A stretch of DNA of 64,000 nt from Streptosporangium saharense. GTDB taxonomy: Bacteria > Actinomycetota > Actinomycetes > Streptosporangiales > Streptosporangiaceae. Of this stretch, positions 1-64,000 are shown one piece after another. The stretch's first letter is position 1, and each line of letters opens with the position of its first letter. Both the position numbers and the translations under genes were made by a program. Below the pieces are notes generated by a model. The model was not told the DNA's origin and made no database searches. It saw nothing but the letters and a program-made list of their open reading frames with translations. The stretch is taken from assembly GCF_014203715.1 (NCBI RefSeq), contig NZ_JACHJP010000001.1, forward strand, positions 536,432-600,431, in the 5' to 3' direction.

Positions 1-296
1 ATGTGGACGACCACCTCGCGCAGCCAGCCGACCAGGGCCTCGCCGGGCCGCCCCGCCGCCGCCCACTTCTCCGTGGCGTCGCACAGCGCCCGGATCCGTC
101 GGTCGTAGACGGCCTCGATCAGCTTCTCCCTAGTCGGGAAATGCCGGTACAGGGTGGCGTTGCCGACTCCGGCGACCTTGGCGATGTCGTCGAGTGAGGC
201 GCCCGCCCCCTGCGCGTTGAGCACGGTCTCCGCGGCGGCCAGCAGGCGATCGTAGTTGCGCTGCGCGTCCGCCCTACGCGGAGGTCGAGAAGTCAC
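1..296 (-). CDS. TetR-family transcriptional regulator, 3' end outside window
   Basis: The reverse strand reads from a GTG start at 296 without interruption to the window edge, giving 98 residues. Residues about 10-60 form a classic TetR N-terminal helix-turn-helix: a helix ending in LLAAAETVL, then SLDDIAKVAGVGNATLYRHF. The ligand-binding domain is missing because the window ends, so the inducer cannot be guessed. The gene diverges from the SnoaL-like gene at 387, and two 14-bp palindromes lie between them. I infer that it represses itself and the SnoaL-like/VOC genes. The GTG was chosen because it opens just before the conserved domain. Confidence 0.9.
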   Translation of the reverse strand, partial: MTSRPPRRADAQRNYDRLLAAAETVLNAQGAGASLDDIAKVAGVGNATLYRHFPTREKLIEAVYDRRIRALCDATEKWAAAGRPGEALVGWLREVVVH

Positions 297-318
297 CTCC
301 CCATCCTAGTTGCCAACC

Positions 319-368
319 GGGGACGAGTCCCCGTATCTTCCTTTCCATGGAAACGGGGACATGTCCCC
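319..368. promoter_or_regulatory. Paired palindromic operators for the divergent TetR regulator
   Basis: There are two perfect 14-bp palindromes, GGGGACGAGTCCCC at 319-332 and GGGGACATGTCCCC at 355-368. They share the half-site GGGGAC and their centres are 36 bp apart. They lie between the divergent starts at 296 and 387. Two identical-arm sites in a TetR intergenic region are best read as operators of that regulator; this is inference. Confidence 0.75.
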
Positions 369-386
369 ATTTATGAGGGAGAGCGG

Positions 387-755
387 ATGACCGAGGGACC
401 TGCGGCCGTGGTGAGGGCGATCATCGCGGCCCGCGAGGACAACGACCTGGACGCGGGCCTGCGCCGTATCGCATCCGACTCGCTCGACCAGGGCAGGCAC
501 GTCAGCCGGGAGGACTGGCGACGCAAGTGGGAGCACATGCTGACCGGCTGCCCCGACCTGGAGGTGGTCACCGAACACAGCGTGGAGAACGGCGAATGGG
601 TCGCCAACCGCTACACGATCCGAGGCACCCACACCGGAGACTTCTTCGGCCAGACCCCGACCGGCGAGCGCTTCGAGATCCACGGAATGGACATGGTCCG
701 CGTCCGCGACGGCCAACTCGTCGAACACTGGGCCTTCGCCGAACCCCTGCCTTAG
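387..755 (+). CDS. SnoaL-like ester cyclase / NTF2-fold protein
   Basis: This is a 122-residue protein. Its C-terminal half, with GTHTGDFFGQTPTG followed by a strand containing FEIHGMDMVRVRDGQLVEHW, is typical of SnoaL-like (NTF2-fold) proteins, where this stretch lines a small hydrophobic pocket. The family includes polyketide cyclases and many single-domain proteins of unknown substrate. No polyketide genes lie nearby, so a biosynthetic role is not supported. It is the first gene downstream of the paired TetR operators and is probably controlled by that regulator. The start is ATG at 387, about 19 bp after the second palindrome. Confidence 0.8.
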   Translation: MTEGPAAVVRAIIAAREDNDLDAGLRRIASDSLDQGRHVSREDWRRKWEHMLTGCPDLEVVTEHSVENGEWVANRYTIRGTHTGDFFGQTPTGERFEIHGMDMVRVRDGQLVEHWAFAEPLP

Positions 756-801
756 TGTCTGCCTCAAAGTCCGGCTTTTGATCTTGTGACAGGATCGCGG
801 G

Positions 802-1212
802 ATGCTGCGACTCACCGACTTCATCATCGACTGCCCGGACACGATGAAATTGGCGGCCTTCTACTCCGAGGTGACGGGTCACCCGGTCAAGGAGGGCAGC
901 GACGAGAGCTGGGCCGGTATTCGGTTCGGTGAGATCGAGCTGGCCTTCATCCGGGTGGAGGACTACCGCGCCCCACGGTGGCCCGACAGCGAGCACCCCA
1001 AGCAGTTCCACCTCGACTTCGAAGTCGACGACATCGAGGCCGAGCAGAGCCGCGTCCTGGCCCTCGGCGCGTCCCTGCAGCAGGACTCCATCGGCTCCGA
1101 CGGCTACGGCTGGCGCGTCTACACCGACCCCGTGGGCCACCCCTTCTGCCTCTGCCACAACAGGGGTGTCGTCTGGACCGACCAGGGCCCCATCTGGCCC
1201 AAGCGCGGCTAG
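802..1212 (+). CDS. VOC-family (glyoxalase/bleomycin-resistance fold) protein
   Basis: The protein has 136 residues. It begins with the VOC signature of a strand followed by MKLAAFYSEVTGHPV, and carries QFHLDFEVDDIEAEQSRVLALGA, the second beta-alpha-beta module. The ending YTDPVGHPFCLC is the usual C-terminal metal-side strand of Glyoxalase_6-like members. Family members bind or modify small molecules such as antibiotics, thiol adducts and aromatic compounds. No substrate can be assigned. It lies 46 bp after the SnoaL-like gene and is probably cotranscribed with it. Confidence 0.85.
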   Translation: MLRLTDFIIDCPDTMKLAAFYSEVTGHPVKEGSDESWAGIRFGEIELAFIRVEDYRAPRWPDSEHPKQFHLDFEVDDIEAEQSRVLALGASLQQDSIGSDGYGWRVYTDPVGHPFCLCHNRGVVWTDQGPIWPKRG

Positions 1213-1326
1213 CCGCAGTCGCCCTCCCCGGCCACGGACAGGGCCGGGTGGGCGAAGGCCTCGTGATCCCAGACCGGTTCAGCGGATCGATCCTGCTGAG
1301 GCGCTTTCCGGATATATGCGGATTTT

Positions 1327-2547
1327 GTGCGGGTGATTTCTCGCATTATGAATGGAGGTATGGCCCCCACCCGCTTCCGGGAGGCCGAGCGGCGCGGCCG
1401 GGCCATCTCCCGCCCCCTGCTCCGGCTCGCCCACGTCAGCCCCGAGATCGACGAGTCGCTCATGGAACGGCTCCGCGCCGCCCTGATGGAACGCGACGAA
1501 CTCGGTGCAGCCCTGGCCGGGGCGATGCGCCTTCCGCCCGGCGACCCCGGCCGGGTCTCCCACCGACAGGTGGCCGCCGCCCTGCGCGACGCGCCCCACC
1601 TGGCCGACGACCTGCCCCCGGCGCTCGAACGGTTCATGGCCGAGCTGACCACGGTGCCCGGATGGGTGGACTGGGAACGGGTCGAGCGGGGGGCCGCGGC
1701 CTTCCGCTATCTCGGGAGCAACGCGAACGACGTGCTCCTGCAACTGTCGCTGATCGGGGGCTACCGCTTCGGCGGACCGGCCGACCTCCTCGTGCTCACC
1801 GACGGTCTCGGCGGAGAGAACACGCTCGGGCGCCTTGCCGAGACCCAGAAGTGGACCCACGAGGTCACCAGGGCCGGTGGCCTGCGCCCCGGCGCCGAGG
1901 GCTGGCGGCTGACCGTCCACGTGCGGGCGATGCACGCCCTGGTCAACGCACGCTTCGAGCCGAGCTGGGACAGCGGGCGCTGGGGACTGCCGATCAACCA
2001 GTCCGACCAGGCGGGAACGCTCGGCCTCTTCGACAGCACCGTGATCCTGGGCTGCCTCGGGCTCGGCGTGCCCCTCAGCCGTCGGCAGCGCGACGACCTC
2101 ATGCACCTGTGGCGCTACGTCGGCTGGCTGATGGGCGTCGCGCCGGACTTCCTCACGGACGTGGAGAGCGTGCGGCACCGGCTGAACTACCACATCCTGC
2201 TGTCCGCGGGAGGCCAGACGGAGGCGGGACGGACCCTGGCCCGCGCGGCGGTCGAGACCCAGCGCATGCGCGCCTTCGGCCACCGGAACGCCCTGGTCGA
2301 GCGCCTGCACCAGCGCTACGAGCGTGCCCGCACCCTGAGCATGCTCACCGCGTTCCTCGGCCTGTCCGGCATGCGTGACCTCGGGCTTCCGGTGCGCCTG
2401 CCCTGGGCGCTCGTCCTCGCGTTCGTCGGAAACACCCTCCGCTACCGCGTGCTCGGAGCCCTGCCGGGTGGCCGCCGCCGTACCGAGGAACGCGGAGCCC
2501 GCGCCCAGGAACGCGTCCTCGCCTCCACCTCCCGCGAACTGCCCTAG
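1327..2547 (+). CDS. MpaB/DUF2236-family oxygenase-like protein
   Basis: This reading frame of 406 residues matches the oxygenase MpaB / DUF2236 family, haem-type proteins related to rubber oxygenase Lcp. Recognisable pieces are FMAELTTVPGWVDWERVERG and the long helix DLMHLWRYVGWLMGV. The GTG at 1327 is used here, but ATG codons at 1348 and 1360 are possible starts because the first residues are not family-like and no clear ribosome-binding site precedes 1327. The chemical reaction in actinomycetes is unknown for most homologues. It is separated from its neighbours by about 100 and 75 bp. Confidence 0.75.
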   Translation: MRVISRIMNGGMAPTRFREAERRGRAISRPLLRLAHVSPEIDESLMERLRAALMERDELGAALAGAMRLPPGDPGRVSHRQVAAALRDAPHLADDLPPALERFMAELTTVPGWVDWERVERGAAAFRYLGSNANDVLLQLSLIGGYRFGGPADLLVLTDGLGGENTLGRLAETQKWTHEVTRAGGLRPGAEGWRLTVHVRAMHALVNARFEPSWDSGRWGLPINQSDQAGTLGLFDSTVILGCLGLGVPLSRRQRDDLMHLWRYVGWLMGVAPDFLTDVESVRHRLNYHILLSAGGQTEAGRTLARAAVETQRMRAFGHRNALVERLHQRYERARTLSMLTAFLGLSGMRDLGLPVRLPWALVLAFVGNTLRYRVLGALPGGRRRTEERGARAQERVLASTSRELP

Positions 2548-2622
2548 GCGTGTTCTACGCCTGGGGCAGTCGCTTAGGCGGCGCGTCCACCTGGACGATC
2601 CTCGCAACGGCGAAGACCCACC

Positions 2623-3849
2623 CTAGGTCGTCGCCACGCGAACCCGCAGTCCGAGTACGGCGAGCGCCGCCAGGGCCAGGGTGAGCGGGACCAGGAGATA
2701 CCACCCGCAGAACGCCGTGGCCACCCCCGAGAAGACCGTCGCCGTGACGGCGACCGCCCGGCGGCTCCCGGTGAGCGTCGGGATCGCGGCGGCGGTGCCC
2801 GCCGTCGTCACCGCCGCCAGACACGCGGAGGTGGCCCGCATCAACGGATCGACGTCCAGCCCGGAAACCAGCGCCACGGCCGCGACCCCACCCGTCAACG
2901 CGCCCAGCAGCGCCAGGCTCCGCCGTACCCCACCGGCCGGGTCGGCGAAGCGGCGTGGCAGCGCGCCCTCGGCGGCCAGGGCGGCACCGAGGCGGGCGGC
3001 TCCCGCGATGTAGGTGTTGACCGCGCCGAACGTCAGCAGCAGCGCGAGCACCCCGGTGACCGGCCGCGCCACGGGTCCGACTCCCGTCTCCAGCAGGGCC
3101 GTCAGCGGCACCGGGCTCCCCGTGGCGCCGGTGCCCGTGGCCACGACCGCCACGCCTAGATACAGCACCGCGACCACGGCCAGCGTGATCCGGGTCGCCC
3201 GGACGAGACCGCGCCGCCGGTCGGCGAACTCACCCGACAGGTGGCTGGCCGCCTCCCAGCCGACGACCGCGAACAGCAGCACCCCGGCCGCGTCGGCGAC
3301 CCCGGCCATGCCGTACGGGGCGAAAGGGGTGAAGTGGGTGGTCGAGACCGAGGGGGCGGCGACCACGACGGCGACCGCCAGCAGCCCGACCAGCGTCAGC
3401 ACCATGACGAGCTGCAGCCGTCCCGAGACCCGCAGCCCCGCCGCGTTGGCCGCGAACGCCCCCGCGAGCAGCGCTCCCGCCACAGCGTTCGCCAGGCCGG
3501 AGCCACCCCCGAGACTCGCCGCCACGTATCTGCCGCCGACGAGTGCCCCGGCCAGCGTGCCCAGGGGAACCGCGCCGTAGAACCACCAGCCGACCACCGC
3601 CTCGGCCCGTGGCCCGAACACCGGTCGCACGAACGCCGCGACCCCGCCGCCGCCGGGGCGAAGCGTGCCCAACGCCGCGAACGTGGCCGCGACCGGCACG
3701 CTCAGCGCGAGCAGCCCGGCCCACGCCAGCACCGAGGCGGGTCCCGCCGAGACGGCCGCGAGGTGGGGGAGCACCAGCATCCCCGGCCCGAGAACCGCTC
3801 CGACCAGCAACGCCGTTCCCTGCCAGGCGCCAAGCCTGTGTCCTGTCAT
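2623..3849 (-). CDS. APC-superfamily amino-acid permease/exporter
   Basis: The protein has 408 residues and about 11-12 hydrophobic segments. The start, GAWQGTALLVGAVLGPGMLVLPHLAA, is the glycine-rich first helix of the amino acid-polyamine-organocation superfamily. The family exchanges or exports amino acids across the plasma membrane. It is transcribed divergently from an Lrp/AsnC regulator with only 80 bp between the starts. That pairing is typical of amino-acid exporters controlled by Lrp-type sensors, so leucine or another hydrophobic amino acid is a plausible substrate; this is inference. The ATG at 3849 fits the family N-terminus. Confidence 0.85.
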   Translation of the reverse strand: MTGHRLGAWQGTALLVGAVLGPGMLVLPHLAAVSAGPASVLAWAGLLALSVPVAATFAALGTLRPGGGGVAAFVRPVFGPRAEAVVGWWFYGAVPLGTLAGALVGGRYVAASLGGGSGLANAVAGALLAGAFAANAAGLRVSGRLQLVMVLTLVGLLAVAVVVAAPSVSTTHFTPFAPYGMAGVADAAGVLLFAVVGWEAASHLSGEFADRRRGLVRATRITLAVVAVLYLGVAVVATGTGATGSPVPLTALLETGVGPVARPVTGVLALLLTFGAVNTYIAGAARLGAALAAEGALPRRFADPAGGVRRSLALLGALTGGVAAVALVSGLDVDPLMRATSACLAAVTTAGTAAAIPTLTGSRRAVAVTATVFSGVATAFCGWYLLVPLTLALAALAVLGLRVRVATT

Positions 3850-3892
3850 AGCGCCAGAAACTAGTCATGTGCACGGTTGATCAGCGTCGTCA

Positions 3893-3904
3893 CCGAACGT
3901 TCGG
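3893..3904. promoter_or_regulatory. Palindrome between permease and Lrp/AsnC gene
   Basis: A perfect 12-bp palindrome, CCGAACGTTCGG, lies between the divergent starts at 3849 and 3930. Its position suggests a binding site for the adjacent Lrp/AsnC protein. It is short and GC-rich, so chance is possible. Confidence 0.45.
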
Positions 3905-3929
3905 CCGGAAAACGCGCGATGATCGAGGG

Positions 3930-4382
3930 ATGGACGAACTTGATTCGGAGATAGTCCGTCTTCTCCAGACGGATGCGCGGCAGTCGAACAGGGAACTGGC
4001 CAGACAGCTCGGCGTCGCCCCCTCAACCTGTCTGGAGCGGGTCCGCTCCCTCACCCGGCGCGGCGTCATCCGTGGCTACCACGCCGACATCGACCCGGCC
4101 GCGCTCAACCGGGGCACCCAGGCGATGATCTCCGTCCGGGTGCGCCCGCCGAGCCGGGAGGTCATCGACACCTTCCAGCGCACGGCGGCGGCCCTGCCCG
4201 AGGTGCTCAGCGTCTTCGTCGTGGCGGGGGACGAGGACTTCCTGCTCCACGTCGCCGTCCAGGACCTCGACCACCTGCACGCCTTCCTGCTGGACCGCCT
4301 CAGCAAACGCCGCGAGATCGTCGGCTTCAAGACCTCGGTGATCTTCCAACAGGTCCACACCCCACCGACCCGCCTCGGATGA
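3930..4382 (+). CDS. Lrp/AsnC-family transcriptional regulator
   Basis: The 150-residue product begins MDELDSEIVRLLQTDARQSN. It has the AsnC winged helix at about residues 4-60, with SNRELARQLGVAPSTCLERV as the HTH, and an RAM/ACT-like effector domain at about 65-145. The ATG at 3930 matches the family start exactly; an upstream in-frame extension to 3867 would overlap the promoter region. The family senses amino acids and oligomerises on DNA. Divergence from the permease suggests that it controls that exporter. Confidence 0.9.
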   Translation: MDELDSEIVRLLQTDARQSNRELARQLGVAPSTCLERVRSLTRRGVIRGYHADIDPAALNRGTQAMISVRVRPPSREVIDTFQRTAAALPEVLSVFVVAGDEDFLLHVAVQDLDHLHAFLLDRLSKRREIVGFKTSVIFQQVHTPPTRLG

Positions 4383-4464
4383 CCCTGTACGGCATGTCGT
4401 TGAAAAGGCCGGTGTACCAGGGGCGGCCGGTGATGGCTTATGGAGATCGACTATTCCGAAGCAT

Positions 4465-4940
4465 GAGGTATTCCAAGGGCGGCAGGCTGACCGCCGCGGA
4501 CCGTGCCAGGCGGGATTTGAAACCGCAGAGTCGTTCGCGCAAGGAGTGCCTGAACTGGAGGTGGCGCGGTAGTTTCGAATGAGCCGGACGTCGGCCAATC
4601 GCTTCCCGGCGCGGCGGGCTGTTGAGTGCGGCGAGGGGGTGATCGAGTCGTGGGCCGCCGAGCAATGGCCGGTGATAAAAGAGGCGGCGCTTGACATGGG
4701 CGCCTGACTGTATTGGGAAGACGAGTTTAGGTAGAACCTGAGGACGCCCAGAACGACCGGCTGGGCGCCGTGCGATCGCACTCCGGTGGCGAGGGTGACA
4801 GGCAGAGGGTATGGACGGGTAGCGGTGACCGGGTGGTGCGTGCTCGGCTGATGTACCGGGTCTTAGTCCTGCGCGGGCAGCCGGGTGAGGTCAAAGGCTC
4901 GGGGCGGCCGATTCATCGACTCGTTCTTCGTCGAGATGTC
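4465..4940 (+). pseudogene. IS630-family transposase remnant (N-terminal and middle parts)
   Basis: The start MRYSKGGRLTAADRARR is the usual N-terminus of actinobacterial IS630 transposases. It jumps after about 20 residues to a piece resembling the helical linker (NRFPARRAVECGEGVIESW, then AEQWP), so roughly 80-100 residues appear deleted inside. Further fragments in shifted frames resemble the catalytic-core entry (NLRTP, TPVARVTGRG) and RLMYRVLVLRG. Stop codons and frameshifts break it, and the C-terminal third including the last acidic residue is absent. The 871 bp between 4382 and 5254 hold nothing else I can recognise. Confidence 0.7.
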
Positions 4941-5253
4941 AATGTTTGAAATCTCGCTTAGCTGTGCTTTCTTCGCTGGTGCCCAGCTTAGAGGAAAGCA
5001 TCTCTCTGGCGGAGAGTTCTTGCCCGGCAGTCGAGCTTATTGCAATAGCATCCAAAAATTGGCTTCGCCTGTCTAACTCGCCGCCATCATGAGGAGGGAA
5101 GGCAGACTTGCCGCACAGGCAGAAACACCCGTTACGCACAGCAAGGAAACGAGTCGACTCGCACGCACTACTATCAGTTTTGGGCAGCCTTCTCCAGGCA
5201 GGCTTGCTATATTGATAGTCCCCGGCCAAGGACGACTTGTCGAGTGAGGCCCT

Positions 5254-6210
5254 ATGGCGCGCACGAAGAAGAAGTCTCCACGCAGTACCCGCGCCACCAA
5301 GCCCTGGTGGGAGAAGTGGGGCTTGCCCGCAACGATCGCGACCAGCCTTGTGGGTCTGGTCTTCGCGTTCGTGCAAGGCTACGGTGAAAAGCTGCTCGGC
5401 CTAGATGGTGGCACACCTGAGACAACGCCTGCTCCATCGGCCCCTGTCTCCCCGACACCCTCGGGAGAGCCACTGCGCGTAACCAAAGTGACTCCCGTGC
5501 AACGCTTTGATGATCACACATGGGTGATGAAAACGGCTCTCGATCGACCCCAACTAGCTCAGGTCAATAAGGAGATCGAGGCGGCAGGAGGGTTGGAAAG
5601 CGAGGGCGGTGAAGCGATAATGCGGAAGCTGGGTGCAGTGGAAGCAGAAATGGCGACTGTCGAGATAGAGCTGGAAGGAAATCATCCAAAAGGCGTCAGA
5701 ATTATCGGTATTCAAGCGCAGAAAAAGTGCTCCGCGCCTTGGAGCGGGACTCTACTCTATGGAGCCCCGCAGGGAAGCGTGGATCCGGTTAAATTGGGCT
5801 TTGATCTGGAAAAACCAACACCATACGCTCAGTATATTGAGATGGACGGCAGAGATCTACCTTCCTTTCGAGGTGATTATTTTGCCGACCACAAGTACAC
5901 CCTCGCCCAGGATGAACAGGTCACGTTTCGAATGGCCGCACGCACGCGCACACAATCATGTGAATACAGATACCAGTTCAAGTTAATCATCAACGGAAAA
6001 ACCTACATTCAGGCCGTCCCCAAAGAAAGCGACTCGCCCCTCCTTGTGTCTGCCCTGTATACCGATGGCTTGGATGGCGAAAACCTCTGTTCGCCTTACA
6101 AGAGGGTGTATGCCTGGAATTCTTATTCGAAAGGAATAATAAAAGGAATGATAAATGGCCAAAATCCTACCTGGATAGAAAAATCTGAGGCATGGCCTTT
6201 CTGTAAGTGA
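5254..6210 (+). CDS. Membrane-anchored extracellular protein of unknown function, low GC
   Basis: I do not recognise this 318-residue protein. A Lys/Arg-rich cytoplasmic start (MARTKKKSPRSTRATK) is followed by one membrane helix at about residues 24-42. A Thr/Pro/Ser linker (about 52-72) leads to an extracellular domain of about 240 residues. That domain has four cysteines (in KKCSAPW, QSCEYRY, ENLCSPY and PFCK) that could form two disulfides. Base composition is clearly lower in G+C than its neighbours, and a TTA codon lies at 5983-5985. It sits between two decayed IS630 transposases, which suggests transfer. The start is an ATG preceded by a weak GAGG. Confidence 0.7.
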   Translation: MARTKKKSPRSTRATKPWWEKWGLPATIATSLVGLVFAFVQGYGEKLLGLDGGTPETTPAPSAPVSPTPSGEPLRVTKVTPVQRFDDHTWVMKTALDRPQLAQVNKEIEAAGGLESEGGEAIMRKLGAVEAEMATVEIELEGNHPKGVRIIGIQAQKKCSAPWSGTLLYGAPQGSVDPVKLGFDLEKPTPYAQYIEMDGRDLPSFRGDYFADHKYTLAQDEQVTFRMAARTRTQSCEYRYQFKLIINGKTYIQAVPKESDSPLLVSALYTDGLDGENLCSPYKRVYAWNSYSKGIIKGMINGQNPTWIEKSEAWPFCK

Positions 6211-6469
6211 TGCACCATTTCTGTGATCCCACTTGCGTTGGTTCGAAAATCTCTGGACATATAGTGTTCTGTCGGTCAAGAAATGCGAGCGTGGTGTAAC
6301 GCCAGCTCCTTTCTGAGTCAGACTTTCCCTGGTGGCAGGCTTGAGGGATGAGATTCTCCACAGAAGTGGGGCCATCGACAGCAGAACGGGAGCAGCGCCA
6401 GGAGCTAGGGTTCCAGGCATCGCTGACATGTTCGCCGAGAAGATCACCTCTCCGTGACTACCCACCTCC

Positions 6470-7370
6470 TGGGCATCATCCGTAAATCTGCCGACGAATA
6501 GCGTGCGCTGTAGAAACACAGTGGCAAGGACGCGCTGATTTCCAAGGGTGCCGGGACCGGCTGCAAACCCACCGACAAGCAACTGGGCCGACTACGGGCA
6601 CTGCTGGACGGGGGCGCGGCCGCGCACGGCTGGGACGCCCCGTGCTGGATCACTCTGCGCATCGCGATGCTGATCCCCGACATGTTCCACATCCCTATAT
6701 CCCACGCGGATGTCCAACCCGCTCAAGCGGCTGGGCTGGTCGTTCCAGATCTCGGCGCACCGAGCGATCCGCCGTGATGAGGCCCGCGTGGCCACCCGGG
6801 TCAGGCGGGGGCGGCTGGCAAAACCTAGGGCTCTGGCACGTCTTCGCCGACGAGTCCGGCCATGCCTGAGACCGCTCAAAGGCCACACTTGAGCCCGCAC
6901 GGGACACACTCCGAGGCGGCCGGTGTCCTACTGCGGCTCGGGTCTCGATCGCCTCGCTAATCTGTGTCAAACCTGGATAGCGCACCCGGCTGAGCCCGCC
7001 GCACGCTCACCTACCACTGCCGCGCGAACGAACCCAAGGGCTTCAGTGAGGAGACCTTCCAAACCCTACTGAGTGCCGCTCATGCCCAACTGGGCGAAGT
7101 CTGGGGCAAAGTGCCCAAGCACGTCAGCATCCCGATGCGCGAGCGGATCGCCGCACACGAGGACTGGCCGCGAGTTCACCGGCTGTCGCCGTACGCGCCC
7201 GATCTCAATCTGGCCGAGGCGTTTGGCCGGCATTGCGCACCAAGCTGTTCACCGTCAGCGACATGGACCAGCTCGCCAGCCAGCGCAAACCCATGCGGTA
7301 CCATTCCGACCTGTCAACGGATTCATCGCCGAGACAGGTCTCACGCTCGACCCGCTGCAATCCCTGGCTT
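6470..7370 (+). pseudogene. IS630-family transposase remnant (nearly full length, frameshifted)
   Basis: Pieces of an IS630 transposase follow in the right order in changing frames. They are a WRALWKHSGKDALISKGAG-like segment (with stops), LGRLRALLDGGAAAHGW, MSNPLKRLGWSFQISAHRAI, GHTP, RTLTYHCR, GFSEETFQTLLSAAHAQLG, LSPYAPDLN and FIAETGLTLDP. The DDE-type core is therefore recognisable but broken by several frameshifts and stops, so it is inactive. It overlaps in family coordinates with the remnant at 4465-4940, so the two are separate copies rather than halves of one element. It ends about 25 bp before the stop of the glycosidase gene at 7397. Confidence 0.75.
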
Positions 7371-7396
7371 TCTTCCTCGGGACGAGGAGATCCGTT

Positions 7397-8782
7397 TTAG
7401 CGGGCGCTCCACCTGACCTCGTGGGGCTGGAGGGTGACCTTCTTGCCGTCCACGGTGGCGTCGATCTTCTTCTCGGTGGTGTTGACCATCACCAGTTGTT
7501 CGGGCTGGGCCAGCACCCGGATCGCGGGGTTGGAGGAGGTGACGTCCTCAAGCTTGGCGTCGGCGGGGAACCATTTGGCGAAGCCGCTGACCAGCTTGCC
7601 GGTCGGCAGCAGGGCGCCGGTCTTCGGGTCCCACATGCAGCCGTCACAGGCACCGCTCTTGGCCTGCGGGTTCCAGTACAGCGCGGTCGCCGCGCCGCTC
7701 CTGGCGAACTCGATCATCGAGGCGGCCTGTACGGCGAGCCGCTTGGCAGCGGGCCACGCGGTGCCGTCCTCGGGGACGAAGTACCACTCCGACCACCAGA
7801 TCGGCATGTCCCCGGTCTTCTTCCGCAGCCAGGAGGTGACCGCGCTGAACTTGCCCAGCGCGCCGAAGGCGTCGGGCAGCAGCTCGTGGGCGTCGGTCAG
7901 CGAGGCGCCGTCGACTACGACGAAGTCGGCGCCCTTCTTGTTCTCGAACCAGTAGGTGAAGGCGTCCAGGACGTTCTGGTTGACGACCCCCCACGACCCG
8001 CGCAGCTCGGAGGTGCCCTCGCGGTTGGTGTCGAACCCGATGTACGGCCCGCCTATCTTGGCGTCGGGCCTGACCTTCTTCACCGCGTCGTAGACCTTGT
8101 TGTACAGCTCCGTGTAGCCCTTGTAGTCGGCGGGCTTCGAGTGGTCCTTCCAGAATCCCTTGAGCTCGTTCCAGACCATGAAGTACTTGACGTCGCGATA
8201 CCGGTCGGCGACGGCCGCGGACAGTTTCGCGAAGTCGTCGAAGTGCTCGGGGTAGGGGGCGTCCTCAAGGTGCTCGGCCCAGGCCGACTCCTCCGTCGGT
8301 CCCTGGGGGCCGCCCTTCATCCAGTCGGGCGCGCAGCACAGCGTGATGACGGGTGTGCCACCGGACTGCCGCATGAGGTTCGTCCGGCTGTCGAGGTCCT
8401 CCCAGTAGTAGTCCCCGGGATGCGGCTCGGGGTTGAGCGCGCCGAAGCCCATGATGTGCTGGTTCTGCAGCATCGGAATCGGGGAGAGCGCCTGGCTCAC
8501 GTCCTGTTCGAACCGCTGGGTGACGTTGTTGGCGCTGATCCCGGTGTGGGTGAAGCCCCAACGTGGCCAGTCGGGATCGACCGAGGGCGGCGTGGCGATC
8601 TCACTGGCCGCCTGGGGCGAGGCGCTGAAGCGCTGCGCGTCGGGGGTCGCCCCACCGTCGTCGCCGGAGGAGCAGCCGGCCGCGACCAGCGTCACCGCGA
8701 CGATCGCGGCGGCCGAGGCGATCGCCCGGCCGCGGAGACGCCACGTCGATCCCGCGTTACCCGATGACACCTTGGTCTCCAT
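7397..8782 (-). CDS. Secreted lipoprotein glycoside hydrolase (clan GH-A, GH39-like)
   Basis: With the ATG at 8782 the protein has 461 residues and a lipoprotein signal ending in VAAGC (lipidated Cys about 37). The body reads as a (beta/alpha)8 clan-A glycosidase. WNELKGF near residue 204 carries the Asn-Glu acid/base pair, and WWSEWYF near residue 330 carries the nucleophile Glu. The pattern is closest to GH39-type xylosidase/iduronidase-like enzymes, but the substrate cannot be fixed. An upstream extension to 8863 is possible in frame but would bury the signal peptide. It is monocistronic. The stop abuts the IS630 remnant. Confidence 0.8.
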   Translation of the reverse strand: METKVSSGNAGSTWRLRGRAIASAAAIVAVTLVAAGCSSGDDGGATPDAQRFSASPQAASEIATPPSVDPDWPRWGFTHTGISANNVTQRFEQDVSQALSPIPMLQNQHIMGFGALNPEPHPGDYYWEDLDSRTNLMRQSGGTPVITLCCAPDWMKGGPQGPTEESAWAEHLEDAPYPEHFDDFAKLSAAVADRYRDVKYFMVWNELKGFWKDHSKPADYKGYTELYNKVYDAVKKVRPDAKIGGPYIGFDTNREGTSELRGSWGVVNQNVLDAFTYWFENKKGADFVVVDGASLTDAHELLPDAFGALGKFSAVTSWLRKKTGDMPIWWSEWYFVPEDGTAWPAAKRLAVQAASMIEFARSGAATALYWNPQAKSGACDGCMWDPKTGALLPTGKLVSGFAKWFPADAKLEDVTSSNPAIRVLAQPEQLVMVNTTEKKIDATVDGKKVTLQPHEVRWSAR

Positions 8783-9154
8783 CCGATACTCACTGTTCGC
8801 TTTGTCCAGAGCGTTCCATGGTCGTGGAGTAAGCGGAGAACACGGGAGATGGTTCACAGGCAAGCGTTATGCCAACTTCACCGGCCTCTGCCGTGCCGTA
8901 CGGCCTGAGCTGGGGTGATTTAACAGGGAGTAAGCAGAAGGTGAGGAAAGTCACCGGCTCTCCCGAGAGCCGGGGGTCGCCGGGGCGGTGTGGGATCTAC
9001 GACATCCGGGGCTCGGTGCTCGGCACGGCCCTACAGTGGGTCTCCGAAGAACGGGGTGTCCCGTTCCCGTTTCCCCCGAAAAACCCGGATATTTGCTCAT
9101 TTGTCCACCGAAATGGTGCAGCATGGCCGGGTGTCTCCTCCTGACAAGAGCGAC

Positions 9155-9973
9155 ATGACCACGGACGATCCCCATCCCCGAAGGACCGCGCGGACGGCCC
9201 TCCTTCTCCTGATCGTCCTGCTCGGCCTCACGCTCGACCTCCCCACCACCGCCCCGGTGCGGGCCACGGCGGTCAGCCGTACGGTCGTCAAGGAGAAGCA
9301 GGAGAAGAACGTGGTGCGGACCGTCGTCGGGCTCGGGGACTCGGTGCCCGCGGGGTCCGCCTGCGACTGCGACCCCTACGTCTCCCTGGTCGGCGACGCC
9401 CTGGCCACCCGGCAGGGCACCGGCGTCGCCACCGAGAACCTCGCGGCCGCGGGGCTCACCACCCGGGGACTGCTCGACCAGCTCGACGACGACACGACCA
9501 GGCGAACCCTGCTCGCCGCCGACCTGACGATCATCACGATCGGCGCCAACGACTTCGACAGCGGCACGGTCACCGACGACGCCTGCGGCCCCGGCAACGA
9601 CCTGGCCTGCTACCACGACGATCTGGTACGGCTACGCGCCAACATGGACGCCATCCTCGCCAGGGTGCGCGCCCTGCGACCCCGCCGTGAGACCCGCGTC
9701 CTCGTCACCGGCTACTGGAACGTCTTCATGGACGGTGCCATGGCACGGGCCGAGGGAACGGCCTACGTGACCAACAGCGACAGCCTCACCCGCGCGGTCA
9801 ACGCGACCCTCGCCGCGTCGGCCGACGCCGCGGGCGCCCGGTACGTGGACCTCTACACGCCCTTCAAGAACGGTGGCGACGACACCGCCCTGCTCGCCGA
9901 GGACGGCGACCACCCCGCCGCGACCGGCCACAGACTGATCGCCCGCGAGGTGCTCTCGGCGATCTTCCGCTGA
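9155..9973 (+). CDS. Secreted SGNH/GDSL hydrolase
   Basis: The 272-residue product has an N-terminal signal or anchor helix (TALLLLIVLLGLTLDLP, about residues 12-30). SGNH blocks are in order: GLGDSVPAG with the catalytic Ser (block I), a Gly in the NLAAAGLTT region (block II), GANDF (block III) and DGDHPAATGH with catalytic Asp and His (block V). The paired cysteines CDC and later C-C resemble disulfide-bonded actinomycete esterases of the SGNH type. Substrates may be acyl esters outside the cell. The start MTTDDPHPRR at 9155 has an AAGAG-like site; the frame also stays open upstream. Confidence 0.85.
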   Translation: MTTDDPHPRRTARTALLLLIVLLGLTLDLPTTAPVRATAVSRTVVKEKQEKNVVRTVVGLGDSVPAGSACDCDPYVSLVGDALATRQGTGVATENLAAAGLTTRGLLDQLDDDTTRRTLLAADLTIITIGANDFDSGTVTDDACGPGNDLACYHDDLVRLRANMDAILARVRALRPRRETRVLVTGYWNVFMDGAMARAEGTAYVTNSDSLTRAVNATLAASADAAGARYVDLYTPFKNGGDDTALLAEDGDHPAATGHRLIAREVLSAIFR

Positions 9974-9979
9974 CCGGCG

Positions 9980-10756
9980 TCAGGGAGCCCAGACGTAGGG
10001 GGTGGTCGTGGTCACGGCGTGGAAACCGAGCCGGGTCAGGATCGGCCTGCTCTCGTCGGAGGCGTCCACCTGGAGATAGCGCACCCCACGCGAGGCCGCC
10101 CTGCGCGCCCGCTCCGCGACCAGCGCCCGGTAGATGCCCTTGCCCCGCCAGGAGGCCAGCGTCGAACCACCCCAAAGTGAGGCGAACTCCGTGCCCGGCC
10201 GGTAGGCCAGCCACGCCGCGGAGACCACCTGCCCGTCGGCCTCGGCGACCAGCACGGTCAGGTCGTCCGGCGCGGCGGCCAGCCGTGCCGCGAGGTCGTC
10301 GACAAGCCACCCCATGTCGGTCTCCCACACCTGGGACTCCATCGCGGCGATGCGCCGCAGGTCGGCGAGGCTGTGGACCTCCCGCAGGACGACCCCGGCG
10401 GGCAGAACCGGCTCGGCCGCGGTCTCGGCAACCAGGCCGATCATGACCGTCTCGGTCTCCTCGGCCTGGAAACCGGCCTTGACCAGCCGTTCCACGATGT
10501 CCTCCGGGTGGTCGTGCCCCCGGGTCTTCCACTCGACCGCCTCACCGCGCGCCGCGAAGAAGTCGCGCTGCCTGGCGATCAGTTTGTCCAGCGCCGCGCC
10601 CTCGATCCCCAGGTCACGGGGGCCGGTCACCAGACCCCGATGCTCGCCGACGACCCGCAGCACCGGGCCGTCCTTCTCATGGGAGACACCGGCCGCGGGC
10701 CTGGGAGGGACACCGCGCATCTGCTGGTCATAGACGTTCAAAAGGCCGCGGATCAT
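9980..10756 (-). CDS. GNAT-family N-acetyltransferase
   Basis: The protein has 258 residues from the ATG at 10756 (MIRGLLNVYDQQMRG). The C-terminal half is a GNAT fold. GGSTLASWRGKGIYRALV, near residues 205-222, is the acetyl-CoA pyrophosphate-binding motif A, followed by YLQVDASDESRPILTRLGF, a typical motif B. The N-terminal part is unrelated in sequence and may bind the acceptor. Upstream in-frame sequence to 10966 lacks coding character. It faces the SGNH gene convergently with only a 6-bp gap. The substrate is unknown. Confidence 0.85.
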   Translation of the reverse strand: MIRGLLNVYDQQMRGVPPRPAAGVSHEKDGPVLRVVGEHRGLVTGPRDLGIEGAALDKLIARQRDFFAARGEAVEWKTRGHDHPEDIVERLVKAGFQAEETETVMIGLVAETAAEPVLPAGVVLREVHSLADLRRIAAMESQVWETDMGWLVDDLAARLAAAPDDLTVLVAEADGQVVSAAWLAYRPGTEFASLWGGSTLASWRGKGIYRALVAERARRAASRGVRYLQVDASDESRPILTRLGFHAVTTTTPYVWAP

Positions 10757-10927
10757 ATCCCGAGCGTACCGGCGAGGGACGGAGCACACGCTAGGCCCAG
10801 GAAATCGTTCTCGGCGGGCGGACACGGACGGGAAGGAACACGGCGTGGCTTTGCGGAACGTTAACCCCGAACCCCGGTCGCATCGGGCAGAGTAGGAGGG
10901 GGGCCGCGATCGAGGGAGAAGAACATC

Positions 10928-11041
10928 GTGGTTCTGCCTGGCGGGGGTGGTCTCTGGCGGAGACACACCCGGTTTCCCGCCGTCGCGCTGTGGATCCTGA
11001 TGACGCTGCTGAACGTCTACGAATTCCTGATGACCTTCTGA
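10928..11041 (+). CDS. Small membrane protein (37 aa)
   Basis: A GTG start at 10928 lies 7-8 bases after a strong GAGGGAG site. The product begins MVLPGGGGLWRRHTRF, followed by one hydrophobic helix (FPAVALWILMTLLNVYEFL). The stop codon is built into the left arm of a perfect 14-bp hairpin, so the transcript ends immediately after it. The good ribosome site, membrane helix and terminator together support a real small gene. No function is known. Confidence 0.6.
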   Translation: MVLPGGGGLWRRHTRFPAVALWILMTLLNVYEFLMTF

Positions 11042-11071
11042 AGCGCCGCCGCCCCGCGCGGCGGCGCTTCA
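11039..11071 (+). terminator. Hairpin at the end of the small membrane gene
   Basis: A perfect 14-bp stem (TGAAGCGCCGCCGC at 11039-11052 and its complement at 11058-11071) with a 5-nt loop contains the TGA stop of the preceding 37-residue gene. There is no long T run, as is common for actinomycete terminators. Confidence 0.7.
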
Positions 11072-11173
11072 GAGCACCGGGAACCACGGCGGGGTGTCCG
11101 GCCGTTGAACGCGGTGTCAGGTTGACCGCCTCCCACCCCCGGTCGGAGGCAGCCTCACAGGAGTGTGCGCACC

Positions 11174-11443
11174 ATGGCAGTGACCGGCATAATCTCCGCC
11201 CTCATCGTCGGTCTCGTGGTCGGAGTCCTCGGACGGCTCGTCGTCCCCGGCCGACAGAACATCCCGATCTGGCTCACCATCGTGATCGGCATCATCGCCG
11301 CGCTGATCGGCACGGCCATCGCGACCGTGCTCGGCGTGGCCAGCACCCGAGGGATCGACTGGATCGAACTGATCATCCAGATCGCCCTGGCCGCCGTCGG
11401 CGTCGCTTTGGCAGCGGGCCAGTACGGCAGGCGCCGCCCGTAG
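11174..11443 (+). CDS. GlsB/YeaQ/YmgE-family stress-response membrane protein
   Basis: The 89-residue protein has three hydrophobic helices. It shows the transglycosylase-associated (GlsB/YeaQ/YmgE) pattern: GIISALIVGLVVGVLGRLVVPG, then IPIWLTIVIGIIAALIGT. The ATG at 11174 is chosen because AGGAG at 11159-11163 is spaced 10 bases from it; the GTG at 11165 is too close. Members are small membrane proteins induced by envelope or acid stress, with unclear biochemistry. A strong terminator follows 14 bp after the stop. Confidence 0.85.
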   Translation: MAVTGIISALIVGLVVGVLGRLVVPGRQNIPIWLTIVIGIIAALIGTAIATVLGVASTRGIDWIELIIQIALAAVGVALAAGQYGRRRP

Positions 11444-11457
11444 CCGCCCTCCACGAG

Positions 11458-11502
11458 AACGAACGTGGCCCCCACCCACATCGGGCGGGGGCCACGTTCG
11501 TT
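11458..11502 (+). terminator. Strong intrinsic-type hairpin
   Basis: A perfect 16-bp stem (AACGAACGTGGCCCCC at 11458-11473 with its complement at 11487-11502) encloses a 13-nt loop. It follows the GlsB-type gene and precedes, convergently, the Spo0M gene. It may serve both strands. Confidence 0.85.
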
Positions 11503-11624
11503 TCACCGTTCAGGCAACCGAGCCATCTGAGAACTGTTCAGAACCGTCCGGTGGCCGAGCTGCGGAATCACCGGAGACCAGGCGTGAAGGTCGAACGGCC
11601 AGAACCACGTGATGACCGGACCTA

Positions 11625-12650
11625 TCAGTCGTCGTCGCCCTCGTCGTCACCCTCGAAGATCTCCTCGACGATCTCACCGGCGACGAAGCCGCCCACCACA
11701 CCGGCCGCCCCGGCCGCCGCGACCGTGCCCCACCCGGGCCCGCCACCATGGTGACCGCCGTGGTGACCGCCATGGTGATGGTCCCCATGGTGCCCTCCGT
11801 ATCCTCCGTGGCCCCCATGGGCATAGGGGTCGTGGTGACCGTACGGGTCATGGTGACCGGACTGGAAAGCGCCGTGACCGCCCTGGGCCAGACCGGCGAG
11901 CCAGCCGTTGATCTCCGCGGCCCAGTCGCGGTGCGGCGCCCCGTGATGGTCGGTCTGCCAGTGGGCGTAGACGTCGCCGCCGTGGCTGTAACCACCGGAG
12001 CGCTTGTCGGCCTCCAGGATGATGTCGATGCCGCCGGGGTTGGTGACGAAGGTCAGCTCGACCTCGTTGATCCGCCCCGAGTACGCGGGCGGCGGATAGA
12101 ACTCGATCTCCTGGTAGAAGGGGAGCTGCTGGTGGACGCCACGGATGTGGCCCATCTCCAGGTCGGCGCTCTTGAAGTGGAACCCGAGCTGGGAGAAGGC
12201 CCGCAGCACCGCCTCCTGGGAGGGCAGCGGCTCGACCACCAGCGGGTCCAGGTCGCCCTTGTCCACCGCGGCGGCGATGGCCAGCTCGGTGCGCACCCCC
12301 AGGGCCATGCCGTGCAGGTGCTGCCCACCGATCTCGGAGATCGGCGCCTCCCAAGGAACCGGGATCTGGAAGGGGATCACCCTGTCCTGTCCGGTGCGCA
12401 GGGAGAACGGCCCGGAGACCGTGGCGTGGTGGAACTCCAGCAGCCCGACGTGCTCTCCTTCGCCGCGCTCGGACTCGGCCCGGGCGACCAGCCCGAGCGC
12501 GACGTACTCGATCTCGGCGTCGAAGTCACCCCCCTTGATGCGCACCTCGCCGTGCAGCGCCCCACCGGGCTGCACGCGCGGGGTGGACAGGACCGTGTCC
12601 ACCGAGGGACCTCCGACACCGAAGGCGCCCAGCATCCGTTTGAAGATCAC
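11625..12650 (-). CDS. Spo0M-family sporulation-control protein
   Basis: The 341-residue protein begins MIFKRMLGAFGVGGPSVDTV, the usual Spo0M start. An arrestin-like beta-sandwich follows, with PGGALHGEVRIKGG near residue 28 and FPIPVPWEAPI-type segments near residue 95. The central PFYQEIEFYPPPAYSG motif is well conserved in the family. The last 90 residues are a His/Gly-rich tail (GGHGGYGGHHGDHHHGGHH) followed by an acidic end (EIFEGDDEGDDD), an unusual extension that could bind metal. Family members affect sporulation and membrane processes. The gene is monocistronic. Confidence 0.9.
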   Translation of the reverse strand: MIFKRMLGAFGVGGPSVDTVLSTPRVQPGGALHGEVRIKGGDFDAEIEYVALGLVARAESERGEGEHVGLLEFHHATVSGPFSLRTGQDRVIPFQIPVPWEAPISEIGGQHLHGMALGVRTELAIAAAVDKGDLDPLVVEPLPSQEAVLRAFSQLGFHFKSADLEMGHIRGVHQQLPFYQEIEFYPPPAYSGRINEVELTFVTNPGGIDIILEADKRSGGYSHGGDVYAHWQTDHHGAPHRDWAAEINGWLAGLAQGGHGAFQSGHHDPYGHHDPYAHGGHGGYGGHHGDHHHGGHHGGHHGGGPGWGTVAAAGAAGVVGGFVAGEIVEEIFEGDDEGDDD

Positions 12651-12827
12651 AGCTTCCTCTCCTGCTACCGATGCGTGTGAGATGTGATCATCTGCCCAAA
12701 CGGCCGCGCCACCACCGGAGTTCCCAACGACCGGATGCGGCCACCCTCCGGTTGGGGCCGTGCGTTTTCGCGGGTAGGAACCGTCTCACGTCGGCACGGC
12801 GGTGGGGAGCACGGGGATGAGCCGTAC

Positions 12828-13526
12828 ATGGGGACGGTTGTGAGGGGTGGGTTTCGGTGGGTTTCTGACCTGCTGTTTGATTTTGGGGAGAACCGGCACG
12901 GGGTGCTGCCCGCTCTGCTGGTGGTGCTGACCGTCACGACCGGGCTCGTGGACGCGCTCAGTTTCCTCGGGTTGAGCCGGGTCTTCGTCGCCAACATGAC
13001 CGGAAACGTGGCCTTTCTCGGATTCGCCCTGGCCGGGGACCCGCAGTTGTCGGTGTGGGCCCCGCCCCTGGCCGTCGCCGTCTTCACTGCGGGGGCCTGG
13101 AGCACCGGGCGCCTGGCCCGGTGGATGCCGGACGCGCGGCGGGAGTTCACGATCCTCACGGCCGCGCACGCGCTCCTGGTCGCGGTGGCCCTCGTGGTCG
13201 CCCTGCTCGCGGGTCACCGCACGGTGGGTGTCCGGGCGGCGCTGATCGCCCTTTTGGGGTACGGCATGGGCCTGCAGAACGCCGCGGCGCGTCGGCTCGC
13301 GGTGCCCGACCTGGTGACCATCACCGTCCTGACCAGCACCCTCACCCGCCTGGCCGCCGACCCGCCGGAACGGGCAGGGCTGCGCCGTTCGGTCTCGATC
13401 GCCGCCCTGTTCACCGGAGCCCTGGCGGGCGCCGCCCTCTTCCTGAACCTCGGCGCCGTACCGGTCCTGGCCCTCGCCGTGGCCCTTCTCACGGTCGTGA
13501 CCTTCGCCTCGCGTTCCCGGTCATGA
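12828..13526 (+). CDS. YoaK/DUF1275-family membrane protein
   Basis: From the ATG at 12828 the protein has 232 residues and six hydrophobic segments. LLVVLTVTTGLVDALSFLGLSRVFVANMTGN is the DUF1275 hallmark near residues 25-55, and YGMGLQNAAARRLAVPDLVTITV is its second conserved stretch. The family consists of putative transporters of unknown substrate. GGGGA at 12813-12817 is a possible ribosome site; the frame is also open upstream to 12684. Its stop overlaps the convergent gene's stop (13521-13526). Confidence 0.85.
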   Translation: MGTVVRGGFRWVSDLLFDFGENRHGVLPALLVVLTVTTGLVDALSFLGLSRVFVANMTGNVAFLGFALAGDPQLSVWAPPLAVAVFTAGAWSTGRLARWMPDARREFTILTAAHALLVAVALVVALLAGHRTVGVRAALIALLGYGMGLQNAAARRLAVPDLVTITVLTSTLTRLAADPPERAGLRRSVSIAALFTGALAGAALFLNLGAVPVLALAVALLTVVTFASRSRS

Positions 13527-14060
13527 CGCGTTCTGCGGAACTCCCGTGTGCGATGCCCTGACCCATTTCTCGTCGACCTTTTCTCCGAAGAGCGACTCGG
13601 CGGTGATCAGGGCGGCCCTGGCCCAGTCGTCCTTCCATGTGTCGTATCCCGCGGGTGTGGCGGAAATCCATTTATTGACGCTTTCGATGTCGGGTTCTGG
13701 AATGAATTCCCAGTCGAAGGGATCGAAGAAAATCGCGGGTTTTTCGCCCGTGACGTAGGTGATTCCGGGCGGCGTGGTGTCGCTCCAATGGACGCTCAGA
13801 CACGGTCCGTACTGGGCGAGAGGTCGCAGGACATCGTTCGTTGGGCAGCCGTTGGGCTGAATCACCAGCGTGCCTTTGCCGAGACGGCCGACAAGCAGGC
13901 GAAGCTCGGGAAGCAGGGCGAGAGTGGTGGGCTCCGCCTCGGTGGCGGCCACGCCGTACGCGGCCAGGACGTCGTGGGGTGACGTGGCCGAACACCATGT
14001 CAAACCATCCACGTAGCCAAACTCGTCATTGAACCAGGTGAGATACTTGTCGTCGATCAC
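13521..14060 (-). CDS. DUF6461-like hypothetical protein
   Basis: The 179-residue protein starts MIDDKYLTWFNDEFGYVDGLTWCSATSPHDVLAAYG. This resembles the DUF6461-type proteins common in Streptosporangiales, which typically read 'W...GYC...V.G.TP.EVL'. No catalytic motif or membrane segment is visible, and acidic and aromatic residues are abundant. It converges with the YoaK-type gene, with overlapping stop codons, and diverges from the peptide/methyltransferase cassette that begins at 14377. The function is unknown, and the family assignment is by eye. Confidence 0.6.
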   Translation of the reverse strand: MIDDKYLTWFNDEFGYVDGLTWCSATSPHDVLAAYGVAATEAEPTTLALLPELRLLVGRLGKGTLVIQPNGCPTNDVLRPLAQYGPCLSVHWSDTTPPGITYVTGEKPAIFFDPFDWEFIPEPDIESVNKWISATPAGYDTWKDDWARAALITAESLFGEKVDEKWVRASHTGVPQNAS

Positions 14061-14376
14061 GGGTTTTCGCCTTTCTTATTTTGAATTCGGCGTGTAGCCG
14101 GTCATCGACTTCGTTCCTTCCCGGAACGGGTCTTTCCCAACAGTCCGATCCGCGTTCACACGGGACAGGATGGCGACAACATCTCCGAATTACCATGGAG
14201 AGCCGCACGTCGCCATTGCGTACAGACCAGACTTACCGCCCCACACATCGCCCATCATCCCAGAGATCTCGTAATACCGTGGTTATTGAATTGTTTCTCC
14301 CTGGTATCTCATCGTGAGATTACGATGACCGCGAGCGCTCCAGATTGGGGGCAGGCGAGGAAAGGAAGACAGCCGA
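14061..14376. promoter_or_regulatory. Upstream region of the peptide/methyltransferase cassette
   Basis: The 316 bp between the divergent genes at 14060 and 14377 contain no reading frame I would support. They are less GC-rich than the surroundings and include a perfect 15-bp inverted repeat (ATCTCA-TCG-TGAGAT, 14306-14320), 56 bp before the first peptide start. It is a candidate operator for the cassette; no adjacent regulator gene is obvious. Confidence 0.45.
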
Positions 14377-14472
14377 ATGGGAGACCACGAAGGCAAGCTG
14401 ACGCCGGCGCACTCGGACGGTGCCGTCCCACATGGAAAGCACGAGAAGCCGAACGAGGGCCCGAAGAAGTGA
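14377..14472 (+). CDS. Putative RiPP precursor peptide 1 (imiditide-like, 31 aa)
   Basis: A strong site, AAAGGAAG at 14361-14368, precedes ATG 14377. The peptide begins MGDHEGK and ends KHEKPNEGPKK, with Asp14-Gly15 in the segment SDGAVPHGKH. It is highly charged and has no Cys. The stop overlaps the GTG start of the next gene by GTGA (14469-14472). The paralogous peptide at 15678 shares the first seven residues and an aligned D-G-x-x-P-x-G-K-H segment. Known biology: PCMT-like peptide aspartate methyltransferases convert a precursor Asp, often before Gly, to aspartimide in imiditides and other RiPPs. I infer that Asp14 is the modified residue. Confidence 0.7.
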   Translation: MGDHEGKLTPAHSDGAVPHGKHEKPNEGPKK

Positions 14473-15626
14473 GCATGCAGCGGGAGCTGCGTGATCTGTT
14501 GATGGAGACGGGGATGCTGACCCCGGACTGGGAGACCGCCTTCGAGACGGTTCCCCGGCATCTCTTCCTGCCCGAGGTGATGTGGCCCGCCACTGAGAAG
14601 GGGCATATCACCGTCTCCAGGACCAACGATCCCGATGGGTGGTGGCACTGGGCCGACGCCGACGTGCCCATCGTCACCCAGTGGGACGACGGCCGTCACA
14701 CCGGCTCCGCGCCCGGCGCGCTGGCCACCAGCTCCAGCTCGATGCCCACCGCCGTGCTGCTCATGTTCGACGAACTGTCGGTGTTCGATGGAGCGAGGGC
14801 GCTGGAGATCGGCACCGGCACCGGCTGGTGTGCCGCCCTGCTGTCGGCTCGGCTCGGCGAGGCGAACGTCACCTCCGTCGAGATCGACGAGGCGGTGGCC
14901 GACACCGCGCGCAAGGCCCTGGAGGTCGCCGGTTGGCACCCCGAGGTCGTCACCGGGGACGGCCTGCTCGGCTGGCCGGAGGGCGCGCCGTACGATCGCA
15001 TCCTCGTGACGGTCGGCGTTCACGAGGTTCCCCGGGCCTGGATCGAGCAGACCAGGCCCGGCGGGGTGATCGTGATGCCCTGGGGCACCCGCTACAGCGG
15101 GCAGAACGCCGTCGTCCGGTTGGTCGTCGCCGACGACGGCACCGCCAGCGGGCGGTTCTCCAGGGCCACCCGGTTCATGCACGTGCGTTCCCAACGTCTG
15201 GACTGGCCCGAGTTCGATGACTACCTCCCCGGAGAGGGATGGCCCGCCGACACACGCAGCTCGACCACGGATCTGCCATCCGCGCAGATCATCGACGAAT
15301 CCGACTACGCCGCCTCCGACTTCGCGATCAGTCTCCTGGTGCCCGACTGCGTCCGTACTTTCGCGCGCAGCCCACAGGGGGTGCAGACCATGTGGCTGTA
15401 CGGCCTGGCCGACCGGTCCTGGGCGGCGGTGTACTTCGACGAGGACTCGCAGGTCTACCAGGGCGGTCCGCGCAATCTGTGGGATGAGGTTGAGAGCGCG
15501 CATCGGTGGTGGGTCGAGCGGGGAAGGCCGGGGCACGAGGAGTTCGGCCTGACCGTCACCGCCGATGGACGCCAGGAAGTATGGCTGGGCGAGCCATCCA
15601 CGCCCGTGCCGCATATCGTTTCTTGA
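14469..15626 (+). CDS. PCMT-like peptide aspartate O-methyltransferase 1
   Basis: The 385-residue enzyme starts at GTG 14469, coupled to the upstream peptide. The N-terminal helical part contains ETVPRHLFLPEVMWP, a hallmark of protein-isoaspartate methyltransferase homologues. ALEIGTGTGWCAALL (about 111-125) is SAM motif I, TSVEID the acidic motif, and PGGVIVMPWG the post-motif strand. After the Rossmann fold comes a C-terminal extension of about 150 residues (ending VTADGRQEVWLGEP) not present in housekeeping PCMT but found in RiPP-associated members. The role inferred is methylation of an Asp side chain in the adjacent peptide, leading to aspartimide. No ATP-grasp or LanM gene lies nearby. 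Confidence 0.8.
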   Translation: MSMQRELRDLLMETGMLTPDWETAFETVPRHLFLPEVMWPATEKGHITVSRTNDPDGWWHWADADVPIVTQWDDGRHTGSAPGALATSSSSMPTAVLLMFDELSVFDGARALEIGTGTGWCAALLSARLGEANVTSVEIDEAVADTARKALEVAGWHPEVVTGDGLLGWPEGAPYDRILVTVGVHEVPRAWIEQTRPGGVIVMPWGTRYSGQNAVVRLVVADDGTASGRFSRATRFMHVRSQRLDWPEFDDYLPGEGWPADTRSSTTDLPSAQIIDESDYAASDFAISLLVPDCVRTFARSPQGVQTMWLYGLADRSWAAVYFDEDSQVYQGGPRNLWDEVESAHRWWVERGRPGHEEFGLTVTADGRQEVWLGEPSTPVPHIVS

Positions 15627-15677
15627 TCATCACAAGCTCCCGAGCTGGGAGCCCGCCAGAGGAAGGAAGGCACGCGC

Positions 15678-15794
15678 ATGGGAGACCACGAAGGCAAACC
15701 GGCCGAAGACCGACCGAAGGGGCCGGAGTTGGATGGGGGAGCGCCGAGGGGTAAGCACGCGAAGCCGGAGCCAAAGCCGGAGTCCGAGAAGTGA
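15678..15794 (+). CDS. Putative RiPP precursor peptide 2 (imiditide-like, 38 aa)
   Basis: The ATG at 15678 follows a GGAAGGAAGG site. The 38-residue peptide repeats the start MGDHEGK and carries LDGGAPRGKHAKP, which aligns without gaps to SDGAVPHGKHEKP of peptide 1. Asp19-Gly20 matches Asp14-Gly15. The middle differs in length and sequence. It ends in a Lys/Glu/Pro-rich tail and overlaps the next gene by GTGA (15791-15794), exactly as in the first unit. The conserved ends and variable middle fit a leader/core precursor. Confidence 0.7.
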   Translation: MGDHEGKPAEDRPKGPELDGGAPRGKHAKPEPKPESEK

Positions 15795-16933
15795 CCTTGG
15801 AGGCCGGGCGGCGGGAGCTGCGTGGGCTCGACTGGGAGGCGGCCTTCGAGGAGGTTCCTCGGGAGCTGTTCCTGCCCGAGACGATGTGGCCGGACGGTGG
15901 GAGTGCCGTCTCCAGGGCCGACGATCCTGAAGGGTGGCGGCGCTGGGCCGACGCCAATGTGCCGATCGCCACCCAGTGGGACGACGGCCTCCACACCGGC
16001 ACCGACCCCGGCCAGGTGGCCAGCAGTTCGAGCTCCGCTCCAAGCCTGGTGTTCTGGATGTTCGCCGAGCTGTCGGTGTTCGACGGGGCGAAGGTGCTGG
16101 AGGTCGGCACCGGTACGGGGTGGTGCGCAGCCCTGCTGTCGGCCCGGCTCGGCGAGGCGAACGTCACCTCCGTCGAGATCGACGAGGCGGTGGCCGAGGT
16201 CGCGTGCGGGGCGCTGACCTCGGCCGGGTGGCATCCGAGGCTCGTCGTCGGGGACGGCCTGCTCGGCTGGCCGGGGGGCGCGCCGTACGATCGCATCCTC
16301 GTGACGGCGGGTGTGCGGAACGTGCCGCGGGCGTGGATCGAGCAGACCCGGCCCGGTGGGGTGATCGTGATGCCCTGGGGGACTCGCTACAGCGGGCAGA
16401 GCGCCGTCGCCCGGTTGGTCGTCAACGGCGACGGCACCGCCGGTGGGCGGTTCTCCTGGGCCACCCGGTTCATGCACGTGCGTTCCCAGCGCCTGGAGTG
16501 GCCCGACCACGAGGACTATCTCTCCCCGGGCGAGGACTGGCCCGACGGCACTCGCCGCTCGATCACCGGCGTGCCGGTCGCGGAGGTCGTGGACGAGTCG
16601 GGCTACGAGGCGTTCGACTTCGTGCTCGGCCTGCTGGTTCCCGAGTGCGCCCGCACCTACGCGCGCAGCCCTCGGGGAGTGCAGACGATGTGGCTGTACG
16701 GCCTGGCCGACCGGTCGTGGGCGGCGGTGTATTTCGACGGGGACTCGCGGGTCTACCAGGGTGGTCCGCGCAGTTTGTGGGACGAGGTTGAGGTGGCGTA
16801 TCGGTGGTGGGTCGAGCGGGGGAGGCCGGGGCACGAGGAGTTCGGCCTGACCGTCACCGCCGATGGACGCCAGGAGGTGTGGCTTGGCGGGCCGTCGGCG
16901 CCGGTGCCGTGTGCCGCGTCAGCCGTACGGTAG
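15791..16933 (+). CDS. PCMT-like peptide aspartate O-methyltransferase 2
   Basis: This 380-residue paralogue of the enzyme at 14469 is alike along its whole length: EEVPRELFLPETMWP, VLEVGTGTGWCAALL, TSVEIDEAVAEVA, PGGVIVMPWGTRYSG, and the same C-terminal extension with VQTMWLYGLADRSWAAVYF. GTG 15791 overlaps the stop of peptide 2. The whole peptide-enzyme unit has been duplicated, and the two copies have diverged mainly in the peptide middle and the enzyme N-terminus. It ends 3 bp from the convergent methyltransferase stop at 16937. The function is inferred as for copy 1. Confidence 0.8.
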   Translation: MTLEAGRRELRGLDWEAAFEEVPRELFLPETMWPDGGSAVSRADDPEGWRRWADANVPIATQWDDGLHTGTDPGQVASSSSSAPSLVFWMFAELSVFDGAKVLEVGTGTGWCAALLSARLGEANVTSVEIDEAVAEVACGALTSAGWHPRLVVGDGLLGWPGGAPYDRILVTAGVRNVPRAWIEQTRPGGVIVMPWGTRYSGQSAVARLVVNGDGTAGGRFSWATRFMHVRSQRLEWPDHEDYLSPGEDWPDGTRRSITGVPVAEVVDESGYEAFDFVLGLLVPECARTYARSPRGVQTMWLYGLADRSWAAVYFDGDSRVYQGGPRSLWDEVEVAYRWWVERGRPGHEEFGLTVTADGRQEVWLGGPSAPVPCAASAVR

Positions 16934-16936
16934 ACG

Positions 16937-17743
16937 TCAGGTGGTCCGGGGTGCGGTGAGGGCCAGGGTTGTGTAGGGCATGGTGAAGCCGCCTCCGAGG
17001 GTGTCGATGGCGGCTCCGACGCTCTCCAGGACCTCGGTCAGTTTGTCCGGGGGGAGCTGGGTGAGCGCGCCGGTGGTGGGGAGCAGGTCGAGCCAGTCGG
17101 CGCGGCTGTAGTGGCGCTCCCAGTCGAACCGCCACTGTTCCGGCTCGCCGAACCCGGCCTCCTGCCGGATGCCGTCGGCGAACGTCGCGAACATCAGCCG
17201 GTAGATGTCCCCGGCCGGTTTCGGCGGCGCGGCGCTGAACGGTGAGTCGGGGACGACCTTCCTGAGGGCCGTGGCGAAGGCCTCGGCGACGAGGGGCGGT
17301 GGGTCGTAGACGTGCGCGAACACCGCCAGCAGGCCGCCGGGCCGCAGCACCCGCGCCGCCTTGGCCGCGCCCGCGACCGGGTCCACCCAGTGCCAGGACT
17401 GCCCGGCGACGACCGCGTCGAAGGTACGGCCCGCGTCATCCCAGTCCTCGAAGGTCGCGACCTCCACCTCGACTCCGGTACGGCGGGCGAACCCGGCCAT
17501 CCGCGCGTCCGGCTCGACCCCGAGGACCGTGCATCCGGCCGCCAGGAACTGCCGGGCCTCTATGCCGGTGCCGCAGCCGACGTCGAGGAGGTCAGGGCCG
17601 GGGGCGGCGGCGATGATCCGTCGCACCAGGTCGTCGGGATAGTCGGGCCTGGCCCGGTCGTAGCGTTCGGTGTCCACTCCGAACGACTCGGCCATCTGCC
17701 TGGCCTCATGTGCCTTGTTTCGCTGGGGCTCTATAGTGGGCAT
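16937..17743 (-). CDS. Class I SAM-dependent methyltransferase
   Basis: From the ATG at 17743 the protein has 268 residues. The SAM-binding core is clear: LLDVGCGTGIEARQFLAAG (motif I, about residues 51-69), VLGVEPD (acidic end of beta2), and FDAVVAGQSWHWVD with VLRPGGLLAVF, the Methyltransf_11 pattern. It belongs with small-molecule methyltransferases of unknown substrate. It diverges from a TetR regulator, and two palindromes cover its start. I infer TetR control. The in-frame extension to 17962 would run through the TetR gene and is rejected. Confidence 0.85.
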   Translation of the reverse strand: MPTIEPQRNKAHEARQMAESFGVDTERYDRARPDYPDDLVRRIIAAAPGPDLLDVGCGTGIEARQFLAAGCTVLGVEPDARMAGFARRTGVEVEVATFEDWDDAGRTFDAVVAGQSWHWVDPVAGAAKAARVLRPGGLLAVFAHVYDPPPLVAEAFATALRKVVPDSPFSAAPPKPAGDIYRLMFATFADGIRQEAGFGEPEQWRFDWERHYSRADWLDLLPTTGALTQLPPDKLTEVLESVGAAIDTLGGGFTMPYTTLALTAPRTT

Positions 17744-17771
17744 GCGCCCACCATAGTGGGCACGTGCCCAC
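17736..17771. promoter_or_regulatory. Twin operators between methyltransferase and TetR gene
   Basis: Two 16-bp inverted repeats are present: GTGGGCATGCGCCCAC at 17736-17751 (six-base arms) and GTGGGCACGTGCCCAC at 17756-17771 (fully palindromic). Both are preceded by ATA, and their centres are 20 bp apart, about two helical turns. The first overlaps the methyltransferase start codon. They fit cooperative binding by the divergent TetR protein. Confidence 0.8.
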
Positions 17772-17815
17772 TCGACAACCGGGCAGTGGTTCGCGGTGAG
17801 CGAAGGAGGAACGGG

Positions 17816-18418
17816 ATGCCGACCGGGGTGGCCCTTCGGGACGTACGGCAGCAGCTTTTCGACGCCGCCGAGCGCATCCTGCTCAGGGACGGGGCGAACG
17901 GCCTGACCAGCCGGGCGGTCACGACCGAGGCGGGCGTCGCCAAGGGTGTCCTGCACCGGCACTTCGAGGACTTCGACGCCTTCCTCGCCGACCTCGTGGG
18001 GGACCGCATCACCCGGCTTGAGGGCCAGGCCGCCACTTTGCGAGGCTCGGCCGGGACCGGTGACGTCGCGGGCAACCTGACCGAGGCGCTGGCCGACCTG
18101 TTCGATCCGGTCGCCGTGGCGATCGTCGGTCTCATCATCTTCCGGGACGAACTACGCGTCCGGCTGCGTCGGACTCGTCCGGCCCCGGGCATCCCGGTCC
18201 TGACGGAGGCCGTGACCATGGTCGCGGCCTACCTGAACGAGGAGTGCGAGATGGGCCGCATCGCGGCGGACGCCGACGTGGACGCGCTGGCACTCTCGCT
18301 GATCGGTGCCGGGCACCTGCTGTTCGCCGACCGGGGGAGACCCACGCCGGGTCCCGGGGAGGTCGGCAGGGTCGTGAACGCGGTCATCGCCGACGTCGTC
18401 CAGAGACGCCTGCTGTAG
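17816..18418 (+). CDS. TetR-family transcriptional regulator
   Basis: The 200-residue protein has a perfect GGAGGA site before ATG 17816. The HTH spans about residues 8-55 (LFDAAERILLRDGANGLTSRAVTTEAGVAKGVLHRHFEDF). The C-terminal helical domain, with VAIVGLIIFRDELRVRL, is the ligand pocket. It probably represses itself and the methyltransferase at 16937 through the twin operators. The ligand is unknown. Confidence 0.9.
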   Translation: MPTGVALRDVRQQLFDAAERILLRDGANGLTSRAVTTEAGVAKGVLHRHFEDFDAFLADLVGDRITRLEGQAATLRGSAGTGDVAGNLTEALADLFDPVAVAIVGLIIFRDELRVRLRRTRPAPGIPVLTEAVTMVAAYLNEECEMGRIAADADVDALALSLIGAGHLLFADRGRPTPGPGEVGRVVNAVIADVVQRRLL

Positions 18419-18578
18419 CTGAGGCTTGGTGGCGAACTTCTCCTGTCCGGGGGTCTTCGCCGCCCAGGCGTTCTCCTGCGGCCGACACGGCCACCGCATG
18501 ATCTTCAGGTCGAATGGTCACAGCGAGGGCCGTTCTCTCCAGAACCTGATGGTACGTACACACGCGCACCTGCCGGTC

Positions 18579-19526
18579 TCAGCCGTATCGCTCGATGAGC
18601 GCGTTGCCGATCGAGGCCAGGTGGTTTCGCACCTCCGGAGGGCCGGTCACCTCGATCCATTCGACCAGTCCGGCGAGCTCGCCGGCGATCATGTGCTCGT
18701 CCTGGCCGCGGATCGCGACCTCGACGCGGCCGTCGGGCGTGGGACCTCCCACTTCGAGTCGGCCGCCGAAGGCTATCCGGAGCAGGCCTATCCCGTGGGG
18801 TACGCATACCGCCCGGATCTCAAGGGGCGTTCGCCTGCGGTCGACCTCGTCGGCGATCTCGCGCCAGCTCTCGGCGAGGTCGAAGTCCTCGGGCCGGTGC
18901 ACGGGGTCGTCGGTCGGCTCGACGGATGACACGCGGTCGATCCGGAACGTCCGTCGACCGGCGTCGGTGTCGGTGACGAGGTACCACGTCGGTCCTTTGG
19001 CGACGATGCCCAGCGGGTGGACGGTTCTCTCGGTTTCTGCGCCTTTGCTGTCGACGTAGCCGAGCCGTACCTGGACGCCGCGGATCACCGCGTCCTGGAG
19101 TTCGTCGAGGAAGCGAGGTGGTCGGTGCTCGACCCGGCTTGACCCCCAGCGTCGCGGGTCCATGACCACCGACGACGCCGCCGCCTCGGCCTGCACCCGG
19201 AAGGGCTCCGGCAGGGCATGGACGAGCTTGCGCAGCGCCGCTTTCACGGTCGGCGTCGCGGCCGAGGCCGGACCGGCGACCAGGAACAGGGCGCGGGCCT
19301 CGCTCGCGGTCAATCCGGACAGGTCGGTACGGGCGCCGCCCACGAGGCGCCAGCCGCCGCCCCGGCCCTGCGTGGAGTACACGGGCACCCCGGCCATGGC
19401 CAGGGCGTCGAGGTCGCGGCGGGCAGTGCGCTCGGAGATCTCCAGCTCTCGGGCGACCTCCGCCGCTGTCACCTGCCCGCGCCGTTGGAGCAGGAGGAGG
19501 GCGGCCACCAGCCGGTCGGTTCGCAC
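18579..19526 (-). CDS. YafY-type HTH/WYL-domain transcriptional regulator
   Basis: The 315-residue protein has an N-terminal winged helix (MRTDRLVAALLLLQRRGQVTAAEVARELEISERTARRD, residues 1-40) and a mid-region that includes GGGWRLVGG. The WYL domain begins near residue 140, with GIVAKGPTWYLVTDTDAGRRTFRIDRV, followed by a WCX-like C-terminal extension. The family senses nucleotide or small ligands. The divergent epoxide hydrolase gene and the 25-bp inverted repeat between them suggest direct control. The 160 bp between the TetR stop (18418) and this gene hold nothing recognisable. Confidence 0.9.
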   Translation of the reverse strand: MRTDRLVAALLLLQRRGQVTAAEVARELEISERTARRDLDALAMAGVPVYSTQGRGGGWRLVGGARTDLSGLTASEARALFLVAGPASAATPTVKAALRKLVHALPEPFRVQAEAAASSVVMDPRRWGSSRVEHRPPRFLDELQDAVIRGVQVRLGYVDSKGAETERTVHPLGIVAKGPTWYLVTDTDAGRRTFRIDRVSSVEPTDDPVHRPEDFDLAESWREIADEVDRRRTPLEIRAVCVPHGIGLLRIAFGGRLEVGGPTPDGRVEVAIRGQDEHMIAGELAGLVEWIEVTGPPEVRNHLASIGNALIERYG

Positions 19527-19544
19527 CCCACAAAACTCTCACAC

Positions 19545-19569
19545 AAACCGGTCATGAGGTGACCGGTTT
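19545..19569. promoter_or_regulatory. Operator for the WYL regulator / epoxide hydrolase pair
   Basis: Perfect 10-bp arms AAACCGGTCA (19545-19554) and TGACCGGTTT (19560-19569) are separated by 5 bp. The site lies between the start of the WYL regulator at 19526 and the hydrolase start at 19628. It is almost certainly a protein-binding site; assignment to the WYL protein is inferred from position. Confidence 0.85.
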
Positions 19570-19627
19570 CGGTCGGCAAGATGGCGACACGAAACCGATC
19601 ACCCAGAAAAGATGAAGAGGAAGCGCG

Positions 19628-20575
19628 ATGCTCAGTCCAATCGATTTTCCCGAGCCCACCATCGTTCCGGTCAACGGTGTGGAGCTCGAAGTCTTCGAAG
19701 CGGGCCGGGAGAACGCGGGAAAACCCATTGTGCTCTGTCACGGCTGGCCGGAGCACGCCTTCTCCTGGCGCCACCAGATGCCCGCTCTCGCCGCGGCCGG
19801 TTATCACGTCATCGCACCGAACCAGCGGGGTTACGGCAACTCGTCCCGCCCGGCCGAAGTGACGGACTACGACATCGAACACCTGTCGGGTGACCTTGTC
19901 GCGCTCCTCGACCACTATGGATACGAGGACGCCACCTTCGTCGGCCATGACTGGGGCGCGTTCGTCGTCTGGGGGCTGACCCTGTTGCACCCCAGCCGGG
20001 TGAGCAAGGTGATCAACCTGAGCCTGCCCTACCAGGAGCGCGGAGAGAAGCCCTGGATCGAGTTCATGGAGGACATGCTCGGCGGCGACTTCTACTTCGT
20101 CCACTTCAATCGGCAGCCGGGTGTCGCGGACGCCGTGTTCGAAGACCACACCTTCCAGTTCCTCCGCAACCTCTACCGGAAGAACGAGCCCCCCAGAGAG
20201 CCTCAGCCGGGCATGGCGCTGATCGATCTCGCCAGATCGGAAACACCACTCGGTGAGCCCATCATGAGCGACGGCGAACTTGCCGTCCTCGTCTCCGCCT
20301 TCGAATCATCGGGATTCACGGGCGGCATCAACTGGTACCGGAACCTCGACCGCAACTGGCACCTGCTGGCGGACGTGGACCCGATCATCCGCCAGCCCGC
20401 ACTCATGATCTACGGCGACAGGGATGTGATCGCACGGGGCGCGAACCTGGCGGAGTTCGTGCCCAACGTGGAGGTGGTCAGCTTTGACTGCGGTCACTGG
20501 ATCCAGCAGGAGAAGCCGGAAGAGACGAACCAAGCGATCCTGAAGTGGCTGGACCAGCACGATGCACTGACCTGA
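19628..20575 (+). CDS. Alpha/beta hydrolase, epoxide-hydrolase type
   Basis: The 315-residue enzyme has the oxyanion-hole motif CHGWPE near residue 37 and the nucleophile elbow FVGHDWGAFVVW near residue 105, with Asp as the nucleophile. A cap domain at about 140-220 carries Tyr residues (YRKNEPP and NWYRNLDRNW). The catalytic His lies in DCGHWIQQEKP near residue 290. This set is typical of soluble epoxide hydrolases, which open epoxides to diols. The ATG at 19628 has a GAAGAGGAAGC site. Expression is probably controlled by the divergent WYL regulator. Confidence 0.9.
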   Translation: MLSPIDFPEPTIVPVNGVELEVFEAGRENAGKPIVLCHGWPEHAFSWRHQMPALAAAGYHVIAPNQRGYGNSSRPAEVTDYDIEHLSGDLVALLDHYGYEDATFVGHDWGAFVVWGLTLLHPSRVSKVINLSLPYQERGEKPWIEFMEDMLGGDFYFVHFNRQPGVADAVFEDHTFQFLRNLYRKNEPPREPQPGMALIDLARSETPLGEPIMSDGELAVLVSAFESSGFTGGINWYRNLDRNWHLLADVDPIIRQPALMIYGDRDVIARGANLAEFVPNVEVVSFDCGHWIQQEKPEETNQAILKWLDQHDALT

Positions 20576-20620
20576 GAGGTCGGGAACAGGGCGGTGCGCA
20601 GGTGTTCCTGCGGCGGAAGG

Positions 20621-20833
20621 TCAGAAGTCGAACTCGCCGTTCTTCGCGCCGTCGATGAAGGCGTCCCAGACGGCGGCGCGTACGACGTAGGGGGCCTGGT
20701 CGGGGGCTTCGGTGTCGCGAATGCCGACGCGGCCTCCGGAGAGCGGAGCGACCTCAAGGCAATTGCCGCCGTTGGAGCCGCTCCTGGTGGCCTTTCTCCA
20801 GGAGGCGTTTTCAAGCTCTTCGCTCAGGTTCAT
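20621..20833 (-). CDS. DUF397 protein (copy 2)
   Basis: The 70-residue protein reads ASWRKATRSGSNGGNCLEVAP, then VGIRDTEAPDQAP and WDAFIDGAKNGEFDF, the complete DUF397 pattern. ATG 20833 is chosen because GAGGAG lies 9 bases upstream; ATG 20842 would abut the site. It differs from the copy at 21004 at only about eight positions, and much of the DNA is also identical, so this is a recent tandem duplication. DUF397 proteins are typical small partners of XRE/DUF5753 regulators in actinomycetes. Confidence 0.9.
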   Translation of the reverse strand: MNLSEELENASWRKATRSGSNGGNCLEVAPLSGGRVGIRDTEAPDQAPYVVRAAVWDAFIDGAKNGEFDF

Positions 20834-20893
20834 CGCTGGCATCTCCTCTGACTCCGAGTCGGCTTTCGGTTAAGGGAGGGGTTTTGCCTGGTG

Positions 20894-20932
20894 GGGGGCG
20901 CCGTCCGAGGGTGGGCGGAGCCCCCTTTTTTT
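20894..20932 (+). terminator. Intrinsic terminator between the two DUF397 copies (plus strand)
   Basis: GGGGGC at 20894-20899 pairs with GCCCCC at 20920-20925, and the stem continues inside with CCGTCC/GGGCGG around a GAGGGT loop. Seven T follow on the plus strand. The T run points to termination of rightward transcription, for example read-through from the hydrolase gene antisense to DUF397. On the minus strand it could only act as a weak attenuator. Confidence 0.65.
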
Positions 20933-21003
20933 GTTGCTGTACGGCTCGCGGGCGTTTTGGCATTCCCTACGGCCGCTGGGAACCGTGGTCCGCGAGATAG
21001 GGG

Positions 21004-21216
21004 TTAGAAGTCGAACTCGCCCTTTTTGGCGCCGTCGATGAAGGCGTCCCAAACGGCGGCGCGTACGACGTAGGGGGCCTGGTCGGGGGCTTCGGTGTCA
21101 CGGATGCCGACGCGGCCTCCGGAGAGCGGAGCGACCTCAAGGCAGTTGCCGCCGTTGGAGCTGCTCTTAGTCGCCTTCCTCCACGAGGCTTCCTTCAGCT
21201 CGTCGTTTAGGTCCAC
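21004..21216 (-). CDS. DUF397 protein (copy 1)
   Basis: This is a 70-residue DUF397 protein starting MDLNDELKEASWRKATKSSSNGG and ending AKKGEFDF. Its ATG at 21216 overlaps the last 10 bases of the XRE regulator (stop at 21207), so the two are translationally coupled. The pairing of a DUF5753 regulator with DUF397 is a well-known actinomycete module, the small protein being thought to antagonise or assist the regulator. A second copy lies 170 bp downstream. Confidence 0.92.
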   Translation of the reverse strand: MDLNDELKEASWRKATKSSSNGGNCLEVAPLSGGRVGIRDTEAPDQAPYVVRAAVWDAFIDGAKKGEFDF

Positions 21217-22031
21217 TTTCGGATCTTCTCCTCTATTAGGCGCTTGCTCTCCCTGCGAGACAGGGCGTCCGCCCTAATGGCCTCATACCGGATGCTTATG
21301 TATCTAACTGTCTCGGGCTGGTCGGTGACCTGGCCCGTTCCTGCGGACTCCAGATACGCCGTGTCCCTGGCTCCGGGAATCGTTGCCAAGGCGAAGCCAC
21401 CGAGCATGCCGGTGGTTGAGCCCAACTCCAGGGGGGAAACTTGGACGCTGATGTAAGGAGACTCTACCGTTTCAAGTAGATGCTCAAGCTGTCCACGCAG
21501 CACCTCCTTGCCTCCCACGGGCCTGATTAGGGCGCACTCATCAAGCACCGCCCACAGCATGGGAGGAGTTTCCTGGAGGAACACGTTCTGGCGAGCCATT
21601 CGTACCGCCAGCTTGCTCTCCACGGCCTCCTCCGTCAGTCCAGGCTCTCCCCGGATAGCTGCTCTGGCATACTCCTCCGTCTGGAGCAGACCCGGGACGA
21701 CCAGCGGTTCCCAGGATCGGATCGAGGTCGCGACCCGTTCCACTTCCACCCACGACCTGAACCAGCTCGGCGTGCTCTCTGCCTCTGTGGCGTCGTAAAG
21801 CTTGAGCAGCTCGCCCTCCGCACCCAGCACTCGATCGCATCGTTCGACGAGACCCCTTGCCGGACGGCGACCGGCCCGCTCCACCTGGCCGATCTGGCTG
21901 TGGCTGTAGGAGACACGGTCGGCGAGCTGTTCCTGGGTGAATCCTGCGGCCTCTCTGTAGTAGCGGAGTGCCAGGCCTAGGGCGGCCAGCGGGGTCTTCG
22001 GGTTGGGGTCGAGCTTCTTGGGGGCAGGCAC
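21207..22031 (-). CDS. XRE-family regulator with DUF5753 domain
   Basis: From GTG 22031, preceded by AGGAGGG, the protein has 274 residues. The HTH spans about residues 13-70 (LRYYREAAGFTQEQLADRVSYSHSQIGQVERAGRRP). The DUF5753 domain follows from about residue 95, with FRSWVEVERVATSIRSWEPLVVPGLLQTEEYARA as its standard opening. Such regulators, with DUF397 and a divergent HATPase kinase, form abaA/whiJ-type loci that influence development or antibiotic production in Streptomyces. The role here is inferred from that arrangement. An upstream extension to 22154 is not supported by the ribosome site. Confidence 0.9.
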   Translation of the reverse strand: MPAPKKLDPNPKTPLAALGLALRYYREAAGFTQEQLADRVSYSHSQIGQVERAGRRPARGLVERCDRVLGAEGELLKLYDATEAESTPSWFRSWVEVERVATSIRSWEPLVVPGLLQTEEYARAAIRGEPGLTEEAVESKLAVRMARQNVFLQETPPMLWAVLDECALIRPVGGKEVLRGQLEHLLETVESPYISVQVSPLELGSTTGMLGGFALATIPGARDTAYLESAGTGQVTDQPETVRYISIRYEAIRADALSRRESKRLIEEKIRKWT

Positions 22032-22246
22032 GGACCCTCCTGATACCGAGGTGCTACAGATGCGACATACAGATTCCGCGCATCCGTCTAATAGATGTGC
22101 GCGGAATCCTCGTTCAGAAGGTAACCGGTTGACGGCACTCTGGGAACTGCCCAAGGGAACACAAGGGCACAGTCAAGGACTTCGTTGTACGGCTCAGCGG
22201 ATATTTGCGCTATAGCCGGACGGCCTGGAGAAGGTGGGTGATTCCT

Positions 22247-22714
22247 ATGGCAATCGGACAATCCTGGCGGGAAAGGCCGCTGGGGGAATTCGTCCTGGAA
22301 AGGGATCCGGAGTCGGTTCCGATTGCCAGGGAGAAGGCGCTGAGCATTGTCGGGGAGGACTGTTCCGTACGGGACGACCTCCTCCTCGTGGTCTCCGAAC
22401 TGGTGACCAACGCGATCCAGCACCCGGAGCTGACGGGCACGATCCATGTCGGCCTGACGGCGGGCATGGGGTTGCTCATCGTGGAGGTTCGTGACCCCGG
22501 GACCTGGTACGAGGCGCCCAGGGTGGTGCCACCGTACGACCCGCTCGCCGTCGGGGGCAGGGGGCTGCTGCTGGTCGTGCTGCTGTGCGGGGGACGGTGG
22601 GGGACCTACGTCATCCGAGGTGGTGAGCGGATCGTGTGGGCCGCGATTCCTACGGCGGAGTGGGCGCCACGCGCGCAGGACGTGATCGTCGCTCGCAGAC
22701 GGCTGGTGGCCTGA
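22247..22714 (+). CDS. Anti-sigma-type ATP-binding protein (HATPase_c_2)
   Basis: The 155-residue GHKL-fold protein has an N-box, LLLVVSELVTNAIQHPE, near residue 50, a G1 box, VEVRDPG, near residue 83, and a G2-like GGRGLLLV near residue 104. This is the single-domain RsbW/SpoIIAB-like class abundant in actinomycetes. ATG 22247 follows AAGGTGGGTGA; the earlier in-frame ATG at 22205 lacks a site. It is divergent from the XRE-DUF397 operon across 215 bp. Members phosphorylate or bind anti-sigma antagonists; the partner is not in the window. Confidence 0.88.
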   Translation: MAIGQSWRERPLGEFVLERDPESVPIAREKALSIVGEDCSVRDDLLLVVSELVTNAIQHPELTGTIHVGLTAGMGLLIVEVRDPGTWYEAPRVVPPYDPLAVGGRGLLLVVLLCGGRWGTYVIRGGERIVWAAIPTAEWAPRAQDVIVARRRLVA

Positions 22715-22837
22715 GCCCACAGGCGGCCGATGGCCTGAGCCGTCTCTTCGAACGGCCTCGGCGGGGGTGTCCATGGGCGATCTCGCCTGGCTCCGTCTTC
22801 CGGAGTCCCTCCCGCCGAGGTTGTCCATCCGTTCCGG

Positions 22838-22902
22838 AAAAGCCGAAAAGCCGGAAAGCCGAGAAGCCGAAAAGTCCGGAGAGCCGGAGAAACCGGAGAA
22901 CC
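22838..22902 (+). repeat. Purine-rich degenerate tandem repeat
   Basis: About seven imperfect units of roughly 9 bp (variants of GCCGAAAAG / CCGGAGAAG) run up to the start of the small membrane gene at 22904. The last units supply its GGAGAA ribosome site. In one frame it would read as a Lys/Glu/Pro repeat, but I see no supported gene there. Confidence 0.6.
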
Positions 22903-22903
22903 C

Positions 22904-23098
22904 ATGTCCTCGAAGACGAAAAGCCTGGTCGAGTTCGTCGCCGCCCTCGTATTCCTGGGCGGGCTGCTGTCCCTTTCCATCTGGGCCGTGGCCGACCCCG
23001 CCTCGATTTCCGTGCCGATTCTGATTCTCATGGCCGTGTTGAGCGTTTCCGCGCTGATCGCGGTGCTCAAGCCGCCGAGTCGCGGGCGGCGCTGGTAA
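22904..23098 (+). CDS. Small two-helix membrane protein (64 aa)
   Basis: The 64-residue product starts MSSKTKSLVEFVAALVFLGG. It has two hydrophobic helices, at about 9-28 and 35-55, and a basic end (PPSRGRRW). ATG 22904 follows a GGAGAA site 8 bases upstream. Hairpins follow the stop. The function is unknown; coding bias and topology support a real gene. Confidence 0.6.
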   Translation: MSSKTKSLVEFVAALVFLGGLLSLSIWAVADPASISVPILILMAVLSVSALIAVLKPPSRGRRW

Positions 23099-23103
23099 AG
23101 ACT

Positions 23104-23176
23104 CCCCGGTAGGGCCTGAGCGGCCTTCACGGCGGCGGTCGCGGTTCATTCTGTGAACCGTACGGGCCCTACCGGG
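23104..23176 (+). terminator. Long-range inverted repeat with nested hairpin
   Basis: CCCCGGTAGGGCC (23104-23116) pairs with GGCCCTACCGGGG (23164-23176). Inside the 47-nt loop is a second hairpin, GGTTCA-TTCTG-TGAACC (23144-23160). It begins 5 bp after the small membrane gene and probably ends or stabilises its transcript. Confidence 0.55.
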
Positions 23177-23184
23177 GTAAAACG

Positions 23185-23222
23185 CAGCAGCCCTCTCCGA
23201 CGGCATCCGGAGAGGGCTGCTG
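23185..23222. terminator. Bidirectional terminator before the reductase-like gene
   Basis: A perfect 15-bp stem (CAGCAGCCCTCTCCG, 23185-23199; complement at 23208-23222) with an 8-nt loop lies 2 bp from the stop of the minus-strand gene at 23225. On the minus strand it is followed by GTTTTACCCC, giving a short U run. Confidence 0.8.
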
Positions 23223-23224
23223 TT

Positions 23225-23815
23225 CTACCGGTGGGACCGGTAGACGCACACCTGGGCGCCCGTGGTGGTGGTGATCGAGGAGACCAGGTCGAAGGTGCTC
23301 AGGGCGCCGTCGGCGGGGAAGATCGTCTTGCCGCCGCCGAGGAGCACCGGCATGACGACGAGTCTGAGTTCGTCGACCAGGCCCTCGCCCAGCAGGGTGC
23401 GCACCAGCGTGGGGCTGCCCATGACCAGGAGGTCGCCGCCGTCGCGTTCGCGCAGCTCCCGGATGTGGGCGACTGCCTTCTCCCCGGGCAGCAGGGTGGT
23501 GTTCTCCCAGGTCAGGTCGTCGTCGCGGAGGGTTCCCGAGACCACGTACTTCTGGATGGAGTTCATCCGGTCGGCGAACGGGTCGCCGCCGCGCTCCGGC
23601 CAGGCCGAGGCCATCGTCTGCCAGGTGCGGCGGCCGAACAGCAGCGCCTGCGCCGCCGTGAGCCCGTCGTCGAAGAAGCCGCCGATCACCTTGGGGTCGA
23701 AGAACGGGTGTGACCAGCCGCCGTGGGTGAAGCCGCCGTCGGTGTCCTCCTCGGGGCCGCCCGGTGCCTGCACGACGCCGTCCAGGCTCATGAACTCGCT
23801 GATCACGATGCGCAT
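23225..23815 (-). CDS. Dihydrofolate reductase-family (RibD C-terminal) protein
   Basis: The 196-residue protein starts MRIVISEFMSLDGVVQAPG, the typical opening of RibD_C/DHFR-like proteins. LLFGRRTWQTMASAWP near residue 58 and LLVMGSPTLVRTLLGEGLVDELRLVVMPVLLGGGK at about 128-163 are the NADPH-fold landmarks. These stand-alone proteins are reductases of unknown substrate. A strong terminator follows. The 168 bp upstream to the protease gene contain a palindrome. Confidence 0.9.
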   Translation of the reverse strand: MRIVISEFMSLDGVVQAPGGPEEDTDGGFTHGGWSHPFFDPKVIGGFFDDGLTAAQALLFGRRTWQTMASAWPERGGDPFADRMNSIQKYVVSGTLRDDDLTWENTTLLPGEKAVAHIRELRERDGGDLLVMGSPTLVRTLLGEGLVDELRLVVMPVLLGGGKTIFPADGALSTFDLVSSITTTTGAQVCVYRSHR

Positions 23816-23912
23816 GGGTCTCGCTCCTTCGCTGTGCTCTCGTCCGACCGCAGACTATTGCCGACGATTTTTCCTGTCAAGACAACTCAATTCGTCGGTA
23901 GGAACGGCAGAG

Positions 23913-23924
23913 CAACCTAGGTTG
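23913..23924. promoter_or_regulatory. Palindrome upstream of CPBP protease/PadR operon
   Basis: CAACCTAGGTTG is a perfect 12-bp palindrome 60 bp before the start at 23984. It lies in an AT-richer patch (AACTAGATTGCTCTACGG) likely to be a promoter. It could be the operator of the PadR regulator encoded two genes downstream; this is weakly supported. Confidence 0.4.
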
Positions 23925-23983
23925 TATCCCTAACTAGATTGCTCTACGGTTTAGGTAGCGAAGCACCAAACGGAGGTTCCCCC

Positions 23984-24706
23984 ATGTCGTTCACCCCGCT
24001 GGCCCTTGGACTGTCGGCCGTCCTGGTCGTCTATCTGGTCGCCGTCAGCCCCCTGATCGGCAAGCGCACCTACGACAGGCTCGGCCGTACCCGAGACCAG
24101 GACCCCACCATCTACCGCAGGATGATCATGCTCTGGAGCGCCGAGCTGTGGGCGCTGGCCGGGGTGGCGCTGCTCATCGTCGCCATCGAGCCGAGCCTCG
24201 ACCTCGCGGACCTCGGGCTGGAGTTCAGCAGGCCGCCGAGCACCACCCTCGGGATGGTCGTCGGCGCCGTGCTCTTCCTGACGGTCATCCTGTTCGCCCG
24301 CAGATGGGCCTCCTCCAGGAGCGCCACCCCGCGGAAGCAACTGGCCGCCGAGCACCTGCTGCCGCGCACGAAGGCCGAACGCTGGTACGCCGCGGGCCTG
24401 TCGGTGACCGCGGGCATCACCGAGGAGATCGTCTTCCGTGGGCTGCTCATCGCGGTCGGCACCGAGGCGTTCGGCCTCAGCAGGGAGGTCGCGGCGGCGC
24501 TCGCGCTCGCGGTGTTCGTCGCGGGCCACCTCTACCAGGGCTGGTTCGGCATGCTCGCGGTCTCCGTGGCGGGGCTCAGCCTGACCTTCGTCTACTTCAG
24601 GACCGGTGACCTGCTCGTGCCGATCCTGGTGCACGCGATGATCGACCTGTTCGCCATCGTGTTCACCCAGCGGAAGCGAACCGAGCTGGTCAGGGAAGCG
24701 GCATAG
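23984..24706 (+). CDS. CPBP-family intramembrane metalloprotease
   Basis: The 240-residue membrane protein has about seven helices. The Abi/CPBP motifs are EEIVFRG near residue 147, AGHLYQG near residue 180 (FxxxH type) and a late H in VHAMIDLF near residue 222. These Glu and His residues bind the catalytic zinc in CAAX-type proteases. ATG 23984 is preceded by CGGAGG. It heads a PadR-controlled cluster of three genes; targets are unknown. Confidence 0.9.
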   Translation: MSFTPLALGLSAVLVVYLVAVSPLIGKRTYDRLGRTRDQDPTIYRRMIMLWSAELWALAGVALLIVAIEPSLDLADLGLEFSRPPSTTLGMVVGAVLFLTVILFARRWASSRSATPRKQLAAEHLLPRTKAERWYAAGLSVTAGITEEIVFRGLLIAVGTEAFGLSREVAAALALAVFVAGHLYQGWFGMLAVSVAGLSLTFVYFRTGDLLVPILVHAMIDLFAIVFTQRKRTELVREAA

Positions 24707-24720
24707 GTAGGATCGCCAGC

Positions 24721-25086
24721 GTGACGAGCGACCGACGTGCGAGCTGGCTCAAGGGCGTTCTCGACCTGCTGGTCCTGGCCAGTCTGACGGCCGGGGAGAA
24801 CTACGGCTACGAGATCGCCAAGGACCTGGCCGAGTCGGGTCTTGGCCAGATCAAGGGGGGCACCCTCTATCCGGTGCTCAACCGGCTTGAGGAGGCGGGG
24901 CTGGTCACCGCCGAGTTCCGGGTCACCGAGCGCGGGCCGGGGCGCCGCTACTACCGGCTCACCGAGCAGGGCAGGCAGACGCTCGCCGAGCAGAGCGGGC
25001 TGTGGCTGAGCTTCGACGAGTCGGTGCGCGCCGTACTCGGCAGGGGCGAGGCAAGCAGGGGCGGCGGGGAGAAGGTGTCACGATGA
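24721..25086 (+). CDS. PadR-family transcriptional regulator
   Basis: The 121-residue protein starts at GTG 24721, 14 bp after the protease. The PadR winged helix is complete: LKGVLDLLVLASLTAGENYGYEIAKDL, LGQIKGGTLYPVLNRLEEAGLV and GRRYYRLTEQGRQTL. The stop overlaps the next start by ATGA. PadR genes are commonly coupled to a membrane protein they regulate, as here. Confidence 0.92.
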   Translation: MTSDRRASWLKGVLDLLVLASLTAGENYGYEIAKDLAESGLGQIKGGTLYPVLNRLEEAGLVTAEFRVTERGPGRRYYRLTEQGRQTLAEQSGLWLSFDESVRAVLGRGEASRGGGEKVSR

Positions 25087-25808
25087 GCGGTTACTTCGAG
25101 CGGCTGACCACTGCCCTGACCGGGGCGGGCATGTCCGCGGAGCGGGTCGAGGCGACAGTCGCCGACCTGCGGGCCTACCTCACCGAGAGCGGGGGCGACC
25201 CCGAGGAGGAGTTCGGCCCCGCGGACGAACTGGCCGTCGAGCTGACCGGCGCCTCGGCCCCACCGGAGGAGGGCGCCCGCGCATGGCGCTGGACCGCCGA
25301 CCTGTTCCACGACGTCAAGATGCTCGACGAGTACGGCGCGCAGGGCTGGGAGGTCGAGCGGGTCGACGCGAAGGGGCTGTTCGTCAGCGTCCGCGACCCC
25401 GGCAGGGCCCAGCAGTGGGAGTACCGCAGGGAGCCGCGCCGTCCCGGGGTCGCCGCGCTGCTCGCCCCCGACGGCTGGGAGCCGTGCGGCACCTGGGTGG
25501 CCTTCGAGTACTACAAGCGGCCAAGAGCCGCCAGTGTGGGACCGGCCGCCGAGCTGAGCGCCCCGCCACGGGCGCCGAGGCGGGGCGTCTTCCTCAGCCC
25601 GAAGTTCTACGCCCTGGCCGCCGCCGTCCTGGCGGTCGAGGTCGTGATCCTGGTGCTGCTGGTGGTCGTCATGGGGGTCGAGCTCGGTGAGTCCGAGGGT
25701 CTCGACACCCTGCTCGGCCTGCTCACCGGGGGAATCCTCAGCGTGGCGGCCGTGACGGCCGCGCTGTGGCTGCTCAGCAGGTCACGCGGCGGGGGCCGCG
25801 ACCACTGA
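25083..25808 (+). CDS. PadR-coupled membrane protein with DUF2812-like domain
   Basis: The 241-residue protein overlaps the PadR gene by 4 bp. Residues 1-65 resemble the HAAS/permease-regulator N-terminal helix bundle found in PadR partners (FERLTTALTGAGMSAERVEATVADLRAYL). Residues about 75-145 resemble DUF2812 (MLDEYGAQGWEVERVDAKGLFV, then WEYRRE, then GWEPCGTW). Two membrane helices follow at about 180-205 and 217-235. This is probably a membrane partner or target of the PadR system; its function is unknown. The 3' end overlaps the convergent methyltransferase by 27 bp. Confidence 0.7.
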   Translation: MSGYFERLTTALTGAGMSAERVEATVADLRAYLTESGGDPEEEFGPADELAVELTGASAPPEEGARAWRWTADLFHDVKMLDEYGAQGWEVERVDAKGLFVSVRDPGRAQQWEYRREPRRPGVAALLAPDGWEPCGTWVAFEYYKRPRAASVGPAAELSAPPRAPRRGVFLSPKFYALAAAVLAVEVVILVLLVVVMGVELGESEGLDTLLGLLTGGILSVAAVTAALWLLSRSRGGGRDH

Positions 25809-26645
25809 GCGGACCAGACGGCAGCTCTCCGCGGGCAGCAGCTTCTCGTTGCTCCGCCAGCTCTCCGGATCGGCCACCTCCCGCTGACCCACATGTTCGG
25901 CGACCGTCAGGCCGTGCTCGGCGAGCGTGGCGGACAGCTCCTCGGGGGTGAAGAAGCTCAGCCAGGGCTCACCGCGCTCGGCCGCCGCTGCCGTGGCCAG
26001 CTTGGTGAAGGCGGTCGCGGTCTCGTCGCACAGGCCGGGTGCCAGGGCGTACTCCATGACGAGCTCGCTGCCGGGGGCCAGACCGGCGACCGCCGTGAGC
26101 GTGGTGCCGATGGCCTCACCCGTCAGATACATGCTGACGCCGAGCCAGCTCACCAGCGCGGGCTCGGCCGGGTCGAACCCGTGGGCGACGAGCCGTTCGA
26201 CGAGGTCGTCTGTCTCGAAGTCCGTCTCGACGAAGACGGGCCCCGCCTGGGGGGCGAGGCCCGCCGCCGTGAGCAGGTCGCGTTTCCAGCGCTGGGTGGC
26301 GGGGTGATCGACCTCGAAGACCGTCACCTGCCCGGCCAGCGGCGAGCGGTTGGCGAAGGTGTCCAGGCCCGCGCCGAGGATCACGTACTGCTTCAGCCCG
26401 TCCTCGACCAGTTCGGCCAGGCGGCGTTCGGTGTACCGACTGCGGGTGGTGACCTGCGCGCGGACCCCCGACAGGATGAGGTGCTCCCCGTAGGCGCGGT
26501 GGTAGCCGACCAACTCCTCCGCCCGGTCGCCGAGCAGGGAGTGGGCGAGGGTGTCCTCGAAGACGAAGGGCTTCCTGTCGACCACCAGATGGGCCGCGCG
26601 GGCCGCCGCCGCCATGAGCGCGGTCTGGCTGTGTTCGTCGTTCAT
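25782..26645 (-). CDS. SAM-dependent methyltransferase, PPM1/LCMT-like family
   Basis: The 287-residue protein is of the actinobacterial 'putative S-adenosyl-L-methionine-dependent' family. Its landmarks are VTTRSRYTERRLAELVEDGLKQYVILGAGLDTFANRSP, FEVDHPATQRWKRDLL, FVETDFETDD and LVSWLGVSMYLT. The family resembles leucine carboxyl methyltransferases and often acts in natural-product or polyketide tailoring. It is monocistronic, 220 bp downstream of the small peptide gene at 26866 but separated from it by a terminator. Confidence 0.88.
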   Translation of the reverse strand: MNDEHSQTALMAAAARAAHLVVDRKPFVFEDTLAHSLLGDRAEELVGYHRAYGEHLILSGVRAQVTTRSRYTERRLAELVEDGLKQYVILGAGLDTFANRSPLAGQVTVFEVDHPATQRWKRDLLTAAGLAPQAGPVFVETDFETDDLVERLVAHGFDPAEPALVSWLGVSMYLTGEAIGTTLTAVAGLAPGSELVMEYALAPGLCDETATAFTKLATAAAAERGEPWLSFFTPEELSATLAEHGLTVAEHVGQREVADPESWRSNEKLLPAESCRLVRSVVAAPAA

Positions 26646-26793
26646 CGGCTGATTCCTTTCGCGGTTTCCAGGCCGTTGAACGACGATGCTAGGCGCACGT
26701 CAGGGTGATTGTTTCCAGCATATCATTTGAACATTAATTTCATGTAACGAGCGGATGATGATACGGAATCGTCGGGCTTTCCGTCCGCGCACG

Positions 26794-26826
26794 CGAAAAA
26801 CGGGACCGCCCGTTTGGGCGGCCCCG
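26794..26826 (-). terminator. Intrinsic terminator of the 61-aa peptide gene
   Basis: Read on the minus strand, a hairpin of 10 base pairs with one mismatch (CGGG-G-CCGCCC / GGGCGG-T-CCCG around an AAAC loop) is followed directly by TTTTT. It lies about 40 bp after the peptide stop at 26866 and ends that transcript before the methyltransferase gene. Confidence 0.8.
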
Positions 26827-26865
26827 CTGAGGGGTCAGACGCTCGCCGAGATCAGAACCGGACCG

Positions 26866-27051
26866 TCAGAGGAAGTAGTAGACGTCGACCCGGCCGTCGG
26901 AGCGGTTGGCGAAGGAGACTTCCCCCGCCTGCTGGGCCGGGGCCCTGTTGACGAACGCGGCCGCCGCGGCCGGGTTGGCCTGGATGGTGTGCCGCCAGAT
27001 CTTGGGGGCCGCCGCCAGGCTTTCCTTGCTGACGCTCTCGGTGTCGCTCAT
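26866..27051 (-). CDS. 61-aa peptide with aromatic C-terminus; possible RiPP precursor
   Basis: ATG 27051 is preceded by an AAAGG site 9 bases upstream. The product starts MSDTESVSKESLAAAPKIWR and ends NRSDGRVDVYYFL. I do not recognise a family. The N-terminal 40 residues are helical and polar, followed by a likely beta hairpin. The gene has its own intrinsic terminator. Next on the same strand upstream are a ferredoxin and a P450, and downstream a methyltransferase. An aromatic C-terminal tail near a P450 recalls P450-crosslinked RiPPs such as atropopeptides, but a small DNA- or protein-binding factor is equally possible. Confidence 0.5.
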   Translation of the reverse strand: MSDTESVSKESLAAAPKIWRHTIQANPAAAAAFVNRAPAQQAGEVSFANRSDGRVDVYYFL

Positions 27052-27352
27052 GAGGTTCTGCCTTTCTGTCGAATAGCCGTCGTGGAGAGGTGGTGCAGCT
27101 CATGTATCGCACGACGAGAAAGGCGGTGTGTATGGCCCCAGGGTATGGATTGCATTTCTTTTCGAGCGGCCTGGGCATTGTTTTGAAAGGGGAAGCGCTT
27201 AATATATGCCTTTGTGTGGAAATGGCGTGCCGGGTGATTGTCGCCATTGACGGTATATGTGGCCGGGGTGGGGTGTGACATGGCGAGAAACGCGAGGCCA
27301 GAAGAATGGGCACCGGGAGTAATCGTAACGTCACGGAAATGGCTCCCGGGGG
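27052..27352. other. Low-GC intergenic region upstream of the peptide gene
   Basis: The 301 bp between the ferredoxin stop (27353) and the peptide start (27051) are clearly AT-richer than the neighbours. Short frames are open on both strands, but none has coding bias or a ribosome site that I trust. The region most likely carries the peptide gene's promoter and leader. No clear inverted repeat is visible. Confidence 0.5.
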
Positions 27353-27550
27353 TCAGTCCTCGTGGACCGTGATGGCGGAGGTGGGGCAGACGGCGGCGGC
27401 CTCACGGACCGTGGAGTGGAACTCCTCGGCGGGTTCGGGATCGAGCAGCACGACGATGCCGTCCTCCTCGCGCTGGTCGAAGACCTCGGGCACGGTCAGC
27501 ACGCACTGCCCGGCGCCGCAGCACCTCGTCTGGTCCACGCTCACCTTCAT
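27353..27550 (-). CDS. P450-associated [3Fe-4S]-type ferredoxin
   Basis: The 65-residue protein from ATG 27550 starts MKVSVDQTRCCGAGQC. It shows the Cys-rich site RCCGAGQC and a late CPTSAI, the single-cluster pattern of actinomycete P450 ferredoxins. It lies 29 bp downstream of the P450 gene and very likely passes electrons to it. Confidence 0.92.
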   Translation of the reverse strand: MKVSVDQTRCCGAGQCVLTVPEVFDQREEDGIVVLLDPEPAEEFHSTVREAAAVCPTSAITVHED

Positions 27551-27579
27551 ACTCAAGGCTCCTCTCGTCTCCGGGGGAT

Positions 27580-28791
27580 TCACCACCGGACCGGCAGCTC
27601 GCTCAGCCCACCGACCGCCAGCCCCTCGACCCGCCGCAGCTCCTCCTGGGGTACGGCCAGCTCCAGGGTGGGCAGCCTGCGCAGCAGTACCTCAAGGACC
27701 ACCTGCAGTTCGGTACGGGCGAGCGCCTGGCCGAGACAGGAGTGAATCCCGGAACCGAAGGCCAGGTGCTGGTTGGGGGAGCGGCCCAGGTCCATCTCGT
27801 CCGCCGCGTCGAAGACGCCCTCGTCCCGGTTGGCCGAGGCCATGCTGCAGATCACGGTGGTGCCGCGGGGCAGCGCCGTACCGCTGACCTCGATCTCCTC
27901 GTGCAGGTAGCGCGGCAGGCCGAAGCCCGCGTTGGCGTCCAGGCGCAGCGCCTCCTCGACCGTGGTGCGCACCAGCGAGGGGTCGGCCAGCAGCCGCTCC
28001 CACCGGCTCCGGTCGCCGAGCAGCATGGCGACCATCTTGCCGATCATGTTGGCGGTGGTCTCGTGCCCGGCGACCAGCAGTCCCATGCCGGTGACCACGA
28101 TCTGCAGGTCGGACAGGCCGCCGTCCTCCGGGGGACCGACCGCGATCAGCTCGCTCAGCAGGTCCTCGCCGGGCTCGGCGCGCTTGGCGGTGACGTGCTC
28201 GGACATGTACTGGAAGAACTCGACCTGGGAGGCCTCGGTCTCCGCCTTCGTGTAGCGGGTGAGGTTGAGCAGCGCGTCCGACCAGTGGGAGAAGCGGTCC
28301 CTGTCCTCCGCGGGCACGCCGAGCATGTCGCAGATCACGTAGACCGGCAGCGGGAAGCCCAGGGCGGCCCGTAGGTCGCCGGGCGGCCCCGCGGCGACCA
28401 TGTCGTCCACGAGCCGGTCGGCGATCTCCGTCATGGCGGGCCGCAGCGCGATCATCCGCTTGGCGGTGAACCACCTGGCGACCAGGCGCCGCCAGTGCAG
28501 GTGGCCCTCGCCCATGTCGGGGATGATCTGCGACATCTCCCCGCTGAACACCCCGCCGCCCTCGGCGGAGAGCCGGGCCGCGTCGGGCGCGGTGAGTTGG
28601 CGGGTGAAGCGGGGGTCGGCCAGCACTCGCTTGACGTCGTCGTACCTGGTCAGCAGCGTCGCCTGGTCGCCGCTGGGCAACCGCACGTGGGCCACGGGAC
28701 ACTGCTCGCGCAACCGCTCCCACTCGGCGGGCGGCTCAAGTGCCGTCTCGCCGGGAAACGGGTAGTTCAGGACCTGCTCGTCGGTAGTCAC
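27580..28791 (-). CDS. Cytochrome P450 (actinomycete class I type)
   Basis: The 403-residue enzyme carries all P450 landmarks. These are the I-helix oxygen-binding AGHETT near residue 237, the ExxR pair in VEEALRLD near residue 275, and the haem loop AFGSGIHSCLGQALAR with the thiolate Cys near residue 348. Length and layout match CYP105/107-like soluble enzymes used in natural-product oxidation or catabolism. It is followed by its ferredoxin and divergent from a TetR regulator with two operators in front. The start is GTG 28791. The substrate is unknown. Confidence 0.95.
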   Translation of the reverse strand: MTTDEQVLNYPFPGETALEPPAEWERLREQCPVAHVRLPSGDQATLLTRYDDVKRVLADPRFTRQLTAPDAARLSAEGGGVFSGEMSQIIPDMGEGHLHWRRLVARWFTAKRMIALRPAMTEIADRLVDDMVAAGPPGDLRAALGFPLPVYVICDMLGVPAEDRDRFSHWSDALLNLTRYTKAETEASQVEFFQYMSEHVTAKRAEPGEDLLSELIAVGPPEDGGLSDLQIVVTGMGLLVAGHETTANMIGKMVAMLLGDRSRWERLLADPSLVRTTVEEALRLDANAGFGLPRYLHEEIEVSGTALPRGTTVICSMASANRDEGVFDAADEMDLGRSPNQHLAFGSGIHSCLGQALARTELQVVLEVLLRRLPTLELAVPQEELRRVEGLAVGGLSELPVRW

Positions 28792-28892
28792 GCGGGCCTC
28801 TCCTCCGAACCTCCGAACGGAATGGTCTACGGGGCCTCGCCTCGGGCCGTGATGCCCGCGCCGTCGGCCTTGACCCCCGCTGTCAAACGTAA

Positions 28893-28924
28893 CCTACATA
28901 TGGAGGAAAACCTACATGTGTAGG
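28893..28924. promoter_or_regulatory. Tandem operators between P450 and TetR genes
   Basis: CCTACATGTGTAGG (28911-28924) is a perfect 14-bp palindrome, and CCTACATATGGAGG (28893-28906) is a near copy 18 bp upstream. They sit 20-100 bp from the divergent starts at 28944 and 28791. This fits TetR repression of the P450-ferredoxin operon and of itself. Confidence 0.8.
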
Positions 28925-28943
28925 GAGAAGGTAGATTTGTCCT

Positions 28944-29525
28944 GTGACCACGAGCAGAGCCCTCGGTGATCGGCGGGTGCGCCGTACCCAGAAGGCGTTG
29001 CAGCGCGCGCTGATCGAGCTCGTCGAGGAGCGGGACCTGTCGCGTCTCAGCGTGGCCGACGTCGCGGAACGGGCCGGGGTGAGCCGCTCCACCTTCTATG
29101 ACCACTACCGGGACGTCCACGAGCTGGCCGAGGCCGCCTGCACCGTGATGATCGACGAGCTGATCGGGTCCGTACCCGGTCCCGGCACGGACGCGACGCG
29201 GGACGCCCCCGGGAAGCTGCTGGCCTTCTTCACCACGCTGGCCGAGCACGCCGGGCTCTACCGCGCCCTGCTCGGGCCGAGCGGGAGCGCGCGGGTGATC
29301 GACCACATCCGCCGCCGCGCCACCGCCGCCGGACATGCCGGGGCACGTCAGGCCGCGGGGGAGAGCGCACCGGACGGCGATCCGCACGACGTGCCCGCGG
29401 CCTTCGCCGCCGGGGCGCTGGTCGGGGTGGCGGCCGACTGGCTGGAGCGCGGCTGCCCGCGCACGCCCGCCGAGATGGCCGACCTGACCTGGCCGCTCTT
29501 CGTCGCCCTCTACCGGCCCCTTTAA
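28944..29525 (+). CDS. TetR-family transcriptional regulator
   Basis: The 193-residue protein starts at GTG 28944. The HTH is at about residues 12-58: RTQKALQRALIELVEERDLSRLSVADVAERAGVSRSTFYDHYRDV. The C-terminal domain, with FFTTLAEHAGLYRALLG, matches the TetR_C_7/YtcD-like class. Its operator pair lies directly upstream, and the P450 operon is the likely target. Confidence 0.92.
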   Translation: MTTSRALGDRRVRRTQKALQRALIELVEERDLSRLSVADVAERAGVSRSTFYDHYRDVHELAEAACTVMIDELIGSVPGPGTDATRDAPGKLLAFFTTLAEHAGLYRALLGPSGSARVIDHIRRRATAAGHAGARQAAGESAPDGDPHDVPAAFAAGALVGVAADWLERGCPRTPAEMADLTWPLFVALYRPL

Positions 29526-29534
29526 CCCCCGACG

Positions 29535-30008
29535 TCAGGGCTGGGTCAGCAGCCGGGAGCGGGTGCGGGCGGGGGCCGTGGCGGGCAGGGTGTCCAGGAT
29601 GTCGGCGAGGGAGACCCCGGCCAGACTGCTCCGCCAGGCGTCGTGCGCGTCGGCCATCTTCCTGGCCAGCACGCAGGTGTTCCGGCAGTCCTCCTCGGGC
29701 AGCGCGCCGCGTCCCTGCCTGCGGATCTCCCTGCACTCGTACGGCGAGGCCGCCCCGCCGACCGCCTCGACGATCTGCAGGAGCGTGATCTCCGAGGCGG
29801 GCCGCGCGAGCCTGAACCCGCCCCGGGGACCCGTCGTCGCGGCCAGCACCCCGGCCCTGACGAGCAACTGCAACTGCTTGGCGAGGTAGGGCGAGGGCAG
29901 GTCGTAGTACAGCGCGAGCTGCGTCGCCGACGCGATCTCTCCCGGCGCGAGCTGCGCCAGGGACGTGGCGCAGTGCAGGACCCACTCGGTGCTCACGGGC
30001 AGCTTCAT
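29535..30008 (-). CDS. Rrf2-family (probably Fe-S or redox-sensing) regulator
   Basis: The 157-residue protein opens MKLPVSTEWVLHCATSLAQLAPGE. The winged helix ends in LYYDLPSPYLAKQLQLLVRAGVLAATTGPRGGFRLAR, the Rrf2 signature. Three cysteines (YECREIRRQGRGALPEEDCRNTC) are placed as in cluster-binding or redox members such as NsrR. It diverges from an NmrA-like reductase, which it likely controls. The intergenic region is AT-rich (TATCTAAGACATTGCAGATC), but no clean palindrome was found. Confidence 0.9.
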   Translation of the reverse strand: MKLPVSTEWVLHCATSLAQLAPGEIASATQLALYYDLPSPYLAKQLQLLVRAGVLAATTGPRGGFRLARPASEITLLQIVEAVGGAASPYECREIRRQGRGALPEEDCRNTCVLARKMADAHDAWRSSLAGVSLADILDTLPATAPARTRSRLLTQP

Positions 30009-30088
30009 GCCATGAGTCTATCTAAGACATTGCAGATCTTTTTAGTCCGAGATACCGTACGGAGGTCAACTGGGGAGGAAAGATCATC

Positions 30089-30832
30089 ATGCGGATCGCA
30101 GTCGCCGGGGCCACCGGCAACATCGGGGCTCTCACCGTCGCCGCCCTTGAGGGGCAGGGGCACGAGGTCGTGCGCGTCAGCCGCTCACTCGGCGTCGACC
30201 TGACGACCGGAGAGGGGCTCGACGCCGCCCTGGCCGGGGTGGACGCCGTCGTCGACGCCACCAACGCGGGCCCGGGGGACCGGGACGAGACGGTTGCCTA
30301 CTTCGGCACCACGACGCGCAACCTGCTGGCGGCCGGGAAGCGGGCGGGGGTCCGCCACCACGTGCTGCTGTCGATCGTCGGCATCCACAAGGTGGACGGC
30401 AACGCGCACTACGCGGGCAAGCGGGAGCAGGAGCGGCTCATCTCCGAGGGGCCGGTGCCGTGGACGATCGTGCCCTTCACGCAGTTCCACGACTTCGCCG
30501 CCATGGTGGCGAGCTGGACCGAGCAGGACGGCGTCGCCACCATCGCGCCGCTGCTGGTGCAGCCGATCGCGCCCGCCGACGTGGCAGCCGTCCTCGCCGA
30601 GGTCGCCACGGGTGAGCCCGGGGGATACCACCCCGACGTGGCGGGGCCGGAGACGCAGGACCTGGTGGACATGGCCAGGCGCACCCACGAGGCGCTTGGC
30701 CGTACGGTGCGGCTGGTGCCGACCTGGGAGGGGCCGTTCGGGGTCCAGATGGCCGGTGAGGTGCTGCTGCCCGGTGAGGGCGCCCGCATCGCGCCGACCA
30801 CCTTCGAGGAGTGGCTCGCCGGGCAGCGGTAG
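30089..30832 (+). CDS. NAD(P)-binding NmrA-like SDR protein
   Basis: The 247-residue atypical short-chain dehydrogenase starts MRIAVAGATGNIGALTVAAL with the Rossmann G-x-x-G-x-x-G. HHVLLSIVGIHKVDGNAHYAGKREQERLI contains the usual active-site-like Tyr/Lys spacing of the NmrA/HSCARG class. Such proteins act as redox sensors or quinone/NADPH reductases. It is divergent from an Rrf2 regulator, an arrangement seen for redox-stress pairs. ATG 30089 follows GGGAGGAAAG. Confidence 0.88.
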   Translation: MRIAVAGATGNIGALTVAALEGQGHEVVRVSRSLGVDLTTGEGLDAALAGVDAVVDATNAGPGDRDETVAYFGTTTRNLLAAGKRAGVRHHVLLSIVGIHKVDGNAHYAGKREQERLISEGPVPWTIVPFTQFHDFAAMVASWTEQDGVATIAPLLVQPIAPADVAAVLAEVATGEPGGYHPDVAGPETQDLVDMARRTHEALGRTVRLVPTWEGPFGVQMAGEVLLPGEGARIAPTTFEEWLAGQR

Positions 30833-31291
30833 TCCCCGGCAAGGAGGAAATGTCGCGGTCTTTTTCCGGTGCGTTCTCCCCGGGCGATTGTGTGGCGGGT
30901 CCGGGGAGAACCGGCAGATGGGAACGCGCCAGAGGGTGCCGGGTGCCTGCCCGTTCATGACGGGAAACGGCGGACCGGTTGTCAGAGGCGCTTTTACGGG
31001 GGTTCTTGCAGGGGCGTCAGAGCGACGTTACAATCCGAATCTATTAGGAAAGTTTCCTAATGGAAAAAACGGTGAAGGGGTGTTTACCTGCCCCTTCGCG
31101 CTTAACGGGATCGCTTCAGTGCGTGCACGGAACGCGGCCCTGTCTCGCTCCACATGCCGGCCAGGCAGTGCCGACGTGACATCTCGGTACGGCCCGCCCG
31201 GTGGAAGACGCACTCCGGCCCGTGGCCGTCCCCGCTCGTGCGGGACAGCGGCGGGCATGCCAGAACACCCCCCATCCTCTGGAAGTGTGAC
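30833..31291. promoter_or_regulatory. Chitinase upstream region with 19-bp palindrome
   Basis: These 459 bp hold no supported gene. The key element is ATTAGGAAAGTTTCCTAAT at 31043-31061, a perfect inverted repeat with 9-bp arms around a central G, about 230 bp before the chitinase start. It has the size and symmetry of a LacI/ROK-type sugar-responsive operator. A GTTACAAT segment just before it could be a promoter -10 element. Confidence 0.6.
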
Positions 31292-32953
31292 GTGAGATTT
31301 CGTGTCCTCATCCTCGCGCTCTTAGCCGTCGCCATGACGGGCTTGGGCGCTCCCGCGCTGGCGGACGTCGGCGCGGCGCAGACGAGCATCCAGGCCGTCG
31401 CGGCGGCCTGGGCTCCCTACACGTCCTACGCGACGGGCGCCGTGGTCACCCACAACGGTGTCGACTACCAGTGCCTGCAGGGCCACACCTCGCTGCCCGG
31501 CTGGGAGCCCGACCGGGTCCCGGCCCTGTGGAAGGTCAGCACGGGCGGTCCCAGCGACCCGACGCCGCCCTCGACCCCGGGCAACCTGCGGGTCACCGGC
31601 ACCTCGGCGAACAGTGTCTCCCTGGCCTGGGACGCCTCGACCGACAACGTCGGCGTGACCGGCTACGAGGTCTACCGCGGCGGCACCCTGGTGACCACCG
31701 TGACCGGCACCAGCCACACCGACTCGGGCCTGACCGCCTCGACGACCTACACCTACACCGTGCGCGCCCGTGACGGCGCGGGCAACCGCTCGCCGGAGAG
31801 CTCCCCGGTCAGCGCGACCACGCAGGGCGGCAACGGCGCCCCCGGTCAGCCCGGTACGGCCTCGGCGACCACCACCAACAGCAGCATCACCCTCACCTGG
31901 GGCGCGTCGAGCGGCACCGTGACCGGCTACCGCGTCTACGAGGGCACCACCCAGAAGGCGCAGGTCACCGCGACCACCGCGACCATCTCGGGTCTGGGCA
32001 CCTGCGAGGCGCACAGCTACACGATCAAGGCCTACAACTCCGTCGGCGAGTCGGCGGGCCGCGACGTGAGCGCCACCACCAGCGGCTGCACCAACCCCAA
32101 CCCCGGCAAGCTGCCCGGCGCGCCGTACCTCTACATGGGCTGGGGCAACCCGCCCAACCCCGGCACCGTGATGGACGCGACCGGCGTCAAGGCCTTCACG
32201 ATGGCCTTCATCCTCGCGCAGAACGGCTGCAACCCGGCCTGGGACGGCCAGCGTCCGCTGACCGGCGGCTCCGACGCCTCGGCGATCAACACGATCAAGT
32301 CCAAGGGCGGCAGCGTCGAGATCTCCTTCGGCGGCTGGAGCGGCAACAAGCTCGGCCCGAACTGCTCCACCCCCGAGGCCTTCGCCGGTGCGGTGCAGAA
32401 GGTCATCGACGCCCTCGGCCCCGCGGCCGTCGACTTCGACATCGAGAACACCGACGAGTTCGAGAACTACACGGTCCAGGACCGCATCCTCAACGGTCTG
32501 AAGATCGTCCGGCAGAAGAACCCGAACGTGAAGATCGTCGTCACCATCCCGACGTTCAAGACCGCGCTGAGCGCGGCCGGCGTCCGGCTGGTCAACCAGG
32601 CCAAGGCCCTGGGCTCGCCGATCGACAACTTCACGATCATGCCGTTCAACTTCAGCGGCACCGACATGTACCAGGACACCGTCAACTCCTCCGAGGGCCT
32701 CAAGAGCGCGCTGAAGAGCGCCTACGGCTGGAGCGACGCCGACGCCTATGCGCACATGGGCATCTCCGGCATGAACGGCAAGTCCGACCAGGGCGAGACC
32801 ACCAGCCCGGCCCAGTGGACCCAGATCCGTGACTGGGCCAAGTCCAAGGGCCTGACCCGGTTCAGCTTCTGGGCGGTCAACCGTGACCGTGTCAACGGCG
32901 GCGGCGTTCCGCAGGCCGAGTGGGAGTTCACCAGGATCACCGCGGGCTTCTGA
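31292..32953 (+). CDS. Secreted GH18 chitinase with CBM5/12 and two FN3 domains
   Basis: The 553-residue protein from GTG 31292 (GGAAG site 6 bases upstream) starts with the signal peptide MRFRVLILALLAVAMTGLG, cut after ALA. A CBM5/12 chitin-binding module (AWAPYTSYATGAVVTHNGVDYQC, about 41-85) is followed by two fibronectin-III domains (about 93-185 and 190-270). The GH18 catalytic domain has VDFDIEN near residue 380, with the catalytic Glu in the D-x-D-x-E motif, and SFGGWSG. It hydrolyses chitin outside the cell. Codon 11 is the rare TTA (31322-31324), suggesting bldA-type developmental control. A strong terminator follows. Confidence 0.95.
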   Translation: MRFRVLILALLAVAMTGLGAPALADVGAAQTSIQAVAAAWAPYTSYATGAVVTHNGVDYQCLQGHTSLPGWEPDRVPALWKVSTGGPSDPTPPSTPGNLRVTGTSANSVSLAWDASTDNVGVTGYEVYRGGTLVTTVTGTSHTDSGLTASTTYTYTVRARDGAGNRSPESSPVSATTQGGNGAPGQPGTASATTTNSSITLTWGASSGTVTGYRVYEGTTQKAQVTATTATISGLGTCEAHSYTIKAYNSVGESAGRDVSATTSGCTNPNPGKLPGAPYLYMGWGNPPNPGTVMDATGVKAFTMAFILAQNGCNPAWDGQRPLTGGSDASAINTIKSKGGSVEISFGGWSGNKLGPNCSTPEAFAGAVQKVIDALGPAAVDFDIENTDEFENYTVQDRILNGLKIVRQKNPNVKIVVTIPTFKTALSAAGVRLVNQAKALGSPIDNFTIMPFNFSGTDMYQDTVNSSEGLKSALKSAYGWSDADAYAHMGISGMNGKSDQGETTSPAQWTQIRDWAKSKGLTRFSFWAVNRDRVNGGGVPQAEWEFTRITAGF

Positions 32954-32996
32954 CCTCTCTGACCTGGTCTGACCAGTGATCTGAGCGGAAGCGGGG

Positions 32997-33040
32997 AAGG
33001 GGACGGGGCGCCACCCGTCCCCTTTCTCGCTTTTTATTTA
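32997..33040 (+). terminator. Intrinsic terminator of the chitinase gene
   Basis: A perfect 11-bp stem (AAGGGGACGGG at 32997-33007, CCCGTCCCCTT at 33014-33024) with a 6-nt loop is followed by TCTCGCTTTTTATTT. Confidence 0.92.
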
Positions 33041-33121
33041 GCTTTTTGTGGATTTATCCGGATTTGTCGGGTGGCTTCTGGGACGTCTCCCGGACATTCC
33101 CGGGACGCCCAGGACGTCCGC

Positions 33122-34168
33122 TCAGACGTCCTGAACGTTCCGGTTTTCCCGGCGGGCGGTCTCGTGGAAGCGGAAGGCCGCGCGGTAGGCGCTGGGGCTG
33201 ACGCCGGACCGCTGGGCGAAACGGGCGCGGAAGGTCGCGGGCGAGCCGAAGCCGCAGCGCTCCGCCACCCGCTCGACCGGCAGGTTCGTGCTCTCCAGCA
33301 GCTCACGCGCCCGATCGACCCTGGCCCGCAGCAGCCAGCGCAGCGGGGTGGTCCCCACCTGGTCCTGGAAGCGGCGGTTGAGGTTGCGGACGCTGGTGTT
33401 CGCCCGGCGGGCGATGTCGGCGAGCGTCAGCGGCCGGTGCAGGTGCTCGCGCATCCAGCCCAGTGTCGGCCCCAGGTCGGTCTCGCCGGGCCCGGGTGGC
33501 GGATGCCGTACGAACTGGGCCTGCCCTCCCTCGCGCTCCGGGGCCATGACGACGCCCCTGGCGACGTCCGCGGCGACCGCGGGGCCGTGGTCGCTCCGCA
33601 CCACGTGCACGCACAGGTCGAGCCCGGCCGCGACCCCCGCCGAGGTGAGGACCTGCCCGGCGTCGACGTAGAGGGCCTTCGGCTCGACCTCGACGAGGGG
33701 GCGGGCGCGGGCCAGCTCCCCGGTCATCCGCCAGTGCGTGGTGGCCCTGCGACCGTCGAGCAGCCCGGCCCTGGCGAGCACGAACGCGCCGGTGCAGATG
33801 GACAGGACCCGGGCGCCGTGCCGCACCGCCGTACGGAGAAGATCAAGCACTTCCGGCGCCACCTCGGGGGCGTCACGGGCCAGGCCGGGCACCACGATCG
33901 TGTCCGCGCGGGCGGCGTCGCGCAGCGGGTGTTCCGGGCGCAGGCGGAAGCACGCGGTGCCGACGGCCGTGGCCATCACGTCGTCGGGCCCGCAGACCAT
34001 GACCCGGTAGAGGGGAGTCCCGTCGGGCGCGTACGCGCTGGAGAACACCTGACAGGGCACCCCCAGGTCGAACGCCACAACCCCGGGAAACGCCAACACG
34101 GCGACGGTCCGCACAGTGGGTACGGCGGGGGCAGACACGGCCAGAACCTGGCGCACGACGGCACTCAC
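33122..34168 (-). CDS. GlxA-family AraC regulator with amidase-like (DJ-1/PfpI) sensor domain
   Basis: The 348-residue protein from GTG 34168 has two parts. Residues about 15-200 form a DJ-1/PfpI fold (TVAVLAFPGVVAFDLGVPCQVF, and the elbow SICTGAFVLARAGLLDGRRATTHW). Residues about 235-335 are an AraC DNA-binding domain (MREHLHRPLTLADIARRANTSVRNLNRRFQDQ, and ERVAERCGFGSPATFRARF). GlxA-type regulators respond to small metabolites. It diverges by 42 bp from a stand-alone DJ-1 protein, which is likely its target. The frame is open further upstream but would overlap that gene. Confidence 0.92.
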   Translation of the reverse strand: MSAVVRQVLAVSAPAVPTVRTVAVLAFPGVVAFDLGVPCQVFSSAYAPDGTPLYRVMVCGPDDVMATAVGTACFRLRPEHPLRDAARADTIVVPGLARDAPEVAPEVLDLLRTAVRHGARVLSICTGAFVLARAGLLDGRRATTHWRMTGELARARPLVEVEPKALYVDAGQVLTSAGVAAGLDLCVHVVRSDHGPAVAADVARGVVMAPEREGGQAQFVRHPPPGPGETDLGPTLGWMREHLHRPLTLADIARRANTSVRNLNRRFQDQVGTTPLRWLLRARVDRARELLESTNLPVERVAERCGFGSPATFRARFAQRSGVSPSAYRAAFRFHETARRENRNVQDV

Positions 34169-34210
34169 GCCGCTGGTCCGTCCCAGCTCTCGCGCACAGA
34201 CTCGTGATCC

Positions 34211-34900
34211 ATGGAACGCAGAACCCTTCTCCAGAGCGCCGCCGCGCTCGTCCCGACCGCCATGACCGGCGGTGGAAGCCACGTGTCCCTGCGGCGGGTG
34301 CACATCGTGCTCTTCGACGGTGTCGAGGAGCTCGACTTCGCCGCGCCGCTGGAGACGCTGGACATCGCGAGCAAGTTCGGCGCGCCGATCGAGACGACGC
34401 TCGTCACCTGCGAGGGGCCGAGGACTGTCGTCGCGAGCTGCGGCACCAGGATCGAGGTCCGCGCCCCCTGGCAGCCGGAGAGCGCGGACGTGATCCTGGT
34501 GCCCGGCGGCGACGTGCTCGACCCCGAACGGCCGGGCGTGGCCAGGGAGATCAGGCGGGGCGTGATCCCCGCCGCGCTGCGGGCCGCCCGGCGCCGACGC
34601 CCGGTCATGGCCTCGGTCTGCACCGGAGCGCTGCTGCTCGGGGCGGCGGGCCTGGTCAGGGGACGGCCCTGCACGACCCACCGGATGAGCAGGGACAAAC
34701 TCGCCGAACAGGGCGGCAAGGTCGTCGACGCCCGGGTGGTCGACGACGGCGACCTCGTGACGTCGGCCGGGGTCACCAGCGGCCTCGAACTGGCCCTGTG
34801 GCTCGTCCAGCGCGGCCACGGCATCGACCTCTCCCTCGACGTCGAACGTGTCCTTGAGTACGAACGCCGGGGCGCCGTCTACCGAACCGGCCAGGGGTGA
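34211..34900 (+). CDS. DJ-1/PfpI-family protein
   Basis: The 229-residue protein shows HIVLFDGVEELDFAAPLETLDIAS near residue 30 and the nucleophile elbow MASVCTGALLLGAAGLVRGR with Cys near residue 139, followed by TTHR. This is the isonitrile hydratase/InhA-like and GATase1-like branch. The first 25 residues (RRTLLQSAAALVPTAM) resemble a weak signal or Tat-like stretch (ERRTLLQ). It is divergent from the GlxA-type regulator. The reaction is unknown; hydration of isonitriles is one documented family activity. Confidence 0.85.
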   Translation: MERRTLLQSAAALVPTAMTGGGSHVSLRRVHIVLFDGVEELDFAAPLETLDIASKFGAPIETTLVTCEGPRTVVASCGTRIEVRAPWQPESADVILVPGGDVLDPERPGVAREIRRGVIPAALRAARRRRPVMASVCTGALLLGAAGLVRGRPCTTHRMSRDKLAEQGGKVVDARVVDDGDLVTSAGVTSGLELALWLVQRGHGIDLSLDVERVLEYERRGAVYRTGQG

Positions 34901-34940
34901 GCCGGGGGACCCTCGGATCCCCCGGCGTGGAGTACGAGCC

Positions 34941-36803
34941 TCAGCGGGCGGCCTCGAAGACCCAGAGGCGGTGGTCCCAGCCGATGTCCTTGGACTGGCG
35001 CGTCCGCAGCCCGGCCTGGGAGGCGAGCTTCTCGACCTGCTCGGCGGAGCGCAGCCCCGAACCGAAGGCGCACTTGAGCCGCAGGTGCTGGAGCGCGTCC
35101 TCGGGGTCGTCGAAGCTGCCCGGCATGCACGGCTCGACCAGGACCAGGTCGGCGCCGTCGGGCAGGCCGTTGGCGGTCTCGGCGAGCACCTGCACGGCGT
35201 CGTCGTCGGGCAGCCAGTTCAGCAGGTGCGCCAGCAGGTAGGTGCCGTCCCCGCCGGGCGGCACCGCGCTCGCGGAGGGGAGAAGCTCGACCTTCGGCAG
35301 CACGTCGGTGTCGAGGACGCTGTCCCTGAGCACGCCGAGCGCGGACGGCAGGGCCGCGATCCGCACCTTCAGCGCGGGGAAGGCCTTGACCAGGGAGTTG
35401 ACGATGCTGCCCGCCCCGCTGCCGCCCGTGGTGAGCGAGGTCGCCGCGCTCCAGTCGTAGGCGCCGACGACGCCGGGCGCGACCCACAGCGCGGTCTCCT
35501 CGACGACGGAGCGGGCCGAGCCGCCCAGTGCCTCGTCGGTCCGTACGGCGGCGCCCAGCGTCTCCCCGGCGAAGGTGCGGTAACCGGCCTGGCCGGTGCG
35601 GAGCGTGTGCACCAGCCCGGACAGCGACAGGTCGAGGGCCGCGTGCGCCCCGCCCAGGTGGTACTCCTCGGCGGAGTGGTCATCCTCGACCAGCTCGTCA
35701 CTGATGGGCGTGAGCCGGTAGCCGCCGTCCTCGTCGAGGCCGAACACCTCCAGCGACACCAGGTAGGACATCAGCACACCCAGGGTCTCCGGGTCGGCCG
35801 AGGCGCGCCGGGCGAGCTCGGGCAGGTCACGCACCCCGGCGTTGACCAGGTCCACCAGGCCGAGCGTGATCGCGGCCCTGATGGCGAAGCCGGGCGCCAG
35901 GTCGGTCAGCTCGTGCAGCCGCTCGTGGGCGTCGTCCTCGTCCTCCTCGTGGACCTCCGCGTCCGGCGAGTCGGCGTTCGCGGGGGCGTGCGAGGTCTCG
36001 GTGCGCCGCCAGTAGCCGGTGAGGTGCATCCACTCGCGGGGCACCTGCCGCTCGTTGACGAGGTGGCGCCGGACGCCCTTGAGGGCGATCGTCTCCCCGG
36101 CCGCCCAGACGAACACGGTTCCGGGCAGCCACTCCAGGTCTCGTACGGCGCGCTCAAGCAGGTCGGTCGTGCCCGCCGGGGCGCCGTCGCGCGACAGCCA
36201 GATGATGTCCGCTTCGGCCCTGGTCGGCAGTTCCTGCTGGTGAGAGGGGTTTCCGATCTCGATGAGGACCTTGGCCCTGGTGCCCTCGGGCATCTCCTCA
36301 AGCCAGCGTCCGATGGCGGGCAGCGCGGTCTCGTCGCCGATGACCAGGATCCAGTCGGCCCCCTCGGGGTGACCGTGGGACATCTTCGGCCCGGCGATCC
36401 AGGCGCTCTGCCCGGGGCTCGCCTGCTCGGCCCAGGACGAGGCCACGCCACCGTCGTGCCGTACGAAATCGAAGTCGATCTCACCGGCCTCGGGGTCGAA
36501 GCGGCGCGGGGTGTAGTCCTTGGCGAGCGGACGCTGGCCGACCGGCCAGTCGAGGCTGCTGACGTTCTGCCTGGGCAGCACGGGCGGCTCGTCCCCGACG
36601 CCGAAGAAGAACTTCACGTGGTCGTCGAAGCCGTCGGAACGCAGTCCGGGCAGGTCGAGCCCGTCGCGGGTGAAGGCGCGCAACTGTTCGCCGCCGAGGG
36701 TGACACGCCGCATCCCCGGCGTGACGTCCGAGACACGCAGGACGGTCAGCTCTCTCAGCACGATGGGAAAGGTGACGACCGCACGGGGGTTGCGGGTGGG
36801 CAT
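34941..36803 (-). CDS. Siderophore-interacting protein (SIP) fused to a methyltransferase-like domain
   Basis: This 620-residue fusion has an SIP-family FAD/NADPH ferric-siderophore reductase at residues 1-275, with KDYTPRRFDPEAGEIDFDFVRHDGG as the FAD-binding signature, ILVIGDETALPAIGRWLEEM as the NAD(P) site and FVWAAGE. An acidic linker (DSPDAEVHEEDEDD, about 280-295) follows. Residues about 300-620 resemble an O-methyltransferase with an N-terminal dimerisation part (LAPGFAIRAAITLGLVDLV) and a weakened SAM loop (TGGSGAGS). SIP alone is about 270 residues, so the second domain is unusual. It lies downstream of the siderophore importer operon. It has a good GGAGA site before ATG 36803. Confidence 0.88.
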   Translation of the reverse strand: MPTRNPRAVVTFPIVLRELTVLRVSDVTPGMRRVTLGGEQLRAFTRDGLDLPGLRSDGFDDHVKFFFGVGDEPPVLPRQNVSSLDWPVGQRPLAKDYTPRRFDPEAGEIDFDFVRHDGGVASSWAEQASPGQSAWIAGPKMSHGHPEGADWILVIGDETALPAIGRWLEEMPEGTRAKVLIEIGNPSHQQELPTRAEADIIWLSRDGAPAGTTDLLERAVRDLEWLPGTVFVWAAGETIALKGVRRHLVNERQVPREWMHLTGYWRRTETSHAPANADSPDAEVHEEDEDDAHERLHELTDLAPGFAIRAAITLGLVDLVNAGVRDLPELARRASADPETLGVLMSYLVSLEVFGLDEDGGYRLTPISDELVEDDHSAEEYHLGGAHAALDLSLSGLVHTLRTGQAGYRTFAGETLGAAVRTDEALGGSARSVVEETALWVAPGVVGAYDWSAATSLTTGGSGAGSIVNSLVKAFPALKVRIAALPSALGVLRDSVLDTDVLPKVELLPSASAVPPGGDGTYLLAHLLNWLPDDDAVQVLAETANGLPDGADLVLVEPCMPGSFDDPEDALQHLRLKCAFGSGLRSAEQVEKLASQAGLRTRQSKDIGWDHRLWVFEAAR

Positions 36804-36833
36804 CTGCGCTTCTCCTTAGTAGAGGGCGTGCCG

Positions 36834-36884
36834 GGTCTGTTTCCTGGGGTCCTCGAAGGTGACGAGGGTCCCAGGAAACAGACC
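36834..36884 (-). terminator. Hairpin between binding-protein and SIP genes
   Basis: A perfect 15-bp stem (GGTCTGTTTCCTGGG at 36834-36848, complement at 36870-36884) encloses a second 5-bp hairpin (CCTCG/CGAGG). It lies 75 bp after the binding-protein stop and 31 bp before the SIP start. It may terminate or attenuate transcription into the SIP gene. Confidence 0.7.
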
Positions 36885-36958
36885 TTAGGACGATCCGGGC
36901 GAGACGGATCCAACCGGGTGGTCAACCCGTGTATCCGACTGGGCCATCGAAAGGCCAC

Positions 36959-37972
36959 TCAGGCCCCGGCGACAGCCTTGGCGAGGATCGGGGTGAGCTG
37001 CTCGACGACCCACGACGAGCTGAGCGCGTCGGGGTAGGCGATCGAGGAGGACAGGGTGTTCTCCGAGGGCACCACCGCGAAGTGCTTGTTCTTCACCGCG
37101 CCGAGCGACTGGAAGAGCTTGTTGCTCTCCAGCTCGGAGAGGCTGAGCAGGCCCTCGTCGCCGAACGGGAAGGTGATCAGGAGGACGTCGGCGTCGAGCT
37201 GGTCGAGATTCTCCAGGCTGACGCTGTTCTTGTCCGCCGAGTAGTCCTTCGCCCTGTCGGTCTTGCGCAGGCCGAGGTCCTCGAACACGCCGGGGTCCTG
37301 GTCACCGTACGACATGAAGGTGACCTGCTCGGGGTGGATGACGGCGTAGGTGTAGGTCTTGCCCTTGAAGGCGGGGTTGGCCGCGGCGGCGTCCGCGATC
37401 GTCTTGCGGTTGGCGGCGATCACCTCGTCGGCCTTGGCGCTCAGCCCCAGCGCCTTGGCGGCCGTCTTCAGCCGCTCCTGCCAGGGCAGGGTGTCGGCGT
37501 CCTCCTTCTTGGCGAAGGTCACGATCGGGGCGACCGGGGCGAGCTTGGCGTAGCTGGTGTCCATCTGCCAGTTGTTGACGGCGAGGATGACGTCGGGCGC
37601 CTCCGCGGCGATGGCCTCGTAGTCGACGCCGTCGGTGTCGTCGTAGGTCTTCAGCTCGGTCACGCCGAGCTTGTCCATGGCCCGCTTCTTGTACTCGGCG
37701 GGCGGGTCCCCGTCCTCGACGTCGGGGACGATCACCGGGACCAGGCCGAGTGCCAGCGCGATGCTGGTGTCACCGTCGGAGACCGTGGCCACCCGCACCG
37801 GCTTCTTCTCGATGGTCGCCTTGCCCCACGCGTTGGTGAGGGTCATGGGGAACTCGGCGGAGGCGGCCGGTGCGGAGGGGTCGGCCGCGGCCTTCTCCAC
37901 GGGGTCGTTCTGCGCGCCACAGGCGGTGACCAGCCCGACGCAGACGAGGGCCGCCACGAACATTTTTCTCAT
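36959..37972 (-). CDS. Siderophore ABC transporter substrate-binding lipoprotein (system A)
   Basis: The 337-residue lipoprotein from ATG 37972 (MRKMFVAALVCVGLVTACGAQ) has its lipobox Cys at about 18. The mature part is a FecB/FepB-type periplasmic-binding protein: RVATVSDGDTSIALALGLVPVIVPDV, PDVILAVNNWQ, and a long connecting helix with LKTAAKALGLSAKADEVIAANRKTI. It binds ferric siderophore outside the membrane and hands it to the FecCD permeases upstream. The start overlaps the ATPase stop by ATGA. It is the last gene of the iron-boxed operon. Confidence 0.93.
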   Translation of the reverse strand: MRKMFVAALVCVGLVTACGAQNDPVEKAAADPSAPAASAEFPMTLTNAWGKATIEKKPVRVATVSDGDTSIALALGLVPVIVPDVEDGDPPAEYKKRAMDKLGVTELKTYDDTDGVDYEAIAAEAPDVILAVNNWQMDTSYAKLAPVAPIVTFAKKEDADTLPWQERLKTAAKALGLSAKADEVIAANRKTIADAAAANPAFKGKTYTYAVIHPEQVTFMSYGDQDPGVFEDLGLRKTDRAKDYSADKNSVSLENLDQLDADVLLITFPFGDEGLLSLSELESNKLFQSLGAVKNKHFAVVPSENTLSSSIAYPDALSSSWVVEQLTPILAKAVAGA

Positions 37973-38760
37973 ACGTTTTTCCTTGAGAGTGGGAAGAGTT
38001 GCGGTGCGCCGGTTATGGGATGGGGGACGACCACGCATTTCAGGCCGAAGACCTCGGCGATGGTCTCCTCGGTGATCACCTGCTCGGGGGAGCCCTGGTG
38101 GATGATCTTTCCGTCCCGCATGGCGATGACGGTCGAGGCGTACAGCGCGGCCTGGTTGAGGTCGTGGGAGACCAGGACGATGGTCTTGCCGGTCCGTTCG
38201 TTGAGTTCGGCCAGCAGGTCCATCACCTCGATCTGGTGGGCGATGTCCAGGTAGGTGGTCGGCTCGTCGAGCAGCAGCGTGGGGGTGTCCTGGGCCAGCG
38301 CGAGCGCGATCCACACGCGTTGCCGCTGGCCGCCCGAGAGCTGGTCGACCGGCCTGTCGATCAGCTCGGCGGTGCCGGTGGCCAGCAGCGCGTCCGCGAT
38401 GGCCACCTCGTCCGCCGCCGTACGGCGCTGCCCGAACCGCCGGTGCGGATGGCGTCCCCGCCAGACCAGGCCGCCGACGGTGATGCTCTCCGGGGCGATC
38501 GGGGACTGCGGCAGGATGCCGAGTTTGCGGGCCACCTGTTTGGTGGGCATCGCGTGGATGTCCGCGCCGTCGAGCAGCACCGAACCCGAGGCGAGCGGCA
38601 GCAGCCGGGCGACCGACTTGAGCAGCGTGGACTTGCCGCAGGCGTTCGGGCCGACCAGGGCGGTGATCTCCCCGGCCGGGATGCCGACGGACAGCCCGTC
38701 GATGATCAACGCCTTGCCGTACCCGCTGCTCAGCAGGCGCGCTTCGAGGTGGTGTGTCAT
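37969..38760 (-). CDS. Siderophore ABC transporter ATP-binding protein (system A)
   Basis: This 263-residue FecE/FepC-type ATPase has Walker A GPNACGKST near residue 38, a Q-loop region (LGILPQSPIAP), the signature LSGGQRQRVWIALALAQDTP near residue 142, and Walker B LLLDEPTTYLDIAHQ. It overlaps both neighbours by 4 bp. It energises the two FecCD permeases and may also serve the ATPase-less system B at 41.9-45.0 kb; the sharing is inference. Confidence 0.95.
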   Translation of the reverse strand: MTHHLEARLLSSGYGKALIIDGLSVGIPAGEITALVGPNACGKSTLLKSVARLLPLASGSVLLDGADIHAMPTKQVARKLGILPQSPIAPESITVGGLVWRGRHPHRRFGQRRTAADEVAIADALLATGTAELIDRPVDQLSGGQRQRVWIALALAQDTPTLLLDEPTTYLDIAHQIEVMDLLAELNERTGKTIVLVSHDLNQAALYASTVIAMRDGKIIHQGSPEQVITEETIAEVFGLKCVVVPHPITGAPQLFPLSRKNV

Positions 38761-39815
38761 GAGGTTGCTCCCGCTCCGCGCCGGAGGACCAGCCAGAAGA
38801 AGTAGGGCGCGCCCAGCAGCGCGGTGAGGACCCCGGTCGGCACCGGGCTGATGAGCGGCGCGTGCTGGGCCAGCAGGTCGGCGCCCAGGACGATGACCGC
38901 GCCGACGAATGCCGACAGGCCGAGCGCGTGCTCCCCGCCGACGAGCCGGGCCGAGATGGGGCCGCTGATCAGCGCCACGAAGCCGATCGGCCCGACGACG
39001 CTGGTCGCCAGTGCCGCGGCCGCCGCGCCGAGCAGCAGGGCGCAGACCCGGGTGAACGAGACGGGCAGGCCGAGCCCGGTGGCCAGCTCGTCGCCCAGCG
39101 CCAGGCCGCTCAGCCCACGGCCGAGTACGGCCACGCCCACCGCGCAGACCGCCAGCGCGAGGCCGAGGGTCAGCACGCCCTCCCAGGTGGCGTCGTTCAC
39201 GCTGCCGATCAGCCAGCGCATCGCGGCGGCGATGCTGTGCTGGTCGGCCACGGTGAACAGGTAGTTGGTGTAGGCGCTGCAGACCGCGCTGAGCCCGATG
39301 CCGACCAGGACCAGCCGGTAGGTGTCGACGCCCTGCCGCCAGCTCAGCGCGTGGATCGCCGCGACCAGCGCGAACGCCCCGAGGATGGCGGCCAGCGGGA
39401 CGCCGAAGGGCAGGGTGGGCGCCAGGATGAGGACGGTGGTCGCCCCCGCGCTGCCGCCCGCGGAGATGCCGACGATGTCGGGGGTGGCCAGCGGGTTGCG
39501 GATGAGTTTCTGGTAGAGCGCGCCGGACAGGCCGAAGAGGGCGCCGGACAGCAGCGCGGCCAGCGCGCGGGGCAGCCGGTTCTGGAAGACCACGTAGTCG
39601 GCGAGGCCGGTGCGCAGCCCGAACGCGGCGGGCAGGATGTCGGCGGCGACGACCCGTCCGCCGCCGAGGAAGAGGGAGGTGGCCAGCAGCCCGGCCAGCA
39701 GGACGCAGCAGGTCGCGAGCACGACCGCGAGCCGTCTCACCTGGACGTTTCTGGTACGGCGCAGCGCGCGGACAGTGTCCGCCTGGGTCGTCGGCACGGT
39801 GAGTGAGTTCGTCAC
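38757..39815 (-). CDS. FecCD-family siderophore permease (system A, second subunit)
   Basis: From GTG 39815 the protein has 352 residues and about nine to ten helices. FecCD marks include FQNRLPRALAALLSGALFGLSGALYQKLIRNPLATPDIVG (residues about 75-115) and GPIGFVALISGPISARLVGG near residue 275. The start overlaps the upstream permease stop (39812) by GTGA. It forms a heterodimeric channel with that protein. The open frame upstream to 40076 overlaps the neighbouring gene and is rejected. Confidence 0.93.
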   Translation of the reverse strand: MTNSLTVPTTQADTVRALRRTRNVQVRRLAVVLATCCVLLAGLLATSLFLGGGRVVAADILPAAFGLRTGLADYVVFQNRLPRALAALLSGALFGLSGALYQKLIRNPLATPDIVGISAGGSAGATTVLILAPTLPFGVPLAAILGAFALVAAIHALSWRQGVDTYRLVLVGIGLSAVCSAYTNYLFTVADQHSIAAAMRWLIGSVNDATWEGVLTLGLALAVCAVGVAVLGRGLSGLALGDELATGLGLPVSFTRVCALLLGAAAAALATSVVGPIGFVALISGPISARLVGGEHALGLSAFVGAVIVLGADLLAQHAPLISPVPTGVLTALLGAPYFFWLVLRRGAGATS

Positions 39816-40849
39816 ACCCGCACCAGGTTCCTGCGGCGGGCCAGCCACACGAAGAACGGCGTGCCGATGATCGCGGTCATGATCGCGACCTGGATCTCGC
39901 CGTGTTCGAGGATCAGGCGTCCCGCCGTGTCCGCGCCGACGAGGAGGATCGCCCCGCAGAGCATGGACAGCGGCAGCGACCAGCGGTGGTCGGCGCCGAC
40001 CAGCATCCTGGCGCAGTGCGCGGCGACCAGTCCGACGAAGGCGACCGGGCCGACCGCGGCGGTCGCCGCCGCGCACAGCAGCACGGCCGCGCCCGCGCCG
40101 AGCAGCCGCGCCCGGTTGACCCTGACGCCCAGTCCGGCCGCGGCCTCGTCGCCCATGCTGAGGACGTTGAGCGTACGGCCGAGCGGCAGGGCGAGCAGCA
40201 GTCCGGCGGCCATGAACGGCAGGGCCTCGCCGAGGACCTTGGCGCGTCCGGTGAGCTGTCCGACCGACCAGAACCTCAGGTGCGAGTAGACCGCCTCGTC
40301 ACGGACCACGAGCAGCGTGATGACCGAGGCCATGACGGCGGCCACCGCGACCCCGGCGAGGACCATCCCGATCGTGGTGCTCGCGGCGGCGGCCCGGGTG
40401 CCCGTGGCGTAGACCAGGGCGGCGGTCAGTCCCGCCCCGGCCAGCGCCAGCCAGAAGTAGCCGGTCACCCCCCGGATGTCGAGGAACAGGATGCCCAGTA
40501 CGACGAACATGGCGGCGCCCTGTTCGACGCCGAGGACCCCCGGGTCGGCCAGCGGGTTCATGGTCAGCGCCTGCATGACCATGCCGGAGCCGCCGAGCGC
40601 GGCGCCGACGGCGAGGCCGAGCAGGGTCCTGGGGATGCGTTCGGTCCACAGGACGTGGGTGTTGTAGCTGTCCCCGCCCGGGTTGACCAGGATCCTGATG
40701 ATCTCCAGTGGGGAGATGTCGCGGGCGCCGAGGCCGATGCTCGCGACGGTGACGACGACCAGGGCGAGGATCGCGGCGACGGCGACGGCCGTACCGCGGG
40801 TGAGTCCTGTCCTGGGGATCGGCGTCACGGGGACGGGGGGATCAGACAT
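39812..40849 (-). CDS. FecCD-family siderophore permease (system A, first subunit)
   Basis: The 345-residue membrane protein is the first gene of the operon. LWTERIPRTLLGLAVGAALGGSGMVMQALTMNPLADPGVLGVEQGAA (about 70-115) is the FecCD hallmark with the EAA-like ATPase contact, and GPVAFVGLVAAHCARMLVG comes late. A 19-bp iron box lies 36 bp upstream of ATG 40849, so expression should rise under iron starvation through DmdR/IdeR-type derepression. Confidence 0.94.
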   Translation of the reverse strand: MSDPPVPVTPIPRTGLTRGTAVAVAAILALVVVTVASIGLGARDISPLEIIRILVNPGGDSYNTHVLWTERIPRTLLGLAVGAALGGSGMVMQALTMNPLADPGVLGVEQGAAMFVVLGILFLDIRGVTGYFWLALAGAGLTAALVYATGTRAAAASTTIGMVLAGVAVAAVMASVITLLVVRDEAVYSHLRFWSVGQLTGRAKVLGEALPFMAAGLLLALPLGRTLNVLSMGDEAAAGLGVRVNRARLLGAGAAVLLCAAATAAVGPVAFVGLVAAHCARMLVGADHRWSLPLSMLCGAILLVGADTAGRLILEHGEIQVAIMTAIIGTPFFVWLARRRNLVRV

Positions 40850-40884
40850 CGGTCATCCTGGCTCCTAACCTGACAAACAGCCGG

Positions 40885-40903
40885 TTAGGTTACCCTTACC
40901 TTA
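40885..40903. promoter_or_regulatory. Iron box (DmdR/IdeR-type) upstream of importer A
   Basis: TTAGGTTACCCTTACCTTA matches the DmdR/IdeR consensus TTAGGTTAGGCTAACCTAA at most positions. It lies between importer A (start 40849, minus) and the AraC regulator (start 40980, plus) and could repress both when iron is present. Confidence 0.85.
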
Positions 40904-40979
40904 TTTGGGTCGATCCAATGTGGAGGGCGGCCGTTCACACTCGGGGACCACGTGCCCCTGATCGTCGGGAGGTCGGACC

Positions 40980-41708
40980 GTGATCGAAGAGGCAGCCGGG
41001 GTGGAGACCCTGGTGGACGACGAGTTCATCGCGGACTGGGGTCACCCGCCGCACGTGCACACCTACCACCAGTTCCTGTTCGTCCCGCTCGGCTGGATCA
41101 CGGTGACGGCGCAGGGCCAGGAGTACCGCCTGTCGGCGTCGGTGGCCCTGTGGATCCCGGCGGGGATCGTGCACAGCTCCAGGTTCGGCGAGGACTCGAT
41201 GATCGTCTCCGAGGCGTTCGACGCGGACCGGTACCGCCTGCCGTACACGGAGATGACCAGCGTGAACGTCACCGACGCGCAGCGCAGGCTGCTGCTGAGC
41301 AGGACCCGCAGGTCTGTGCTGTCGGACGACGCGTTCGCGTTCGCGTCCCTGTCCGCGGCGACGCGGGCGAGCCTTCCCCTGCCGCAGCCGAGCAGCCCGC
41401 TTGCCGTGACCGTCGCCAGGGAACTCGGCCGCAGGCCCGACGATCCGCGTACGGTCACCGAGTGGGCGCTGAGCCTGCACACGAGTTCGACGAGCCTGCG
41501 CCGGGCCTTCCGGGCCGAGACGGGGCTGGCCTTCTCCGAGTGGCGGACCCGGCTGCGGCTCAACCACTCCCTCGACCTGTTGCAGCGGGGACACCTGGTC
41601 GGCGCGGTAGCCGCCATGGTCGGCTTTAGCAGCGTAAATGGCTACATCATGGCGTTCCGGCGGCATTTCGGACAAACGCCGGGTGCATATGCGAAACGCT
41701 CTGCGTAA
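40980..41708 (+). CDS. AraC-family regulator with cupin-type sensor, siderophore locus
   Basis: The 242-residue protein starts at GTG 40980, behind GGGAGG. Residues about 15-90 are an AraC-type cupin (HPPHVHTYHQFLFVPLGWITVT, then VALWIPAGIVHSS). The DNA-binding domain is at about 145-240 (TVTEWALSLHTSSTSLRRAFRAETGLAFSEWRTRLRL, and VAAMVGFSSVNGYIMAFRRHFGQTPGAY). It sits between two siderophore importers and shares the iron-box region with importer A. It is probably an activator that senses the ferric siderophore, as in comparable loci; this is inference. Confidence 0.9.
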   Translation: MIEEAAGVETLVDDEFIADWGHPPHVHTYHQFLFVPLGWITVTAQGQEYRLSASVALWIPAGIVHSSRFGEDSMIVSEAFDADRYRLPYTEMTSVNVTDAQRRLLLSRTRRSVLSDDAFAFASLSAATRASLPLPQPSSPLAVTVARELGRRPDDPRTVTEWALSLHTSSTSLRRAFRAETGLAFSEWRTRLRLNHSLDLLQRGHLVGAVAAMVGFSSVNGYIMAFRRHFGQTPGAYAKRSA

Positions 41709-41806
41709 TCAGCAATTGCCTGACGGATCGGCATAAGGGTGGATAAGAAGGCAGAGGGGAGAGTGCGCGGAGAAAGTCTGGAGTTCCAGGAGAAGGTCTC
41801 TGGTTA

Positions 41807-41825
41807 TTAGGCTAGCCTTGCCTAA
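41807..41825 (+). promoter_or_regulatory. Iron box upstream of importer B
   Basis: TTAGGCTAGCCTTGCCTAA closely matches the DmdR/IdeR 19-bp box, and a further CCTAA follows at 41826-41830. It lies 58 bp before the proposed start of the binding-protein gene. Confidence 0.9.
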
Positions 41826-41883
41826 CCTAAAGGATCATACTTGTCGTGCCATGCGGTCGAACCCTGATGGGGAAGGAATCATT

Positions 41884-42936
41884 TTGGCACGTCGTGAACT
41901 GTCTGTCGGGATCATGAGAGGTGCGCGGACGGCCGCGCTCGCCGTCGGAGCCGTGGTCCTCGCCTTAACCGCGGCCTGCGGCGCGAGCGGTGGAAGCGCC
42001 GCCCCGTCCCAGGCCACCACTGACCCCTCGGCGGGAGCGGGAGGCGCGGGCGCCTTCCCGGTGACGATCCACCACGCCGCGGGAGACACCCGCATCGACA
42101 AGGCCCCGGCCCGGGTGGTCGCTCTCAGCACCGGCTGGGTGGACGCGACCCTGGAACTCGGCGTGGTCCCGGTCGCGGCCAACCGGTGGAGCACGACCGA
42201 GCCCGTCTTCGCCCCCTGGAACAAGGACCTGCTCAAGGCTCCCGAGACCGCCCCGATCAACACCGTCGCGGACATCTCCGTCGAGGAGATCGCCAAGCTG
42301 CGCCCTGACGTCATCTTCGGGTCCTACCAGGTCACCACGAACAAGAACCTCTACGCCGCTCTCAGCCGGATCGCCCCGACCATCGGCATCATCGGCGAGA
42401 ACAACCAGGACGGCTCCTGGCAGGAGATCCTGCGCACCGTCGGCAAGGTCCTGGGCAAGAGCGCCGAGGCCGAGGCCGCGGTGAGCAAGGGCGAGGCCCA
42501 GCTCACCGGAATCACGACCACCTACCCGGCCCTGAAGGGCAAGACGGTCGAGTACGTCGTCCTGCGTCAGCCGGGCACCGTCCAGGCGGGCGCCAAGGCG
42601 ACCGACCACCTGGTCAGGTTCTTCCAGGCCATGGGCCTCGAACCCGCCCCCGGCCTGGTGAAACTGGAGGAGAAGGGTGGCGAGACCGGCTTCCTCAGCT
42701 ACGAACAGCTCGACGCGCTCGACGGCGACCTGATGTTCGTCGGCGGCTTCAGCGACGAGGAGATGGCGACCTTCGAGAAGTCGGAGCTGTTCAAGAAGAT
42801 CCCGACCGTCCGCGACGGCACCTACCTGGTCCTGGACGCCGAGAAGATCGGCGCGATGCGCACCCCGACCGTGCGCAACATCCCCTACCTCATCGAGGCC
42901 ATGAAACCCGCGCTGGAGAAGGCCGGGAGCAAGTGA
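41884..42936 (+). CDS. Siderophore ABC transporter substrate-binding lipoprotein (system B)
   Basis: A TTG start at 41884 is preferred because GGGGAAGGA lies 7 bases upstream. In-frame ATG codons at 41851 and 41914 have no good site. The protein then has 350 residues with a lipoprotein signal ending in LTAACG. The mature part is FecB-like: RVVALSTGWVDATLELGVVPVAANRW, LRPDVIFGSYQ, and LGKSAEAEAAVSKGEAQLTGI. Codon 28 is a rare TTA (41965-41967). The gene is under an iron box and heads a binding protein-permease-permease operon. Confidence 0.9.
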   Translation: MARRELSVGIMRGARTAALAVGAVVLALTAACGASGGSAAPSQATTDPSAGAGGAGAFPVTIHHAAGDTRIDKAPARVVALSTGWVDATLELGVVPVAANRWSTTEPVFAPWNKDLLKAPETAPINTVADISVEEIAKLRPDVIFGSYQVTTNKNLYAALSRIAPTIGIIGENNQDGSWQEILRTVGKVLGKSAEAEAAVSKGEAQLTGITTTYPALKGKTVEYVVLRQPGTVQAGAKATDHLVRFFQAMGLEPAPGLVKLEEKGGETGFLSYEQLDALDGDLMFVGGFSDEEMATFEKSELFKKIPTVRDGTYLVLDAEKIGAMRTPTVRNIPYLIEAMKPALEKAGSK

Positions 42937-42949
42937 AGTCCGAGGTTCG

Positions 42950-43966
42950 GTGAGCCGGAACCACAGGGGCGGGGCGGCGTGGCGCGGCGCCGCCCTGCTG
43001 GTGGCACTGGTCCTCCTCGTCCTGGTGTGCGCGCTCAGCGTGGGGCTCGGGGCGATGGACATGTCACCGGCCAACGTCATCTCGGCGTTCCTTTCGCCCG
43101 ACGACTCCTACTCCACGCTCATCGTGACGTCCATGCGCGTGCCCAGGACGCTCGTCGGCCTGCTGGCCGGGGCGGCGCTCGGCGCCTCGGGGGCGCTCAT
43201 GCAGACCATGACCCGCAACCCGCTCGCCGACCCCGGGCTCCTCGGGGTCAACGCGGGCGCCGCGACCGCCGTGGTCTTCGCCGTCGCCTTCCTCGGGATG
43301 AGCAGTCTCAGCTCCTACGTGTGGTTCTCCTTCGCCGGGGCGCTGGCCATCTCGCTGCTGGTCTACGCGGTCAGCTCGACCGGGCGCGGCGGGGCCACCC
43401 CCGTACGGCTCGCCCTGGCGGGAACCGCCGTCGGCGTCGTGCTGACCTCGATCATCCAGGCCGTCCTGCTGGTCCAGCCGGTCACCTTCGAGCGCTACCG
43501 CTTCTGGGCCGTCGGCGCGCTGGCCGGGCGGGACCTGGCCGTCGTGTGGCAGGTGGTGCCCTTCATCGTCGCCGGCCTGGTGCTCGCGCTGTTCCTGGCG
43601 CCCTCGCTCAACGCCATGGCCCTAGGGGAGGACAGTGCCCGCGCCCTGGGTGTACGGCTCGGCCGCACCCGGGTGTTCGGGGCCATCGCGATCACGCTGC
43701 TGTGCGGCGGGGCCACGGCCGCGGCCGGACCCATCGGGTTCGTCGGCCTGGCCGTACCGCACATGGTGCGTTTCCTCACCGGCCCCGACCAGCGCTGGGT
43801 CATCCCCTACAGCATGGTCGTGGCCCCCATCCTGCTGCTGAGCGCCGACATCGCGGGCCGTCTCGTGGCCAGGCCGAGCGAGCTGGAGGTCGGCATCGTC
43901 ACGGCCTGCCTCGGGGCGCCGGTGTTCATGTGGCTCGTCCGCAGGCGGAAGGTCGCCAAACTGTGA
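42950..43966 (+). CDS. FecCD-family siderophore permease (system B, first subunit)
   Basis: The 338-residue membrane protein from GTG 42950, 13 bp after the binding protein, shows SMRVPRTLVGLLAGAALGASGALMQTMTRNPLADPGLLGVNAGAA (FecCD core, about 60-105) and GPIGFVGLAVPHMVRFLTGPDQRW (about 262-285). Its stop overlaps the next start by GTGA. It pairs with the following permease to form the importer channel. Confidence 0.94.
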   Translation: MSRNHRGGAAWRGAALLVALVLLVLVCALSVGLGAMDMSPANVISAFLSPDDSYSTLIVTSMRVPRTLVGLLAGAALGASGALMQTMTRNPLADPGLLGVNAGAATAVVFAVAFLGMSSLSSYVWFSFAGALAISLLVYAVSSTGRGGATPVRLALAGTAVGVVLTSIIQAVLLVQPVTFERYRFWAVGALAGRDLAVVWQVVPFIVAGLVLALFLAPSLNAMALGEDSARALGVRLGRTRVFGAIAITLLCGGATAAAGPIGFVGLAVPHMVRFLTGPDQRWVIPYSMVVAPILLLSADIAGRLVARPSELEVGIVTACLGAPVFMWLVRRRKVAKL

Positions 43967-45024
43967 AGGTCTCCTCGCGGCGGCAGCCGTACGGCAGGGC
44001 GGTCCGTCTGTTCGGCGACGGGCTGTCGGTGCGTCTCGGCGTCAGGTCGCTGGTCGTGTGCGCGCTCGTCACGGTGGCCGTCGCCCTCCTTGGGCTGACG
44101 GCGCTCTCGCTCGGCGACTACCCGATCCCGTTCGCCGACGTGATGGACATCCTGGCCGGGGGCGGCACCGGCGGTGACCGCTTCATCGTCGCCGACCTGC
44201 GCCTGCCGCGTGTCGTGTGCGCCCTGCTCATCGGGGCGGCCCTCGGCGTCGCGGGCGCCATCTTCCAGGGCCTGACCCGCAACCCGCTGGCCAGCCCCGA
44301 CGTCATCGGCTTCACCACCGGGGCGGCCACCGGGGGCATCCTGGCCATCGTGCTGTTCGCCGGGAACTCCTCCCAGGTCGCCGTGGGCGCGCTCGCGGGC
44401 GGCGGGCTCGTCTCGGTGATCGTCTACGTGATGTCGTTCCGGCGCGGCATCCAGGGCTACCGGCTGATCCTCATGGGCATCGGCATGACCTCGATCCTGG
44501 TCTCCGTCAACAGCTTCATCCTGACCAGGGCCGAGTTCGAGACCGCCGCCAACGCCCAGCGGTGGCTGATCGGCTCGCTGAACGGCTCCGCCTGGGGCGA
44601 CGTCACGGTCCTGGTCGGCGCGCTGGCCGTCCTGCTGCCCGCCGCGATCCTGATGGGCGACCGGCTGCGGCTGCTCGAACTCGGCGACGAGCACGCGCTC
44701 AGCCTGGGCCTGACGGTCGAGCGTTCACGGTTCGCGCTGGTGCTGGTCTCGGTAGCGCTGACCGCGCTGGCCACCGCGGTCGCCGGGCCCATCGCCTTCG
44801 TCGCACTGGCCGCGCCGCAGCTCGCCGGACGGCTGACCGGCGCGAGCGGGACGGGCCTGGTGGCCTCGGCGCTGCTCGGTTCGCTGCTGCTGGTGGCGGC
44901 CGACCTGGCGGCCCAGCGGGTGATCCCCGGGGTGCAGCTTCCGGTGGGCATCCTGACCGGCGTCATCGGCGGCCTCTACCTCCTGGTCCTCCTGACCGCT
45001 CAGTGGCGGGCCAATCACGGGTGA
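43963..45024 (+). CDS. FecCD-family siderophore permease (system B, second subunit)
   Basis: From GTG 43963, overlapping the preceding stop, the protein has 353 residues. ADLRLPRVVCALLIGAALGVAGAIFQGLTRNPLASPDVIGFTTGAA and GPIAFVALAAPQLAGRLTGASG are the expected FecCD segments. No ATPase gene follows; the next gene is an alpha/beta hydrolase. The importer therefore needs an ATPase from elsewhere, the nearest being at 37969. Confidence 0.94.
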   Translation: MKVSSRRQPYGRAVRLFGDGLSVRLGVRSLVVCALVTVAVALLGLTALSLGDYPIPFADVMDILAGGGTGGDRFIVADLRLPRVVCALLIGAALGVAGAIFQGLTRNPLASPDVIGFTTGAATGGILAIVLFAGNSSQVAVGALAGGGLVSVIVYVMSFRRGIQGYRLILMGIGMTSILVSVNSFILTRAEFETAANAQRWLIGSLNGSAWGDVTVLVGALAVLLPAAILMGDRLRLLELGDEHALSLGLTVERSRFALVLVSVALTALATAVAGPIAFVALAAPQLAGRLTGASGTGLVASALLGSLLLVAADLAAQRVIPGVQLPVGILTGVIGGLYLLVLLTAQWRANHG

Positions 45025-45051
45025 GCCCGCTTTGTTCGCTATATTTAGAAA

Positions 45052-45849
45052 ATGGTGAATATGGCTGACGTGTTCCCCTTCCAGGGCTGCGACCTGCGCT
45101 ACGGCGACACCGGGGGTGACGGCACGCCACTGGTGTTCTCGCACGGCGCCGGGGCCGACCACGTGATGTTCGACGCGCAACGGGAGCACCTGCGCGCCCA
45201 GGGACACCGCGTCATCACCTGGGACATGCGCGGCCACGGCCTCTCGCGTCCGGCCGGTGCCCCGTTCACCGCCGAGCAGGCGGTCGCCGACCTGCGTGCG
45301 CTGGTCGAGCACCTGGGGCTGGACCGGCCGGTGCTCGTCGGGCAGTCCCTCGGCGGCAACCTCAGCCAGGCCGTCGTCCGGCGATATCCAGGTCTCGCCC
45401 GGGGCCTGGTCGTCATCGGCGCGACGTGGAACACGGCGCCGCTGTCCCTGCGGGAACGCCTGCTCGTGAAGGCCGCCGCGCCGATGCTGGCGACGATCCC
45501 GGCCGGGTCCCTTCCCCGGGTGATGGCCGACGCCTCCGCGGTCACCCCCGAGGCGCGGGCGGACGCCCGGCGGGCCTTCGGGCAACTGTCGAAGAAGGAG
45601 TTCGTCGAGGTGTGGCGGGCGACCGTCGGGTTCCTCTCCCCGGACCCCGGCTACCGCACCCCGGTGCCGCTGTGCCTGATCCGCGGCGAGCGGGACGGCA
45701 CCGGCAACATCGCCTCGGCCATGCCCCGCTGGGCCGAGACCGAGGGCGTGAAGGAGATCGTCATCCCCGGCGCCGGTCACATCGCGAACCAGGACAATCC
45801 CCGGGCGGTCAACGAGGCTATCGACGCGTTCCTGCGGGAGCGGGTGTGA
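45052..45849 (+). CDS. Alpha/beta hydrolase
   Basis: The 265-residue protein has HGxG-type FSHGAGADHVMF near residue 30, the nucleophile elbow VGQSLGGNLSQA with Ser near residue 99, and a late catalytic His in PGAGHIANQDNP near residue 243. It is coupled by GTGA to a MarR/GbsR-type regulator. A possible -10 element, TATATT (45040-45045), lies only 7 bp before ATG 45052, so the message may be leaderless; no ribosome site is visible. Despite its place next to importer B it shows no siderophore-esterase feature, and the substrate is unknown. Confidence 0.85.
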   Translation: MVNMADVFPFQGCDLRYGDTGGDGTPLVFSHGAGADHVMFDAQREHLRAQGHRVITWDMRGHGLSRPAGAPFTAEQAVADLRALVEHLGLDRPVLVGQSLGGNLSQAVVRRYPGLARGLVVIGATWNTAPLSLRERLLVKAAAPMLATIPAGSLPRVMADASAVTPEARADARRAFGQLSKKEFVEVWRATVGFLSPDPGYRTPVPLCLIRGERDGTGNIASAMPRWAETEGVKEIVIPGAGHIANQDNPRAVNEAIDAFLRERV

Positions 45850-46337
45850 CGGCGGACAGGCGACAGGCGTTCGTCACCTCGGTCGGCGACCTGCTGGCCT
45901 CGTGGAACCTCCCGCACGCGACGGGACGCGTCTACGGGCTGCTGCTCCTCGGCGAGGAACCGGTCTCCCTCGACACGATCGCCGCCGAACTCGGGCTGAG
46001 CAAGGGCGCGGTGAGCACCGCCGTACGGCAACTGGACTCCTGGGGACTGGCCAGAGTGATCCCGCAGCCCGGCAGCAGACGGCTCCTGGTCGAGGCCACC
46101 GGGGGCATCGAGGCGCTCCTTGAGGCCAGCCAGGCACGGGCCAGGACGCTGATCGCCGCCCTGGGCGAGGGCGAGGACCTGGTCGGCCCCGGCCCGGCGC
46201 GGGAGCGGCTCCACGATGTGATCGGGTTGTTCGCCGGATATGTCGAGGTGGGCAGCGAACTGCTCGCCAGCCACCGGCGCCGCCGGACCGGCCCTGACCC
46301 CGCTCCTCCGTCCGGTACGGCTGGCACCGCGCCCTGA
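45846..46337 (+). CDS. MarR/GbsR-type HTH regulator
   Basis: The 163-residue protein from GTG 45846 overlaps the hydrolase stop by 4 bp. ATGRVYGLLLLGEEPVSLDTIAAELGLSKGAVSTAVRQLDSWGLARVI (about 24-72) is a GbsR/MarR winged helix. The C-terminal helix (LLEASQARARTLIAALGEG) would dimerise. It probably controls its own operon with the hydrolase. Confidence 0.85.
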   Translation: MTADRRQAFVTSVGDLLASWNLPHATGRVYGLLLLGEEPVSLDTIAAELGLSKGAVSTAVRQLDSWGLARVIPQPGSRRLLVEATGGIEALLEASQARARTLIAALGEGEDLVGPGPARERLHDVIGLFAGYVEVGSELLASHRRRRTGPDPAPPSGTAGTAP

Positions 46338-46351
46338 CGGCGTGGAGGCCG

Positions 46352-46987
46352 TCACGATGGCCGTGCGCGCACCGCGTAGTCGGCCAGGGACGGTTCCAGC
46401 AGGTCGAAGGCCAGGCGGGAGCTCTCGGCCACGACGGCGGCGATCTCCTTGTGGTCCCTGCCCGCCGCCGTCAGCTCCATGACCTGCTGGAACAGGGCGC
46501 GGTGGGTGGCGGCGAGCAGGGCGGCCACGGCCCGGGGCGTGAAGTCGCCGGGAGCGGCGGCCTCGGCGGTGAGCGCTTGGGCGAGGGCGTCCTCGCGTTG
46601 TTCGTACAGGTCGCGGAGCCGCGCGGTGAGGGTGGGGCTGTCGGCGATCATGCGGGCGAACCTGGGGCTGGAGAAGCCGAGCAGGGCGTCCCGCCGTTCG
46701 AGCGCGGCCAGGAACTCACGGCGCAGGGCGGCCAGCGCCGACTCACCCGGCTCGCGGTCGGCGACGGTGCGCGCCAGCCCGGCCACGAAGACCTCGTGCA
46801 CGTCGAGAGCCAGGTCTTCCTTGCGCGGAAAGTAGTTGGTGACGGTCATCTTGGCCACCTGGGCGGCGGCCGCGATCTCGGCGATGGTCACCGCCTCGAA
46901 GCCGCGATCGAGGAACAGCCGGGTCGCGGTGTCGGAGATGGCCTGGCGGGTCTGCCGCTTCTTGTGCTCGCGGAGGTGGGCGGACAT
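46352..46987 (-). CDS. TetR-family transcriptional regulator
   Basis: The 211-residue protein starts MSAHLREHKKRQTRQAISDTATRLFLDRGFEAVTI. The HTH is at about residues 10-58 (IAEIAAAAQVAKMTVTNYFPRKEDL). ATG 46987 is chosen with GGAAGGA upstream; an ATG three codons earlier is possible. A perfect inverted repeat lies between it and the divergent amidase gene. It is likely an autorepressor and may control the amidase. Confidence 0.9.
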   Translation of the reverse strand: MSAHLREHKKRQTRQAISDTATRLFLDRGFEAVTIAEIAAAAQVAKMTVTNYFPRKEDLALDVHEVFVAGLARTVADREPGESALAALRREFLAALERRDALLGFSSPRFARMIADSPTLTARLRDLYEQREDALAQALTAEAAAPGDFTPRAVAALLAATHRALFQQVMELTAAGRDHKEIAAVVAESSRLAFDLLEPSLADYAVRARPS

Positions 46988-47035
46988 GGCCTCCATCCTT
47001 CCATGGGTCCGACCTCGGAACAGGTTTGACACATC

Positions 47036-47052
47036 TTTATGTCGAACATAAA
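47036..47052. promoter_or_regulatory. TetR operator between TetR and amidase genes
   Basis: TTTATGT-CGA-ACATAAA (7-bp arms) sits in a locally AT-rich patch, 49 bp from the TetR start and 30 bp from the amidase start. Its symmetry and position fit a TetR operator. Confidence 0.8.
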
Positions 47053-47081
47053 TTTGGGTGCGACCAACCGAAGGGGGAGGC

Positions 47082-47978
47082 ATGAACCCGCGCATCACGC
47101 CTGAACGACCGCTGCGACTGATGAGTGTGCACGCCCACCCCGACGACGAGTCGAGCAAGGGCGCCGCGACGCTGGCCAAGTACGCCGCCGAGGGCGTGGA
47201 CGTGCTGGTGGTCACCTGCACCGGGGGTGAGCGGGGCGACGTGCTCAACCCCGCCATGGACCGGCCCGGCGTGCGCGAGAACCTGCCGGAGATCCGCCGG
47301 GCGGAGATGGCCGCCGCCCGGGAGATCCTCGGTGTACGGCACCGCTTCCTCGGCTTCGTCGACTCCGGGCTGCCCGCGAACGGCGAACCGCTGCCCGAGG
47401 GCTGCTTCGCCCGCACCCCGCTGGATGAGGCGGCCGGTCGGCTGGCGGCGCTGATCCGTGAGTTCCGCCCGCACGTCGTCGTCACCTACGACGAGACCGG
47501 GGGCTACCCGCACCCCGACCACGTCAGGACCCACGAGGTGACGGTCGCCGCCTTCGACGCGGCCGGTGACGGCGGCTTTTCTCCCGAGTCGGGCGAGCCC
47601 TGGCGGCCCGCCAAGCTGTACTACCAGGGCGCCCTGTCCAGGGCGTGGTTCCAGGCGATGCACGACGCCATGACCGGACGCGGCCTCGACTCCGGCATGG
47701 GCGCCGTCCTGGCCGAGCTGCCCACGGACGACGCCGCGCCGGAGTGCACGACGCGCGTGCCCTGCGCGGAGTACTTCGAGGTCAGGGACCGCGCGCTGCT
47801 GGCCCACGCCACCCAGGTCGATCCGCACAGCGGGTTCATGCTGCACGACCGGGACGTCGAACGCGAGGTCTGGCCAACGGAGGACTACCACCTGGCCCGC
47901 TCCCACGTCGAGATCACACTCCCGGAGGACGACCTGTTCACCGGCCTCCGGCGCCGCGGCGCCGTACCGGATCGGTGA
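47082..47978 (+). CDS. mca: Mycothiol S-conjugate amidase (Mca-like)
   Basis: The 298-residue protein from ATG 47082 (GGGGGAGG site) is a LmbE/PIG-L zinc hydrolase. MSVHAHPDDESSKGAATLAKYAAEGV carries the His/Asp-Asp zinc motif, and TGGERGDVLNPAMDRPGVRENLPEIRRAEMAAAREILGV and YDETGGYPHPDHVRTHEV are Mca/MshB features. Length near 300 and the late HATQVDPHSGFM favour Mca over MshB. Mca cleaves mycothiol adducts of toxins or antibiotics to release mercapturates. Mycothiol is confined to actinobacteria. Confidence 0.88.
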   Translation: MNPRITPERPLRLMSVHAHPDDESSKGAATLAKYAAEGVDVLVVTCTGGERGDVLNPAMDRPGVRENLPEIRRAEMAAAREILGVRHRFLGFVDSGLPANGEPLPEGCFARTPLDEAAGRLAALIREFRPHVVVTYDETGGYPHPDHVRTHEVTVAAFDAAGDGGFSPESGEPWRPAKLYYQGALSRAWFQAMHDAMTGRGLDSGMGAVLAELPTDDAAPECTTRVPCAEYFEVRDRALLAHATQVDPHSGFMLHDRDVEREVWPTEDYHLARSHVEITLPEDDLFTGLRRRGAVPDR

Positions 47979-48060
47979 CCGTGGCCGGGAGCGTGCGGGT
48001 TGTCTGGGGAGAACCACGAAGGGGCGCATCATCTTGTGGTCCTCGTGGAGGCGTGGCCGT
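47979..48060 (-). pseudogene. Remnant of a multicopper-oxidase 3' end
   Basis: On the minus strand this stretch still reads HEDHKMMRPFVVLPRQ, the last copper site and tail of the oxidase at 50785-52749. A 35-bp segment (48013-48047) is identical to 50840-50874 in the intact gene, with weaker similarity on both sides through the stop region. The rest of the gene is absent. The 234 bp between the amidase stop and the endonuclease stop contain only this scar and a 9-bp inverted repeat (CTCAAAACG, 48076-48084 and 48121-48129). Confidence 0.75.
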
Positions 48061-48212
48061 TTCTGGTGCCTGGAACTCAAAACGTCTTTTCCAGGCTCCC
48101 GACACGGCCGAGGGAACGACCGTTTTGAGAACTGGCCGCCATGGTTCCGGCTTCACCGGCGCGGTTCACCTCATACCCCTTGAACCAGGAATCGGTTTCA
48201 AGGGGGCGTGCC

Positions 48213-48935
48213 CTATGGTCGAGGAATGCCAAGCTCTTTCAGATAGGTGATCCTGGCGACGATCGCGGCCGCGAAGTGCTTCCAATCGAGACTCTCGACC
48301 AACTCGACGGGGCGGGGGTCGTCCGCGGACGATGTTATGTAGCAGACGGCGTCGTAGAGCCCTTCTGACATGAGACGTTCACAGAAAATTGAAAATCGGC
48401 GCTGATACGAGGCCCCCTGCCAGACGTCCTCTACCGCGAACTTCCCGTTGGCAGTTCGTACCGGTGAGCGTGAGCCAGGCGCGTCCTGCATGATGAAGAA
48501 ATAGCCCAACCAGGGCTTCTCGCCCGGGAAGAGACCGGCCAGAGCCGCGCGCCTGAGGTCCACGGCACTACCCAAGGCCTCTTCGACACGATTGTTGTAG
48601 TTGTTTCCGAAGGAGGGCCCGCCCAAGGCCTTGAGTTCGAAAGCGGCAACCAGGGTGTCGCCGTGTGCGACCACCACATCCCACTTTTTCTGTGGACGGT
48701 AATATCCCGGAAGCTCGAGGCCGGTTGATACGCGGATGTCATCCGGGCCGTACCCGGCTTCGAGAAAGAACTTCGCCAGCAGGGCCGCGATCTCGTCGAA
48801 GTGCTTGCCGCCCCGCACGTCCCCCGCGGTTCCAGCGCCAACTGCCCCCTTGATCGCTGACATCTCTCGCTGTGTCTGCTTGGCTCCCCAATACGCTGCG
48901 AGCGCATCCTCGAAGTCTTGGCGGGTGACGGTCAA
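48213..48935 (-). CDS. Type II restriction endonuclease, PaeR7I/XhoI family
   Basis: The 240-residue protein shows KKWDVVVAHGDTLVAAFELKALGGPSFGNNYNNRVEEALGSAVDLRRA (about 85-130). This is a PD-(D/E)XK-like core, with the Asp in WDVVV and ELK, followed by the GPSFGNN.NNR.EEALG stretch characteristic of PaeR7I-type enzymes. That family cuts CTCGAG. The start appears to be TTG 48935, with GGGG 5 bases upstream, 15 bp after the methyltransferase stop. Lower G+C than the surroundings and the flanking oxidase-gene scar suggest horizontal gain. Confidence 0.85.
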   Translation of the reverse strand: MTVTRQDFEDALAAYWGAKQTQREMSAIKGAVGAGTAGDVRGGKHFDEIAALLAKFFLEAGYGPDDIRVSTGLELPGYYRPQKKWDVVVAHGDTLVAAFELKALGGPSFGNNYNNRVEEALGSAVDLRRAALAGLFPGEKPWLGYFFIMQDAPGSRSPVRTANGKFAVEDVWQGASYQRRFSIFCERLMSEGLYDAVCYITSSADDPRPVELVESLDWKHFAAAIVARITYLKELGIPRP

Positions 48936-48950
48936 ATGTGCCCCTGGTCG

Positions 48951-50627
48951 CTAATCCGGCAACTCCTCAAGCCCGTAGGCTCGGAGCGCGGCCTCCGTTG
49001 CGGCCTGCACGTCACGTCGATCGAAGGCGTCGGCCAGCGCTGTGCGCAACTCTTCACTCATCTCCGCCGGATCGGGGACGCGGATCTTCCGAAGATACTG
49101 AGCTTGGAACCTGAGGGTTCCGCCGCGCATCTTCACCGCGTACGCCTCCACGAAGGCTCCGGCGACCTTGGACAGGAGCAGGCCGCCAAGCACGCGCATG
49201 TCCCATGAGTTCGACACGATGTAGTACAGGTTGTGGTGAGGATACATCCCACCGCGATCAAGAACAGGATGGATGGCTGACTTCATGTCAGGGAAGAGAA
49301 GTTTCTCTTTCGCGACCAGCTTGTGGTCGACCTTGTCGATGGTCTTGTACCAGCGCTCAGGTTGCTTCACCGCCACATAGCGCTTGCGGAGATCGCCCGC
49401 GTGCTTGGCGAAGTAGGCTGACAAGCGCGGGTACCGGGAGAGGTTCACGAGTTCGCCGTAGGCTCCCCATGGATTGACCAGGTATGCGCCACCCCAATCG
49501 AGTGTGCCGCTGGTCGTGTCACGCACCATGGCGAGCGGGAGAAGGCGATCGCCTTCGACGAGATCCTTCTCGTAGGTGATGAAGACCTTGTCCGCTCCGG
49601 TGGCAACGCCGATGCCCACCCGTGTGCCTGTGGTCTCGTCCTCCAGGAGGCGGAAGCGGTCGCTGAGGTCCTCCAGCATGGCAAGGCGTGCGGGGGAGGC
49701 GGCAGGCCAAGAGTCCTCATTCGGGAACCAGTGCGGGAGACGAGCCGCGTGATAAGTCTCGTGACCTGCTTGGAACTGCCTGCCCTTGGCCCATGCCACG
49801 AAGTCCGCCGCTTCGCGAGCTCCGAAACCCTGGGTGGTGTCCGCGGCGATGGCAGGACCCTGTGAGGCGTTTCGAATGATGGTAATCGCGGGGTATGCGG
49901 ACACAGGCTCTTGGAAGGCGTCCACGTCGTGCATGCTGAGGACGACTTCCACGCTGTAGCGTCGCGTCACAAGCTGCCGAAGCTTCTGTCCGTATTGATT
50001 GCGCATCCAGCGATCCGCGCAGATGAACCCCAGCCGCCCTCCCGGCTTCAGACTACGCAGCCCGATCTCGTAGAAGCCGACGTATACATCCGCCCTTCCG
50101 CTCATGGATGGGCACGCGGTGCGGTATGCGGCCATACGAGCGGCCGGCACGTCTTCGAGCCGGATGTATGGAGGATTCCCAACGACGAAGTCAGCAGGTC
50201 GCCCGGTATGTAGCGGCTGAAGGAGGTAGTCGCCCTGATTGACCCAAACGCGGACGACCTTCTCGACATCGGCTGACTCCCAGCCATCGGCAACAAGCTG
50301 ACCGATCAGCAACTCGCGGCTCTGCCGTACGTTCGGGCCGAGAAGGTCAAATGCCTTCACAGCGTTGATCGCCTCGGAGAGAGAACGCCCGTGAGCACGG
50401 CAGGAGGCGCTGAGCCGCTCAACGATCGGACCGAGAAATGCCCCGACACCGCAGGCGGGCTCCACGATCCGCATCTCGGCGAGGTCCTGATCAGCCGTGT
50501 AGCCAACCAGATCAAGGATGGTCTCGACCACCCAGGGTCGTGTGAAGACCTCACCGTGCTGGACCGCTTCCGCCAGAGCGGGGGACAGGGGCATGGTGTC
50601 CGGAAGGAGAAGCTCTTGAGTCGCCAC
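48951..50627 (-). CDS. Type II N6-adenine DNA methyltransferase, partner of the PaeR7I-like enzyme
   Basis: The 558-residue protein from GTG 50627 carries SAM motif I in IVEPACGVGAFLGPIVERL (about residues 55-73) and the adenine-methylation motif VVGNPPYIRLEDV near residue 150. SLKPGGRLGFICADRWMRNQYGQKLR is typical of gamma-class/Eco57I-like enzymes. The C-terminal half would hold target recognition. It protects the host from the endonuclease encoded immediately downstream. The GTG lacks a strong ribosome site; ATG 50594 is an alternative start. Confidence 0.85.
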   Translation of the reverse strand: MATQELLLPDTMPLSPALAEAVQHGEVFTRPWVVETILDLVGYTADQDLAEMRIVEPACGVGAFLGPIVERLSASCRAHGRSLSEAINAVKAFDLLGPNVRQSRELLIGQLVADGWESADVEKVVRVWVNQGDYLLQPLHTGRPADFVVGNPPYIRLEDVPAARMAAYRTACPSMSGRADVYVGFYEIGLRSLKPGGRLGFICADRWMRNQYGQKLRQLVTRRYSVEVVLSMHDVDAFQEPVSAYPAITIIRNASQGPAIAADTTQGFGAREAADFVAWAKGRQFQAGHETYHAARLPHWFPNEDSWPAASPARLAMLEDLSDRFRLLEDETTGTRVGIGVATGADKVFITYEKDLVEGDRLLPLAMVRDTTSGTLDWGGAYLVNPWGAYGELVNLSRYPRLSAYFAKHAGDLRKRYVAVKQPERWYKTIDKVDHKLVAKEKLLFPDMKSAIHPVLDRGGMYPHHNLYYIVSNSWDMRVLGGLLLSKVAGAFVEAYAVKMRGGTLRFQAQYLRKIRVPDPAEMSEELRTALADAFDRRDVQAATEAALRAYGLEELPD

Positions 50628-50784
50628 GGGGCGACCATACCCACTGGTTGACCGCTGTGCGGGAGCGTCGCGTCGGCCTGTGGACAAAGTCGGCCGTGCC
50701 ACAGGGAGGTTGCCGCGCCGCTTTCCGTGATCGGTCCTTGTGCTTCCCCCGCTCGGGGATCAACGCGGGCCTACCGGGTGGCCC

Positions 50785-52749
50785 TCAGTGACCGTGACCG
50801 GGGGCGTGGGGGTCCATGGCCATGATCTGTTTGGGGAGGACCACGAAGGGGCGCATCATCTTGTGGTCCTCGTGTTCGTAGACGTGGCAGTGGTGCATGA
50901 ACCGGCCTACCGAGCCGGTGAAGCGGCCGACCGTGGTGATCATCTCCTCGAAGCCGAGCGCGATCACGTCCTTCCAGCCGCGCTCCTCCGGCCGTAGCGT
51001 GCCGGGGCCGAGGACCTTGATCGGGGTCTCGGTGCCGCCGCCGAGCCGTCCCGAGGGGGTGGTGAAGTAGCGGAAGGTCGAGCCGTCCACGCGGAGCCGT
51101 TCCACGGCCTGGAAGGAGAAGCCGTGGGTGTGCATCGGGTGCGGCACCCCGCTGCCTTCGAGGGAGACGAAGCGCCAGGTCTCCCAGTCGCCCTCGTTGA
51201 CATGGAAGGCGACCGGGTCGGAGTAGTCGCGGGCCAGCCTGCGGTAGGTCGTCACCCTGCCCTGCTGGTCCTCGAACTGGACGATCCCGTCGATCGGCAA
51301 CGGCCCCGCCGGAGGCTGCTCGACGCGTTCCATCTCCCACAGTTCGGCGTTGATCGGGAAGGCCGGGGTGACCAGGACGAGCCGCTGCGGGTGCTCGGGC
51401 AGGGCGGCGGGATCGACCGTCTCGAAGTCACGGCTGATCCTCGCGGGCGGGGTGAAGCGCGGTGGGCGCCGTTCCTCCCGAACCCGGAAGGCGAGCACCT
51501 CGGGCACGGGTGAGGCGATGAAGGAGGCGTCCACCCAGCGCAGCGTGCGTCCGCCGAGGCCGGTGAAGTCGACCAGCACGTCCGCCCGCTCCGCAGGGAC
51601 CGTCAGCACCCAGTCGTCGATCGGCACCGGGGCGGGCAGCAGCCCGGCGTCCGTGCCGATCTGGAAGACCCGCCCGGTGACCGGCTGCCCCTCCTCGTCG
51701 ACCAGCCGCAGCAGGTAGGGGCGGATGCTCGCGGCGTTGAGGATCCTGAAGCGGTACCACGTCGCCCCGACCTCGGTGTACGGCCAGACCGTGCCGTTGA
51801 CCAGGGTGTAGGGACCGGTGAAGGAACGCACCACGGTCTCGGCCTGCTGGGGATACTCGGCGATCTTGTGCAGCAGGCGGCCGTTCACCCTGCCGTCCGA
51901 GCCGGTGTCGAAGTTGCGGTCGCACAGCACCAGCGGGATCTCGCGGTCCCCGGAGGGGAGGCCGAGGCCGCGTTCCTCGTCGTCGCGGATGAGATACATG
52001 CCGGCCGTCAGGCCCGCCATGGTGTTGAAGCGGGTGATGTGCATCGCGTGGTCGTGGTACCACAGGGCCGCCGAGCGCTGGTCGTTGACGTACTCGGTGA
52101 GCTGCGCGCCCCCGGGCAGGATCGCGTTCTCCGCCCAGCCGTCGTGGCCGCCGCCGATGTGCGCGCCGTGCAGGTGCACCACGGTCCACGGCGGCAGCGC
52201 CGCGACGTCCGCCCTCGGGGTCGCCCCGCTCCTGCCGGGCAGGTCCCACACCGGGGCCGGGCCCGGGGCGTTGGGCAGCTGGACGGCGGTGAGCGGGTAG
52301 GCGCCGGTCAGCGCGTTGACCCAGGTGACGCGGAGCCGTTCGCCACGCCGTACCTCGATGGTCGGGCCGGGGAAGTGCCCGTCGTAGGCCCACAGCGGGG
52401 TCGGCGGCAGGTCGGCGTGCAGGCGCGCGGTGACGGCGCGCATGGTGACGGTCAGGTGCGACATGCCGCGCTCGCGGACGGGCCGCGCCTTCGGCGGGAC
52501 GCGCAGCCGGTCGCGGTGCGGGCGAAGCTGCAGGATGTCGGCCCCCGCGGCGGACGTGCTGACGAACACCCTCGCCGCTCCGGGGGCGCGCGGGACCGGC
52601 GCGACGGCCCGCGCTCCGGCGAGGGGATGTACGGCGTGCGCCGTGCCGGGGGTGAGTGCCGCGTGCAGGCCGTAGCCTCCGGCGACCCCGACGACGGCGG
52701 CGCCGGACAGGAGGGTTCTTCTGGAGATCGAGGGTGTGTCGTCCGGCAT
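50785..52749 (-). CDS. Multicopper oxidase (Tat-exported, CotA/phenoxazinone-synthase type)
   Basis: The 654-residue protein from ATG 52749 has a Tat-like signal with SRRTLLSG near residue 9. Its copper sites are HLHGAH, WYHDHAMH, HPMHTHGFSF and HCHVYEHEDHKMM. The arrangement with long loops is like CotA and phenoxazinone synthase. It oxidises phenols or metal ions with O2 in the envelope. It is divergent from the NRPS operon across a region with two iron boxes, so a role in iron homeostasis or siderophore processing is plausible. The open frame upstream to 52809 is not needed. Confidence 0.9.
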   Translation of the reverse strand: MPDDTPSISRRTLLSGAAVVGVAGGYGLHAALTPGTAHAVHPLAGARAVAPVPRAPGAARVFVSTSAAGADILQLRPHRDRLRVPPKARPVRERGMSHLTVTMRAVTARLHADLPPTPLWAYDGHFPGPTIEVRRGERLRVTWVNALTGAYPLTAVQLPNAPGPAPVWDLPGRSGATPRADVAALPPWTVVHLHGAHIGGGHDGWAENAILPGGAQLTEYVNDQRSAALWYHDHAMHITRFNTMAGLTAGMYLIRDDEERGLGLPSGDREIPLVLCDRNFDTGSDGRVNGRLLHKIAEYPQQAETVVRSFTGPYTLVNGTVWPYTEVGATWYRFRILNAASIRPYLLRLVDEEGQPVTGRVFQIGTDAGLLPAPVPIDDWVLTVPAERADVLVDFTGLGGRTLRWVDASFIASPVPEVLAFRVREERRPPRFTPPARISRDFETVDPAALPEHPQRLVLVTPAFPINAELWEMERVEQPPAGPLPIDGIVQFEDQQGRVTTYRRLARDYSDPVAFHVNEGDWETWRFVSLEGSGVPHPMHTHGFSFQAVERLRVDGSTFRYFTTPSGRLGGGTETPIKVLGPGTLRPEERGWKDVIALGFEEMITTVGRFTGSVGRFMHHCHVYEHEDHKMMRPFVVLPKQIMAMDPHAPGHGH

Positions 52750-52970
52750 TGGGGCGGCTCCCGTCGGAGGGATCAGCGGGCAGACAGACATCGAGCAGAC
52801 AGCGGGCATCGGTCAGACACGGGCGGCCGCTGGGCGGCAGCGAGCAGCGCGGCCACGGGCGGTCAGCGGCGGGGAGTGAGCGGGGCGGCGGGCACGGGCA
52901 GGCACAGGCGGACGGTGGGTGGGCAGGAGGTCGGTGGATGTGGTGTGCGAAGATCGGAGCAGCCTTGAAG

Positions 52971-52989
52971 TTAGGCTAGGCAAACCTAA
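52971..52989. promoter_or_regulatory. Iron box facing the multicopper oxidase
   Basis: TTAGGCTAGGCAAACCTAA is a near-perfect DmdR/IdeR box, about 220 bp before the oxidase start (52749) and 220 bp before NRPS1. Between the two iron boxes lies an AT-rich stretch (52990-53098) that should hold divergent promoters. Confidence 0.92.
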
Positions 52990-53098
52990 TAAACAACCCC
53001 TGCGGACTCTTGAAATGCCGCAAAAAACACTTACTATCCATCCTGACAATTAACCATCCAGAGTCAGGAAATAGCGCTAAACGCTCTTGTCTGGATGA

Positions 53099-53117
53099 TT
53101 AGGTTTGCCTACCCTAA
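53099..53117. promoter_or_regulatory. Iron box facing the NRPS operon
   Basis: TTAGGTTTGCCTACCCTAA matches the iron-box consensus in both half-sites and lies 92 bp before NRPS1 (53209). With the box at 52971 it forms a divergent iron-regulated control region, which identifies the NRPS product as a probable siderophore. Confidence 0.9.
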
Positions 53118-53208
53118 CTTAGGGTCGTCCTTGCCGGACGGCCGTGCGACCGCGTGACCACACACCATCCGAGCTGGCCAAACGGTTACAGGAGGCGGGC
53201 GACCCCCG

Positions 53209-56200
53209 ATGGCGACAGATCTCGCGCCGACGTCCCACGCGCAACGGGCACTGTGGTTCCTACACCGGTGGGACGGCCCGTCCCCCACCTACAACATGCC
53301 CTTCGCGTTACGTCTGACCGGGACGCCCGACGAGACGGCGCTGCGCCTCGCGGTCGCGGACGTGGCCGCGCGGCACGACATCCTGCGCACGGTCCTCGAA
53401 CCCCTCGACGGCCTGCCGTACCAGCGGGTCGAGCCCGGGTGGACCGGGGACCTCGTCGTCCTCGACGTCGTGGGTCACGACCTGGAGGAGCGGGTCGCAC
53501 AGCTTGTGGCGAGGCCGTACGACCTGGAGCGGGAGACCCCGTGGGGCGTGTGGCTGCTGCGGGGTGAGCGGGGGTCGCTGCTGCTGTTCGTCCTGCACCA
53601 CGTGCTCGCCGACCGCTGGTCCTTCACCGTGCTCGCCCGTGACCTGCACGTCGCGTACGGCGCGCGCCTGGCGGGCGGGGCGCCGGTGTGTCCGGAGCCC
53701 GCGCCCCGGTACGGCGACTACGCCCGCGAGCAGCACGCCCTGCTCGGCTCCGGGGACGACCCCGGCTCGCCGATGAACCGCCAGATCGAGGAGTGGCGCG
53801 CGACCCTGGCCGGGCTGCCGGAGAGCGTCCCGCTGCCCGCCGACGGGCCGCCCGCGCCGGACGACCACACCGGGGCCGAGGTGAGCCTGACCCTGCCCCC
53901 GGAGACCGTCCGCCCCCTGGTGGCGCTGGCCAGGAAGGGCAGGGCCAGCCTGTTCATGGTGCTGCAGGCCGCCGTCGCCGCCCTGCTGCACCGGTACGGC
54001 GCCGGGGAGGACGTCCCCCTCGGCGTCACCGTCTCCGGTCGCGGCGACCGGCGCTGGGACGACCTGGTCGGACCCCTCGTCAACCCCGTCGTGCTGCGCG
54101 TCGACCTGTCCGCCAGGCCGAGCCTGCGCGACCTCGTCGGCCGGGTGCGGGAACGCGGCCTGTGGGCCTACGGCAGGAGCGCGGTCCCCTTCGACCGTCT
54201 TGTGGACGGCCTCAACCCGGCCCGCTCACCCGGCCGCAACCCGCTGTTCCAGGTGATGACGCTGTTCGAGCAGGCCGACGAGCGGGCCGTACCGCTCGGT
54301 GACCTGCGGGGGGAGGCCGTGCCCGTCTCCACCGCGACCGCGAAGTTCGACCTCACGTTCGTCTTCGTCCACCACGTCGCGGACGGAACCGTGGACGTGG
54401 TGCTCAACTACGCCGACGCCATGTTCGGCGCCGCGACCGCGCACGATCTCGTCACCCGGTTCGAGCGTCTGCTGACGGCCGCCGTCGCCGCCCCCGACAC
54501 GCCCCTCGACCGCCTCGACCTGCTCTCACCCGACGAACACCGTCGTGGCCACGCCCTGGCCCACGGCCCGGAGCGGCCGGTCGAACGGCCTGAGAGCTGG
54601 GTGACCCGGCGCTTCACCGAGCTGGCGACCGCCCAGCCGGACCGCCCCGCCGTACTCGCCCAGGACGGAGAACTCACCTACGGCGAGCTGGACCTGTGGT
54701 CCAACAGGCTGGCCCGCTATCTGGTGAGCAGGGGAGCGGGGCCGGAGAGCGTCGTCGCGCTGGTGCTGCCCCGGGGCGCGTGGACGCTGGTCGCGGTCCT
54801 GGCCACGCTCAAGGCCGGAGCCGCCTTCCTGCCGCTCGACCCCGACCATCCTTCGGCCCGCAACGCCGCCCTGCTGCGGGACGCGGGCGCCCGCCTCGTG
54901 CTCACCCAGGGGGGCGGCGTCTCCCTGCCCCCCGAGGTCGAGGCCGTACGGCTCGGCAGACTCGACCTCGTGGCCAGGCTCGCCGCGCTTCCCGGCCACG
55001 ACCCCGCCCCCGACCTCGCGCCCCCGCACCCCGAGCAGGCCGCCTACGTCATCTACACCTCCGGCTCGACCGGGCGGCCCAAGGGAGTCGTGGTCGGCAG
55101 GGCCGCGCTCGCCACCTACCTGGAGTGGGCGGTCCTCCACTACCCCGGTCTCGCCGGGGCGGCGCTGACCCACGCGCCCCTCACCTCCGACCTCAACGTC
55201 ACCGCCGCCCTCGGCCCCCTGATGGCGGGCGGACACGTGGTCGTCGGCGACTTCACCGACCTCACCGAGCCGGGCCCGTGGCCGGTGACCCCGGTGACGT
55301 TCGTCAAGTGCACCCCGAGCCACCTGGCCCTGCTCGACGACGCCCACGGCGAGCGGCTCGCGGCGCTGCGCACACTGGTGGTCGGTGGGGAGGCGCTGAG
55401 CGGGGCGCACCTGCGCGCGCTGCGCGGCGCGGGTCACACGCCGGAGGTCGTCAACGAGTACGGCCCGACCGAGGCGACAGTCGGCTGCGTCGTCCACTCC
55501 CTGTCCCCGGACGTCCCGGACTCCCCGGTGCCCGTCGGGGCGCCCGCCGACAACTGTGTGGTTCACATCCTCGACCACACGTTGCGTCCCGTTCCGCCCG
55601 GTGTGACCGGTGAGCTGTATCTCGGGGGAGTGCAGGTCGCCCGTGGTTACCTCGGACGGCCCGGGGCGACCGCCGCCCGGTTCGTGGCCGACCCCTTCGT
55701 CCCCGGCGCCCGCCTGTACCGCACCGGGGACCTGGCCAGGCGACCCGTGGGCGGGCCGATCGAGTATCTCGGGCGGGTGGACGGGCAGCTGAAGGTCCTG
55801 GGCAACCGCATAGAACCCGGCGAGGTCGAGGCAGCCCTGGCCAGTCATGAGAACGTCGCCCACGCGGCCGTCGCCGTACATCCGGGTGGGGTTGATGGAC
55901 GGGAACGGCTCGTCGGATACGTCGTCCCACGCCGCGACAACCACAATCACGGCCGTCACCCCGGTCACGACCTCGATCCCGGTTCCGAGCTTGGCTATGG
56001 CCTCGCTCATGGACCCACCCCTGACCATGATTCCGGCCTCGACTCCGGCTCCGACCACCGTTCCGGTCACGGCCTCGATCCCGAGGAGGTCCGTGGGTAC
56101 GTCGCCCGGTCGCTGCCGCCCGCGTTGGTGCCCGCCGTCGTCGTGGTGCTCGACACGCTGCCCCTCACCCCGGCCGGCAAGGTGGACCGGGCCGCGCTGC

Positions 56201-57885
56201 CCGCTCCCGTTCCGGCTCCTCGGAGGGGTACGGCGGCGCGCGGGGCGGCGGAGCGGCGGCTGTGCCGGTTGTTCGCCGAGGTGCTCGGCCTGCCCGACGT
56301 GGGCGTTGACGAGGGCTTCTTCGCCCTGGGCGGGGACAGTATCGCGGCCATCAGGCTCGTCGGCAGGGCCAGGGCCGAGGGGATGACCTTCACCGCCCGC
56401 GACGTCTTCGAACGCCAGAGCGTCCAGGCCCTGCTGCGCGACACCCGGCGGGACGACTCCCGAAGGGCCGCCCCCACGGCCGGGGACGGGTCGGGCGAGG
56501 TGCCGGTCACCCCGATCCTCGCCGAACTGCTCACCCGGGTCGCCGGGAGCGGCTCGCTGCGCGGCTACACCCAGGCGCGCCTGGTGTCGCTGCCCAGGGG
56601 ACTCGGCGCCGACCACCTGACCAGGGCGGTTCAGGCGCTGCTCGACACCCACGACGCCCTGCGCTCCCGGCTGCTGCCCCCCGGCGACGGGCACCGCGAG
56701 TGGCGGCACGTGATCAGGCCGAGGGGCCGGGTCCGCGCGAAGGACGTGCTGCGGGCCGTACCCGGAGAGCTCACCGGAGACCTGGAGGCCCGCGTCTCGG
56801 CGGCGCTCGACCCCGAGGTGGGGGAGGTGACCGCCTTCGTCAGGTCCGGCGAGGGCACAGGGCGGGACCGGCTGCTGGTCGCCGTGCACCACCTCGCCGT
56901 GGACGCCGTCTCCTGGCCCATCCTGCTCGGCGACCTGGCCACCGCCTGCGCCCAGCTCGCCGAACACGGCCAGGACGATGGGGTACGGCTGCCCGCCACC
57001 GGGACCTCCCCGCGCGAGTGGGCACGCCACCTGCGGGTGACGGCCACCGGCTCCGCCTGCGAGGAGACCCTCGACCACTGGCGTGGCCTGGCCCGTGACG
57101 CGGGCGCGCCGCTCGGCGGACGCCCCCTCGACCCCCGGCGCGACACCATCGCCGCCACCGACTCCCACACCGCCGTCCTGCCCGCCGAGGTGGCCGCGCC
57201 CCTGGCCGCCAGAAGCGGCGCCGAGACGCAGGAACTGCTGCTGGCCGCCCTGGCGCTGGCCGTACCCCGATGGTGTCCGCACGACGAGCCGCCGCTCCTG
57301 GTCGAGGTCGAGGGGCACGGCAGGGAGGAGGCACTGCTGCCCGGCTGCGACCTGTCCCGCACGGTCGGCTGGCTGACCAGCCAGTATCCCGTCAGCCTCC
57401 GCCTCGACGGAACCGCCCCCGACCAGGCGCCGCGCCTGCTCGCCGAACGGCTGCGCGCCACCCCCTTCAGGGGCGTGGAGTACGGCCTGCTGCGCCACCT
57501 CAACCCCCGCACCGCGCCCCTGCTGGCCGGGCTGCCCCGCGCGCAGATCGGCTTCAACTACTGGGGCCGGATATCGGGTGGTTCCGACGGGGACTGGCGA
57601 CCGGTGGAACACGACGCCGTCGTGCGCGGCCACGCCGATCCCGCGCTTCCCGTGCCGCACTGCCTTGAGGTGAACGCCGCCCTGCGCGACGGCCCCTCGG
57701 GGGTCGAACTGCGCGTGCAGTGGTCGTGGGTGGAGGGCCCGTTGACCGGTACGGCGGTACGCGCGCTGGCGGACACCTGGGAACAGCAGCTCAGGAGCCT
57801 GCTGTGGCCGTCCCCCGTCTCCCTCCTCGACGACCTCGACCAGGACGAACTGGAGTCACTCCAGCGTGAATGGAGGCAGGCGTGA
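53209..57885 (+). CDS. NRPS1: C-A-T-E module, predicted Asn (or Asp), epimerised
   Basis: The 1558-residue synthetase has a condensation domain at 1-440 with HHVLADRW (normally HHxxxDG; here Arg replaces Gly). The adenylation domain is at about 463-985, with YTSGSTGRPKG, TSDLNVT and NEYGPTEATVG. Carrier Ser is in LGGDSIAAI near 1043. The epimerisation domain is at about 1095-1545 (HHLAVDAVSW, EVEGHGREE, LSRTVGWLTSQYP). The specificity residues I read are D-L-T-K-V-G-E-V-G-K, closest to Asn codes, with Asp as alternative. A His/Gly/Asp-rich insert (about 905-955) lies before A10. A TTA codon is at 53308-53310. The C-terminal DDLDQDELESLQREW looks like a docking tail. Confidence 0.93.
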   Translation: MATDLAPTSHAQRALWFLHRWDGPSPTYNMPFALRLTGTPDETALRLAVADVAARHDILRTVLEPLDGLPYQRVEPGWTGDLVVLDVVGHDLEERVAQLVARPYDLERETPWGVWLLRGERGSLLLFVLHHVLADRWSFTVLARDLHVAYGARLAGGAPVCPEPAPRYGDYAREQHALLGSGDDPGSPMNRQIEEWRATLAGLPESVPLPADGPPAPDDHTGAEVSLTLPPETVRPLVALARKGRASLFMVLQAAVAALLHRYGAGEDVPLGVTVSGRGDRRWDDLVGPLVNPVVLRVDLSARPSLRDLVGRVRERGLWAYGRSAVPFDRLVDGLNPARSPGRNPLFQVMTLFEQADERAVPLGDLRGEAVPVSTATAKFDLTFVFVHHVADGTVDVVLNYADAMFGAATAHDLVTRFERLLTAAVAAPDTPLDRLDLLSPDEHRRGHALAHGPERPVERPESWVTRRFTELATAQPDRPAVLAQDGELTYGELDLWSNRLARYLVSRGAGPESVVALVLPRGAWTLVAVLATLKAGAAFLPLDPDHPSARNAALLRDAGARLVLTQGGGVSLPPEVEAVRLGRLDLVARLAALPGHDPAPDLAPPHPEQAAYVIYTSGSTGRPKGVVVGRAALATYLEWAVLHYPGLAGAALTHAPLTSDLNVTAALGPLMAGGHVVVGDFTDLTEPGPWPVTPVTFVKCTPSHLALLDDAHGERLAALRTLVVGGEALSGAHLRALRGAGHTPEVVNEYGPTEATVGCVVHSLSPDVPDSPVPVGAPADNCVVHILDHTLRPVPPGVTGELYLGGVQVARGYLGRPGATAARFVADPFVPGARLYRTGDLARRPVGGPIEYLGRVDGQLKVLGNRIEPGEVEAALASHENVAHAAVAVHPGGVDGRERLVGYVVPRRDNHNHGRHPGHDLDPGSELGYGLAHGPTPDHDSGLDSGSDHRSGHGLDPEEVRGYVARSLPPALVPAVVVVLDTLPLTPAGKVDRAALPAPVPAPRRGTAARGAAERRLCRLFAEVLGLPDVGVDEGFFALGGDSIAAIRLVGRARAEGMTFTARDVFERQSVQALLRDTRRDDSRRAAPTAGDGSGEVPVTPILAELLTRVAGSGSLRGYTQARLVSLPRGLGADHLTRAVQALLDTHDALRSRLLPPGDGHREWRHVIRPRGRVRAKDVLRAVPGELTGDLEARVSAALDPEVGEVTAFVRSGEGTGRDRLLVAVHHLAVDAVSWPILLGDLATACAQLAEHGQDDGVRLPATGTSPREWARHLRVTATGSACEETLDHWRGLARDAGAPLGGRPLDPRRDTIAATDSHTAVLPAEVAAPLAARSGAETQELLLAALALAVPRWCPHDEPPLLVEVEGHGREEALLPGCDLSRTVGWLTSQYPVSLRLDGTAPDQAPRLLAERLRATPFRGVEYGLLRHLNPRTAPLLAGLPRAQIGFNYWGRISGGSDGDWRPVEHDAVVRGHADPALPVPHCLEVNAALRDGPSGVELRVQWSWVEGPLTGTAVRALADTWEQQLRSLLWPSPVSLLDDLDQDELESLQREWRQA

Positions 57886-58118
57886 GCGCCCCGCGGGACG
57901 TGCTGCCGCTCGCTGGATGGGCCGGGGTCGTTCCGGCGGGATGGGAGACGGGCTTGAGGGCTTTGCGGGACGTGCTGTCGCTCACTTCGCTCCAGGGGGC
58001 ATCCTCTTCCCTCTCGACGGTCTTGACCGGGACGAGCCGGAGTCGTTCCGGCGGGATGAGCGCGTTAATCCTCCCCGCCCGGCCGGGGTCGTTTCAGTGG
58101 GACTGGAGGCGGGCGTGA
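57882..58118 (+). pseudogene. Collapsed NRPS relic 1 (78-codon frame at the NRPS1/NRPS2 junction)
   Basis: GTG 57882 overlaps the NRPS1 stop by GTGA. The frame starts VSAPRDVLPL, like the condensation-domain head of NRPS2 (VSALRDVLPLTPLQ). It repeats this head as LRALRDVLSLTSLQ and ends WDWRRA with its own GTGA overlap. Out of frame, its DNA also contains a decayed copy of the NRPS1 tail (compare CTCGACGGTCTTGACCGGG with the tail coding for LDDLDQ). It therefore looks like head and tail pieces of NRPS genes with everything between lost. A TTA codon lies at 58065-58067. It is probably not functional as an enzyme but may keep translation coupled. Confidence 0.65.
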
Positions 58119-58201
58119 GCGCTCTCCGGAAGGGGCTCTTCTCTCATGCCCGGTTGGGCTTCCTCGACGACCTTGACCAGCGGGAATGGAGGCGGGCGTG
58201 A
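58115..58201 (+). pseudogene. Collapsed NRPS relic 2 (28-codon frame)
   Basis: GTG 58115 overlaps the preceding TGA. The 28-residue frame begins VSALRKGLFSHA, a condensation-domain head, and passes directly into LGFLDDLDQREWRRA, the NRPS docking tail. It ends with a GTGA overlap onto NRPS2 at 58198. Head fused to tail is what remains if a whole NRPS gene is deleted by recombination between similar gene ends. GGAGG precedes each GTG. Confidence 0.7.
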
Positions 58202-61200
58202 GCGCTCTGCGGGATGTGTTGCCGCTCACTCCTCTTCAGGAGGGGATTCTCTTCCACGCCCAGTCGGGTCATGATCCCTACCTCGTGCAGGTCACGCTCG
58301 ATCTTGAGGGGGCGCTCGACGTGGCCAGGTTGTGTGCGGCGGGTGACGCCCTGCTGGCCCGTCACCCCAACCTGCGCGCGGCCTTCCTGACCCGTGCCTC
58401 CGGTCAGGCGGTCCAGGTCGTGCCCGATGCCGTACGGCTGCCGCTGCGCGTCCACGACCTGACCGGTGGGGACAGGGCGGCGTTCGAACGGATCGCCGCG
58501 GCCGACCTGGCCGAGCCGTTCGACCTGACCGCCGCGCCCGCGATGCGCCTGACGCTGCTGACGACGGGCCACGCGCGGCACCGGCTGCTGCTCACCTACC
58601 ACCACGTCCTACTGGACGGCTGGTCGAACTCGCTGCTCGTCGGCGACCTGCTGCGGCTCTACGCCGCCGAGGGGGACGCGTCCGCGCTGCCGGGGGCGCC
58701 GCCGTACCGGAACTTCCTGGCCTGGCTGCGTGAGCGGGAGCGCGACGGGCGGACGCTCGACGTCTGGCGGCGCAGGCTCGCCGGGCTGGACGAGCCGACG
58801 CTCGTGGCCACCCACGCGGATTCGCAGGTGGGAAGGCCCGTGCGGGCCGTCGCGGAGCTTCCCGCAGGGACGAGTGCCGCGCTGGCCGCGCTGTGCAGGA
58901 AGACGGGCGTCACGCTGAGCACGGTGCTCCAGGCCGCCTGGGCGCTGCTGCTGCGCGGGCTGACCGACAGGCACGACGTCACCTTCGGGCTGACGGTCTC
59001 CGGCAGGGACGCCGACGTGCCCGGCATCGAGTCGATGGTCGGGCTGTTCGTCAACACGGTGCCCGCCCGGGTGACACTCGACCCCGCCGAAGCCCTGCCC
59101 GAGCTGCTGCGCCGGATCCGCGACGCCCACGCCGAGACGCTCGGCGCGCAGCACGTGGGGCTGGCCGCCGTACAGCGTGCCGTCGGGACGCGTGAGCTGT
59201 TCGACACGCTCGTGGTCGTCGAGAGCCATCCCGTCGATCCCGGCCTGCTCGGCGGCGACTTCGGCGGGCTGCGGCTGCGCGCGGTCCGGGGGAGCGACGC
59301 CACCGGCTACCCGCTCGCGCTGGTCGCCGTGCCCGGCAGGAGACTGAAGCTCAACGTGGACCACCAGCCCGGCCTGGTCGCCCCCGAGGTGGCCGGGCGG
59401 CTGCACCTGCGGCTGGCCGGGCTGCTCGCCATGATGGCGGGCAACCCCGGCGTCAGGACCGCAGACCTGCCCGTCACCCTGCCCGGCGAGCAGGAGCCCG
59501 GGTGGAACGCGACCGCCACACCGGTGCCCGGCCTCGACGTCGTCGAGATGTTCCGGGAGCAGGTCAGCAGACACCCCGGCAGGGTCGCCGTCTCCGACGA
59601 GGGGGAGTCGCTCACCTACGCCGAACTCGACCGCTGGGCCGACCACCTGGCGGGGGAGCTGTCGCGGTACGGCGCGGCCCCCGAGCGGCTGGTGGGCGTC
59701 GCCTGCGAACGCTCGACCGGACTGGTCGCGGCGCTGCTGGCCGTACTGAAGACCGGGGCCGCCTACGTGCCGCTCGACACCGACCATCCGCGGGACCGGC
59801 TGCGCGCGGTGCTCGACGACACCGACCCGGTGTGCGTCCTGGCCGACGCCACCTGGACCCACGACACCGGCCGCCCGGTGCTGCGGATCGACCGTCCCGA
59901 GGAGGGGGAGACGCCTCGGCGGCACGGGGGCGGCCACCACCGGGACCGGACGGCCTACGTGCTGCACACCTCGGGCTCGACCGGACGGCCCAAGGGCGTG
60001 GCGGTCACCCACCGGGCGCTGGCCAACCGGCTGCGCTGGACGCAGCACCGGTACCCGCTGACCGAGGACGACCGGGTGCTGCAGAAGACTCCGGTCAGCT
60101 TCGACGTCTCCGGCTGGGAGTTCTTCTGGCCGCTGACGCGGGGCGCCGAACTGGTCATGGCCCGTCCCGGCGGCCACCGCGACCCCGCCTACCTGGCCTC
60201 CGTCATCGCCGGACGCCGTGTCACGGTCGCCCACTTCGTGCCCGCCATGCTGCGGGAGTTCGTCGAGGACCCCGCGGTGCCCGCCGTACACCACCTGCGC
60301 AGGATCATCTGCAGCGGCGAGGCGCTGCCCTCCGCGCTGGTCGCCCTGACGCAGGCCAGGCTCGGGGCGGTCGCGGTCGAGAACCTGTACGGCCCGACGG
60401 AGGCGGCCATCGACGTCACCTCCATGCCGTGCGATCCCGCTGTTCTCGCGGAGGCGGCCGTTGTGCCGATCGGCCGTCCGGTGTGGAACACCGTGGCGTA
60501 CGTCCTCGACTCCTGGCTGCGGCTCGCGCCGGTCGGCGTCGCCGGGGAGCTGTACGTGGGCGGGGTGCAGCTCGCCCGTGGCTACCACGGACGCCCCGGC
60601 CTGACCGCCGAGCGCTTCGTCGCCAGCCCCTTCGCCCCCGGGGAACGGCTCTACCGCACCGGCGACCTGGTCCGCAGGCGTGCCGACGGCGTGCTGGAGT
60701 TCCTCGGCAGGACCGACCAGCAGGTCAAGATCCGTGGGGTACGCGTCGAACCGGGCGAGATCGAGGCCGCGCTGCTGACGCATCCGGGGGTGCGCGGGTG
60801 CGCGGTACGGACCCTGCTCCACCCGGGCGGGGGCGCTTACTTGGCGGCCTATGTCGTGGGCGGGACCTCCGTGGGCGGCGTCTCTGAGGCCGGGGCCTTT
60901 GGGGATGGGGATTCTGAGAATGGGGCCTCGGGAAGCGGGGCTTTTGGGGACGGTGTTTTCGGGGGCAGGGTCTCCGTGGGTGAGGCTTTCGAGGGCGGTG
61001 CCCCTGGGGGCGGGGCCTCGGCAGGCTGGGTCTCCGGGAGTGGTGCCTTCGGAGGCGGGGCTTCCGGGGGTGAGATCGATGTCGCTGAGCTGCGTGAATA
61101 CCTCGCCCGGCTGCTGCCCCCGGCCATGGTGCCCTCGGCGTACGTGCCGCTCGACGCGCTGCCGCTCACGGCGAGCGGCAAGGTGGATCTCGGGGCGCTG

Positions 61201-62976
61201 CCCGTCCCGGACACCACTTCGACGCGGGTACGGCGTGAGCCGTCCGGGCGGGGTGAGGAACGGCTGTGCGCGCTGTTCGGGGAGGTCCTCGGGCTGTCCG
61301 GCGAGGCGGGGGCCGACGACGACTTCTTCGAACTGGGCGGGGACAGCATCCTGGCGATGCGCCTGGCGGGCCGGGGCCGCAGGGAGGGCCTGGACCTCAC
61401 GGTCGTCGACGTCTTCGAACACCGGACTCCCGCCGCCCTGGCGGCTGCCGTACCCGAAATCGATTCCGGGACTGTTTCCGAGGGCGCGGTCATGAGCGGG
61501 GCGGGAGCTCTCTCCGGGGAACCGGCCGCGTCTGCCGGAGGGCGGGAGACGGCGTCCGCGCAGGTGTTCCCGCTGGCTTCTCCGCAGGGTTCTTCACCGG
61601 CTCTTCCGCAGGCGCCTTCAGGGACATCCTTTTCCGGGGTGCCTGCTTCGGGAGCGCTCGTTTCAGGAGAGCCCGTTCCGGGGGCGCTCGCTTCGGAAGC
61701 GCCTGTTTTGGGAGCGTCTTCCCCAGGAGCACCCGTTTCAGGAGCGCCCACTTCGGGAGTGTTCCCTCCAGGAACGCTCGTTTCAGGAACATCCGCTTCG
61801 GGAGTACCTACCGCAGAAGCCTCTGTTTCGGAGGCACCTGCTTCAGGGGCGCCTACTTCAGCGGTGTCTTCTCTGGGAGCACCTACCGCAGAAGCGTCTG
61901 TTTCTGAGGCATACGTTCCGGGAGTGCCTTCCCCAGGAGTGCCCGCTTCAGGGGCTCCGGCGCAGGTGCGGGCGGTGGCGTTGCCGTTGGCGGCGCATCG
62001 GCTGCGGCGTTCCGGGCTGCCCCCCGCCACCTACCTGTTCACTGCCGTCCACACCCTGGGGACGAGGTTCGAGCCCGGGGCACTGAGCGAGGCGGTCGAG
62101 GCCGTGGCCCGTCGGCACGACGCCCTGCGGCTGAGGGTCACCACCCCGGTCCGCAGGCCGTGGAAGGCCGGGATCACCGCGCCGGGCCAGGCCACGATCC
62201 CGCTCACCCACGGGAACCCCGCCGACGACCTGTCCGGCCACCTGCGCCGGGCCAGGGCGGAGGTGGACCTGGAGGCGGGCCGTCCCTTCCACGTTGTGGC
62301 CGTAACCGACGAAGAGGGGACCCGGCTGGTGGCCGCCGCGCACGGCGCCGCCCTCGACGACCACTCCCTGCACCGGGTACTCGCCGAACTTGCCGGAACC
62401 GTACAGAACGGCACGGTGGAACACCCACCGGAGGCGGGTGAGGACGCGCTCGGGCGCTGGCTCGACCTGCTCGCCGGGGGAACCGCCAAGGTGTTCGGTC
62501 CCTGGAAACCCGGCCCCGGCGACCGGCTCAGGCTGAGCCTGCCCGTCGCGGGTCCGCCGTCGTGGCCGTCACTGCTGGCGGCCGTGGCACATGTACCCGG
62601 TTCCCCGCCGCCGCTCGCCGACCTGGAGATCCCCTCGCTCGCCGGGGTCGGCGCGCTCACCAGGACCTTCCCGATCCGCGCCGACGGCGCCTCCCACGGC
62701 GGCGACCCGTCGTCGTACGAGGCGCTGAGCCTGCTCGACCCCCGGGGCGCCGCCGCGCTGCGCGCCCACCCCTCCCGGCAGATCCTCCTGCGCCACCGCC
62801 CCGGCGACCCCGCCGAGGAGTACGGCCCCGCCGATCCGACCGAGCAGCACCACCCCCTGGTCATCTCGTACGCGGAGAACACCGGCCGACTCTGGCTGGC
62901 CTGCGACGACGCCGTCCTGAACCGTGACGGCGCGGCCGAGCTACTGGCCCGCCTGGGGGACCACACGCACGCCTGA
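58198..62976 (+). CDS. NRPS2: C-A-T module, predicted Ser, with degenerate E/C-like C-terminus
   Basis: The 1592-residue protein from GTG 58198 has GGAGG 5-6 bases upstream; ATG 58186 is an alternative. Its C domain (about 1-440) has YHHVLLDGWS, a type following epimerised donors. The A domain (about 451-1000) has HTSGSTGRPKG, SFDVSGWE and NLYGPTEAAID. Residues read as D-V-W-H-I-S-L-I-D-K, the usual Ser code. Carrier Ser is in LGGDSILAM near 1047. A Gly/Ala/Ser/Phe repeat (about 889-960) interrupts the A domain before A10. An Ala/Pro/Ser/Gly linker (about 1085-1256) leads to about 335 residues resembling a shrunken E domain with the HH motif lost (AAAHGAALDDHS). Confidence 0.92.
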   Translation: MSALRDVLPLTPLQEGILFHAQSGHDPYLVQVTLDLEGALDVARLCAAGDALLARHPNLRAAFLTRASGQAVQVVPDAVRLPLRVHDLTGGDRAAFERIAAADLAEPFDLTAAPAMRLTLLTTGHARHRLLLTYHHVLLDGWSNSLLVGDLLRLYAAEGDASALPGAPPYRNFLAWLRERERDGRTLDVWRRRLAGLDEPTLVATHADSQVGRPVRAVAELPAGTSAALAALCRKTGVTLSTVLQAAWALLLRGLTDRHDVTFGLTVSGRDADVPGIESMVGLFVNTVPARVTLDPAEALPELLRRIRDAHAETLGAQHVGLAAVQRAVGTRELFDTLVVVESHPVDPGLLGGDFGGLRLRAVRGSDATGYPLALVAVPGRRLKLNVDHQPGLVAPEVAGRLHLRLAGLLAMMAGNPGVRTADLPVTLPGEQEPGWNATATPVPGLDVVEMFREQVSRHPGRVAVSDEGESLTYAELDRWADHLAGELSRYGAAPERLVGVACERSTGLVAALLAVLKTGAAYVPLDTDHPRDRLRAVLDDTDPVCVLADATWTHDTGRPVLRIDRPEEGETPRRHGGGHHRDRTAYVLHTSGSTGRPKGVAVTHRALANRLRWTQHRYPLTEDDRVLQKTPVSFDVSGWEFFWPLTRGAELVMARPGGHRDPAYLASVIAGRRVTVAHFVPAMLREFVEDPAVPAVHHLRRIICSGEALPSALVALTQARLGAVAVENLYGPTEAAIDVTSMPCDPAVLAEAAVVPIGRPVWNTVAYVLDSWLRLAPVGVAGELYVGGVQLARGYHGRPGLTAERFVASPFAPGERLYRTGDLVRRRADGVLEFLGRTDQQVKIRGVRVEPGEIEAALLTHPGVRGCAVRTLLHPGGGAYLAAYVVGGTSVGGVSEAGAFGDGDSENGASGSGAFGDGVFGGRVSVGEAFEGGAPGGGASAGWVSGSGAFGGGASGGEIDVAELREYLARLLPPAMVPSAYVPLDALPLTASGKVDLGALPVPDTTSTRVRREPSGRGEERLCALFGEVLGLSGEAGADDDFFELGGDSILAMRLAGRGRREGLDLTVVDVFEHRTPAALAAAVPEIDSGTVSEGAVMSGAGALSGEPAASAGGRETASAQVFPLASPQGSSPALPQAPSGTSFSGVPASGALVSGEPVPGALASEAPVLGASSPGAPVSGAPTSGVFPPGTLVSGTSASGVPTAEASVSEAPASGAPTSAVSSLGAPTAEASVSEAYVPGVPSPGVPASGAPAQVRAVALPLAAHRLRRSGLPPATYLFTAVHTLGTRFEPGALSEAVEAVARRHDALRLRVTTPVRRPWKAGITAPGQATIPLTHGNPADDLSGHLRRARAEVDLEAGRPFHVVAVTDEEGTRLVAAAHGAALDDHSLHRVLAELAGTVQNGTVEHPPEAGEDALGRWLDLLAGGTAKVFGPWKPGPGDRLRLSLPVAGPPSWPSLLAAVAHVPGSPPPLADLEIPSLAGVGALTRTFPIRADGASHGGDPSSYEALSLLDPRGAAALRAHPSRQILLRHRPGDPAEEYGPADPTEQHHPLVISYAENTGRLWLACDDAVLNRDGAAELLARLGDHTHA
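60864..61075 (+). repeat. In-frame degenerate repeat inside the NRPS2 adenylation domain
   Basis: About 210 bp of repeated GGGGCCTTTGGGGATGGG-like units with T-rich third positions encode a Gly/Ala/Ser/Phe chain (GAFGDG, GASGSGAFGDG, GGGASAG). It sits between core motifs A8 and A10, where a normal A domain has a short loop, and has base composition unlike the flanking codons. Confidence 0.75.
61620..61960 (+). repeat. In-frame repeat encoding the long NRPS2 interdomain linker
   Basis: Imperfect units of about 15-24 bp such as GTTTCGGGAGCGCCY repeat for some 340 bp and encode Ala/Pro/Ser/Gly/Val runs (PVSGAPTSGV, EASVSEAPASGAP, with EASVSEA twice). The linker joins the carrier domain to the degenerate C-terminal domain. 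Repeat expansion by slippage is likely. Confidence 0.75.
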
Positions 62977-63010
62977 GCGTGCTCCGAACCGACGCATGGA
63001 GACACGAACG

Positions 63011-64000
63011 GTGACGATCACGGACACCAGCCGTATGCCCCTGTCCGGTGGACAGAACGGCCTCTGGTTCGCCCAACGCCTCGACCCGGGCAACTCCATC
63101 TTCAACACCGCCGAGTACGTGGAGATCACCGGGAGACTCGACCCCGGTCGTCTGGCGGAGGCGATCGAAAGGACGATGAACGAGACCGACGTCCTGCGGG
63201 TGCGGTTCGAGACCGAGGGCGAACTGGTCCACCAACGCGTCCTGGACGCCACGCCGTACCGGGTGAGGGTGGTGGACCTGCGCGGCCGGGACGATCCGCG
63301 CGGCGCGGCACTGGAGTGGATGCGCGGTGACCTGGCAGAACCGGTCGATCTCACGGGCGGGAACCTGGTCGCGCAGGTGATCTTCAAGGTGGGGGAGGAG
63401 ACGCACTACTGGTACCAGCGGGCGCACCACATCCTGCTCGACGGGTACGGCTACGCGCTGGTGCAGAACCGGACGGCCGACCTCTACGCCGCGCTGGTCG
63501 AGGGGCGCGAGCCCACGCCGTCGCCGTTCAGGCCGTTGCGCGACGCCCTCGATGAGGAGGCCGCCTACCGGTCCTCGGAACGCTACGACGCCGACCGGCG
63601 CTACTGGCTCGGGCGGTACGGCTCCATGCCCGCCCCGGCGGGTCTGGCCAGGAGGAACGGCGGTCCCGCACGGACCTTCCTCCGCGAACTGGGCACACTG
63701 GACGGTGCCCGTACGGCCCGGCTGACCGAGGTCGCGACGGCGCACCGGGCGAGCTGGGTCGAGGTCGTGATGGCCGCCCTGGCCGCCTATCTGCACCGGG
63801 TGACGGGCGAGGGGACGGTCGTGCTCGGCGTGCCCCTGATGGGCAAACCGGGCTCGGTGTTCTCGCGCGTCCCCGGCACCTGGGTGAACGTCGTGCCGAT
63901 CGACGTCGAGGCAGGACCGGGGACGAACCGCCAGGAACTGCTGCGCCGGATCAGGGCACGGCTCGACGAGGTGCGCGGGCACCGTGACTACCGCTTCGAG
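63011..64000 (+). CDS. NRPS3: N-terminal condensation domain, cut by window end
   Basis: 330 residues are visible from GTG 63011, with GGAGA 9 bases upstream; ATG 62996 is an in-frame alternative. PLSGGQNGLWFAQRLDPGNSIFNTAEYVEITG is the opening of EntF-like condensation domains, and QRAHHILLDGYGYALV is the catalytic HHxxxDG in the DGYG form typical of siderophore synthetases. PLMGKPGSVFSRVPGTWVNVVPI follows. No adenylation domain is in view. It lies 34 bp after NRPS2 in the same operon and should accept the growing chain from it. Confidence 0.92.
   Translation, partial: MTITDTSRMPLSGGQNGLWFAQRLDPGNSIFNTAEYVEITGRLDPGRLAEAIERTMNETDVLRVRFETEGELVHQRVLDATPYRVRVVDLRGRDDPRGAALEWMRGDLAEPVDLTGGNLVAQVIFKVGEETHYWYQRAHHILLDGYGYALVQNRTADLYAALVEGREPTPSPFRPLRDALDEEAAYRSSERYDADRRYWLGRYGSMPAPAGLARRNGGPARTFLRELGTLDGARTARLTEVATAHRASWVEVVMAALAAYLHRVTGEGTVVLGVPLMGKPGSVFSRVPGTWVNVVPIDVEAGPGTNRQELLRRIRARLDEVRGHRDYRFE

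Follow-up and report, generated by a model that had tools for sequence, protein, structure and literature searches.

Two-gene systems that pair a small precursor with a methyltransferase have been described in Streptomyces sparsogenes, as the type I pamtide SpaA/SpaM (PMC10787088), and in Nonomuraea maritima, as the imiditide NmaA/NmaM (PMC13001092). The former combines an extended PIMT with a linear precursor that contains a conserved Asp, while the latter, as described in its source, consists of a precursor and a methyltransferase only. SpaM acts on the linear precursor according to section 2.5 of PMC10787088, and PMC13001092 describes the same for NmaM. The chemistry of the class is known; a 2026 review (PMC13001092) names the link to biological function as the bigger challenge. 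To this known class and chemistry, our analysis adds the occurrence of nine cassettes in one genome and of relatives on phages.

The 64,000-nucleotide stretch of Streptosporangium DNA analysed here (the window) probably contains a side-by-side pair of type I pamtide (imiditide) cassettes, in each of which a peptide L-aspartyl O-methyltransferase (PAMT) would modify an Asp of its partner peptide. The first cassette, on the forward strand, comprises precursor peptide 1 (14377..14472; 31 aa) and the PAMT-like methyltransferase MT1 (14469..15626; 385 aa, GTG start); the second, on the same strand, comprises precursor peptide 2 (15678..15794; 38 aa) and MT2 (15791..16933; 380 aa, GTG start). In both units the stop of the peptide gene overlaps the start of its own methyltransferase in a GTGA. 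These pairs of open reading frames and their overlaps had been reported in an earlier note on this DNA and were recovered here, as were two further features it listed: the MGDHEGK with which both peptides start, and the gap-free alignment of D-G-x-x-P-x-G-K-H, in which the likely modified Asp falls at position 14 of peptide 1 and position 19 of peptide 2.

Both peptides are somewhat short relative to the approximately 45 aa of the class, and their contents of Gly, Pro and Asp are 16%, 13% and 6% (peptide 1) and 16%, 18% and 8% (peptide 2). Acidic N-terminal and basic C-terminal ends have been published for most type I pamtide precursors; the N- and C-terminal halves carry charges of -2 and +2 in peptide 1 and of -3 and +2 in peptide 2. 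Cysimiditides (type II pamtides) also consist of two genes with a PAMT, but are described as requiring a CxxCxGxG zinc motif (PMC13001092, PMC10787088), which the window peptides, being free of Cys, lack.

In the proposed mechanism, each small gene would encode a linear precursor, which the partner SAM-dependent PAMT would bind and methylate on the side chain of one Asp (Asp14 in peptide 1, Asp19 in peptide 2). The following backbone amide would then attack the ester to form an aspartimide, which would either be the product or be hydrolysed to isoAsp. This chemistry is proposed by analogy with the characterised relatives SpaM/SpaA and NmaM/NmaA, and we would guess that the conserved ends of the peptides are recognition sites. 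Judged by sequence, the assignment agrees with nearly every type I pamtide or imiditide feature that was tested.

TACGAT at 14321..14326 (forward strand), upstream of peptide 1, is the likely -10 box of a promoter, a role suggested by sequence pattern. In 13 of 15 cassettes, TACGNT occurs 39-71 nt upstream of the first codon of the peptide, compared with 56 of 3,000 random 80-nt stretches from the same loci; it was not found in the 80 nt upstream of peptide 2. The two units are separated by the inverted repeat GCTCCCG(AGC)TGGGAGC (15636..15652, forward strand); an exact GCTCC-n4/6-GGAGC hairpin precedes the peptide in 5 of 15 cassettes, and a variant lies upstream of peptide 2. Our guess would be that a single promoter upstream of peptide 1 drives both units.

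Conservation, copy number and origin of the cassettes

Sixteen Streptosporangium genomes, including the one that carries the window (G000), G006 and G015, were compared, and enzyme loci of at least 60% identity, short fragments excluded, were classified as close. The 16 close loci are confined to three genomes (nine in G000, five in G015 and two in G006), and in 15 of them an intact peptide of the window family lies just upstream of the enzyme; in the remaining one (G015:C15) enzyme and peptide are both broken. The genome of the window thus holds nine intact cassettes, of which the window pair represents two, together with a decayed copy and an orphan precursor on contig C15, which has no enzyme on the same contig. 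A pattern search detected no peptide of the window family beside four further PAMTs of this genome (C1:92759, C1:1128682, C1:1136380 and C8:131818; 40-44% identity). The two-gene layout recurs at unrelated genomic sites: blastn (E 1e-8) of the window against 14 relative loci found no common site outside the cassette, with only three matches, far off in the window near 38 kb and 46 kb.

The survey was extended to 80 named loci, five of which are Streptosporangium loci that are also among the 16 close ones. A filter devised after the peptides had been seen (a Gly/Pro-rich, Asp-containing ORF of 25-60 aa that has a ribosome site and stops where the enzyme begins) was passed by a peptide ORF at 70 of the 80 loci, as against none of 160 control stretches, leaving 10 loci with no such peptide. 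The earlier note had named a lack of conserved peptides beside homologous enzymes as evidence that would count against its reading; in both surveys the peptides are conserved.

The Streptosporangium precursors are 31-42 aa long and share the ends MG[DE]H...G[KQR]HxK. An Asp stands six residues ahead of G[KQR]HxK in 14 of 15 related precursors, the exception being L067, which has Asp at -8 and none at -6. This conserved residue is the Asp14 and Asp19 singled out in the earlier note. Asp3 in the shared MGDHEGK is a less likely target because it is replaced by Glu in 2 of the 15 precursors. In both window peptides, Gly comes next after the conserved Asp; in precursor L068 the next residue is His, as it is after the modified Asp of NmaA described in PMC13001092; no Nonomuraea locus is among the 80 named loci, and the comparison with NmaA/NmaM is by description. 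PDGG is frequent among distant precursors, including the one (with PTPDGGPG) beside the enzyme of locus L115 in S. sparsogenes ATCC 25498. This enzyme is about 50% identical to MT1, and we infer that L115 is the SpaA/SpaM locus; its precursor differs from those of Streptosporangium in lacking their common ends. Four of the 15 Streptosporangium precursors have a C-terminal half with no net positive charge, so the published basic C-terminus does not hold for all of them. All four Gly codons are used at Gly2 and at the Gly of GKH in the 15 cassettes, while the codon of His4 is CAC in all 15, so synonymous variation is not found at every conserved site.

The two units had been described as tandem duplicated, a loose wording, since neither is the nearest relative of the other. 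In the tree, MT1 pairs with an enzyme of Streptosporangium violaceochromogenes (support 98/94) and MT2 with one of S. carneum (100/98), the four forming a single clade (99/98). Since each enzyme groups with that of a different species, a simple recent tandem duplication of one unit is ruled out. The dS between MT1 and MT2 (0.37) is lower than that to their tree partners (0.49 and 0.50), which suggests that gene conversion occurred between the neighbouring units. The enzymes are under purifying selection, with a dN/dS of 0.42 between MT1 and MT2 and of 0.26 and 0.25 between each and its nearest relative.

Pairing of peptides and enzymes

This genome, with nine natural pairs of precursor and enzyme of which two are neighbours, allows specificity to be tested inside one cell. 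The tandem locus had been suggested as a natural test of specificity; such a test may reveal cross-reaction because the co-variation between peptide and enzyme is weak (r = 0.24 among 15 pairs, reached by 249 of 20,000 permutations). The literature assigns peptide recognition to the C-terminal domain, and no co-variation of the peptide with this domain was found (r = 0.02, reached by 1,717 of 4,000 permutations). The highest correlation among the ten windows and three regions tried along the enzyme was with residues 1-60 (r = 0.41; 2 of 4,000 permutations, uncorrected for the number of segments tried). It declines unevenly along the enzyme gene, a pattern for which linkage is as good an explanation as recognition. 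In addition, the peptide and enzyme lineages of L070 disagree. We expect, as a guess, cross-reaction between paralogous enzymes and peptides.

The weak pairing, the disagreement in L070 and the orphan precursor with no enzyme on its contig would all fit enzymes that modify Asp but whose genuine targets extend to other proteins or peptides in trans, the C15 orphan for instance, with the linked peptide serving as just one substrate or as a regulator or chaperone of the enzyme. We regard this as unlikely: the translational overlap and the linkage that persists across the close loci argue against it, as does the single conserved Asp in the peptide, which is also found in characterised type I pamtides.

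Family and fold of the enzymes

The assignment to type I pamtides is also consistent with the enzymes themselves. Both MT1 and MT2 match PF01135 (PCMT); in MT1 the match stops at residue 241 of 385 and a C-terminal domain of more than 100 aa lies beyond. A structure model of MT1 (mean pLDDT 93.2) has a confident fold past the PCMT core, and its top Foldseek match is the Thermotoga maritima PIMT 1DL5, which section 2.2 of PMC10787088 uses as a comparator for the PAMT C-terminal domain; the two structures superpose loosely (rmsd 7.9, TM 0.54 by query), and the sequence match is restricted to the core. A WXXXGXP motif near the C-terminus, WVERGRP in both MT1 and MT2, is present in all 15 close relatives and in 71 of the 80 named loci, and absent in nine. 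Enzyme family, C-terminal domain and motif, together with a precursor bearing one conserved Asp, support the imiditide-like reading put forward in the earlier note. Its description of imiditide loci as precursor plus methyltransferase agrees with the 10 window neighbours scanned, none of which encodes another RiPP enzyme, ATP-grasp enzymes included.

TIGR04188, which covers the methyltransferases that belong to ATP-grasp peptide systems, matches both enzymes over nearly their full length, but the scores (316.3 bits for MT1 and 292.4 for MT2) are below the curated cut-off of 380 bits. The likeness to graspetide-associated methyltransferases lies in full-length enzyme similarity, and the difference in the score under the cut-off and in the lack of an ATP-grasp ligase among the neighbours scanned. 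That this subfamily is the best NCBIfam match would fit what is left of a graspetide cluster, or of another cyclic RiPP cluster, with its primary cyclase lost or encoded elsewhere and an enzyme that needs a cyclised peptide; given that score, those neighbours and the repetition of the two-gene layout at unrelated sites, we consider this very improbable. Least probable of all are ordinary protein-repair PIMT genes next to meaningless short frames, which the PF01135 match and PIMT fold would allow, but against which stand the long C-terminal extension, the full-length similarity to TIGR04188, scores far under the cut-offs of the canonical single-domain PIMT equivalogs (at best 103.8 of 188 bits for NF001453, and 78.8 of 159 for TIGR00080), the conservation of the peptides as protein across loci and the nine paralogous copies within one genome.

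CRISPR repeats, phages and possible mobility

CRISPR-type repeats adjoin several of the Streptosporangium cassettes. As a general feature of pamtides, a CRISPR association is unsupported by the 75 named loci outside Streptosporangium, in which 198 kb of sequence near the enzyme holds three repeat-like sites and 493 kb farther away holds nine. The Cse1 genes of G000 (on C8) and G015 (on C3 and C38) are on contigs with no cassette of the close clade, and a search of G006 found none.

A megablast search of the cassette region gave no match in plasmids. The same two-gene cassette lies between repressor-like and lysis genes in four of the five Austintatiousvirus phages of Streptomyces that were read. 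A tentative reading, which we hold to be possible rather than probable, sees the type I pamtide cassettes as self-contained, mobile conflict units and not as ordinary chromosomal natural-product genes. They would be accessory genes of temperate phages and plasmids that have multiplied in some chromosomes, landing beside orphan CRISPR repeats and swapping segments; the aspartimide peptide would aid prophage fitness, superinfection exclusion or competition, and paralogous enzymes would cross-modify peptides. The presence of the cassette in phages that infect Streptomyces venezuelae, a host used in the laboratory, provides a tractable system for the role of the peptide in the phage or the lysogen.

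The window pair and its methyltransferases

The 8.5 Mb genome of Streptosporangium saharense carries, on the + strand of the window at 14377-16933, two units 51 nt apart: a 31 aa peptide with a 385 aa methyltransferase (peptide 1 and MT1), and a 38 aa peptide with a 380 aa methyltransferase (peptide 2 and MT2). In both, a GTGA overlap joins the peptide gene to a methyltransferase gene started by GTG. The earlier note, which described two such pairs and interpreted them as an imiditide-like peptide locus, is correct on both points, and the kind is already known. A review counts 1,414 type I pamtides (PMC13001092). The interest rests on the set of paralogous pairs and on the phage-borne relatives.

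Ten neighbouring genes were scanned against Pfam, and their matches were to a GDSL lipase, an acetyltransferase, Spo0M, DUF1275, a methyltransferase outside the PCMT family, TetR, a WYL regulator, an alpha/beta hydrolase, DUF397 and HTH_31/DUF5753. The closest upstream gene (13521-14060, - strand) has no match in Pfam or NCBIfam. About 4 kb downstream, at 20621-22154, are two DUF397-like genes (one of them scanned) and the HTH_31/DUF5753 regulator, and related regulators are found near two more cassettes, as we call such pairs (loci L064 and L076). Since DUF397 and HTH_31/DUF5753 genes are frequent in actinomycetes, this association may be due to chance.

MT1 and MT2 match PF01135 with 102 and 97 bits. 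Their match to TIGR04188, a methyltransferase subfamily from ATP-grasp peptide systems, spans almost the full length, but its scores (316 and 292 bits) are under the 380-bit cut-off. An AlphaFold2 model of MT1 (45 aligned sequences; mean pLDDT 93.2, pTM 0.91) has as its top Foldseek PDB match the T. maritima PIMT 1DL5, ahead of single-domain PIMTs (E 4e-21, 23% identity, TM 0.64 by target and 0.54 by query, rmsd 7.9); the sequence-profile match to 1DL5 is confined to the core, positions 87-241. The published motif WXXXGXP, which reads WVERGRP in both enzymes, is found in all 15 close relatives and in 71 of 80 loci from a scan of named genomes, of which the best 80 of 509 loci were kept. The dN/dS is 0.42 between MT1 and MT2, and 0.26 and 0.25, respectively, to their nearest relatives. 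Taken together, the family matches, modelled fold, WXXXGXP motif and dN/dS point to MT1 and MT2 being functional enzymes.

Paralogous cassettes in Streptosporangium

Precursors were sought by a pattern (an MG[DE]H start, G[KQR]HxK within and a long frame after) that was derived from the first peptides seen, and for this reason the count by enzyme is the one that matters. Among 16 genomes of the genus, at 60% identity or more and excluding short fragments, there are 16 enzyme loci, and 15 of them have a pattern peptide immediately upstream; in the remaining one, on contig C15 of S. violaceochromogenes JCM 3281, both enzyme and peptide are broken. At this identity the enzyme is absent from 13 of the 16 genomes searched. 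All 15 aligned precursors have Met1, Gly2 and His4, both Gly and His in the GKH motif, and Lys in HxK. An Asp stands at -6 relative to GKH in 14 of them, followed by G (6), T (2), S (2), K (2), H (1) or A (1); the exception, the S. saharense L067 precursor, has Thr at -6 and Asp at -8. Asp3 is replaced by Glu in 2 of the 15. With the -6 Asp kept and Asp3 variable, Asp14 of peptide 1 and Asp19 of peptide 2, the residues proposed earlier as modified, are the best candidates judging from the alignment.

In a tree of 31 enzymes, 16 of them picked from the 80 named loci, all 15 Streptosporangium enzymes form one clade (support 97/98). MT1 pairs with an S. violaceochromogenes enzyme (98/94) and MT2 with one from S. 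carneum VKM Ac-2007 (100/98), and these four form a single clade (99/98); the window and the relative cassette loci have no common flanks. The S. saharense genome contains nine intact cassettes spread over eight sites. A decayed second copy lies behind the intact cassette of its contig C9 (L067 9528-9733), consisting of a peptide without Asp at -6 and, after that, a 36-residue enzyme remnant. In the same way, a 33-residue enzyme remnant adjoins a cassette on C24 of S. violaceochromogenes. On C15 of S. saharense, an orphan precursor at 57127 (L187 7128-7253) keeps the end motifs and the Asp at -6 and carries Lys instead of Asp3. No enzyme lies in the 14.5 kb read around it, and none of the genome's 23 PCMT matches is on this contig; it may serve as substrate for a methyltransferase from another part of the genome. 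Such neighbouring enzymes are rare elsewhere: of the 80 named loci, some with shortened flanks, one has another enzyme less than about 5 kb away. A more distant adjacent pair of peptide aspartate methyltransferase genes, 35-41% identical to MT1, occurs in S. violaceochromogenes (L054 1796-4418, contig C32), with a precursor-like peptide match ahead of the second gene.

Pairing, upstream elements and flanking repeats

Strict one-to-one matching of enzyme and peptide predicts that peptide and enzyme distances agree. In an exploratory test on the 15 pairs the agreement is weak (r = 0.24; reached by 249 of 20000 permutations). Along the enzyme the correlation peaks at residues 1-60 (r = 0.41; 2 of 4000 permutations), and the C-terminal domain shows no correlation with the peptide. 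The clear mismatch is S. violaceochromogenes L070: its enzyme is closest to MT1, its peptide is closest to that of S. carneum L076, and different segments of it have different nearest relatives. Linkage and recombination explain the pairing pattern without lock-and-key evolution, so paralogous enzymes and peptides would be expected to cross-react. L070 also has an apparent frameshift near 8600, close to the start of the methyltransferase.

The hexamer TACGNT lies 39-71 nt ahead of the peptide start in 13 of the 15 cassettes (51-56 nt in 10 of these), against a background of 56 in 3000 random 80-nt stretches from the same loci. It is missing before L063 and before peptide 2, which retains an inverted repeat upstream; on this pattern we take a single putative promoter to serve both window units.

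CRISPR-type repeats or short arrays accompany dispersed cassettes in three Streptosporangium genomes (L064 6938-9088; L070 up to about 7200; L073 6962-7057 and 8735-8952; L063 9095; L076 8570; L075 5980-6126). No such repeat is seen beside the window pair, nor any excess near cassettes outside the genus. In S. saharense, two of the eight cassette sites (C4 and C14) have repeats no further than about 600 bp away, and by our own grouping there are 14 repeat clusters genome-wide. A hand estimate gives about 0.03 expected coincidences of this kind in the genome and suggests that the proximity exceeds chance. The corresponding figures for S. carneum are one of two cassette sites and three places genome-wide. 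In S. violaceochromogenes, three of five loci have repeats nearby, those on C1 and C24 no more than 300 bp away and the broken copy on C15 at a distance of about 1.1 kb; its genome-wide number of repeat places is a lower bound, so this proximity carries no chance comparison.

Relatives outside the genus and on phages

Five of the 80 named loci come from S. violaceochromogenes and S. carneum and also enter the genus count. Streptomyces sparsogenes DSM 40356 and ATCC 25498 are the same strain. Most of these best 80 of 509 loci are preceded by peptide frames with PDGG, PDGS or similar, or SGNKHGGGGSDEGGNTNDGQGPADGR. A simple filter finds a peptide frame ending at the enzyme start in 70 of the 80, versus none of 160 control stretches, and some of the ten others (L084, L094, L096, L131, L142, L144, L148, L154, L155 and L156) do show a plausible peptide outside the filter limits. 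Some precursors outside the genus start MG-x-H and others finish GRHEK; L092 and L147 combine both, and those of L090 and L116 start with MGKHEKP. A peptide profile matched 16 of 341 genomes of the family at E <= 0.01. Streptosporangium is not mentioned in the main text of PMC10787088.

A tblastn search with MT1 against 50,697 phage records matched 11, eight of them with at least 80% coverage. With MT2 as query these eight, 46-48% identical, represent five Austintatiousvirus phages of Streptomyces venezuelae (Bioscum, Ididsumtinwong, PapayaSalad, Austintatious and Alderaan), three of them twice. The cassette region was read in four of the five (L198 4813-6149, L199 4810-6149, L200 4705-6110 and L201 4708-6110). 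In all four, a small hypothetical gene precedes the methyltransferase; its Gly/Asp-rich product contains MSGKHGGGSGSGSGGSQQDD...SSDGSGP(A/S)K and is close to the Streptomyces rimosus L132 precursor. The pair is annotated just as hypothetical protein and methyltransferase and is flanked by a repressor-like HTH gene and lysis genes. From the HTH genes and a serine integrase, visible in the stretch read for two of the four, we infer that these phages are probably temperate. Words starting with phage or plasmid are absent from the main text of PMC13001092 and PMC10787088 ('bacteriophage' would escape this search), and the limited paper collection searched contained no paper on Austintatious and none that names the enzyme together with Streptomyces prophages.

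An IMG/VR scan gave 20 contigs with a relative, 16 of which have a precursor-like peptide by eye; several of these relatives are close to contig ends, where the prophage may be wrongly delimited. Of plasmid records, 484 matched, 88 of them with 80% coverage, and two regions were read; many of these records are rhizobial and may carry ordinary PIMTs. The repressor-like gene in phage Bioscum shares its Pfam type with the HTH_31/DUF5753 regulator of the window, a resemblance that may likewise be due to chance.
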